The position numbers were made by a program, and so were the translations under genes. A stretch of 34,236 bases of DNA from IMG/VR virus record IMGVR_UViG_3300028786_000153, positions 1 through 34,236 of that record. One strand, written 5' to 3'. The notes below the pieces were generated by a model that saw only the letters and a list, made by a program, of their open reading frames with translations, was not told the origin of the DNA and ran no database searches. Below are positions 1-34,236 of this stretch, piece after piece. This DNA comes from a virus. Positions within the stretch are counted from its first letter, which is position 1, and each line of letters begins with the position of its first letter.

Positions 1-375
1 GCTGAAGCTCTGGATCCACGCGTCGCGCTCCGAGTACTCGGTCGACGTCCAGTACCAATCGCCGGTTTCGACCTGGTCGTACAGCGTCGCGTAGAGCAGC
101 GCGCTCTGGCGGCGAGTGGGCAGCGCGAAGTCGTTGTGCCCTTCGTGCATCAGCTCGGCCGCCCAGGCTTTTGCGGCGTTCCAGGTGAGGCTCTTGGCCG
201 GCACGGCCGGGCAGAGGATCAGGTGGTGCTGCGGCGTGCCGTCGTCATCGCGGGCGATGCCGGCATAGATGCCGCCCTGGTCGGGCCAGGGGGCGCCGAC
301 GGCGGGGATGACAAGTGCTTCGAGGGTGGTGGTGGCTGCGCTGGCGGCGGCGTCAGCGGCGAGGGGTGATTGCAT
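1..375 (-). CDS. DUF1566/Lcl-like phage protein (3' part missing)
   Basis: This gene is read leftward from the ATG at 375 and stays open to base 1, so 125 residues are visible and the C-terminus lies outside the window. The protein has an Ala-rich start, then a region ending in LPTRRQSALLYATLYD and WYWTSTEYSE. That LPTR...ALLY...YWTSTE signature is typical of DUF1566 (Lcl C-terminal-like) proteins, which are common in phage left operons; their function is unknown to me. It is the first gene after the leftward promoter at 411-439 and so would be an early gene repressed in the lysogen. The GGAG ribosome site seven bases before the start lies in a hairpin stem (376-411). Family call is by recognition of the motif pattern only. 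Confidence 0.75.
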   Translation of the reverse strand, partial: MQSPLAADAAASAATTTLEALVIPAVGAPWPDQGGIYAGIARDDDGTPQHHLILCPAVPAKSLTWNAAKAWAAELMHEGHNDFALPTRRQSALLYATLYDQVETGDWYWTSTEYSERDAWIQSFS

Positions 376-411
376 CTTCGCTCCATCGCCCGGGATGGGC
401 GTGGAGCGAAG
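376..411. repeat. Inverted repeat covering the ribosome site of the first leftward gene
   Basis: Arms 376-391 and 397-411 pair over 15 bp with one bulged T and a 5-base loop. The outer 10 bp (CTTCGCTCCA with TGGAGCGAAG) are perfect. Transcripts from the leftward promoter should start near 404, so the RNA would keep the CCACGCCC/GGGCGATGG part of the stem. The GGAG ribosome site borders this stem. It could tune translation of the DUF1566-like gene or act as a DNA-level site; the sequence does not decide. Confidence 0.5.
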
Positions 412-439
412 TATTAGGCATGCCTACAGAAGTTGTCAA
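411..439 (-). promoter_or_regulatory. Leftward early promoter (PL-like)
   Basis: On the minus strand there is TTGACA (439-434), a 17-base spacer, and TAATAC (416-411), a near-consensus sigma-70 promoter. The predicted start is near 404, about 30 bases before the ATG at 375. One 12-bp operator overlaps the -10 and spacer, and another ends one base before the -35, so repressor binding should block it. Its spacer ends in the same AGGCATGCC as the rightward promoter. Confidence 0.8.
415..426. promoter_or_regulatory. Repressor operator OL1-like
   Basis: TAGGCATGCCTA is a perfect 12-bp palindrome that overlaps the -10 element of the leftward promoter. An identical copy lies at 1301-1312 over the -10 element of the rightward promoter, which is the arrangement expected for a shared repressor target. 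Confidence 0.75.
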
Positions 440-451
440 TAGGCGCACCTA
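440..451. promoter_or_regulatory. Repressor operator OL2-like
   Basis: TAGGCGCACCTA keeps the TAGG/CCTA arms with a varied core. It lies directly upstream of the leftward -35 element, with its centre 25 bp from that of the 415-426 operator. Confidence 0.65.
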
Positions 452-462
452 ACAGATTGTCG

Positions 463-768
463 TCAGTGCTGCATACTGACCCACTTTGCGATTGCGACGA
501 GGATTGCGATCACCACCGCGAAGCTGATCCAGCTAGTTCCAGATGATGAACTGCTGCTGGCCGGTCGCTGCTCCTGGTCGGTTCGGTTGGAATAAACGTT
601 TCGATGAGATATCCCGGTGCCGGGTATGCCGACTGAGGTGCTCGTCTTGTCTTTGCCGAATGTGACGCGGGCACCCTTCACGCCGGCAGAGATGCTGGCT
701 CCGCGCTTGCCAACGTTGAGGCTGATGCCCGGCGCGAGTTTGATCTTCTTGCGAAATTGCAGGCCCAT
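463..768 (-). CDS. DUF4236 protein with C-terminal membrane segment
   Basis: This 101-residue protein has an N-terminal DUF4236 signature: FRKKIKLAPGISLNVGK, then a repeated GARVTFG pattern and VGIPGTGIS. A Gln/Ser-rich linker follows (about 60-78), then one hydrophobic helix (about 80-97), so it is probably membrane-anchored with the small beta-rich domain on one side. It lies 77 bases downstream of the repressor gene on the same strand, preceded by a GGAG site, so it is probably made in the lysogen from the repressor transcript. This is the place that rexAB occupies in lambda, so a lysogen-expressed exclusion or envelope role is possible; that role is inference. The family's function is not known to me. 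Confidence 0.75.
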   Translation of the reverse strand: MGLQFRKKIKLAPGISLNVGKRGASISAGVKGARVTFGKDKTSTSVGIPGTGISHRNVYSNRTDQEQRPASSSSSSGTSWISFAVVIAILVAIAKWVSMQH

Positions 769-845
769 GTCACCACTCCGTAGCTCCGAATTTTCGTGAC
801 GCCATTCGCTTGTCAGGAAAGAAGTACAGGCGCGCTAGGCGCACC

Positions 846-1253
846 TCAGCCTTCTGTTCCGGTGCTTTTGGCGGGCGACGTTGCTCCCAACACCGCTCCG
901 TCAACCATAAGCTGAATGCCTGTTCGAACGTGCTCTGGGAGTGAGTAGTACTTCTCAGGAGCGACGCGCTCAAAGGGCCAGTTGGAATATCGCGGCCTAG
1001 GTTCTTCAGCTGTCAGAACCGTCGGCGAATTCGCCTCTCGAGAGCCTTTGCCGGTCAACAGCCACATTGGGTTGACTTCCAGGAACGCGGCGGCGCGCAG
1101 CAGGGGCTCCGCCTTCATATTCTCTGGGCTGGTGATCGATCTCATCCAATCGGAAACAGTTGCATCGGACACTCCGGCTCTGCGCGCCAGCTCAGCTTGG
1201 GAGGCCTTCCCCTTTATGCATTCCTTCAATCGGCCCGCGAACGTCGTCGTCAT
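846..1253 (-). CDS. cI-like phage repressor, HTH without peptidase domain
   Basis: This 135-residue protein starts with a classic HTH_3 domain (about 5-65): SQAELARRAGVSDATVSDWMR, then LEVNPMWLLTGKG. The C-terminal 65 residues show no S24/LexA-type peptidase motif, so it is shorter than lambda CI and probably not inactivated by RecA-stimulated self-cleavage. The gene faces away from the Cro-like gene with a three-operator cluster (1254-1312) between them. One operator directly abuts its ATG and overlaps its ribosome site (TAGGA), which suggests autoregulation. A candidate maintenance promoter has a fair -10 (TAACAA, 1280-1275) but a poor -35 (1303-1298) that overlaps the 1301-1312 operator, as expected if bound repressor activates it. 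Role as lysogeny repressor is inferred from fold and position. Confidence 0.85.
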   Translation of the reverse strand: MTTTFAGRLKECIKGKASQAELARRAGVSDATVSDWMRSITSPENMKAEPLLRAAAFLEVNPMWLLTGKGSREANSPTVLTAEEPRPRYSNWPFERVAPEKYYSLPEHVRTGIQLMVDGAVLGATSPAKSTGTEG

Positions 1254-1265
1254 TAGGTAATCCTA
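1254..1265. promoter_or_regulatory. Operator OR3-like
   Basis: TAGGTAATCCTA keeps both arms of the repeated palindrome and lies immediately before the repressor start codon, across its ribosome site. Occupancy here would shut down repressor synthesis. Confidence 0.6.
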
Positions 1266-1278
1266 CGGCCCCCATTGT

Positions 1279-1290
1279 TAGGTGTACTTG
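1279..1290. promoter_or_regulatory. Operator OR2-like (degenerate right arm)
   Basis: TAGGTGTACTTG has an intact left arm but a degenerate right arm. It overlaps the -35 of the rightward promoter and the candidate -10 of the repressor promoter. Its centre is 25 bp from the operator at 1254 and 22 bp from that at 1301. Confidence 0.5.
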
Positions 1291-1316
1291 ACTTGAACCA
1301 TAGGCATGCCTAACAA
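1288..1316 (+). promoter_or_regulatory. Rightward early promoter (PR-like)
   Basis: TTGACT (1288-1293), a 17-base spacer and TAACAA (1311-1316) form a good sigma-70 promoter. It mirrors the leftward promoter in spacer length and in having the palindrome TAGGCATGCCTA run into the -10. The predicted start near 1322-1323 is only two or three bases before the GTG of the Cro-like gene. Confidence 0.75.
1301..1312. promoter_or_regulatory. Operator OR1-like
   Basis: TAGGCATGCCTA is a perfect palindrome identical to the copy at 415-426 and overlaps the spacer and -10 of the rightward promoter. Confidence 0.75.
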
Positions 1317-1324
1317 TCGGCGCG

Positions 1325-1591
1325 GTGAACGATTCAGATCTGATTGACTTGCTCGGTGGCACCGCTGTCGTTGCGAAGCGCACTCGAACGCGGCCGGCTT
1401 CCGTGTCCGAATGGCGCACGGCTGGGATTCCGGTCGGACGACGCATCGAGCTAGGCGCGGCCATAGAAAAGGCAGGGGGCGGTATGCGTTGGGACCAACG
1501 TCCCGACGACTGGTTTGAGATCTGGCCCGAGCTGGTCGGCGCCGAGGGCGCGCCCGAGGTTCCGGCAACTGCTTCGAGAGAGGCGGCTTGA
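1325..1591 (+). CDS. Cro/YdaS-like small regulator
   Basis: This 88-residue protein has a short HTH of the YdaS/Cro type: LIDLLGGTAVVAKRTRTRPASVSEWRT, then GIPVGRRIELGAAIEKA and the RPDDWFEIWPELVGAEG tail that recurs in this family. In phages these proteins compete with the repressor for operators and favour lytic growth. The start is GTG at 1325; an in-frame TAG at 1301-1303 limits any extension, and no alternative ATG lies near. No ribosome site is visible and the predicted transcript starts two or three bases upstream, so the mRNA may be leaderless. It is the first gene of the rightward early operon. Confidence 0.85.
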   Translation: MNDSDLIDLLGGTAVVAKRTRTRPASVSEWRTAGIPVGRRIELGAAIEKAGGGMRWDQRPDDWFEIWPELVGAEGAPEVPATASREAA

Positions 1592-1611
1592 GATGGATCG
1601 CTCCTGGTTCG

Positions 1612-1875
1612 TCAATGGAGTGGTGACCCGCCGCTCGCAGCATCTGGACCGGACATGTGGCCGATGGCGACGTGCAGCGCCCGAAGCAGATCCTGCGCGG
1701 CGGCAGGCGTCAAGCGATGACGAATGCCAACCGAAAGCCTTGGCGCGGCAGGATTTGGGCGAGTGTGGAACTGCAGATCGATGGCCTTCAGGCCCTTCGG
1801 AAGATCCAGGTTCATGACCTCGAAATCGACGACCAGTTCTATTGGCCCCGGTCTCGGGCTGAGTTTCGATTTCAT
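1612..1875 (-). CDS. Small unknown protein, antisense to the early operon
   Basis: This is an 87-residue leftward frame with normal-looking protein composition: an acidic-hydrophobic strand pattern (IELVVDFEVMNLDLP), then LSVGIRHRLTPAAAQDLLRALHVAIG. Third codon positions are mostly G or C as in its neighbours, and a weak GAGAG site precedes the ATG at 1875. It is convergent with the Cro-like gene and divergent from the gene at 2045, so it would be transcribed against the rightward early operon. I do not recognise the family. Several overlapping rightward frames here look less protein-like. Moderate confidence only. Confidence 0.55.
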   Translation of the reverse strand: MKSKLSPRPGPIELVVDFEVMNLDLPKGLKAIDLQFHTRPNPAAPRLSVGIRHRLTPAAAQDLLRALHVAIGHMSGPDAASGGSPLH

Positions 1876-1991
1876 GGGTGCTCTCGTGGGTGAAGTTGTG
1901 GTCCTGAGAACCCGCAGCGTAGCCCACGCAGGGCGCCCACTCCGTCTTGCAAACCCAGTCCCAACGACGCCGCTGCTCTTGAGCGGCTTTC

Positions 1992-2019
1992 ACACCTCGG
2001 GCCTTCGGGCCTGAGGTGT
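1992..2019 (+). terminator. UUCG hairpin before the replication genes (tR1-like candidate)
   Basis: Arms 1992-2003 and 2008-2019 form a 12-bp stem (one G-U pair) closed by a UUCG tetraloop. A pyrimidine-rich run CTTCTCCCTTT follows at 2020-2030. It lies between the Cro-like gene and the next early gene, where lambda has tR1, so it may be a terminator or attenuator of the early rightward transcript. The T-tract is weak, so a structured leader is the alternative. The rest of 1876-2044 shows no gene; a short CGTGGG/CCCACG pair (1885-1890, 1923-1928) is the only other structure seen. Confidence 0.5.
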
Positions 2020-2044
2020 CTTCTCCCTTTACCGGTAGGCCGCC

Positions 2045-2281
2045 ATGGCACTTGAACGAAAAGACATTCGCGCCAAGCTCGACGCAGACGCGCACGCCAA
2101 GCTGAAGGCCATTTGCGAGATCGAGGATATCGACATGGCCGACTTCATCGAGCGTGAGTTGTTGCCGGTGATCAAGAAGCGGGTTCATGACGCTATGGTG
2201 CTGGCGAACAAACTCCAGCGCCTGGGATTAACCGGGAGTGCGCACCGGTCATCGGGAAAACCCGGGACTGCCCGGGAATAG
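2045..2281 (+). CDS. Small early phage protein, ribbon-helix-helix-like
   Basis: This 78-residue protein starts ALERKDIRAKLDADAHAKLKAIC, then DMADFIERELLPVIKKRVHDAMVLANKL. The opening strand and two amphipathic helices resemble Arc/MetJ-type ribbon-helix-helix proteins, and similar short proteins sit before phage replication genes. It occupies the cII position of a lambda-like map, so a DNA-binding role is plausible but not shown. The C-terminal 13 residues are encoded by a GC-rich stretch with two CCCGGGA repeats and may be variable. It ends seven bases before the next gene. Confidence 0.7.
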   Translation: MALERKDIRAKLDADAHAKLKAICEIEDIDMADFIERELLPVIKKRVHDAMVLANKLQRLGLTGSAHRSSGKPGTARE

Positions 2282-2287
2282 CGCGAA

Positions 2288-2560
2288 ATGTCAGCCGCAG
2301 TACCGCTTCGCGCCGATGAGCGCGACCCGACCGAACGCCTGAGCGCTGACGATCAGGCCACGCAGCGCGAGGCCGAGTTCCTGCAGCGCGCGCTGCTCAA
2401 CCAGCAATCCAAGGCGATGCGCCTGCCGCAGGGCGTGCCCGGTGTCTGCTCGAACTGCGTCGGGCGCTGCATGCCGACGGCGGTGTATTGCGACGAGTGG
2501 TGCCGCACCGATCACGAGTGGCGCCTCGGCCTGGCCAGGCGCACAGGGGTTCGCCGATGA
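2288..2560 (+). CDS. Cys-rich putative zinc-binding early protein
   Basis: This 90-residue protein has a polar helical N-terminus (about 10-45) and a Cys cluster: C54-x2-C57, C61, C68-x3-C72 and H76, enough for a zinc site. It recalls small phage zinc proteins (TraR/DksA-like or zinc-ribbon) but the spacing does not match the usual TraR finger well, so I give no symbol. Its stop overlaps the start of the primase-helicase gene by ATGA, so the two are probably translationally coupled and may act together in replication. Confidence 0.75.
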   Translation: MSAAVPLRADERDPTERLSADDQATQREAEFLQRALLNQQSKAMRLPQGVPGVCSNCVGRCMPTAVYCDEWCRTDHEWRLGLARRTGVRR

Positions 2561-5055
2561 TCCCTGCCGAGAGGCAAGCTGCGATCGAGCGGCGCACGGC
2601 ATTCGTCGATCGCCTGCGTGGCTCGATGCCGGCCGCAATGCGCGATCTGCCGCAGTGGCTGGTCTGGCGCTTCGAGGTCGACCCGAAGCGGCCGAAGCCG
2701 CTCAAGGTGCCGTACTACACGAACGGGCGCAAGCGCGTCGGCACGCAGGGCGACGAGGCCGACCGCCACCGCCTGGTCACCTTCGACGCGGCGCTCTCGC
2801 GGTTGCAGACGGCGATGCAGTTCGACGGTCTGGGCTTCGCCTTCCTCCCGGGCGATGGCCTGGTCGGCATCGACATCGACGGCGCGATCGACCTCGAGAC
2901 CGGCGAGATCTCGTCGATGTGCAACACGCTGATCGAGGAGTGCGCCAGCTACACCGAGAAAAGCCCCAGCGGCAAGGGTGTGCACATCATCACGCGCGGC
3001 TCGACGAAGATCTTCAAGAGCAACGACATCGGCCTCGAGGTGTTCTGCGGTGCGCAGTACTTCACCTGCTCGGGCGATCGCATGGCCACACCATCGGCGG
3101 ACGTCGTGCCGCTGGCCGATACGACGCTGGCCTACATGCGCGAGCTGGTCGACGAGGCCAAGGCGAGGGCAGGGCAGGCGAAGCTAGCCGCCGCTCCGCC
3201 GGCGCCGTCCTCGCCACCGTCTGCATCGGCCAGGTCTGCAGCTCCATCCGGTGGTGACGACTTCAAGCGCGTCAACGATGCGGCACTGCAGGCGCTCGAC
3301 GCCTGGGTGCCCGAGATCCTGCCGAAGGCCAGGCGCAGCGCGTCGACCGGTGGCTACCGCGTCGCGTCGAAGGACCTGGGCCGCCAGCTCGAGGAGGATC
3401 TGTCGATCACGCCCGAAGGCATCATGGACTTCGGCGAGGAGCAGGGCTACACCGCCATCGACCTGGTGATGCGGTGGTCCTCGTCGACGACGCCGAAGGA
3501 TGCGCTGCACTGGCTCGCCGGCCGCATCGGCGTGCAGCTCAGCACGCGGCCGCTGCGCCTGGTGTCTGCACCGTTGCCGGCGGCCGGATCGCTCAGCATG
3601 GACGACCGGCCGGAACCCCCGTCCCCCGATGAAGACGGCGCCGCTTCAGTCGTGCCGATTCGTGGGCGGCGGCGCAAAAAATCCGACACACCGCCTGAAG
3701 GGGTGGGGGGTGGCCTGAAGCGGCTGGAGCAAGGCTTTCGCCTGATCTACGGCACCGATGCGGTGTGGGACGGCGAGCAGCGCATCACGATGGCGGTGAA
3801 GAACCTGCGCCTGGTGTTCGGCAACGATGCCGTAAAGATGTGGCTGGCCAGCGGTGACCGACGCGTGGTGATGCAGCACGACATGGTGTTCGAGCCCGGC
3901 ATCGAGGTCGCCGAGCACCAGGTCAACCTGTTCGATGGCCTGCCGATGGAGCCGGTGCCGTGCGACGAGTCCGAGGTCAAGGTGATGCTCGACCTGCTGC
4001 GCCACCTCTGCAGCATGACGGCCACCGGCAAGACCAGTGCCGACGAGGTGATGGATTGGGTGCTGAAGTGGCTGGCCTTCCCGCTGCAGAATGTCGGCGC
4101 CAAGATGCGCAGCGCGCTGGTGTTCCACGGCCCGCAGGGCACCGGCAAGAATCTCTTCTTCGACTGCATTCGCTCGATGTACGGCAAGTACGGCCGCATG
4201 GTTGGCCAGACCGAGCTCGACGACAAGTTCAACGACTGGCTCAGCGCGAAGCTGCTGATCATCGGCAACGAGGTCGTCACCCGGCAGGAGCTGTTCCACA
4301 ACAAGAACAAGCTCAAGTGGATCGTCACCGAAGACGAGATCCCGATTCGCGGTATGCACCAGACGGTGCGCTGGGAGAGCAACCACGCGCAGGTGGTCTT
4401 CCTGAGCAACGAAAACCAGCCGATCGCGGTGGAGAAGGACGATCGGCGCCACCTGGTCGTCTACACCCCGGTCGCCGGCGACGAGGATCTGTACCTGCGG
4501 GTGGCCGACTTCCTGAAGGATGGCGGCGCCGGCAAGTTCATGCATTACCTGCAGTGCTATGACACCTCGGGCTTCGGCGAGCACACGAAGCCGATCATGA
4601 CCGAGGCCAAGGCCGCGCTGATCGAGCTCAGCCTCAAGCCCGCCGAGCGCTTCGTCAACGAATGGCTGCAGGGCCTCCTCGCCCTCCCGATCCATGTGTG
4701 CTCCGCAGAGCAGCTGTATCGCGTCTTCCGCCGCTGGTGCGACATGACCGGCGAGAAGTGGCCGATGTCGCAGGCGCAGTTCACCCAGACCGCGACGCGC
4801 CACGTGCTCGAGCGCGTGCAGCGCCACCCGGAGAGCGGCGAGCGATTGCCGCCAAAGCTCGCCTACAAGGTGGTGATGCTCAAGCACGAGATCGGGCCGC
4901 GCAAGGCCATGCGCTGCTGGATACCCCGTGGCACGGCGCCGCCTGACGGTGTGAGCGAAGGCGAGTGGGCGGCCGCGGCGGTGGAGTCATTCGAGCTCAC
5001 CGCGTCGCGCTACGGGCGCCTCAGCGCCCACGAAGATGAGGAGCCACCCCGATGA
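2557..5055 (+). CDS. Primase-polymerase/SF3-like helicase fusion (DUF5906, NrS-1-like)
   Basis: This 832-residue protein should prime and unwind phage DNA. The N-terminal archaeo-eukaryotic primase-like domain (about 30-190) has the metal-binding GIDIDG (D106, D108), the SPSGKGVHI block with H143, and EVFCGAQYFTCSGD. A Pro/Ser/Ala-rich linker (about 210-235) precedes a middle domain. The C-terminal helicase (about 500-660) has Walker A GPQGTGKN (525-532), LLIIGNEV as the likely B-like strand, and VVFLSNEN followed by DDRRHLVV, as in DUF5906 and virus-type primase-helicases. The ATG at 2557 is chosen because it overlaps the previous stop and has AGGGG upstream; an in-frame ATG at 2488 would overlap the preceding gene by 73 bases. 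A single protein carrying both activities suggests phage-autonomous initiation at a nearby origin. Confidence 0.9.
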   Translation: MIPAERQAAIERRTAFVDRLRGSMPAAMRDLPQWLVWRFEVDPKRPKPLKVPYYTNGRKRVGTQGDEADRHRLVTFDAALSRLQTAMQFDGLGFAFLPGDGLVGIDIDGAIDLETGEISSMCNTLIEECASYTEKSPSGKGVHIITRGSTKIFKSNDIGLEVFCGAQYFTCSGDRMATPSADVVPLADTTLAYMRELVDEAKARAGQAKLAAAPPAPSSPPSASARSAAPSGGDDFKRVNDAALQALDAWVPEILPKARRSASTGGYRVASKDLGRQLEEDLSITPEGIMDFGEEQGYTAIDLVMRWSSSTTPKDALHWLAGRIGVQLSTRPLRLVSAPLPAAGSLSMDDRPEPPSPDEDGAASVVPIRGRRRKKSDTPPEGVGGGLKRLEQGFRLIYGTDAVWDGEQRITMAVKNLRLVFGNDAVKMWLASGDRRVVMQHDMVFEPGIEVAEHQVNLFDGLPMEPVPCDESEVKVMLDLLRHLCSMTATGKTSADEVMDWVLKWLAFPLQNVGAKMRSALVFHGPQGTGKNLFFDCIRSMYGKYGRMVGQTELDDKFNDWLSAKLLIIGNEVVTRQELFHNKNKLKWIVTEDEIPIRGMHQTVRWESNHAQVVFLSNENQPIAVEKDDRRHLVVYTPVAGDEDLYLRVADFLKDGGAGKFMHYLQCYDTSGFGEHTKPIMTEAKAALIELSLKPAERFVNEWLQGLLALPIHVCSAEQLYRVFRRWCDMTGEKWPMSQAQFTQTATRHVLERVQRHPESGERLPPKLAYKVVMLKHEIGPRKAMRCWIPRGTAPPDGVSEGEWAAAAVESFELTASRYGRLSAHEDEEPPR

Positions 5056-5062
5056 CCCCGCA

Positions 5063-5278
5063 CCTGTTACGCGCATCGCGTAACGTGTTTCGAGCGCTAA
5101 GCCGCGTCGTTACGTGCGTTTCGCCTGTTACGGCACTTCTCCGCGTATGTGCGCGCACGGGGCCACCGATCCCCAATCCACTGTCATTTGCTCCATGCGG
5201 GAGAAGTGCGCGTAACGGCGTAACGCACGTAACGACGCGGCCTGCAGGCGAAACGTCGCGCGTAACGCGCGTAACACC
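5063..5278. repeat. Large inverted repeat of GTTACG/CGTAAC motifs; candidate origin
   Basis: Nine GTTACG/CGTAAC hexamers occur in about 210 bp: 5066, 5109 and 5127 forward, and 5079, 5211, 5219, 5228, 5261 and 5270 reversed. The inner arms 5101-5141 and 5201-5241 are 41 bases each and nearly complementary, including a perfect 17-bp part (5101-5117 with 5225-5241). Symmetry continues more loosely outward to about 5063 and 5278, and a small perfect hairpin lies at 5066-5084. The centre (5142-5200) is unique. The placing directly after the primase-helicase suggests iterons of a replication origin, or a structured single-strand priming site. A regulatory RNA structure is the alternative. Confidence 0.6.
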
Positions 5279-5326
5279 CCTCCCTTCTTCTTCGAAGAGA
5301 AGAGCGGAGATTGTTTGGAGCCGGCC

Positions 5327-5935
5327 ATGCAGATAAGCATCAAGACCAACTTCCCGCAGGTGCAACGCAAGCTCGACGGGCTTCAGGCCGATCTACGGGA
5401 CATCGTCCTGGTGAGCACGATCAACAAGACCCTGGACCAAGCGCAGACCTCCATGGTTCGGGAGATCACGGCCGAGTTCAATGTGAAGGCGGCCTACGTG
5501 AGACAGCGATTGCGCATTCGACGGGCCAGCACCAAGGGGCGCTTCACCATCGCGGGCTCATTGATTGGTGGTTCAAGCAATCGCGGCCGCTCGGCAAACA
5601 TCATCGCCTTCGTCGAGAGGGTGGTCACGCTGGCAGAAGGGCGCAGGCGGGCCAAGGCAGGTACACAGAACCAACTGTTCGTGAAGGTCAAGCGCGTCGG
5701 ACCTAAGAAGCCATTGAAGGGCGCCTTCATCGGCAATCAGGGGCGCACCGTCTTCATTCGCGAAGGCAAGTCGCGCTTGCCCATCAAGCCTGTGCAGGTC
5801 ATCGACGTGGCACAGATGTTCAACACCAAGCGCATCAATGCCAAGGTCGTTGCGACGATGAAGGACAGGTTCCCGACCAACTTCGATCGCGAGGCCCGCT
5901 ACTACGTGGCGCGCTTCAATCGGTCCTCCAAATGA
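5327..5935 (+). CDS. Minor tail Z-like protein
   Basis: This 202-residue basic protein matches the prophage minor tail Z pattern: the N-terminal ISIKTNFPQVQRKLDGLQ, then INKTLDQAQTSMVREITAEFNVKAAYVRQRLRI, and a C-terminal region with RFPTNFDREARYYVARF. In lambda, gpZ acts at tail completion or joining. The ATG at 5327 follows GGAG with six bases between; a TTG four codons upstream is possible but would overlap that site. It is isolated from the tail module and sits just before the terminase genes, so it may serve in joining rather than the tail proper. Its codons look somewhat less GC-rich than the neighbours'. Confidence 0.75.
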   Translation: MQISIKTNFPQVQRKLDGLQADLRDIVLVSTINKTLDQAQTSMVREITAEFNVKAAYVRQRLRIRRASTKGRFTIAGSLIGGSSNRGRSANIIAFVERVVTLAEGRRRAKAGTQNQLFVKVKRVGPKKPLKGAFIGNQGRTVFIREGKSRLPIKPVQVIDVAQMFNTKRINAKVVATMKDRFPTNFDREARYYVARFNRSSK

Positions 5936-6021
5936 ACGGGTCCTCCTGGAGCCCAGACCACACACGGGTGCGAAACGGCTCAGATTCGCTCCAGTTTCGG
6001 CGCTTCCTACGGAGTAAGTAA
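5936..6021. other. Non-coding gap before terminase; possible cos/terminase-binding region
   Basis: These 86 bases hold no gene. They contain a CGAAAC/GTTTCG pair about 17 bases apart (about 5970-6000) and a short CTCCTGGAG palindrome near 5947. In lambda-type phages cos lies just upstream of the small terminase gene, so this is the natural place for it. No lambda-like cosN sequence is recognisable. The GGAG at the right end is the ribosome site of the next gene. Confidence 0.25.
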
Positions 6022-6498
6022 GTGACGCGAATCGCCGGCCAGGAAAGCATCGCTGCCGTGTTCGGCGTGGCGCCGAAGACCATTGTGGAGTGGCAGGAAG
6101 ATGGCTTCCCGGTGGCGCTGCGTGGTGGACCTGGCGTGCCGAGCGAGTATGAGACCGAGGCCTGCATCAACTGGCTTGTGAATCGCGAAGTCAAGAAGGT
6201 GCAGGGCGAGTCGCCGCGCGACCGGCTGTTCCGCTTGCAGGCCGATGACCTCGAGCTCTCGCAGGCCGAGAAAAAGGGCGTGCTCGTGCGCGCCGACTCC
6301 ATCGAGCCGCGGCTGCGGTCAGCCGTGGTCGCTGCACGCGAGCTGCTCATGCGCCAGGCTGCGCCCATCGCCGGGCAGATGGAGGGTTGCGATCGCCGCA
6401 AGCGGGAGACGCTGCTGCGCGACGCATTCGACGGTCTGCTGCGCCGCTTGGCCAACTGGCGCAACACCGCAGCCGAGCTCGAGGCACCCGACGCATGA
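6022..6498 (+). CDS. terS: Terminase small subunit (Nu1-like)
   Basis: This 158-residue protein should recognise the packaging site and recruit the large subunit. The N-terminal winged-HTH (about 1-60) reads SIAAVFGVAPKTIVEWQEDGFPV and GVPSEYETEACINWLV, as in the Nu1 family. Then comes the conserved PRDRLFRLQADDLELSQAEKKGVLV and a helical region for oligomerisation and large-subunit contact. GTG start at 6022 follows GGAG with seven bases between. Its stop overlaps the large-subunit start by ATGA. Confidence 0.88.
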   Translation: MTRIAGQESIAAVFGVAPKTIVEWQEDGFPVALRGGPGVPSEYETEACINWLVNREVKKVQGESPRDRLFRLQADDLELSQAEKKGVLVRADSIEPRLRSAVVAARELLMRQAAPIAGQMEGCDRRKRETLLRDAFDGLLRRLANWRNTAAELEAPDA

Positions 6499-8753
6499 AC
6501 GCTCGCGTCCCCGATCACCTTCTCATCGACGACGTCCGGGCCCAGGCCGCACTCGATGCGATGTTCGATCGGGTGTGGGCCGAGCTGGCGCCACCGCCGC
6601 ACATGACGCCGCTCGAATGGGCCGAGACATTCCGCGAGATGGGCGAAGAGGAGACCTCCAAGCCCGGCAAGTACTCCATGGAGGAGACGCCTGCGCTGCG
6701 CGGCATCCTGGTCGAGACCGGCAACCCCAACGTGCGCAAGATCTGCTCGCAGAAGAGCGCCCAGGTCGGCTACACCGCCGGCATCGTATGCAACGTCATC
6801 GGATATCACATCCACTGGCGGCCGAGCGTCCAGGTCGTGATGTTTCCCCGCGAGAAGTCCAGCAAGGACTTCGCCGCCGAGAAGTTCGAGCCCATGGTGC
6901 GCGCGACGCCCGTGCTCGCCGAGCGTGTCAATCTCAAGAGCCGGTCCGCCGGCAACGGCACGACACGCCGATCGTTCCGCGGCGGCCTGCTCAAGTTCGT
7001 GGCCAGCAATAGCCCGAGCGACGTCAAGTCCTCAAGCGGCCGCATCGGCATCGTCGAAGAGCCTGACGACACCAACACCAACGTCGCCGGCCAGGGCAAT
7101 GCCATCGCGCTGCTGGCCGAACGCACCAAGACGTACGCACCAGACGACCTGCAGCTCATCGGCGGCACGCCCACCGCGAAGGCCACGAGCCTCATCGTCA
7201 AGGAGATGCGCAGCACCGACCAGCGTTACTTCATGGTGCCGTGCCATTCGTGCGGCGAGACCCATGCGCTCGAGTGGGACAACGTCATCATCCCCGGCCT
7301 CAAGCTCTCCGACGACGAGCTCGAGCTGCCAGCTGCCGAGCTCGATGTGAAGTGGCCCCAACGCGAGGTCTACGGCCGGGCCCGATGGGAAGACGCGTAC
7401 TACACCTGTCCGCATTGCGGCACGATCTGGTCTGACGACGAGCGCATTGCCAACATCAAGCGCGCCAGCCTGGTGCCGCCGATGTATGGGTGGGTGCCAA
7501 CTGCTGAGAGCACCACGCCAGGCTTCTATCTCAGCGAGTTGCTCAGCACCTTCGAGGGCTCGCGCTTGCCGGTGCTGGCGATGAAGTATCTGACCGCGAA
7601 GCACGAGTTCGATCAGGGTGATCCGGAGAAGATGATCACCTTCTGGAACTCGAGCCTCGGCCTTCCGTGGGAATACCGCGGCGAGCTGCCCGAGGAAGAC
7701 GAGCTGCGCGAGCGCGCCGAGCCCTACGCTGAGTGGACGTGCCCGGCCGGCGGCCTGGTCGCGCTGATGACGGTCGACGTCCAGCACGATCGCCTCGCCG
7801 TCACCGTCTGGGTCGCTGGCCGCGGCGAGGAATGCTGGCTCACGTTCTGGGGCGAACTCTCCGGCCGCACTGTGCTCTCGCACCAGGGCGCATGGGGCCA
7901 GCTCGAGGAGCTGATGCAACACACCGTACGCCACGCAAGCGGTGCCGAGATGTCCATCGCCGCGATCGCGATCGACTGCGGTGATGGCCAGACCAGCGAC
8001 GCCGTGTACGACTTCGTGCGCAAGCACGACAGTCGCCGCCGTCCGGTGTATGCGGTCAAGGGCGCGAGCGACCGCGTCGGCCGAGTCGAGATCTGGACCA
8101 CGCCTAAGGCCATCGATCCCAACCGCAAGAGCACGAAGGCCGATCGCGCCGGCGTCAAGGTCAGCATCGTGGGCAGCGCCAAGGCAAAGGACCTGATCCT
8201 CGGCTCGACGAAAGAAGGTGGCCGCGTGCGCCTGGTGGGCAAAGGCCCGGCCCGCATGCATTGGTACAAGGGCGTGCGCGACGACTTCTTCGAGCAGCTG
8301 CTCGGCGAGATGAAGATTCCCGGGCTGTTCAACAAGCGTATCCGCGAGTGGACAGAGCGCACCGATCGCCGGAACGAAGTGCTCGACTGCACCGTCTACT
8401 TCGTCTGGCTATGTCGCCAGCTGCGCCTCAACGTGTTCAAGCCTACGCAGTGGGAGGCGATCGAGTTCAAGCTGCGCCAAGCTTCGCTGCTCGTCGCCGA
8501 GGAGCTCGTCACCGAGTTCGGTGAGGACTCGCGCGAGGCCTCCGTCGCCGCGGCAGATGAAGCCACCACAGCCGTCGTTCGCGCCGCCACAGAGGAGTCA
8601 GGGCAGGAGGATCCAGCTCAGCCAGTGCATACGCATGCACTCCCAGAGCCAGCGCTTGCTGCCGATGTGCCGCCGCGGTCAGAGCCAGTTCGCTCCATGG
8701 GGGGCGGCCGCATCTCGCTGGGCAAGATGTCGCGCTTCGGGGGCCGGCGGTGA
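6495..8753 (+). CDS. terL: Terminase large subunit, GpA family
   Basis: This 752-residue packaging motor ATPase and nuclease belongs to the lambda gpA group. The Walker A-like QKSAQVGYT is at 86-94 and GRIGIVEEPDDT is the likely B region. Two CxxC pairs (PCHSCGE and TCPHCG, about 243-310) form the zinc knuckle usual for this family. The nuclease begins near residue 420 with LMTVDVQHDRL and includes AIAIDCGDG. The C-terminal ~70 residues are Ala/Glu-rich and variable. The ATG at 6495 overlaps the small-subunit stop; an earlier in-frame ATG at 6387 would lie well inside that gene. GpA-type terminases usually cut at cos. Confidence 0.95.
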   Translation: MNARVPDHLLIDDVRAQAALDAMFDRVWAELAPPPHMTPLEWAETFREMGEEETSKPGKYSMEETPALRGILVETGNPNVRKICSQKSAQVGYTAGIVCNVIGYHIHWRPSVQVVMFPREKSSKDFAAEKFEPMVRATPVLAERVNLKSRSAGNGTTRRSFRGGLLKFVASNSPSDVKSSSGRIGIVEEPDDTNTNVAGQGNAIALLAERTKTYAPDDLQLIGGTPTAKATSLIVKEMRSTDQRYFMVPCHSCGETHALEWDNVIIPGLKLSDDELELPAAELDVKWPQREVYGRARWEDAYYTCPHCGTIWSDDERIANIKRASLVPPMYGWVPTAESTTPGFYLSELLSTFEGSRLPVLAMKYLTAKHEFDQGDPEKMITFWNSSLGLPWEYRGELPEEDELRERAEPYAEWTCPAGGLVALMTVDVQHDRLAVTVWVAGRGEECWLTFWGELSGRTVLSHQGAWGQLEELMQHTVRHASGAEMSIAAIAIDCGDGQTSDAVYDFVRKHDSRRRPVYAVKGASDRVGRVEIWTTPKAIDPNRKSTKADRAGVKVSIVGSAKAKDLILGSTKEGGRVRLVGKGPARMHWYKGVRDDFFEQLLGEMKIPGLFNKRIREWTERTDRRNEVLDCTVYFVWLCRQLRLNVFKPTQWEAIEFKLRQASLLVAEELVTEFGEDSREASVAAADEATTAVVRAATEESGQEDPAQPVHTHALPEPALAADVPPRSEPVRSMGGGRISLGKMSRFGGRR

Positions 8754-9055
8754 AGGACAAAGACATCGTCCGCTGGGTGCTCGATCGCTTGCTGGCGCAC
8801 GATCCGAGCATCACCGAAGAGCTCACGCTCACGGTGGAACGCGAGACGCGTGCGGAGTGGGGAGGTCAGGAAGTGCGGATCTGGAAGACGTCCACCGGCA
8901 GGGTGGGGCGACCACCGCGCACACCGTACGACCAAGCTAAAGCCTACGCCGATGGCGTCGGCACCGATACGACAACCGAGATCCTCGGCAAGCACGGCAT
9001 CAGCCGCGCCACGCTCTACCGCCTGGTCAAGCGGGGCCCCGGCGAACCGCGCTGA
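8750..9055 (+). CDS. HTH protein, Mor-like, between terminase and head genes
   Basis: This 101-residue protein has an N-terminal part resembling Mor/C-family activators (SITEELTLTVERETRAEWGGQEVRIWKT) and a C-terminal helix-turn-helix (about 74-95, EILGKHGISRATLYRLVKR). The middle GRVGRPPRTPYDQAKAYADGV resembles recombinase-type HTH neighbours. It starts with GTG overlapping the terL stop. A DNA-binding regulator inside the morphogenesis operon, 17 bases before a repeated promoter-like element, could control late transcription; that link is inference. A 6-bp hairpin (9056-9072) follows its stop. Confidence 0.7.
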   Translation: MKDKDIVRWVLDRLLAHDPSITEELTLTVERETRAEWGGQEVRIWKTSTGRVGRPPRTPYDQAKAYADGVGTDTTTEILGKHGISRATLYRLVKRGPGEPR

Positions 9056-9071
9056 CGGGGCGCGCAGCCCC

Positions 9072-9130
9072 GGTCGTCTCAAATCCCCCCTTATTTCCGC
9101 ACCAACGCCTTCCTAGACTCGGCCGCGTCC
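9072..9130 (+). promoter_or_regulatory. Repeated phage promoter-like element, copy 1
   Basis: Bases 9072-9096 are identical to 13702-13726. The next 15 bases differ, then CCTAGA (9112-9117) and GCCGC return at exactly the same spacing. TTATTT (9091-9096) and TAGACT (9114-9119) are 17 bases apart, so the conserved parts fit -35 and -10 elements with a free spacer. The upstream block TCTCAAATCCCCCC could be an activator site. The gpW-like start follows at 9145. Confidence 0.6.
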
Positions 9131-9144
9131 AAGGAGCTCCCCAG

Positions 9145-9372
9145 ATGGCCGGTATCACCCTCGCGCAAGCTGAAGCGCAGCTCGCGCTCTATCTCGCCGC
9201 GGAACAGGCAGTGCTCGCCAAGCAGTCGTATGAGATTGCAGGGCGCAAGCTGACCAAGGCCAACCTGGCCGAGATCCAGCAAGGCATCAAGATCTGGAAC
9301 GACCGCGCCGTGACGCTCTCTGCCGCCAGCGCCGGCCGCAGTCGTGCCCGCACCATCGTCCCGGCGGGCTGA
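9145..9372 (+). CDS. gpW-like head-tail joining protein (DUF6148)
   Basis: This 75-residue protein has the signature of small gpW-like joiners: GITLAQAEAQLALYLAAEQAV, SYEIAGRKLTKANLAEIQQGIKIW. These proteins fill the head-tail connector below the portal after DNA packaging. Length matches lambda gpW (about 68) and DUF6148. AAGGAG at 9131-9136 precedes the ATG by eight bases. It sits directly before the portal gene, as usual. Confidence 0.85.
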   Translation: MAGITLAQAEAQLALYLAAEQAVLAKQSYEIAGRKLTKANLAEIQQGIKIWNDRAVTLSAASAGRSRARTIVPAG

Positions 9373-9374
9373 CC

Positions 9375-11249
9375 ATGGCTCAACGATCTGCCCCTCCGAT
9401 CCCGCAGAACATCCTCGACAAGGCGATTGCCTACATTGCGCCGCGCATGGCGGCGCAGCGCGCCCAAGCCCGCGTCGCGCTGGCCCTGGCCGGTGGCTAC
9501 ACAGGCGCCCGCATCGACCGCGCCGCGCTCGCCGCCTGGCGTACGTCCGCGGGCTCGCCCGACTCCGATGTCATTGCCGACCTGCCGATGCTTCGTCAGC
9601 GCAGCCGCGACCTCGAGCGCAATGCGCCCGTCGCGGCCAGCGTCGTCAACACGACCACGTCGCATGTCGTGGGAACAGGGTTGTCGTGCAACCCGCAGAT
9701 CGACGCGGAGTTCCTGGGCCTGAGCGAAGAGCAGGCAACGGTCTGGCAGCTCGACACGCGGCGCAAGTTCAAAGCCTGGGCCGAAAGCAAAGACTGTGAT
9801 CTGAGCCGCTACCTGAACTTCTACGGGCTGCAGGACCTCGCGCTGAGATCCACGCTGTCCAGCGGCGACGTGTTCGTCGTCACGCCGCGGGTCGCGCGCT
9901 CCGGCAAGAAGCCCAAGCTCGCGCTGCAGCTGGTCGAGGCCGACCGTGTCTGCAATCCCAACGCCACGCAGGACACCGACACCCTGACCGACGGCATCGA
10001 GCACAGCCCGACGACTGGCGAAGCCATCGCGTATCAAGTCTGCGATCAGCATCCCGGCGACCTGCGCAACGCCAAGAGGACCTGGACCCGAATCGCCGCC
10101 CGAGGCGACCAGAGCGGCCGCCGCAATGTGCTCCACCTCTTCCGCCAGCTGCGCCCCGGCCTGCGCCGCGGCGTGCCGATCCTCGCGCCTGTCATCGAGC
10201 CGCTCAAGCAGCTCACGCGCTACACCGACGCCGAGCTCTCCGCTGCCGTCACGTCCGGCTTGTTCTCCGTCTTTTTCAAGATGGACCCCGACGCCTTCGA
10301 AGAGCTGTTCGACGACGACGCGCAGGGCGCCTACATCGACAAGGCCGGCAAGTGGAGCGGCGCGCTCGAGTCCGGAAAGGCCATCAACCTGTTGCCGGGC
10401 GAAGAGCCCATCACTGTCAACCCTGGCCGGCCCAACGCCCAGTTCGATCCCTTCGTGCAATCGTGCATGCGCCAGATCGGCATGACCATCGGCATCCCGT
10501 ACGAAGTGCTGGTCATGCATTACCAGAGCAGCTACAGCGCCGCTCGCGGCGCGCTGCTGATGGCCTGGCGGCTGTTCCTGAGCTGGCGCGATTGGCTCGC
10601 CTCGAACATGTGCCAGCCGGTCTACGAACTCTGGCTTGCCGACGAGGTCGCGAACGGCGCGATTGCCGCCGCGGGGTTCTTCGCCGACGATGTCGTGCGG
10701 CACGCTTGGTGCTCCGCGCAATGGGTCGGCGACGGCCCTGGGTCCATCGACCCCAGCAAGGAAGTCGATGCGGCGAAGAAGCGCGTCGCACTCGGCATCA
10801 GCACACTGCAGGCCGAGAGCATCCTGCACGACGGCGTCGACTGGGAGACCAAGCACCGCCAGAGCATCAAGGAAACCCAGGCGCGCGAGGAGGCCGGCCT
10901 GCCGCCGCCAGGCCAGGATGCCCAGCCACCCGCTCCCGAGCCGGCCGAGCCTCCGCCCGAGCCCAGCGACGAAGAGAAGAAGCGAGCAGACGACCTTGCC
11001 AATGCGACGCTCGAGCACGTGCGATCTCTGACCGCTCAGGCACAGCGCACGGAGCCCGCGCCCATCTTCAACATCGCGCAGCCGGCGATCCACGTCGCCG
11101 CTCCGGTCATGAACCTCACCATGCCCGACACGCCGGCAGCCGTTCGCTACACCGTTGAGCGAACGGTTCTCCGCGACGAGGAGACCGGGCTGATCACGAG
11201 CTCGACCGACCGCTTCATCCCAGAACCAACCGCGCCGCAGGCGAACTGA
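9375..11249 (+). CDS. Portal protein, lambda family
   Basis: This 624-residue protein should form the dodecameric portal through which DNA enters the capsid. Lambda-type portal motifs include NAPVAASVVNTTTSHVVGTGL (about 78-98), QLVEADRVCNP, GIEHSPTTGEAIAYQV and IGIPYEVLVMHYQSSYSAARGA. The C-terminus is Pro-rich (about 515-535), then helical, then a short beta-rich tail. It starts two bases after the gpW-like stop and ends one base before the next gene. Confidence 0.93.
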   Translation: MAQRSAPPIPQNILDKAIAYIAPRMAAQRAQARVALALAGGYTGARIDRAALAAWRTSAGSPDSDVIADLPMLRQRSRDLERNAPVAASVVNTTTSHVVGTGLSCNPQIDAEFLGLSEEQATVWQLDTRRKFKAWAESKDCDLSRYLNFYGLQDLALRSTLSSGDVFVVTPRVARSGKKPKLALQLVEADRVCNPNATQDTDTLTDGIEHSPTTGEAIAYQVCDQHPGDLRNAKRTWTRIAARGDQSGRRNVLHLFRQLRPGLRRGVPILAPVIEPLKQLTRYTDAELSAAVTSGLFSVFFKMDPDAFEELFDDDAQGAYIDKAGKWSGALESGKAINLLPGEEPITVNPGRPNAQFDPFVQSCMRQIGMTIGIPYEVLVMHYQSSYSAARGALLMAWRLFLSWRDWLASNMCQPVYELWLADEVANGAIAAAGFFADDVVRHAWCSAQWVGDGPGSIDPSKEVDAAKKRVALGISTLQAESILHDGVDWETKHRQSIKETQAREEAGLPPPGQDAQPPAPEPAEPPPEPSDEEKKRADDLANATLEHVRSLTAQAQRTEPAPIFNIAQPAIHVAAPVMNLTMPDTPAAVRYTVERTVLRDEETGLITSSTDRFIPEPTAPQAN

Positions 11250-11250
11250 C

Positions 11251-11655
11251 ATGGCCAACGTTCTCTACGATCCAGGCCGCGAAGGCATCCTCGATCGCAC
11301 CATTGACATGGTCAGTGGCGATGTGCGCGTGATGCTGGTGAAGGCAGGCTATGTCTTTGATGCCGCTGACAAATTCTTGGACGACACCGGCGCCAACGAC
11401 AACGGTCGGAGCGCCTCGCTCGAGAGCAAGACATACACCGGGGGCGTTTTCGATGCGGCCGACACAATCCTGAACGCAGTCGCGGCCGTGGCTTCCGATG
11501 CTCTCGTGATCTTTCTGCACACCGGGTCGGACGCGACAGCTCGATTGGTCGCCTACATCGATGAGCCAGCGAGCGGCCTGCCGTTCACGCCGGCCGCTGG
11601 CCAAGAGGTTGCGACCGCTTGGGACAACGGTGCGAACCGGATCTTCAAGCTCTAA
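11251..11655 (+). CDS. Small phage structural protein of unknown role
   Basis: This 134-residue protein starts NVLYDPGREGILD, then GDVRVMLVKAGYVFDAADKFLDD, SKTYTGGVFDAAD, and ends TAWDNGANRIFKL. That pattern recurs in phage structural clusters as a conserved hypothetical protein, often near tail or decoration genes. The beta-rich composition fits a virion protein. It lies between portal and the SGNH hydrolase, one base after the portal stop. No catalytic motif is visible. Confidence 0.75.
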   Translation: MANVLYDPGREGILDRTIDMVSGDVRVMLVKAGYVFDAADKFLDDTGANDNGRSASLESKTYTGGVFDAADTILNAVAAVASDALVIFLHTGSDATARLVAYIDEPASGLPFTPAAGQEVATAWDNGANRIFKL

Positions 11656-11673
11656 GATCCGGCCAGGCTTCCC

Positions 11674-13362
11674 GTGAGCACGACGAACTTCTCCGTCGCC
11701 GATGCCGCCTTCGGCCTGTTCGGCTACGTCGACGACATCACCGATCCGACGAAGCGCTTCTGGCAAGGCGGCGATACGTGCTGGATCGGCTACATCACCG
11801 GAACGGACGCGGTCCTGACCTGCGATGGCGGAGGCGGCGAGCCGTTCTATTTCACCGTCGACGACGGCGCGCCCTTTGCGCCGACGAAGGCCGGTACCGA
11901 TCTGGCGATCTTCAACGGCCTCTCCGATGCGCCGCACAAAGTCGTGATCGTCGGCAATCCGGCCTACACGCCGATCTTTGGCTGGACGTTCGCAAGCGGC
12001 ACGTTCCTGACCGTCACTGGCGCTGCTCCGGCGATCGACTACGGTGCCGACCTCGGTCCTTCGATCAACATTGCGTTGGCGGCATCGCCGTGCATCGACG
12101 CGCGGTCGTATGACGCCTACGGCTGGGCCAACGCGAACCCAACCGGCGAACCAAAGCCCTCCACCGGCGTGACGCCATACGCCACCGGTGGCGGTGTCTA
12201 CATCCGCGCGAAGTGTTCCGACCTTTGGATCTACTCGCCAGATGCCGAAGGCTGGCTCTCCGACGATCGCGGCACTCTCACCCGGCACGATCTCGACGCA
12301 GCGCAGGTGGGCTGGCGCAAGATCGCCAGTGGTCTGGACGGCTCATCGTTCCACGACTACTTCATCGCCACGAGCATGACTTCCGGTGCCGTAGCGCCGT
12401 TCGGCGTGATGGTTGGTGGCGCTGGTGCAGCCTTCGACACGCCTACGCCTGAGAAGCGCGGCGTGCAGTTCGGCGACTCGATCACCGAAGGTGCCGTCGT
12501 ACCAGGAGCATCGACCGCGTCCGTGGACATCTACAAGGCCGCCGCTGCGCTCGGCTTCGTCGGCCAGGCCTGCGGCAAGTCAGGGCAGGGCGCTGCAGGC
12601 CTCGCGAGCGACATGGCGGCCATCCTCGCGTCGATCCACCTCCCCGATGTCGCAATCATCGCCATCGGCAGGAACGACGCCGGCGGCGCGCCCTTCAGGG
12701 CCTCCTACACCGAGATCATCGACGCATTGAAGACGGCGGGTGTGCCGATGATCCTCTGCCGAGGCGTCACGCCACGTGCCGACACATCATCGGTAAATGG
12801 CGACATCGCTACCGTCGTCGCCGGTCTTGCCGATCCAACCGTCGCCTTCATTGACACGTCCACCTGGATCGATATCGAGACGCTGGACGAGATTCATCCG
12901 ACAGCGTCTGGCTACGTCACGCTGGGTGACTACGCGACTGCCGCTTACGCGCCGTACTTCGCACCCGCTCCGCAGGAGATCGAAGCCGCCGGCATCGAGA
13001 GTGCAGAGACATTCGGCGCATGCATTGTCACTGCGGTGCCAGTGCCGTCGACTACACGTCCCGGGCCTGTCGTCGTTTCGCCCCGTCTGGCGCGGCAACG
13101 TGTCATCGTGCTGCGCCCGCCTGCGGGGACCACAGAGCCGGAGCCCATCGAGGCTGAGCCGCCAATCCCGCATGCGCTTTACCTGGCAGGCGCCCGTTCG
13201 GCCGAAGCCTTTGGCAGGCCTGCCGTCTCAGCTCTGCTCGGCGCACGCCCGGCATCCGCCGGATCGGCCTCGATGCTCGGCCGCCCGCGCATCACCCGCC
13301 GACCAACTCCCGCGCAGCTGCTCGACGAGATGGCGTGGATGGCGCAAACCGCTTACCGGTGA
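11674..13362 (+). CDS. SGNH/GDSL hydrolase domain in a head-region phage protein
   Basis: This 562-residue protein combines an N-terminal beta-rich part (about 1-255, possibly carbohydrate- or virion-binding) with a complete SGNH hydrolase domain (about 260-430). Block I is GDSITEG (Ser269), the block II glycine lies in GKSGQGAAG (301-309), block III is AIGRNDAGG (Asn334) and block V is DEIHP (Asp405, His408). All four catalytic blocks are intact, so an esterase or deacetylase is likely. The C-terminal 130 residues are Pro/Ala-rich and may anchor it to the particle. GTG start at 11674. Placing between portal and protease is unusual. The substrate is unknown; cell-surface polysaccharide esters are a reasonable guess. 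Confidence 0.85.
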   Translation: MSTTNFSVADAAFGLFGYVDDITDPTKRFWQGGDTCWIGYITGTDAVLTCDGGGGEPFYFTVDDGAPFAPTKAGTDLAIFNGLSDAPHKVVIVGNPAYTPIFGWTFASGTFLTVTGAAPAIDYGADLGPSINIALAASPCIDARSYDAYGWANANPTGEPKPSTGVTPYATGGGVYIRAKCSDLWIYSPDAEGWLSDDRGTLTRHDLDAAQVGWRKIASGLDGSSFHDYFIATSMTSGAVAPFGVMVGGAGAAFDTPTPEKRGVQFGDSITEGAVVPGASTASVDIYKAAAALGFVGQACGKSGQGAAGLASDMAAILASIHLPDVAIIAIGRNDAGGAPFRASYTEIIDALKTAGVPMILCRGVTPRADTSSVNGDIATVVAGLADPTVAFIDTSTWIDIETLDEIHPTASGYVTLGDYATAAYAPYFAPAPQEIEAAGIESAETFGACIVTAVPVPSTTRPGPVVVSPRLARQRVIVLRPPAGTTEPEPIEAEPPIPHALYLAGARSAEAFGRPAVSALLGARPASAGSASMLGRPRITRRPTPAQLLDEMAWMAQTAYR

Positions 13363-13375
13363 ACCGGAGTCCACC

Positions 13376-13690
13376 ATGGCCATGACCGAAGACTTCACCC
13401 TGTTCTTCGACACCGACGAGTTCGCCGTGTCCGCCTCGCTCACGCCTTCGGCCGGAGGTGCCGCGAGCCCCGGCGCCGTGCTCTTCGACGAGAACGGCCT
13501 GATCATCCCCGAGCTCGACGTCCAGACCACCGAGCCATCGGCCATCTGTCCGTCGTCGCAATGGCCGTCCGCTGCCGAAGGTGACGCCCTCTCGATCGAG
13601 CTCGACACCGGCACCCGCGGCTACGTCCTGCGCTCCGCATTCCCTCTCAAAGACGGCCGCCTTCTGCTGCTGGCCCTCGTGCTCGCGTAG
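13376..13690 (+). CDS. Putative head-tail joining protein (gpFII-like)
   Basis: This 104-residue beta-rich protein starts at the ATG at 13376 with GGAG seven bases upstream. It has DFTLFFDTDEFAVSASL, a central GAVLFDENGLIIPE strand-turn, EGDALSIEL and KDGRLLLLALVLA. The order (start helix, FDE turn, GD-L-I, final DG-L strand) resembles lambda gpFII-type Phage_attach proteins, which complete the head for tail joining. Family call is tentative because similarity is only in pattern. It ends 11 bases before the second promoter-like element. Confidence 0.55.
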   Translation: MAMTEDFTLFFDTDEFAVSASLTPSAGGAASPGAVLFDENGLIIPELDVQTTEPSAICPSSQWPSAAEGDALSIELDTGTRGYVLRSAFPLKDGRLLLLALVLA

Positions 13691-13701
13691 CGCACGAAGC
13701 G

Positions 13702-13760
13702 GGTCGTCTCAAATCCCCCCTTATTTTGAGACACACCGATCCCTAGAGTCCGCCGCATCC
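13702..13760 (+). promoter_or_regulatory. Repeated phage promoter-like element, copy 2
   Basis: This copy matches 9072-9130 with a 25-base identical block (13702-13726), a diverged spacer and conserved CCTAGA...GCCGC. TTATTT (13721-13726) and TAGAGT (13744-13749) are again 17 bases apart. The predicted start near 13756 would leave an 18-base leader before the protease ATG at 13774, which has no clear ribosome site. Confidence 0.6.
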
Positions 13761-13773
13761 CACCGATGCCGCG

Positions 13774-15129
13774 ATGAAACTCCTCGACCTGCTCACCTCT
13801 CCCTGGGCGATCCAGCCTGACAAGCTGGTCGAAATGCAGGCCATCTACGCCACGCACCTGCGCGGCGAGAAGATCGACATCGCCGCCGTCGAGCAGCGGC
13901 TCGGCCGGCCGCTTGCGAACGACCAGCGCAGCTACGAGATCATCGACGGCGTCGCGGTGCTGCCGATCGAAGGCGTGATGTCCAAGCGCGCGAACATGTT
14001 CTCGCAGATCAGCGGCGGCGTCTCCACCCAGATGGCCGCACGCGACATGCGCGCTGCCACGGCCGATCAGTCTGTGCACTCGATCATCCAGGTGTACGAC
14101 ACGCCCGGCGGCGCCGCCGACGGCCTGCAGCTAATGATCGCCGCCACCAACGACGCGCGCGCCGCCGGCAAGCGCGTCGTCTCGCTGGCCAGCGGCCTCA
14201 TGGCCTCCGCCGGCTACTGGACCGGCAGCGCCGCAGAGGCCATCTACATCGCCGACGGCATCACGCAGGTCGGCTCCATCGGTGTCGTCGCGCGCCACAT
14301 TGACAAGTCGGGCGCACAGGCCGCTGCCGGGGAGAAGCACACCGACATCGTCGCCGGCAAATACAAGCGCATCGCCAGCGAGAACGGCCCGCTCACCGAA
14401 GAGGGCCGCACCTCGCTGCAGTCGATGGTCGACTACCTGTATTCCGTCTTCGTCGCTGACGTGGCCGCGCATCGCGGTGTCAGCGCCGAGAAGGTTCTAT
14501 CCGACATGGCCGACGGCCGTGTCTTCATCGGTGAGCAAGCGATCAGCGCCGGGCTGGTGGACGGTGTTTCCACCCTCGACGACCTGATCGCGATGCTCAA
14601 CCGAGATCGCAGCGCCGGTGTTGCGCCCCGTACCCCCACTTCATTCGCAGGAGCAACCATGCCCCAGACCCGTGAACAGATCCTCGCCGAGTCGCCCACC
14701 GTCGCAGCCGCGCTCGTGGCCGAAGGCGCCGCCGCCGAACGCGCCCGCATCCAGTCGGTCGAGGCCGCGCTGATCCCCGGCCACGAGGTGCTCATCGCTG
14801 CCCTCAAGTTCGACGGCAAGTCCAGCGGTGGCGATGCCGCCTTGGCCGTCAACGCCGCCGAGCGCAACCTGCGCACGGCCAACGCCACCGCGCTGGCCAA
14901 CGAGGCGCCGAAGCCGCTGCCGACCACGACCGCGCCGGCCGTCGACCCGAAGGCCGCGGCCGCCGCCGCTGCAGCGGCCGAAGACGCAGCCTTGCCGCTC
15001 GAGGCGCGCTGCAAGGCGCAGTGGGCCAAGAGCGCCGATCTGCAAGCCGAGTTCAGCGGCAACTTCAACGCGTTCGTCGCGTTCGAGAAGGCCTCCGCCT
15101 CCGGTCGCGCCCGCGTGCTGGCCCGCTGA
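13774..15129 (+). CDS. S49 capsid protease with C-terminal scaffold region (gpC-like)
   Basis: This 451-residue protein has an S49/SppA-type protease domain (about 55-270). The nucleophile is probably Ser145 in MASAGYW, with the preceding oxyanion-side DTPGGAADG (109-117) and the lysine in GKYKR (195-199) as partner. The C-terminal ~155 residues (Ala-rich, helical) are scaffold-like and can be made separately from an internal ATG at 14659. In lambda gpC/Nu3 the same layout gives protease and scaffold from nested frames. It should process the prohead and be lost or cleaved. It precedes the decoration and capsid genes, as in lambda. Confidence 0.9.
   Translation: MKLLDLLTSPWAIQPDKLVEMQAIYATHLRGEKIDIAAVEQRLGRPLANDQRSYEIIDGVAVLPIEGVMSKRANMFSQISGGVSTQMAARDMRAATADQSVHSIIQVYDTPGGAADGLQLMIAATNDARAAGKRVVSLASGLMASAGYWTGSAAEAIYIADGITQVGSIGVVARHIDKSGAQAAAGEKHTDIVAGKYKRIASENGPLTEEGRTSLQSMVDYLYSVFVADVAAHRGVSAEKVLSDMADGRVFIGEQAISAGLVDGVSTLDDLIAMLNRDRSAGVAPRTPTSFAGATMPQTREQILAESPTVAAALVAEGAAAERARIQSVEAALIPGHEVLIAALKFDGKSSGGDAALAVNAAERNLRTANATALANEAPKPLPTTTAPAVDPKAAAAAAAAAEDAALPLEARCKAQWAKSADLQAEFSGNFNAFVAFEKASASGRARVLAR
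14659..15129 (+). CDS. Nested in-frame scaffold protein (Nu3-like)
   Basis: An in-frame ATG at 14659 inside the protease gene is preceded by AGGAG with five bases between, a stronger ribosome site than the main gene has. Translation here gives 156 residues (MPQTREQILAES onward), Ala/Glu-rich and largely helical, with a poly-Ala stretch near the middle, as expected of a scaffold. Its C-terminal region (LEARCKAQWAKSADLQAEF) is shared with the full protease. Known precedent is lambda Nu3 within C. Expression is inferred from the sequence signals only. Confidence 0.65.
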   Translation: MPQTREQILAESPTVAAALVAEGAAAERARIQSVEAALIPGHEVLIAALKFDGKSSGGDAALAVNAAERNLRTANATALANEAPKPLPTTTAPAVDPKAAAAAAAAAEDAALPLEARCKAQWAKSADLQAEFSGNFNAFVAFEKASASGRARVLAR

Positions 15130-15155
15130 TCCGCACAAACACCCAGGAGCGTTTC

Positions 15156-15572
15156 ATGACCACCCTTGCAGTCAACAAGCCCCGCGTCTGGCCGCTGGCC
15201 GACATCAACGATCTGCCGATGATCGCGGCCGACATCATCTACGAGGGCGCGGCCGTCGGCGACAACGCCTCCGGCCTGGCTCGTCCGCTGGTCGCCGCCG
15301 ATCCGTTCCTGGGCTTCGCCCAGAGCCAGGCCGACAACTCGCTCGGCGCCGCCAGCGCGATCAACGTGCGCGTCAAGTCGCGCGGCTACATCGAGATCCC
15401 CGTGGTCGGTGCCGCGAGCGCAGCCGACCAGGGCGAAATCGTCTACGCCTCCGACGACGACACCTTCACGCTGACCAGCACCAGCAATTCCGCGGTTGGC
15501 AAGGTCGTGCGCTGGGTCACCGGCACCACCTGCGTCGTCTACTTCGAAGCCGTCGCGCTTCGCTCGATCTAA
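15156..15572 (+). CDS. Capsid decoration/cement protein
   Basis: This 138-residue beta-rich protein shows the pattern of phage capsid cement proteins: VWPLADINDLPMIAADIIYEGAAVG, then ARPLVAADPFLGFAQ, INVRVKSRGYIEIPV, GEIVYASDDDTFTL. It occupies the place of lambda gpD, between protease/scaffold and major capsid genes, and should stabilise the expanded shell. AGGAG lies six bases before the ATG at 15156. Length is slightly above lambda gpD (110). Confidence 0.8.
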   Translation: MTTLAVNKPRVWPLADINDLPMIAADIIYEGAAVGDNASGLARPLVAADPFLGFAQSQADNSLGAASAINVRVKSRGYIEIPVVGAASAADQGEIVYASDDDTFTLTSTSNSAVGKVVRWVTGTTCVVYFEAVALRSI

Positions 15573-15584
15573 GGAGCCCCAGAA

Positions 15585-16526
15585 ATGAGCGCAGCATCAC
15601 TCGGCAGCCGGGCCATCATCGGCTCGTACTTCGCCCACCTCGAGCAAGACCTCGGGGCCTCATGGATCGAGGCCGTCTCGAACATGTTCAACTCCGACCA
15701 GGAGTCGGAAACCTACAAGTGGCTCGGCATGTCGCCGGTCATGCGCGAGTGGGTCGGTGGCCGCAACGCCAAGGGCTTCCGCGACAACGGCTTCACCATC
15801 GTCAACAAGCGCTACGAGGCCACCCTCGAAGTGCTGGTCGACGAGATCCGCCGCGACAAGACCGGCCAGGTCATGGTCCGCGTCCGCGAGCTGGCCGAGC
15901 GCACCAACGCGCACTGGGCCAAGCTGATCAGCACGCTGATCATCAACGCCGAGAGCTCGGTCTGCTATGACGGCCAGTTCTTCTTCGACACCGACCACTC
16001 CGAAGGCGACAGCGGCACCCAGTCGAACGACCTCACGTCCGATGTCACGACCACCACCGCGCCCACCACGGGCGAGATGGAGACGGCCATCCTGCGCAAC
16101 ATCGAGGCACAGCTCGGGTTCAAGGATGACCAGGGCGAGCCGATGAACGAGAACGCGAAAGAGTTCCTCGTGATGGTGCCGGTGCCGTTCATGTCGGCCA
16201 CCGCCGCAGCGCTGGGCTCGCAGATCATCGTCGACGCCTCCACCTCGCGCAGCAACACCATCATCACGATGGGCAGCCTGGGCGGCTTCCAGGTGCGCAT
16301 GGCGGTCAACCCGCGGTTGACCTGGACGACCAAGTTCGCGTGCTTCCGCACCGATGGCCAGACTAAGGGCTTCATCCGCCAGGAAGAAGAGGGCGTCACG
16401 GTCAAGGCTGTTGCCGAGGGCTCCGAGCTGGAGTTCAACGAAGACAAGCACCACTACGGTGTCAAGGCCATCCGCAACGTCGGCTATGGCTTCTGGCAGC
16501 GCGGCGCTCTCACGACCCTCGTCTGA
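15585..16526 (+). CDS. Major capsid protein, Mu gpT-like
   Basis: This 313-residue protein matches the Mu-like prophage major head subunit gpT group: SYFAHLEQDLGASWIEAVSNMFNSDQESETYKWLG near the start, GFTIVNKRYEATLEV, FFDTDHSEG, and the C-terminal GFWQRGALT. It forms the capsid shell with an HK97-type fold expected for this family. Found here behind a lambda-type protease and decoration protein rather than with Mu-type partners. AAGGAG precedes the ATG at 15585. Confidence 0.92.
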   Translation: MSAASLGSRAIIGSYFAHLEQDLGASWIEAVSNMFNSDQESETYKWLGMSPVMREWVGGRNAKGFRDNGFTIVNKRYEATLEVLVDEIRRDKTGQVMVRVRELAERTNAHWAKLISTLIINAESSVCYDGQFFFDTDHSEGDSGTQSNDLTSDVTTTTAPTTGEMETAILRNIEAQLGFKDDQGEPMNENAKEFLVMVPVPFMSATAAALGSQIIVDASTSRSNTIITMGSLGGFQVRMAVNPRLTWTTKFACFRTDGQTKGFIRQEEEGVTVKAVAEGSELEFNEDKHHYGVKAIRNVGYGFWQRGALTTLV

Positions 16527-16539
16527 TCGAGCAGCGGCC

Positions 16540-16812
16540 ATGAAGTACACCGTCGTCTCGACCCTCACGCTCGGCCCGGGCACCAAGCTCGGGCTGAGCA
16601 AAGAGCAAGCCGCCTCGCGTGCACACCTGCTCACGCCCGCAGGCAAGGGCCACTACATCACCAACGCGCACGTGCAGTTCAAGGCCGGCGAGGAAATCAA
16701 CTGCGACGACGAGCTCCCCAAGCACGCCGCCCAGTTGGTCGAGAAAGCCGGCAAGGCACCGCCTGCCGCGCCCGGCGGTGATGGCAAGCCGCCCAGCGAC
16801 GCGGTGATCTGA
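16540..16812 (+). CDS. Small head-region protein of unknown function
   Basis: This 90-residue protein starts at the ATG at 16540: KYTVVSTLTLGPGTKLGLS, RAHLLTPAGKGHYIT, VQFKAGEEINCDDELPKHAAQLVEKAG, then a Pro/Gly-rich tail. Proteins with this order occur between capsid and tail-terminator genes in phages of Gram-negative bacteria, with no assigned function known to me. It lies 13 bases after the capsid gene and 4 before the terminator gene, so it belongs to the same operon. Confidence 0.7.
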   Translation: MKYTVVSTLTLGPGTKLGLSKEQAASRAHLLTPAGKGHYITNAHVQFKAGEEINCDDELPKHAAQLVEKAGKAPPAAPGGDGKPPSDAVI

Positions 16813-16816
16813 AACC

Positions 16817-17281
16817 ATGATCGCGGCCGGCCAGGTCATGCACGCCATCGCCACCCGTCTCAACGGCATCCCTTCGGGTCTGTGCGGCACGCGCAACTAC
16901 ACCGATCGTGCGTGGCCGCTGGCCGAGAAGGATCTGCCGGCCCGAAAAGTCGTCTCGCCCGACGAAGACATCGAGCCGATGACCGTGCACACCCCGACCC
17001 CGCAGGAACACAAGCTGCAGGTCGAGGTGAAGGGCTACGTGCAGGACACCGCTGAGATCGACGACGCGATGCACGCGCTGGCCAGCGAGGCGCTCATCGC
17101 GCTGTTCAACCCGCCTGCCGCGCCCGATGCGCTGAGCGCGATCGCCGGCAAGGTGCAACTGTCCCTGCGCCGCATCGAGCGCGTCATGAAGACCGAAGGC
17201 CAGGCCGACCTCGGCCTCATCCAGATCACGCTGCGCGCCCAGTTCAAGACCCGCAGCAACGCCCCCGACACCCTCATCTGA
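16817..17281 (+). CDS. Tail terminator/completion protein (gpU-like)
   Basis: This 154-residue protein has the layout of tail terminators: a helix with VMHAIATRLNGIP, a long beta-region with TPQEHKLQVEVKGYVQDTAEIDDAMHALASEAL, and a final EGQADLGLIQITLRAQFKT strand. Such proteins cap the tail tube and join it to the head. It directly precedes the tube gene, as in lambda U before V. Confidence 0.75.
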   Translation: MIAAGQVMHAIATRLNGIPSGLCGTRNYTDRAWPLAEKDLPARKVVSPDEDIEPMTVHTPTPQEHKLQVEVKGYVQDTAEIDDAMHALASEALIALFNPPAAPDALSAIAGKVQLSLRRIERVMKTEGQADLGLIQITLRAQFKTRSNAPDTLI

Positions 17282-17297
17282 CACCGAAGGAACCGCC

Positions 17298-17948
17298 ATG
17301 TCCGAACCCATCTTCTGGAGCGACGTACAGATCAAGGTTGGCGCCACGCACGCCACGCCGCTTGTCATCGTCAGCATCAGCAAGGCCAACCCGGCCGTCG
17401 TGGCCTACACGCCAGGCACCGACCCCGTGAACGGCGCGTTCGTGATCATGGACGTCGCCGGCATGGTCGACCTGACCAAGCGCGTCTTCCGCATCGCCAA
17501 CGTCGACGGCACCGCCAACACCTTCGAGCTCGAAGACGAAGACTCGACCAGCTACGGCACGTTCACCAGCGGCACCGCGACGCCCGTGGCCACGTTCCAG
17601 AGCATGACCACCGTGCAGGACATCAACGCCAGCGGCGGCGACCCCGAGTTCGCCGACCTGACCACCGTGCACAACAAGATCCGCCGCCGCGTGCCGACGG
17701 TCTTCAGCCCGTCCAGCTACGCCTTCGGCTGCATCTTCGATCCGGGCGACGCCGCGATGCAACGCCTGGTCGCGCTGACCAAGACCAAGACCCCTGAGGC
17801 CATCGTCTTCATCTTCAGCGACGGCGCGCAGTTCGTGTTCTACGCCTACTCGGCCGCCAGCGGCGCGCCCACCGGCAGCGCGCAGGAAGTCGTCAAGACC
17901 AACGTCAGCCTGGAGAGCCAGGGCCTGCCGAACGTCTACGGCGCCTGA
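17298..17948 (+). CDS. Tail tube (major tail) protein
   Basis: This 216-residue beta-rich protein is placed between terminator and chaperone genes, the usual location of the tube subunit. It includes IFWSDVQIKVGATHATPLVIVSISKANPAVVAY, a long central beta region, VPTVFSPSSYAFGCIFDPGD and a C-terminal VVKTNVSLESQGLPNVYGA strand. The last pattern is typical of tube proteins whose C-terminus ends the beta sandwich. AAGGA lies before the ATG at 17298. Multiple copies should form the tail tube around the tape measure. Confidence 0.8.
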   Translation: MSEPIFWSDVQIKVGATHATPLVIVSISKANPAVVAYTPGTDPVNGAFVIMDVAGMVDLTKRVFRIANVDGTANTFELEDEDSTSYGTFTSGTATPVATFQSMTTVQDINASGGDPEFADLTTVHNKIRRRVPTVFSPSSYAFGCIFDPGDAAMQRLVALTKTKTPEAIVFIFSDGAQFVFYAYSAASGAPTGSAQEVVKTNVSLESQGLPNVYGA

Positions 17949-17965
17949 CCGGAGCAGCCCGCGCC

Positions 17966-18310
17966 ATGACGTTGATCAACCGAGCGGCCCTCGTTCTGCA
18001 GGACCCCAAGCGCGAGGAGAAACATGTCGAAGCGCTCGGTGGTTCGGTCACGGTCGTCGAGATGGACCTCACCACCCGTCTCACCGTCGAGCGTGTCTCC
18101 AGCGGCGTCGACAAGGCCGACCCCGGCGCCGTCTACGCCGTCGTGCCGCACGTCCTCGCGGCGTGCGTGCTCGATGCCGACGGCGAGCCACTGCTCAACC
18201 GCATGCAGTGGCAGAGCTTTGGCTCCCGCAACCGCGATGCGGCCGTCGACCTCTTCAACACCGCCATGCGCCTCAGCGACATCGGCGGCGAGGACGCCGC
18301 AAAAAACTAG
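17966..18310 (+). CDS. Tail assembly chaperone (gpG-like)
   Basis: This 114-residue protein sits between tube and tape measure, the gpG position. It has an alpha/beta start (INRAALVLQDPKREEKHVEALGGSVTVVEMDLTTRLTVERV) and a helical end (RDAAVDLFNTAMRLSDIGG). It should bind the tape measure during assembly. The reading frame ends GCA AAA AAC TAG, where A AAA AAC allows a -1 shift into the next frame. Confidence 0.82.
   Translation: MTLINRAALVLQDPKREEKHVEALGGSVTVVEMDLTTRLTVERVSSGVDKADPGAVYAVVPHVLAACVLDADGEPLLNRMQWQSFGSRNRDAAVDLFNTAMRLSDIGGEDAAKN
18301..18307 (+). promoter_or_regulatory. Programmed -1 frameshift site A AAA AAC
   Basis: The heptamer A AAA AAC in phase with the chaperone gene lies immediately before its TAG stop (18308-18310). 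A -1 slip re-pairs both tRNAs and next reads CTA at 18307, entering the overlapping frame that runs to 18639. A GC-rich palindromic GCCGGCCGGC follows at once and may act as a stimulatory structure. Confidence 0.8.
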
Positions 18311-18639
18311 CCGGCCGGCCAGAGCTGCGTGCAGCGCACTGGTTGGCCTGGCGGTACGGCTGCACCGTGGCAGAGCTCGGTCGGCGCATGTCGTCGAGCG
18401 AGTTCTCGCAGTGGCAGGAGTTCATGCGGGTCGAGACGATCGGGCCGGGAGGCGAGGTCGAGCGCTGGGCCTCGCTGATGGCCGCCCTGGCCAACGGGCC
18501 GCTACGGAAGAAGAGCAAAGCCATGTTCACCGTTGACGACTACATGCCGCGCCGCTGGGCCCCACCGCCGAAGAAGCGGCCGGCGTCCGTCCGCGACGCG
18601 CGCGCCTTCGTCAAGGGCCTGCGCAGCAAGGGGAATTGA
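18307..18639 (+). CDS. gpT-like extension of the tail chaperone (by -1 frameshift)
   Basis: This frame continues the chaperone after the slip and adds 110 residues (LAGRPELRAAHWLAWRYGCTV onward), giving a 224-residue fusion. It contains a helical part (AELGRRMSSSEFSQWQEFMRV) and a basic C-terminus. No good independent start with a ribosome site is seen, so it is probably made only as fusion. The helix-rich T region of such fusions recruits tube protein to the tape measure in lambda. The stop is followed three bases later by the tape measure start. Confidence 0.8.
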   Translation, partial: LAGRPELRAAHWLAWRYGCTVAELGRRMSSSEFSQWQEFMRVETIGPGGEVERWASLMAALANGPLRKKSKAMFTVDDYMPRRWAPPPKKRPASVRDARAFVKGLRSKGN

Positions 18640-18642
18640 GCC

Positions 18643-21537
18643 ATGGCCGAGAAAGCCGAGATCGTTCTCAGCGCGAAGGACACGACCAGCCCGGCGTTCG
18701 CTACTGCGCAACGCAACTTCGCGTCACTTCAGTCCGCAGGGGAGGGTATCGCGCTCCGCTTGGCCGGCATCGGTGCCGCTGTCGCCGTTGCTGCCAGCGC
18801 GCTCGAGCACTTCAATCCGAAGCCAGTGATCGACCAGGCCGATGCGTTGGGGAAGCTAAGCCAGCGCACCGGCATTGCTGTCGAGACCCTGAGCGCATAC
18901 CAATATGCCGCGAAGCTCGCCGATGTCAGCAATGAGGATCTGGCAACCGGCTTTAAGAAGCTCAACCTCAACATTGCTGCTGCAGCGCGCGGCGAGACTG
19001 AGCAGGCAGAAGCGTTCAAAGCGATAGGTGTATCCGTCACAGACGCCAGCGGCAAGGTCCGCAGTGCCGACAAGGTGTTCGAAGACATCGCAGAGCGTTT
19101 CGCAGGCTACGCGGACGGCCCGAAGAAGGTCGCGCTCGCCAACGCAGTTGGGGGCAAGAGCTTCGAGAAGTTCATTCCGCTCCTCGACGATGGAAAGAAG
19201 GGGCTGATTGAGGCTCGTGAAGAGCTTGAGAAATACGGTGGTGTGATTGGCGGGGACCTCGCAAAGAAGTCCCAACAGTTCAATGACAACCTCACGCGGC
19301 TCAGCACCGCGTCAGGCGTACTCAAGGTAGAGATTGCCGGAGGGCTCATCGACAGTCTTCTGGGTCTGTCGGAGCGGCTGGTCGAAGCCTCAAAGAACGG
19401 CGGCCTTCTGAAGGCCACCTTGCTCGAGTTATCGAAAATTCCGACGACGTCCATCGGGTTTGCCAATCTCTTCCTGCCCAAGCAGGACGAGGTAGCGCAA
19501 CTCACCACGCGCGCCGAGAACCTGGGCAAGACGATCGACAAACTTCGCGAAAAGGTCGCTGCTGACCCAGGCAACCTACCTCTAATCGCTCGTCTGAAGA
19601 CCATGTCCGACGAGTTGGACTCAGTCAACCGGTCCCTGTCGGCGGCAGTGGTGAGTGCCGCGGACAGGGCACCGAAGGCGCTACGCACCGCTGGCGACTT
19701 CCAGCGCAGCGACAAGGACCGCACCTCGGTCGGTCTGCCGGAAGCGCCGCCGCTGCCAAACAAGAGCGCGGGTGATGACGCCTCCGCGCTGCTGCGAAAG
19801 CAGCTCGAAGGCCGCCTCAAGGCATTGCAAGACGGTCTGGAACGCGAGAAAGACCTCGTCCAGTTCAACGAGTCGAAGCTGAGCGAGCTCTACTCGCACG
19901 GCGACATCAGTATCGACGTCTACTTCGACGCCAAGGCCAAGGCCGGGCTCGACTTCCTCGTTACCCAGTCGGCAACCTTCGACAAGCTCATCGCCGAGCA
20001 GCGCGCCTATGAGGCCAAGGCTGCCAAGCCTCAGGAAAAGCAGGACGCTCGTAACAAGATCACGGAACTCGAAGCCCAGCGCGCCAAAGCTCTCCGCGAG
20101 TCCGGCCAGGCCGCCGAGGTAGCCGAGCAGCAACGGGTCCGCGCGATCGAGGAGTTCCAGCGCAACCTCCAGACCCTCGACGCCCAGCTCGCCGAGCTCA
20201 GCGGCGACAAGTACGGCGCCGAGCTGCTGCGCAACGCTCAGGCCTTCGACGATGCACGCAAGGTGCTTGAGAAGGGCGGAGCCAGCACCGCGCGTGCCGA
20301 GGAGATCAAGCGGCTGTCCGATCTGCAGGCCAACCTCAACAAGGTTCAGACCGAGACCAATCAGCTGCTCGAGCGCGCGCAGATCGCCGAGGAGTCGCTG
20401 CTGTTGCTGGCCGAGCGTGGAGGATTGAGCCGCACCCAGGTCGAGGCCAAGGTCCACGCCCAGCGTCAGCAGGCGCTCGAGGATCTCGACAAGCAGATCG
20501 AGAAACAAGCCGCACTCGTCGCGCTGTCGAAGGACCCGGCCGAGCTCATCAAGCTCGAGCAGCTGCGCCTGGCGCGCGAGCGCGCGTTCTCGGTGGCAGA
20601 TCCCGGTCTCACGCGCTTCAACGAGCAGATCCGCGGCACCGCCGACACGATCGCCAGCAGCATCGAAGACGCGATCGTCGACGGCAGCTCCGCCGGCTTC
20701 AAGCAGCTCGAGAAGAACCTCGTGCGCATGGTCATCAACGATCAGTTCACCAAGCCGCTCTCCGACGCGCTCAACAAGGGCCTGAAGGATCTCGGCAGCG
20801 GCGGCACCGGCGGCGGCTTCCAGACCCTGGTCACAGGCGCTTTCGACAAGCTCTCGGGGCTGCTCGGCGGCGGCCAGGCCGCCAAGCCCGGCGCCTCGTC
20901 GTCGCCCGATGTCGCCGGCCTGGCTGCACTAGAAAGCGCCGCGGCCTCCGGCGCCGACAGCCTGGACACCGCGACCAGCAGCCTCGTCGCGAACGCCGAT
21001 CGCGCGAGCAGTGCCTTCGGCAGCCTGCCTGGCGTGCTCGGCCAGTTCGCCACCTATATCCAGGCGCTGCTCACCAGCTCGTCGACGAGCAGTGCTGTGT
21101 CGACCGGAAGCGCCGGGAGTTGGTTCGCTGGCCTGTTCGGTAGCGGCAGCAGTGCCGGCGGCTCGTCGGCCGCCGGCACTGTCGCGAGCGACGACGCGCT
21201 CGCGCTCTTCTTCCACAACGGCGGTGTCGTTGGAGACGGCGGCGGCAACGTGCGCATGATGGACCCGTCCGCCTGGGCCAGCCCGGTTCGCTATCACCAG
21301 GGCGGCATCGCCGGCCTGGCACCCGACGAGCGCCCCGCGGTCCTGCGCATGGGTGAAGAAGTGCTGCGTGCCGACGACCCACGGCATCGCGACAACGGCG
21401 GCATGAACGGCGGCGGAAAGCCCTACATCTACTCGCCGACGTTCGTGCTGAGCAACCCGGCCAGCAAGGAAACGCAGAGCCAGGTCGCCGCGGCCGCGTT
21501 CACCGGCGCGCAGCGCGCCGCTGGCCGGAACAGGTAG
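18643..21537 (+). CDS. Tail tape measure protein
   Basis: This 964-residue protein sets tail length. The N-terminal TP901-like core (about 60-300) has LGKLSQRTGIAVETLSAYQYA and a small-residue hydrophobic segment (about 40-60). Coiled-coil, Glu/Lys/Gln-rich helices occupy about 385-640, a Ser/Gly/Ala-rich part follows (about 710-860), and the C-terminus has the family-typical YHQGGIAGLAPDERPAVLRMGEEVLRADDP. It lies directly after the G/GT chaperone genes. Codon use in the first third (to about 19,650) looks less GC-biased than the rest, which may mark a mosaic joint. Confidence 0.9.
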   Translation: MAEKAEIVLSAKDTTSPAFATAQRNFASLQSAGEGIALRLAGIGAAVAVAASALEHFNPKPVIDQADALGKLSQRTGIAVETLSAYQYAAKLADVSNEDLATGFKKLNLNIAAAARGETEQAEAFKAIGVSVTDASGKVRSADKVFEDIAERFAGYADGPKKVALANAVGGKSFEKFIPLLDDGKKGLIEAREELEKYGGVIGGDLAKKSQQFNDNLTRLSTASGVLKVEIAGGLIDSLLGLSERLVEASKNGGLLKATLLELSKIPTTSIGFANLFLPKQDEVAQLTTRAENLGKTIDKLREKVAADPGNLPLIARLKTMSDELDSVNRSLSAAVVSAADRAPKALRTAGDFQRSDKDRTSVGLPEAPPLPNKSAGDDASALLRKQLEGRLKALQDGLEREKDLVQFNESKLSELYSHGDISIDVYFDAKAKAGLDFLVTQSATFDKLIAEQRAYEAKAAKPQEKQDARNKITELEAQRAKALRESGQAAEVAEQQRVRAIEEFQRNLQTLDAQLAELSGDKYGAELLRNAQAFDDARKVLEKGGASTARAEEIKRLSDLQANLNKVQTETNQLLERAQIAEESLLLLAERGGLSRTQVEAKVHAQRQQALEDLDKQIEKQAALVALSKDPAELIKLEQLRLARERAFSVADPGLTRFNEQIRGTADTIASSIEDAIVDGSSAGFKQLEKNLVRMVINDQFTKPLSDALNKGLKDLGSGGTGGGFQTLVTGAFDKLSGLLGGGQAAKPGASSSPDVAGLAALESAAASGADSLDTATSSLVANADRASSAFGSLPGVLGQFATYIQALLTSSSTSSAVSTGSAGSWFAGLFGSGSSAGGSSAAGTVASDDALALFFHNGGVVGDGGGNVRMMDPSAWASPVRYHQGGIAGLAPDERPAVLRMGEEVLRADDPRHRDNGGMNGGGKPYIYSPTFVLSNPASKETQSQVAAAAFTGAQRAAGRNR

Positions 21538-21543
21538 GCCGCC

Positions 21544-22137
21544 ATGTCCTTCTTCGAGGAACGCTTCCCCGACGACATCGCGCAAGGCGCGATGGGCGGG
21601 CCCAGCTTCAAGACCAGCGAGGTCAAGGTGTCCGGGGGCGCGCGCAGCGCCAACAAGGATTGGTCGGCGCCGCTGCACTTCTTCAACGTCGCCAGCGGCA
21701 TCAAGTCGCGCGACGACTTCAAGATCGCCCGCTCGTTCTTCTGGGTCGTCTTCGGCGCCTTCGACGGCTTTCGTTTCAAGGATTTCAGCGACTACGCCTG
21801 CATGCGCAGCGAGAGCATCCTGACACTGGTGAGCGGCTCCAACTGGCAGCTCGGCAAGCGCTACGTGTACGGTTCGCGTGGCGTCACCCGCACGATCAAG
21901 AAGCCTGTGGCCGGCAGCGTGATCGTCTACGACGTCGGCGGCTCCGCGCTCCCCACCGTGCTCGATGCCACCACCGGCATCGCCACCGTGACCGGCACGC
22001 CGGCCACCTGGGCCGGCGAGTTCGACGTGCCGTGCAAGTTCTCCAACGACAAGATGGACGCGCGCCAGATCGGCGACGACGACGGCATGTTCATCGACTG
22101 GGGCTCCATCGACATCGAGGAGCTCCGCAACCCATGA
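21544..22137 (+). CDS. DUF2460 tail protein (distal tail-like)
   Basis: This 197-residue protein matches DUF2460/TIGR02217 tail-tip proteins, as in gene transfer agents: FFEERFPDDIAQGAMGGPSFKT, WSAPLHFFNVASGIKSRDDF, FFWVVFGAFDGFRFKDFSDY and the C-terminal DIEELRN. These form the distal tail ring between tube and hub. It starts six bases after the tape measure stop and overlaps the next gene by ATGA. Confidence 0.9.
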   Translation: MSFFEERFPDDIAQGAMGGPSFKTSEVKVSGGARSANKDWSAPLHFFNVASGIKSRDDFKIARSFFWVVFGAFDGFRFKDFSDYACMRSESILTLVSGSNWQLGKRYVYGSRGVTRTIKKPVAGSVIVYDVGGSALPTVLDATTGIATVTGTPATWAGEFDVPCKFSNDKMDARQIGDDDGMFIDWGSIDIEELRNP

Positions 22138-23000
22138 GCAAGGTCATCCCGGTCGCGCTGGCGGCGCACTATGCGTTGCCCGGCACCACGCTCTGCCAGT
22201 GCCTGAAGATCACGCGCCGCGACGGCGAGATCTTCGGCCTGACGACGCTCGACGACGAGATCACCGTCGACGGCCAGCTCTACGTGCCCGGCCTCGAGGT
22301 CAGCAACCTGGTCTCCAGCTCCGGCCTGAGCGTCGACAACCTCGACCTCACCATCCTGCCCGACGACGACGCGCTGCTCGAGGCCGACATCCTGGCCGGC
22401 CTGTGGGACAACTGCAGCTTCATCATCTTTGCCTGCAACTACGAGACACCTGGTGATGGTGTCGACGTGCTCAAGCGCGGGACCGGCGGCGAAGCGAAGG
22501 TCGGCGACAACAGCTACACGCTCGAGCTGCGCGGCCTGAGCCAGGCCCTGCAGCAGACCGTCGGCATCAGCACCAGCCGCACCTGCCGCGCGCACTTCGC
22601 CGACTTCCCTGACCAGGCGCTGAGCGCGCCATGCGGGCTCGACCCGGTCGATTTCACCGAAGTAGGTGCCATCACTTCCGTCACATCGCGCCAACTCGCG
22701 TCCGACGATGGGCGCGCCGAAGCCTCTGATTGGTACGGCGACGGCTTCCTCACCTTCACGTCGGGCCTGAACGAAGGCTACCGCCGCCAGGTCAAGAGCT
22801 TCGCTGCTGGTGCCTTCACCTTCATGCTGCCGTTCCCGTTCGACATCCAGGTCGGCGATACCTACAGCGTCATCGCCGGCTGCCACAAGCGCCACGACGT
22901 CGACTGCAAGACCAAGTTCGACAACATCCTGAACTTCCAGGGCGAGCCGCACCTGCCTGGCGTCGACATCCTCACCAAGCTGCCGGGGCTGAGCGGATGA
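22134..23000 (+). CDS. DUF2163 tail-tip protein with C-terminal BR0599-like domain
   Basis: This 288-residue protein follows the DUF2163 pattern: TLCQCLKITRRDGEIFGLTTLDDEITVDGQLYVPG, then LSVDNLDLTILPDD, and a BR0599-like C-terminal region with CRAHFADFP, a Gly-rich beta part and GCHKRHDVDCKTKFDNILNF. Four or more cysteines in that region may bind metal or form pairs. It is the hub-adapter of GTA-like tail tips. Start and stop both overlap neighbours by ATGA, so translation is coupled. Confidence 0.88.
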   Translation: MSKVIPVALAAHYALPGTTLCQCLKITRRDGEIFGLTTLDDEITVDGQLYVPGLEVSNLVSSSGLSVDNLDLTILPDDDALLEADILAGLWDNCSFIIFACNYETPGDGVDVLKRGTGGEAKVGDNSYTLELRGLSQALQQTVGISTSRTCRAHFADFPDQALSAPCGLDPVDFTEVGAITSVTSRQLASDDGRAEASDWYGDGFLTFTSGLNEGYRRQVKSFAAGAFTFMLPFPFDIQVGDTYSVIAGCHKRHDVDCKTKFDNILNFQGEPHLPGVDILTKLPGLSG

Positions 23001-23452
23001 ACGCGCTGTCCACCGTGCGCGCAGACATCGTTGCCGAGGCGCGCACCTGGATCGGCACGCGCTTCATGCACCAGCAGCGCATGAAAGGCGTCGGCGTCGA
23101 CTGCGCCGGCCTCGTGATCGGCACCGCTCGCGCGGTCGGCCTGGTCGACATCGCGTTCGATGTGACGGGCTACCCGGGCACGCCGGACGGCAAGTCGCTG
23201 CTCGCCCATTGCGACCAGCACATGACACGGCTCACGCCGCACCAGCTGGCTCCGGGTGACGTGATCGTGGTCCGCTGGGCCAAGGAACCGCAGCACCTCG
23301 GGATCATCGGCGACTACCTGCATGGCGGCCTGTCCATGATCCATGCCTTCGGCACGCCGGACGGCAAGGGCACGGTCATCGAGCACCGGCTCGATCCCAA
23401 CATGTTGCGCCGCCTGATCGCCGGCTACCGGCTGCCTGGAGTGCCGGCATGA
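22997..23452 (+). CDS. NlpC/P60 tail peptidoglycan hydrolase
   Basis: This 151-residue protein has the NlpC/P60 signature: GVDCAGLVIG with Cys36, and EPQHLGIIGDY with His100 as likely partner. Such proteins sit at the tail tip and open peptidoglycan during DNA entry. No signal peptide or membrane segment is seen, so it is a virion component rather than a lysis enzyme. ATGA overlaps on both sides couple it to the DUF2163 and hub genes. Confidence 0.88.
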   Translation: MNALSTVRADIVAEARTWIGTRFMHQQRMKGVGVDCAGLVIGTARAVGLVDIAFDVTGYPGTPDGKSLLAHCDQHMTRLTPHQLAPGDVIVVRWAKEPQHLGIIGDYLHGGLSMIHAFGTPDGKGTVIEHRLDPNMLRRLIAGYRLPGVPA

Positions 23453-26400
23453 GCACGCGCTTCATCGTTTCAGCCGTCGCCGGCGTCGTGGTCGGGTACT
23501 TCGCCGGACCGCAGGCCGGCTTCCAGACCTTCGCTGCGGTCTATGGCGTCACCGGCAGTCTCGACCCGAACGCCAAGGTCCAGGGCCCGCGCCTGGACGA
23601 TCTCAAGATCGCCAGTGGCGCCTACGGCGCGCCGATCGCCTATATCGAGGGCCACCCGCGCATCGGCGGCAACATCGTCTGGTGCACCGAGAAGCGCGAG
23701 GTCTCGCACGAGACCAGCGAAGACGGCAAGGGCGGTCCCGGCGTCGACACCACCACGTTCACCTACGAGGTGGACATGATCGTCATGATCGACGAGAAGC
23801 CCGGCACCAAGGTGCGCCGGATCTTCAGCAACGGCGGCCTGGTCTGGACGATCGCCGACGACGCCGATGCGCAATCGCTCGCCGCGTCGGCCGGTACCGA
23901 CAGCTGGCGCGAGATCCGCTTCTACGATGGCAACGTCGACCAGCTGCCCGACCCGACCTACGAAGCCGCGCTCGGCGTCGGCAACGCGCCGGCCTACCGC
24001 GGCCGCAGCACGATCGTCATCGTCGGGCTGAACTGCGGCAGCGGCGGCCAGCTGCCGGTGCTCACGTTCGAAGTGTCGAGCTCGAGCGAAACCTCGGTCA
24101 CGGCTTCGGCCATGGCCAACGTGCCGCAGGACCGCAGCTACATCGGCGGCATCCCTGCCATGTCGATCAACGGCTTCGACCTGCTGGTCGGCGTCTTCGA
24201 CGGCTCCAACGTCTCGAGCTACCAGTCCTACCGCATCGCCAGCGACGGCACGGCGACGCTTCTCAGCACCTCACTGCTGCCGGCCGGCCTCTTCGTCACC
24301 GCTGCCACGGGTTCGAGCGACGTGAGCTGCATCGTGCTCAGCGAGAACACCCAGGCGGTCTACCACTACTTCAGCGCGACCGGCGACTTCGTCAAGTACG
24401 ACTGCAGCGATGGCGGCGAGCAGGGCAACGATGCCACCAAGTTCTGCAAGCGCGGCAACGAAGTCGCCATCGGCGCGAACAACGGCCTGGCCAAGCGCGT
24501 CTGGCACTTCCCGGTCAACGGCCTGGGCGGCACCTACATCACCCTCGCGCAGAACGTCACTTCGGTCGCGATCGGCAATGGCGTCATCTACGCCGGCACG
24601 TTCGACGAGACCGGCATCTACGTGATTGACATTGCGTCGATGACGCTGACCGACACGCTGCCGATGCCGGCCGTCGGCTGCGCCAGCTCGTCGGCGTTCT
24701 GCAAGCCAGACGGCACGCTCTGCCTCCTGGCGCCCACCTGCACCAGCATCCCTGGCTTTGCCGGCGCGGCGTGGGAGTGGAACGGGTCGGCCTGGACCAT
24801 GCTGCTGAACGGCATCGGCATCGTGGCCGGCAAGTCCATCGGCAACGACACCAGCCTGGGTTTCGAGAACGGCGTCTTCTTCTCTCAGTCGTGGGGGGTC
24901 GAAGACACCGAGCACACCACCATCTCGTTCACCACGCCACGCCTGGCCGCGCTCGACGTGCCGCTCGACGAGGTGGTGGAGCGGCAGTGGGCGCGCGCAG
25001 GGCTCGACCTGGCGCTGCTCGATGCCAGCGCGCTCGCCGTCAAGACCGTGCGCGCCATGGCGGTCTCGCAGGTCACGAGCCCGCGCACGGTCATCGACAA
25101 CCTCGCCGCGGCCTACCTGTTCGAAGCCGTCGAAAGCGGCGACGGCGTGCGCATGGTGCTGCGCGGCGGCGCGCCGGTCGCGACGATCCCCTTCGAGGAC
25201 CTCGGCGCCTACACCGGCGACCAGGCCGCCGAACCGCTGCCCCGCACGCGCGGCAACGAGCTCGAGACCACGGCGCAGGTCACCATCAAGTTCGCCAACG
25301 TCGACGACGACTACCAGGACGGCTCGGAGACCAGCGCGCGCGCCGCCACCGGCAGCAGCATCGTCACCGTGGTCGAAGTGCCGCTCGGCCTCACGCCCAC
25401 CGAAGCCCGCAAGCTCGCCGACGTCAGCGTCACCGATGCGCTGGCCAGCATCATCCGCGTGGGCCCTGTGGCGATGACGCGCAAGTGGGCGAAGCTCGAG
25501 CCCACCGATGTGGTGATCCTCACCGGCCGCGACGGCAGCACCTACCGCACCCGCCTGGCCAAGCGCACCGACGCCGAAGGCCTGCTCACCTTCGAGGGCG
25601 TGCTCGACGACGCCACCGCGATCAACAGCGAGGCCGTCACCAGCGGCGGATACACCAACAGCACCATCGTGCGCGCCGCCGGCGACACCGCGTCGCTGTC
25701 GCTCGACATCCCGATCCTGCGCGACGCCGACAACGCGCCGGGCTACTACGTCGCAGCCAAGGGCGGCAGCGGCGCCTGGCGCGGCTACACCTACTACGAC
25801 AGCGTCGACAACGTCAGCTTCAGCAAAGAGTTCGATTCGCGCAGCGCGGCCGTGCTCGGCGCGTGCACCACGGTGCTCGGCGATTTCGCCGGCGGCAACG
25901 TGTTCGACGAGGTCAACAGCGTGACCGTGAGCGTCGGCGATGGCACGTTGTCCAGCGTCACGACCGATGCGATCCTCTCCGGAATTGCGCCGGCCTACCT
26001 GATCGGCAGCGAGATCGTCTACGCGCGCACCGCGGCTCTCGTGAGCGCTGGCGTCTACACCCTCAGCGGCTTCCTGCGGGGTCTGCGCGGTACCGAGTGG
26101 GCTATCGGCGGCCACGCCGCGGCCGAGCGCTTCGTCGTGCTGCAGACCAACGGCGGCCTGCGGCGCGTCAGCGATCAGCTGGCCGACATCGGCATCCTGC
26201 ACTACGTGAAGGCCGTGACGCTCGGCAAGGCCTCGGCATTGGTGACGGCGCGCTCGTTCACCGATACCGGTGTCGGCCTCAAGCCGTTCGCACCCGTCGA
26301 CCTGGTCAAGGTCGACACGGCCTCGTCGACCACCGTCAGCTGGCATCGCCGCAGCCGCCTGGCCAGCCGGTTCATGGCGCCGACGCAGCCGCCGCTCGGC

Positions 26401-27504
26401 GAAACCGCCGAAGCGTACGACGTCGAGCTGCGCGACGCCGGCGACGTGCTGCTGGGCACCACGCGCGTCACGGTGCCCGAGTGGGACACCGGTGGCGCCC
26501 TGGAGTCCAACGGCGTCGTCGTTCCCAGCTGGGGCATCCGCGTCATCGGTGGCGAGCTCGTGGCCGCCCGGGATGACCAGACCGGCGCCTACACCACCAG
26601 CAAGTCGCTCGTGCGCATGGCCGTGGCCGACGGCACCTTCATCGACGGCTCGCCGGTGCTCGGCAACGAGATCTACCAGTGGGACAACGACGGCGACGAG
26701 CTGTACGCGGCCACGGCCACCTTCAGCCACACGGTGCCGGTGTTCTACACCTCGAGCAAGATCCAGCGCCTGACGCGCACCGCGATCGGCAGCGTGGCGG
26801 CGACCTACACCGCCGCGCTCAACGGCGACCTGTGGGGCGTGGCCTGCGACGGCACCGACGTCTGGGCCAGCGAGCGCACCAGCGGCAACCTGAGGCGTCT
26901 CGACAAGACCACGCTGGCATCGCTGGGCACCTATGCGATCAACGCCGGCATCACGGCGCTGCTGCACCTCAGCGGCGACCTGTGGATCGTCAGCAGCGAC
27001 ACCGACGAAGTCATCCAGTGGAACATCGCCAGCGGCACCGAGACGCAGCGCTTCAGCGTCGTCGCGGCGCCGTCCGACATCCTCATCGACAGCGGCCTGG
27101 TCTACGTGATCGGCACGCCCGGCGTCGGCGTCTATGACCAGGCCACGGGCGCACAGGTCATCACGCATGCGCTGATCCCGAGCTACTTCCTGCCGCAGCG
27201 CTGCATGTGCCGGTTCGACACCTACATCGCGATCACCGACTACACCACTTCGCCGCCGTCTCTCGTGCTGCTCGATGCCGCCACAGGCGACTTCGTGCGC
27301 CGCGTCAGCGTCGGGCATTTCTACCTCTCGGCGGCCTCTGGCGAGAACGGCGGCAAGTTGCTCGCCACGGTGGGCGATCCGGGCCACAGCTATGACACCC
27401 GAGCCTACGAGCTGCAGCCCGCCGGACTGGCCGGCTGCAGCCTCACGGTCTACCAGGTCTCGGCCGAGGTCGGCCGCGGCTACCCCGCAACCATCCAGTT
27501 CTGA
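23449..27504 (+). CDS. Tail tip hub/host-specificity protein (J-like) with two propeller-like insertions
   Basis: This 1351-residue protein begins with a short hydrophobic N-terminus and the tip-attachment region (GAPIAYIEGHPRIGGNIVW). A Phage-tail_3-like domain follows at about 530-720 (SPRTVIDNLAAAYLFEAVES), with the typical GFLRGLRGTEWAIGGHAAAERF near 874. Two regions do not belong to the usual core: about 230-490 and about 1060-1325. Both consist of repeated short beta-strands with aromatic/Asp motifs, such as GVIYAGTFDETGIYVIDIAS and DLWGVACDGTDVWASERTSG, like WD/NHL/YVTN beta-propeller blades. The final strand (LTVYQVSAEVGRG) is the usual J-like end. It should contact the host receptor. 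Confidence 0.85.
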   Translation: MSTRFIVSAVAGVVVGYFAGPQAGFQTFAAVYGVTGSLDPNAKVQGPRLDDLKIASGAYGAPIAYIEGHPRIGGNIVWCTEKREVSHETSEDGKGGPGVDTTTFTYEVDMIVMIDEKPGTKVRRIFSNGGLVWTIADDADAQSLAASAGTDSWREIRFYDGNVDQLPDPTYEAALGVGNAPAYRGRSTIVIVGLNCGSGGQLPVLTFEVSSSSETSVTASAMANVPQDRSYIGGIPAMSINGFDLLVGVFDGSNVSSYQSYRIASDGTATLLSTSLLPAGLFVTAATGSSDVSCIVLSENTQAVYHYFSATGDFVKYDCSDGGEQGNDATKFCKRGNEVAIGANNGLAKRVWHFPVNGLGGTYITLAQNVTSVAIGNGVIYAGTFDETGIYVIDIASMTLTDTLPMPAVGCASSSAFCKPDGTLCLLAPTCTSIPGFAGAAWEWNGSAWTMLLNGIGIVAGKSIGNDTSLGFENGVFFSQSWGVEDTEHTTISFTTPRLAALDVPLDEVVERQWARAGLDLALLDASALAVKTVRAMAVSQVTSPRTVIDNLAAAYLFEAVESGDGVRMVLRGGAPVATIPFEDLGAYTGDQAAEPLPRTRGNELETTAQVTIKFANVDDDYQDGSETSARAATGSSIVTVVEVPLGLTPTEARKLADVSVTDALASIIRVGPVAMTRKWAKLEPTDVVILTGRDGSTYRTRLAKRTDAEGLLTFEGVLDDATAINSEAVTSGGYTNSTIVRAAGDTASLSLDIPILRDADNAPGYYVAAKGGSGAWRGYTYYDSVDNVSFSKEFDSRSAAVLGACTTVLGDFAGGNVFDEVNSVTVSVGDGTLSSVTTDAILSGIAPAYLIGSEIVYARTAALVSAGVYTLSGFLRGLRGTEWAIGGHAAAERFVVLQTNGGLRRVSDQLADIGILHYVKAVTLGKASALVTARSFTDTGVGLKPFAPVDLVKVDTASSTTVSWHRRSRLASRFMAPTQPPLGETAEAYDVELRDAGDVLLGTTRVTVPEWDTGGALESNGVVVPSWGIRVIGGELVAARDDQTGAYTTSKSLVRMAVADGTFIDGSPVLGNEIYQWDNDGDELYAATATFSHTVPVFYTSSKIQRLTRTAIGSVAATYTAALNGDLWGVACDGTDVWASERTSGNLRRLDKTTLASLGTYAINAGITALLHLSGDLWIVSSDTDEVIQWNIASGTETQRFSVVAAPSDILIDSGLVYVIGTPGVGVYDQATGAQVITHALIPSYFLPQRCMCRFDTYIAITDYTTSPPSLVLLDAATGDFVRRVSVGHFYLSAASGENGGKLLATVGDPGHSYDTRAYELQPAGLAGCSLTVYQVSAEVGRGYPATIQF

Positions 27505-27513
27505 GCGCACGCC

Positions 27514-27930
27514 ATGGCCACGTTTCCGCAGATCACCAGCCCGCCGCAGGCACTCGCCGAGGTGGTCATCAACCAGGTGCTCAAGGCGCTCGAATGTTTC
27601 GCGGTCTACGCGATGGACTACCGGAGCACCTCGGCGCTGACCTGGGGCTACTTCGGCGGCCGCTGGGGCGGCTTTGCGATCACCGGGGCGACGCTGACGC
27701 TCACCGACGCCAGCGCCAACTACCTCGTCGTCGAGATCGCGACCGGCGACATCAGCGTGGACACGGCGACCACGAACTGGAACGACACGACCAACTACGT
27801 GCGTCTCTACAAGGTCACGACGGCCGGCGGGGTAGTGACGGCGATCGAGGACCACCGCGCCGGCCCGGGTGGTGCATTCGGCGGCGCCGGTGGTGGTGGC
27901 GGCGGTGGTTCCTTCATTGAACTGGAGTGA
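27514..27930 (+). CDS. Small tail-tip/fibre-associated protein
   Basis: This 138-residue protein shows the compact beta pattern of small phage tail proteins: [42 protein letters not shown], then [23 protein letters not shown] and a Gly-rich end. YGG, VVE, LYKV and DHR recur in tail appendage termini. It lies between hub and fibre genes and ends two bases upstream of the fibre ribosome site region. Its role, perhaps connecting fibre to hub, is inferred. Confidence 0.7.
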
Positions 27931-27934
27931 TGTG

Positions 27935-30064
27935 ATGACGAAGTTTCTGTCCCGCCTGCTTGTCGCAGCCGCCGCGGTCGCGATCGGCCTGCCCGCCGCC
28001 GCGCAGCCCCAGAAGATCAGCGCGATGCCGTCGGCGACGACGCTCGCCGGCACCGAGTACCTGGCCGGCATCCAGACGGGTGCCAACGTGAAGGTGACGC
28101 CGGCCCAGGTGCTCACCTACATCCTGTCGAGCCTGCCGGGCTCGTCGATCTCGACGACCAATCTCACGACCACCGGCCTGGCGCTCACCGCGGCCAGCGC
28201 CACCGGCGGCGCCGGGCTGCGGCTGCCGCACGGCGCCGCGCCCACGTCGCCCACCAATGGCGACGTCTGGACCACGACGGCCGGTGTCTTCGCGCGCGTC
28301 AACGGCACCACGGTCGGCCCGTTCGGTGCGGCCGGCTCCGGCACCGTCACGCACACCGGCGGCGCGCTCACGGCGAACCAGCTGGTGATCGGCGCGGGAA
28401 CCGACGACGTCGCCGCGCTCGGATCTCTCGGCACCACGACGACCGTGTTGCACGGCAACGCCGCCGGCGCGCCGACCTTCGCCGCGGTCTCGCTCAGCGC
28501 CGACGTCTCGGGCAATCTCCCGGTGACGAACCTGAACGGTGGCAGCAGCGCCTCGAGCAGCACCTACTGGCGCGGTGATGGCACCTGGGCCACGCCATCA
28601 GGCGGCACGCCGGCCGGCTCGAACACCTACGTCCAGTACAACAACTCGGGCGCGTTCGGCGCCGAGGCAGCGTTCACGTACGACGCCAGCACGAACACGA
28701 TGACGGTCGAGAAGATCGTCATGGCCGGCGCGGTCAACGACTTCAAGGGCGCGGACATCGCGCGGGCCACGACGACCGACATCGGGGCGGCCACCGGCAA
28801 ATACGTCGAGCTCACGGGCACGACCACCGTCACCGGCCTCGGCACGGTGCAGGCCGGCACGATCCGGCATGTGCGCTTCGCCGGCGCAGGTACGCTCACC
28901 CACAACGCGACATCGCTGATCCTGCCGGGTGCGGCCAACATCACGACCGCCGCGAACGACACGGCAAGCTTTGTCAGCCTGGGCTCGGGCAACTGGCGCT
29001 GCCTGCAGTACACCAAGGCGAGTGGCCTCGCGACCGTCGTCGGCAGCCCGACCATCACCGGTTTCACGGCCAGCCTGAACAACACCAGCCCGAACATCAC
29101 GGTCAACGCGTCGCGCTTCATCAGCTCGGCCGCGTCCACGCATGCCGCGGTGGTCCTGCAGCCGAAGGGCAACGGCTACATCGCGGCGCAGCTGGCCGAT
29201 GCGACCGCCACGGGCGGCGACGTGCGCGGCGACAAGGCGGTCGACTGGCAGATGGATCGCTCGGTGTCCACCTCGGTTGCCGGCAGCACGGGCACCGTCA
29301 TCGGCGGCGGCTACGACAACTCGATCCTCGGCAGTTCGTCGCAAGCCACGATCGGCGGCGGCTACAACAACACCATCGGTTCAGGCGCGCCGTACTCGAC
29401 CCACGCCGGCGGCCGCGGCAACGCCATCAGCGGCGCCTATGGTGCCAACGGCGGCGGGTACCTCAACACGCTGGGGTCGAACAACTTTGCCGCCAACGTG
29501 GGCGGGACGAACAACGTCTCAACCGGCACCGGGTCGACGACGCTCGGCGGCGACAGCAACACCGCAGACGGCGACTACTCGCTGGCAATGGGGAACAAGG
29601 TTCTGGTGCGCGGAATGATGGGCGCATTCGCACACAACAGCGGAGTCCCGTCCACCGGCGTTGCCGGCGACCGCCAGTCCCGGCACGCGACGCTGCAGGC
29701 GAGCTCGACCAGCACGACGCCGGTCATCCTCACGTCCGATGGAGCGGCCGCCGGCGGCGCGAATCAGTTCGTGCTGCCCAGCGGCAGCGGCCTGAGCATG
29801 AATGGCCAGGTGGTCATCCGGAACACGTCCACCGGGACGGTTGGCCGCTTCTCGGTCTTCGGGCTGTGGAAGAACGTGGCCGGCACCGTGACCCTCGTCA
29901 CGTCGGTGGTCGGCGCCTACCAGGGTGATGCCGCGCTCAACGCCACCACGCTCACGGCCGTGGCCGACAACACCAACAAGGCTGCCCAGCTCTCGTTCGT
30001 TGGCCTCGCGTCCAACAACATTTCAACCGTCTTCGAAGGCTGGACTGCTGAAGTCGGCAACTGA
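27935..30064 (+). CDS. Tail fibre with Sec-like N-terminus and YadA-head-like repeats
   Basis: This 709-residue protein has an N-terminus with basic residues, an Ala/Val-rich hydrophobic core (about 8-20) and AAAQ at 21-24, a good Sec signal by eye. It then reads [33 protein letters not shown], a pattern common at phage fibre starts. Long Thr/Ala/Gly-rich beta repeats follow. Residues 454-558 carry GGGYDNS, GGGYNNT, GGGYLNT and similar units like the YadA/Hep_Hag left-handed beta-roll, which implies a trimer. The C-terminal ~150 residues are a likely receptor-binding or folding domain. The ATG at 27935 follows GGAG; a GTG one codon upstream is possible. Confidence 0.75.
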
Positions 30065-30094
30065 CATGGCCACAACCCATTCACCCGGACCACC

Positions 30095-30520
30095 ATGAAC
30101 CCACCACCGCCCCAGCTCGAGTTCGTGGCCGTGATGACCACGCTCGCCTCCGTGCTCTTCGGGCGCGAGATGGCGGGGATCGTCGGCCCCTACGCCGCGA
30201 TCATCTTCGGTGCCGCAATCGGCGGCTTCCTGTCGGCCAGCCGGCGCCCGCAGACCACGCGCACGGCAACGTTCGCGTACGTCGTGCTGATCGTGCTGGT
30301 CGCCTTGCTGTTCACGGCCACGGCATCGCAGTTCGTCAGCAGCTACTTCAAGTTCGAGGACGCCAGGCCCTTCTTCGGTCCGGTGGCCTTCGTGATTGCC
30401 TGGGTCGGTCCGGACTGGCCCAAGGCCTACCCCTGGGCCGTCTCATTGGTCCGCGCCTTCATCGAGCGGCGAATCGGCGCGGCCCCTCCCAACCAGCCGC
30501 CGCCGGGAGGTTCTGCATGA
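30095..30520 (+). CDS. Small membrane protein, holin candidate
   Basis: This 141-residue protein has three hydrophobic segments (about 28-50, 60-77 and 92-105) and a charged, Pro-rich C-terminus. It lies just after the fibre gene and before a second membrane protein, the secreted beta-helix protein and the endolysin, so it is the likely holin or part of a holin pair. The N-terminal MNPPPPQLEF is polar. No specific holin family motif is recognised. It ends in an ATGA overlap with the next gene. Confidence 0.65.
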   Translation: MNPPPPQLEFVAVMTTLASVLFGREMAGIVGPYAAIIFGAAIGGFLSASRRPQTTRTATFAYVVLIVLVALLFTATASQFVSSYFKFEDARPFFGPVAFVIAWVGPDWPKAYPWAVSLVRAFIERRIGAAPPNQPPPGGSA

Positions 30521-30879
30521 ACTGGGACTGGGTCGAGTTCCGCACGTGGTGCGCGTTCGTCAATCTCTGCCTTTGCTGCGCGATCGGAGTGGTGTGCATC
30601 TGTCGGGCCTCGGCCATGTCGAAGGACACGACCCGAAAGCTCACACGCGGTGCCTACACCCTGATCTTCGGCGCGGCGACGCTCAGCGGCTGGTCGCCGT
30701 ACTTCTTCCGCGAGTGGCCCGGCTTCGGCGAGTGGCCAGGCATCGCCGACATCGCCATGGCGACCGCGGTGCTCGTCTACATGGCTTCCGGCACGCGCGC
30801 CTGGAAGTTCGGCCTTCCTGACTTCGCCAGGAGCAATGCCGCGCCCCTGGATCCCCCCAACGAGAGGACATTCTCATGA
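30517..30879 (+). CDS. Second small membrane protein, holin or antiholin candidate
   Basis: This 120-residue protein has three predicted membrane helices (about 14-32, Cys-rich; 42-59; 76-93) and a polar C-terminus. It is coupled by ATGA to the first membrane protein and by ATGA to the secreted protein after it. Two adjacent holin-like genes often act as holin and antagonist or as two independent hole formers. Its family is not recognised. Confidence 0.65.
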   Translation: MNWDWVEFRTWCAFVNLCLCCAIGVVCICRASAMSKDTTRKLTRGAYTLIFGAATLSGWSPYFFREWPGFGEWPGIADIAMATAVLVYMASGTRAWKFGLPDFARSNAAPLDPPNERTFS

Positions 30880-32762
30880 AACGTTCATTCACGCTCTGCG
30901 CGCTCTTCGCCTCGGCGGCTGCACAGGCGACCACGGCCGTTGCGCCCCTGCCGGCCAACAGCACGTGGTCCTTGATTCGCAGCGCGACGACGGTCAAGAG
31001 CGGCTTTCCGACCGCACAAGCCTGCTGGGATGTGGTCCAGGCCGACACGGAAATGCGCAAGGCCAGCTCGCAGTACCGCTGCCGGACCGACCTGATCTTC
31101 GCATCGAACTACACGCCAGGACCGGCCGGCACGTGGACGAAGGCCACCGACGAGAACAAGTCGTTCACGGTCCCTGCCGGTGGCCAGCAGGCCCGCTTCG
31201 GCGCCGGCACGAAGTGGGTCGAGCTCTTCCTCCAGGCCGGAACCTACGTGTGCGCACAGCCTGCGACGTTCCCGAGCGACCCGGCCCCCAACGTCTACAA
31301 GGAATGCGATGTCCTCGCTGCTGCGGCGCCTGCGCCAGCGCCGGCGCCAGCTCCGAGCCCTGCACCCGCACCGGCCCCGGCGCCATCACCTGCCCCAGCG
31401 CCTTCTCCAGCTCCTGCGCCGGCACCGTCACCTGCGCCGGCTCCTGCCCCAGCTCCGAGCGGGCCGCTTGCGGTGACGCGCACGAGCTGCACCGCGCCGT
31501 GCGCTGTGTTGTTCGACGCGACCGCGATGGGCGACTTCCGCTCCACCTACACCTTCGACTTCGGCGACCCGACCGCCGGCACCTGGCCGATCAGCGGCAA
31601 GCCGAAGAACACCGAGGTCGGCGGCCCGATCGCTGCGCATGTGTTCAACCTGCCAGGCATCTTCGCGCCCAAGGTCAACGGCGTGGCCGTGACGATCGCG
31701 GTGGCCGACCCGAACGTGGTGTATGCCGGCGCCAAGACGGTGTGCGTGAGTCCCGCAAAAGACTACACCGGCTGCCCGGCCGGCGCGGCGCAAGGGACCT
31801 CGATGCCCACCGGCACCGCCTGGAGCGGCAAGCGCGTGCTGCTGCACACCGGGGAAGCGTTCGGCGACATCAGCGTCCTGGACGGCAACGCGGCCGTCCA
31901 GATCGGCGCGTACGGCGCTGGCGCGAAGCCGGTGGTGGCTTCGGTCGGGATCGGCAACTGGCGGCCCCTGACGGCCTCATTTCCGACCGACATCACGGTG
32001 ATGGACCTGAACGTCTCGAACCAGATCAGCCAGAGCCTCGGCTCGCGTGTGCTGATCCTGCGCAACGACGTGCATCTCACGCCGAACAGCGGCGGCATTC
32101 CGCTGTCCATGGGTGAGCTCGACTACTGGTACCGCGGTGACAAGGACCGCACGGTACCGCAGAGTGCGTTCTACAACGCCCGGGAGATCTTCTTCGTCGA
32201 GAACAACGCGCTCGGCTCCGACACGAAGACCGGCGTTATGGGCTTCTGGGGCGACGGCTCGCGCGTGGCGCTGCTGGGCAACCGCTTCGGCAAGTACCAG
32301 CAGCACAGCGCCCGCTTCAGCGCGCTGCACAAGAGCGTGCTCGCGCACAACGAGTTCCAGGGCATCAGCGCCGATGGCATCCGCGTCGCCCTGAAGCTGC
32401 ACAGCATGGGCTTCAACGACTACACCGATGGCGCCATCAACGACACCTCGGGCCGAGGCGGCTGGGCGACCAGCCAGGTCGTCATCGCCAACAACCTCTT
32501 CGGCAACGCCGCCGACAACAACGTCTGGACGGTCGCGATCGCGCCGCAAAACTCCACGACCGGCGAGGGCATCCAGGACGTGATCGTCGAAGGCAACCGC
32601 TTCGTGCACAGCAGGACCACCACGACGGACCTGGTCTACCTCGGCCGAAGGATCACGACGCGCGGCAACACGGTGACGGGTGGCGGCAAGGTGATCGTCG
32701 GGCCGGAGACCAACACCGAGGTGCCGGCCGCCTGGGCCGGGCCGAACTTCCTCGAGCCCTGA
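30876..32762 (+). CDS. Secreted PKD/beta-helix protein in the lysis region
   Basis: This 628-residue protein is built as signal peptide (KR, hydrophobic core, AQA|TT near residue 18), a Cys-containing N-terminal domain (about 20-147; C50, C69, C126, C144), a 49-residue Pro-Ala-Ser linker (148-196), a PKD-like domain (about 198-275; YTFDFGD, HVFNLPG), and a right-handed beta-helix (about 330-600) with repeated strands such as VALLGNRFG, SVLAHNEFQG, QVVIANNLFGN and DVIVEGNRFVHS. Such helices are found in polysaccharide lyases and depolymerases, but no catalytic residues can be assigned. It is translationally coupled to the holin-like genes and precedes the endolysin. A periplasmic or surface role, cargo in the lysogen, or a virion protein are all possible. 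Confidence 0.75.
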   Translation: MKRSFTLCALFASAAAQATTAVAPLPANSTWSLIRSATTVKSGFPTAQACWDVVQADTEMRKASSQYRCRTDLIFASNYTPGPAGTWTKATDENKSFTVPAGGQQARFGAGTKWVELFLQAGTYVCAQPATFPSDPAPNVYKECDVLAAAAPAPAPAPAPSPAPAPAPAPSPAPAPSPAPAPAPSPAPAPAPAPSGPLAVTRTSCTAPCAVLFDATAMGDFRSTYTFDFGDPTAGTWPISGKPKNTEVGGPIAAHVFNLPGIFAPKVNGVAVTIAVADPNVVYAGAKTVCVSPAKDYTGCPAGAAQGTSMPTGTAWSGKRVLLHTGEAFGDISVLDGNAAVQIGAYGAGAKPVVASVGIGNWRPLTASFPTDITVMDLNVSNQISQSLGSRVLILRNDVHLTPNSGGIPLSMGELDYWYRGDKDRTVPQSAFYNAREIFFVENNALGSDTKTGVMGFWGDGSRVALLGNRFGKYQQHSARFSALHKSVLAHNEFQGISADGIRVALKLHSMGFNDYTDGAINDTSGRGGWATSQVVIANNLFGNAADNNVWTVAIAPQNSTTGEGIQDVIVEGNRFVHSRTTTTDLVYLGRRITTRGNTVTGGGKVIVGPETNTEVPAAWAGPNFLEP

Positions 32763-32765
32763 GCC

Positions 32766-33344
32766 ATGATCTCCGCCGACCAACTCGCCGCGTGCACCGG
32801 GGCGTCGCTGCGGCTTGCGACGGCTTGGCTGGACCCGCTCAACGCCGCGATGGATGTCTTCGCGATCACGACGCCCCTGCGCATCGCGGCATTCCTCGCC
32901 AACGTCGGCCATGAATCCGGCCGCCTGGTCTACCCGCGCGAGATCTGGGGCCCGACCGACGCGCAGCGTGGCTATGAGGGCCGAAAGGATCTCGGCAACC
33001 TCAGGCCCGGCGATGGCAAGCGCTACCTCGGCCGCGGCCCCATCCAGATCACCGGCCACGCGAACTACATCGTCATGCGCGACAAGCTGCGCGAGTACCT
33101 GCCCGGCGTGCCGGACTTTGAGCAGTCGCCTGAGCTGCTCGAGCTCCCGCGCTGGGGCGCCTACGCCGCCGGTGGTTATTGGCTCATGCATGGCCTCAAC
33201 GCGCTGGCCGACGCCGGCGACTTCGACGGCGTGTGCGACGTCATCAACCGCGGCCACAAGACGGAGCGCGAGGGCGACAGCAACGGCTATGCCGAGCGCC
33301 TGCAGCTGTACACGGCGGGCAAGGCCGCGCTCGGGATCGCGTAG
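32766..33344 (+). CDS. Endolysin, glycoside hydrolase family 19
   Basis: This 192-residue protein is a GH19 chitinase-like lysozyme that cleaves the glycan strands of peptidoglycan. It has the ANVGHESG motif with catalytic Glu50, a region YEGRKDLGNLRPGDGKRY, and the hallmark GRGPIQITGHANY. There is no signal peptide, so it must depend on a holin for access. It lies four bases after the beta-helix gene stop and is followed by the spanin genes. Confidence 0.92.
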   Translation: MISADQLAACTGASLRLATAWLDPLNAAMDVFAITTPLRIAAFLANVGHESGRLVYPREIWGPTDAQRGYEGRKDLGNLRPGDGKRYLGRGPIQITGHANYIVMRDKLREYLPGVPDFEQSPELLELPRWGAYAAGGYWLMHGLNALADAGDFDGVCDVINRGHKTEREGDSNGYAERLQLYTAGKAALGIA

Positions 33345-33406
33345 AGCTTTCCAGTTTTCTCAACCGCGGCGAATGACGCTGCACTCACCACTGAAGGAAA
33401 TTCCCC

Positions 33407-33703
33407 ATGTCCTATTCATTCGGCTTCAAAGCTGCCAACAAGGCCGACGCCAAGGCGAAGATCGCGGCCGAACTCGACAAGGTCGTCGCGATGCAAGGCG
33501 TGCACTCCAAGGATCGTGTCCAGGCCGAGGCCGCTGGCACTGCCTTCGTCGACCTGCTCGATGACGATGACTCGAAAGACGTCTCGGTATCGATGAGCGG
33601 TTCCCTTTCTGGCAACTGGTCGGGCAACGATCTCACCTCGTTCACCGGCGCCAACGTCTCGGTCAGCGCTGGCCTGGTCGCCAAGGAAGCGGCGGCCACG
33701 TGA
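33407..33703 (+). CDS. Small phage protein of unknown function in lysis cassette
   Basis: This 98-residue protein reads SYSFGFKAANKADAKAKIAAELDKVVAMQ, then AAGTAFVDLLDDDDSKDVSVSMSGSLSGNW and a short beta end. The helix-then-beta layout occurs in short conserved phage proteins of unknown role. No signal peptide or membrane segment is seen. AAGGAA lies ahead of the ATG at 33407; the preceding 62 bases hold nothing recognisable. The stop overlaps the Rz-like start (TGATG). Confidence 0.65.
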   Translation: MSYSFGFKAANKADAKAKIAAELDKVVAMQGVHSKDRVQAEAAGTAFVDLLDDDDSKDVSVSMSGSLSGNWSGNDLTSFTGANVSVSAGLVAKEAAAT

Positions 33704-34236
33704 TGAACCCGCTGTCGCTCATTCCGACGAGCTGGCTGTGGCCGGCGGCGGCCGTGGTGGGCGCAGCGCTCCTGGCCGGTCTCGGCACACAGACCTGGCG
33801 CTTGCACACAGAGCAGGCGGGCAGGGCGACGGACCGCGCCAGCATGGCCGAAGAGCGCCTGCTGGCCAGCCGCGCGACGGCGCTCGAGGAGGCGCGCAAC
33901 CGCGCCGAGGAAACGCGCGTGCGCGGCGAACAACAGGAGAAGATCAATGAGAAGGACCGACAGCTTGCGAGGGCTCAGGCCGATCGCGTCGACGCTGACG
34001 CTGCTACTGGCAAGCTGCGCGAGCGTTTCGCCGCCGCTTTCGCCAGCGCCCGTCAAGCCACTCGAGATCCCACCGTTGTCGCCGGCGGCGCGGCAGCACC
34101 GGCCTCCGATCTGCCAGCCGACATGTTCGGCCGGGTACTCGAGATTGCTCGACAGTATCGGGATGCCGCCGAGTCCGCCATCACCGCCGGCGAGCTCGCC
34201 GAAGGCAGCTACGACTCGTTGAGGTCGACGCCCTGA
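33703..34236 (+). CDS. Rz: Rz-like inner-membrane spanin (DUF2514-like)
   Basis: This 177-residue protein has one N-terminal membrane helix (about 12-28), a long periplasmic coiled coil (about 35-115, Ala/Arg/Glu-rich) and a C-terminal region with ADMFGRVLEIARQYRDAAESA and EGSYDSLR, typical of DUF2514/Rz. With the outer-membrane partner it should fuse the two membranes at the end of lysis. The ATG at 33703 overlaps the previous stop; a GTG one codon earlier is possible. The gene ends exactly at the window end with TGA. Confidence 0.82.
   Translation: MNPLSLIPTSWLWPAAAVVGAALLAGLGTQTWRLHTEQAGRATDRASMAEERLLASRATALEEARNRAEETRVRGEQQEKINEKDRQLARAQADRVDADAATGKLRERFAAAFASARQATRDPTVVAGGAAAPASDLPADMFGRVLEIARQYRDAAESAITAGELAEGSYDSLRSTP
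33947..34222 (+). CDS. Rz1: Rz1-like outer-membrane lipoprotein, nested in Rz
   Basis: This 91-residue protein lies wholly inside the Rz gene in another frame. It has a basic N-terminus, a hydrophobic stretch and the lipobox LASC with Cys24 as lipidation site, then a Pro/Ser-rich mature part (SVSPPLSPAPVKPLEIPPLSP). The ATG at 33947 has AGGAGA six bases upstream. Nesting, lipobox and high proline are the hallmarks of Rz1 spanins. The mature form should be anchored in the outer membrane and bind the Rz coiled coil. Confidence 0.82.
   Translation: MRRTDSLRGLRPIASTLTLLLASCASVSPPLSPAPVKPLEIPPLSPAARQHRPPICQPTCSAGYSRLLDSIGMPPSPPSPPASSPKAATTR

Follow-up and report, generated by a model that had tools for sequence, protein, structure and literature searches.

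A predicted exported PKD/beta-helix protein beside the lysis genes of a phage and its relatives in other gene blocks

What does a large protein with a signal peptide and a beta-helix do among the late genes of a phage? The question is raised by an open reading frame (ORF) for 628 amino acids in the IMG/VR virus record IMGVR_UViG_3300028786_000153, whose positions 1 to 34,236 were analysed as one stretch of 34,236 nucleotides, hereafter the window. We established the gene, its module structure, its fold class and its family by computation and weighed several accounts of its role. The account that we favour, with about even confidence, is a Sec-exported, disulphide-bonded relative of spike modules that acts on host surface polysaccharide.

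The ORF is a genuine gene. Its ATG shares the sequence ATGA with the TGA of the gene directly upstream, as a preliminary description of this DNA had stated, and its codon-position GC is like that of the neighbouring genes. Compared with the two closest relatives the changes were fewest at codon position 2 (rates of 0.14-0.16) and most frequent at position 3 (0.35-0.39), thus we conclude that the gene is protein-coding and under purifying constraint. No promoter-like site was found in the region. The order in the window is: fibre gene, two membrane proteins, the 628-aa gene, GH19 endolysin, small ORF and Rz (Table 1). The two genes before it had been called holin-like. Both encode predicted membrane proteins, but neither matched a holin family and the label rests on place and topology. 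For the fibre gene no family match was found either, and a Sec-exported fibre, as its signal-like start would imply, would be unusual. At the left end of the window (466-2557) lie divergently oriented repressor, Arc-like and DksA-like genes; because of these repressor-type genes the phage may be temperate.

Table 1. Coordinates of the 628-aa gene, its parts and its neighbours in the window.
Feature	Position	Strand	Evidence
Probable tail-fibre gene, signal-peptide-like start	27935..30064	+	read from translation
141-aa membrane protein, two predicted segments, holin-like by place only	30095..30520	+	
120-aa protein, one predicted membrane segment, ATGA-coupled upstream gene	30517..30879	+	
Gene of the 628-aa PKD/beta-helix protein, predicted exported	30876..32762	+	ORF, ATGA overlap, purifying constraint against L002 and L003
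Signal peptide, residues 1-18, predicted cleavage site behind AQA	30876..30929	+	rule-based score 28.2
N-terminal region, residues 19-80, Cys 50 and 69	30930..31115	+	alignment; no Pfam match
'WTK' domain (our label), residues 84-145, Cys 126 and 144	31125..31310	+	
Pro/Ala/Ser spacer, about residues 148-196	31317..31463	+	sequence
PKD domain, residues 198-281, Cys 205 and 209	31467..31718	+	homologous copies, model
Right-handed beta-helix domain (modelled), residues 282-626, Cys 290 and 300	31719..32753	+	AlphaFold2 model, Foldseek
H477-x-x-R480, candidate functional residues	32304..32315	+	present in 9/9 members
GH19-type endolysin	32766..33344	+	phrog_181, E 7e-55
Rz-like spanin, ORF runs to the window end	33700..34236	+	phrog_312, E 2e-20; DUF2514

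Annotation by present means would miss the protein, since it has no Pfam match above cut-off, no significant PHROG and no meaningful NCBIfam match, and since 50,697 phage records contain no relative; no cultured phage was found to carry it. Relatives were also absent from 72,556 plasmids, PADLOC reported no defence family, and peptide scans of genome contigs gave no bacterial relative, which rules out close bacterial copies only. The family comprises nine members: the window protein and eight relatives from uncultured phages. Two of these are close and come from IMG/VR: L002, whose contig measures 46 kb, and L003, whose 118-kb contig carries tRNA genes. In the helix domain both are 74-75% identical to the window protein, and the other common genes are less similar or absent. 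Two motif scans added L025/L029 and L027/L032, and a scan for the PKD motif added L040/L061, L044/L062, L048/L063 and L051/L064; most matches of the latter scan were due to chance and these four are real by architecture. L021 (a match to DYWYRGD) and L026 were chance matches as well, and the weak Aeromonas matches H2 and H3 are not relatives. Phages carrying close versions of the protein are few and unrelated, and the domain layout was not found in a limited literature search.

We called signal peptides by a simple rule rather than with a trained predictor; 44 of 1079 background ORFs meet this rule. The previously claimed signal peptide of the window protein was predicted again (MKRSFTLCALFASAAAQA^TT, type I-like), and six of the nine members reached scores of 28-35 (window, L002, L003, L032, L061 and L062), while L029 and L063 scored 17-18 and L064 failed. 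The mature part of the window protein contains Cys 50, 69, 126, 144, 205, 209, 290 and 300, that is four sequence-near pairs, all of which are retained in the two closest relatives. The number of mature cysteines is even in all six members with a strong signal peptide (8, 8, 12, 10, 26 and 14); the counts in the remaining three are 4, 5 and 10. L029, which has no strong signal peptide, lacks the pair 290/300, and in L027 the cysteines 205 and 209 are lost together. Beyond residue 30 of the window protein there is no membrane segment (maximum 19-residue hydropathy after the signal: 1.45), and neither a beta-barrel nor a lipobox or anchor was seen in its sequence. The retention of six out of nine signal peptides, the even cysteine counts and a window signal sequence that keeps its signal-like character although it is only 28% identical to those of the relatives support export and oxidation, and Sec export is strongly indicated by these sequence features.

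The part behind the signal peptide had been described as a four-cysteine domain. The four cysteines are there, but they are divided between two small regions with two each. The second region is present twice in adhesion protein B (AdpB) of Lactococcus phage 62403 (40.8 and 40.4 bits) and also occurs in a tail protein of Streptococcus phage Javan206 (49 bits) and in a Calx-beta protein of the cyanobacterium Anabaena; no Pfam model was found for it. The Ceduovirus adhesion protein B and the streptococcal tail proteins have this domain in common with the 628-aa protein, but show no beta-helix match and are listed among the virion proteins of Gram-positive phages. It is noteworthy in itself that this stretch of ∼62 residues, for which Pfam gave no model, is common to exported phage proteins, to adhesins of lactococcal and streptococcal phages and to a Calx-beta protein from a cyanobacterium. 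The Pro/Ala/Ser spacer of ∼49 residues was found as described; it is present in L002 and largely reduced in L003. The PKD-like domain is supported through its homologues: the homologous region reaches the cut-offs of PF00801 or PF18911 in L029, L032 and L061, and the window copy, which stays below every Pfam cut-off, keeps the invariant W, KN, GP and AH in the alignment and is modelled with a pLDDT of about 88-96 across most of its length.

For the C-terminal domain Pfam gave a hint only (Beta_helix, E 0.04-0.07). An AlphaFold2 model of residues 198-628 built from nine sequences reached a pLDDT of 76.5 and a pTM of 0.83, with parts of the helix below pLDDT 50 (an earlier model from three sequences, pLDDT 33, was unusable). 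The model shows repeated short strands, and its Foldseek matches, the best PDB structures included, are right-handed beta-helices, namely PL6 alginate lyases, GH136, GH87, the Vibrio biofilm-matrix lyase RbmB and AlgE4, together with phage tailspikes and depolymerases. The TM-scores of only ∼0.3-0.44, about 8-13% identity and a best PDB E-value of about 1e-3 place these matches at the fold level only. On the strength of the model we assign the domain to the right-handed beta-helices. The resemblance to the PL6 lyases and RbmB (Foldseek probability up to 1.00) goes with ∼8-13% identity and TM-scores of about 0.2-0.4, and unlike these bacterial enzymes the 628-aa protein is encoded by a phage in a late operon. 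No sequence match to PL6 was found in Pfam or the PDB, and the PDB sequence matches that did occur mostly reflected the composition of the spacer. Besides the H477-x-x-R480 motif, R503, K507 and H509 are invariant in the closer five members. The basic residues H477, R480, R503 and K507 are kept in the close members, and the cluster that they form with H509 would suit an acidic polymer. The H..R pair and the other invariant polar residues are candidates that have no assigned counterpart in a known catalytic site. A predicted structure had been proposed as the place to look for an active site: the model yields the beta-helix fold and demonstrates no such site.

The gene places of the relatives vary. 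In L002 the fibre-region genes are followed by a membrane protein, the PKD/beta-helix gene, a phrog_3108 protein that we read as lysozyme-like, a membrane protein and a lipoprotein. In L003 we find fibre-region genes, a membrane protein, a holin (phrog_785), the PKD/beta-helix gene, a membrane protein and an endolysin, and L062 has a Gly-rich fibre-like ORF, the PKD/beta-helix gene, a membrane protein and a lysozyme-like ORF (labels by reading). L061 carries the gene behind a fibre-like and a phosphatase-like ORF, both with a signal peptide, and no lysis genes were found adjacent. These are three successive genes with strong signal peptides (L061, 4834-10389: fibre-like, purple-acid-phosphatase-like and PKD/beta-helix), the last of which ends in a Tsp3-like C-terminus. 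In G004 (L032, L033, L069), a 41,124-base record which is probably a complete genome because of its 127-bp direct end repeat, a member with a signal peptide lies in a minus-strand replication block of polymerase-, helicase- and methyltransferase-like genes (labels by reading). Four of the six forms with a signal peptide are thus located between tail/fibre and lysis genes, one beside the fibre- and phosphatase-like genes and one in the replication block. The three members that lack a strong signal peptide belong to head or tail gene blocks of the virion: L029 follows an fn3-domain fibre and precedes a small ORF and, further downstream, ORFs read as holin, endolysin and Rz, and L063 and L064 are found among terminase, portal and CBM96-like ORFs (terminase and portal by reading). 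In these two head blocks a CBM96/disaggregatase-like protein comes directly after the PKD/beta-helix gene (L063, 6540-7193; L064, 3847-4665; family match in L063 only), perhaps a capsid decoration. Tail genes precede the PKD/beta-helix gene in most members, the exceptions being the L063/L064 head block and the G004 replication block. The coupling to lysis genes noted in the window recurs in L002, L003 and L062 but is not intrinsic, as L061 and G004 demonstrate. Given this variation, proximity to lysis genes is frequent but not defining.

The alternative that survives best is a tail spike or fibre of the virion, with either a hydrophobic N-terminus that is not a working signal or a protein that is exported and joins the particles after lysis. 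The positions of L029, L063 and L064 among tail-fibre, portal and terminase genes agree with it, as do the tailspike-like fold, the N-terminal domain known from phage adhesins, and the signal-like starts of the fibre gene upstream in the window and of the fibre gene in L061. However, virions assemble in the cytoplasm, whereas six members keep classical cleavage sites and all of them have even numbers of cysteines; moreover, the G004 member with a signal peptide is encoded among replication genes, in a genome whose ends share a 127-bp repeat. We consider this alternative rather unlikely. Phage beta-helix tailspike depolymerases such as LKA1 gp49 do belong to the same fold class, and some relatives have tail genes nearby. 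In contrast to them the 628-aa protein has a signal peptide, paired cysteines and PKD and adhesin domains, and it gives no sequence match.

We regard as quite improbable that the protein belongs to the surface-modifying morons and, by binding or masking receptors, blocks superinfection or alters the surface of the lysogen. In favour of this role are the signal peptide, the left-end repressor-type genes that suggest a temperate phage, and the relative in a middle/early block, and it has a precedent in lambda Lom, a protein with an N-terminal signal peptide whose gene lies in a similar genomic interval, between those for the tail spike and the tail fibre (PMC12309495). Like the genes of Lom-type morons, the 628-aa gene encodes a signal peptide and is placed between tail genes and later ones. 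Lom, however, is an outer-membrane beta-barrel and our PKD/beta-helix protein shows no beta-barrel, lipobox or anchor in its sequence; its gene has no promoter-like site of its own and is coupled by ATGA to the late operon. The earlier suggestion of a lysis factor of a new kind, acting directly with the holin-like genes, is unsupported and highly improbable: the gene lies between membrane-protein genes and the endolysin in the window, adjoins a holin-family gene in L003 and is near lysis genes in L002 and L062, but relatives occur in replication, head and fibre blocks, which led us to drop the idea, there is no membrane segment besides the signal and no match to a lysis family, and the helix domain stays 74-75% identical while the neighbouring endolysins differ between relatives.

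We return to the favoured account of an exported protein acting on polysaccharide. The 628-aa protein, in which a flexible spacer joins an adhesin-type domain at the N-terminus to a PKD domain and a beta-helix, would be co-translated with the late genes and accumulate outside the cytoplasm, where it would either act on envelope polysaccharide or be freed once the spanins break the outer membrane. The adhesin-type and PKD domains might position the protein and the helix might bind or cleave. Once freed, it could bind, and perhaps trim, polysaccharide of the host surface or matrix and so keep virions from being trapped. The fold matches and the basic cluster hint at a polysaccharide target, an enzyme activity is faintly suggested, and a benefit to particle spread is conceivable to a similarly weak degree. 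As a signal-peptide member occurs in the replication block of G004, the exported form need not be part of the virion or of lysis. Three homologues, whose gene places suggest virion proteins, count against this account. The preliminary description had preferred a surface enzyme over a virion fibre; export and a beta-helix fold known from polysaccharide-active proteins agree with its first half, but the contrast is too sharp, since the protein contains modules of virion adhesins and three relatives are located in head or tail blocks.

Phage depolymerases can be associated with the virion, or they can be soluble and set free at lysis (PMC5380687). A tentative reading, to which we give somewhat less than even weight, is that the family has two forms of one PKD/beta-helix core. 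One, encoded in structural gene blocks, lacks a strong signal peptide and belongs to the virion; the other has a signal peptide and paired cysteines and is exported. Infected cells would release this exported form or display it, and it could serve as a diffusible relative of the spike that prepares the cell surface or the matrix for the progeny. A family that apparently switches between virion and Sec-exported forms, with signal peptide and cysteine content as the marks of the switch, would give a sequence-level handle on the class of soluble depolymerases and make their benefit testable.
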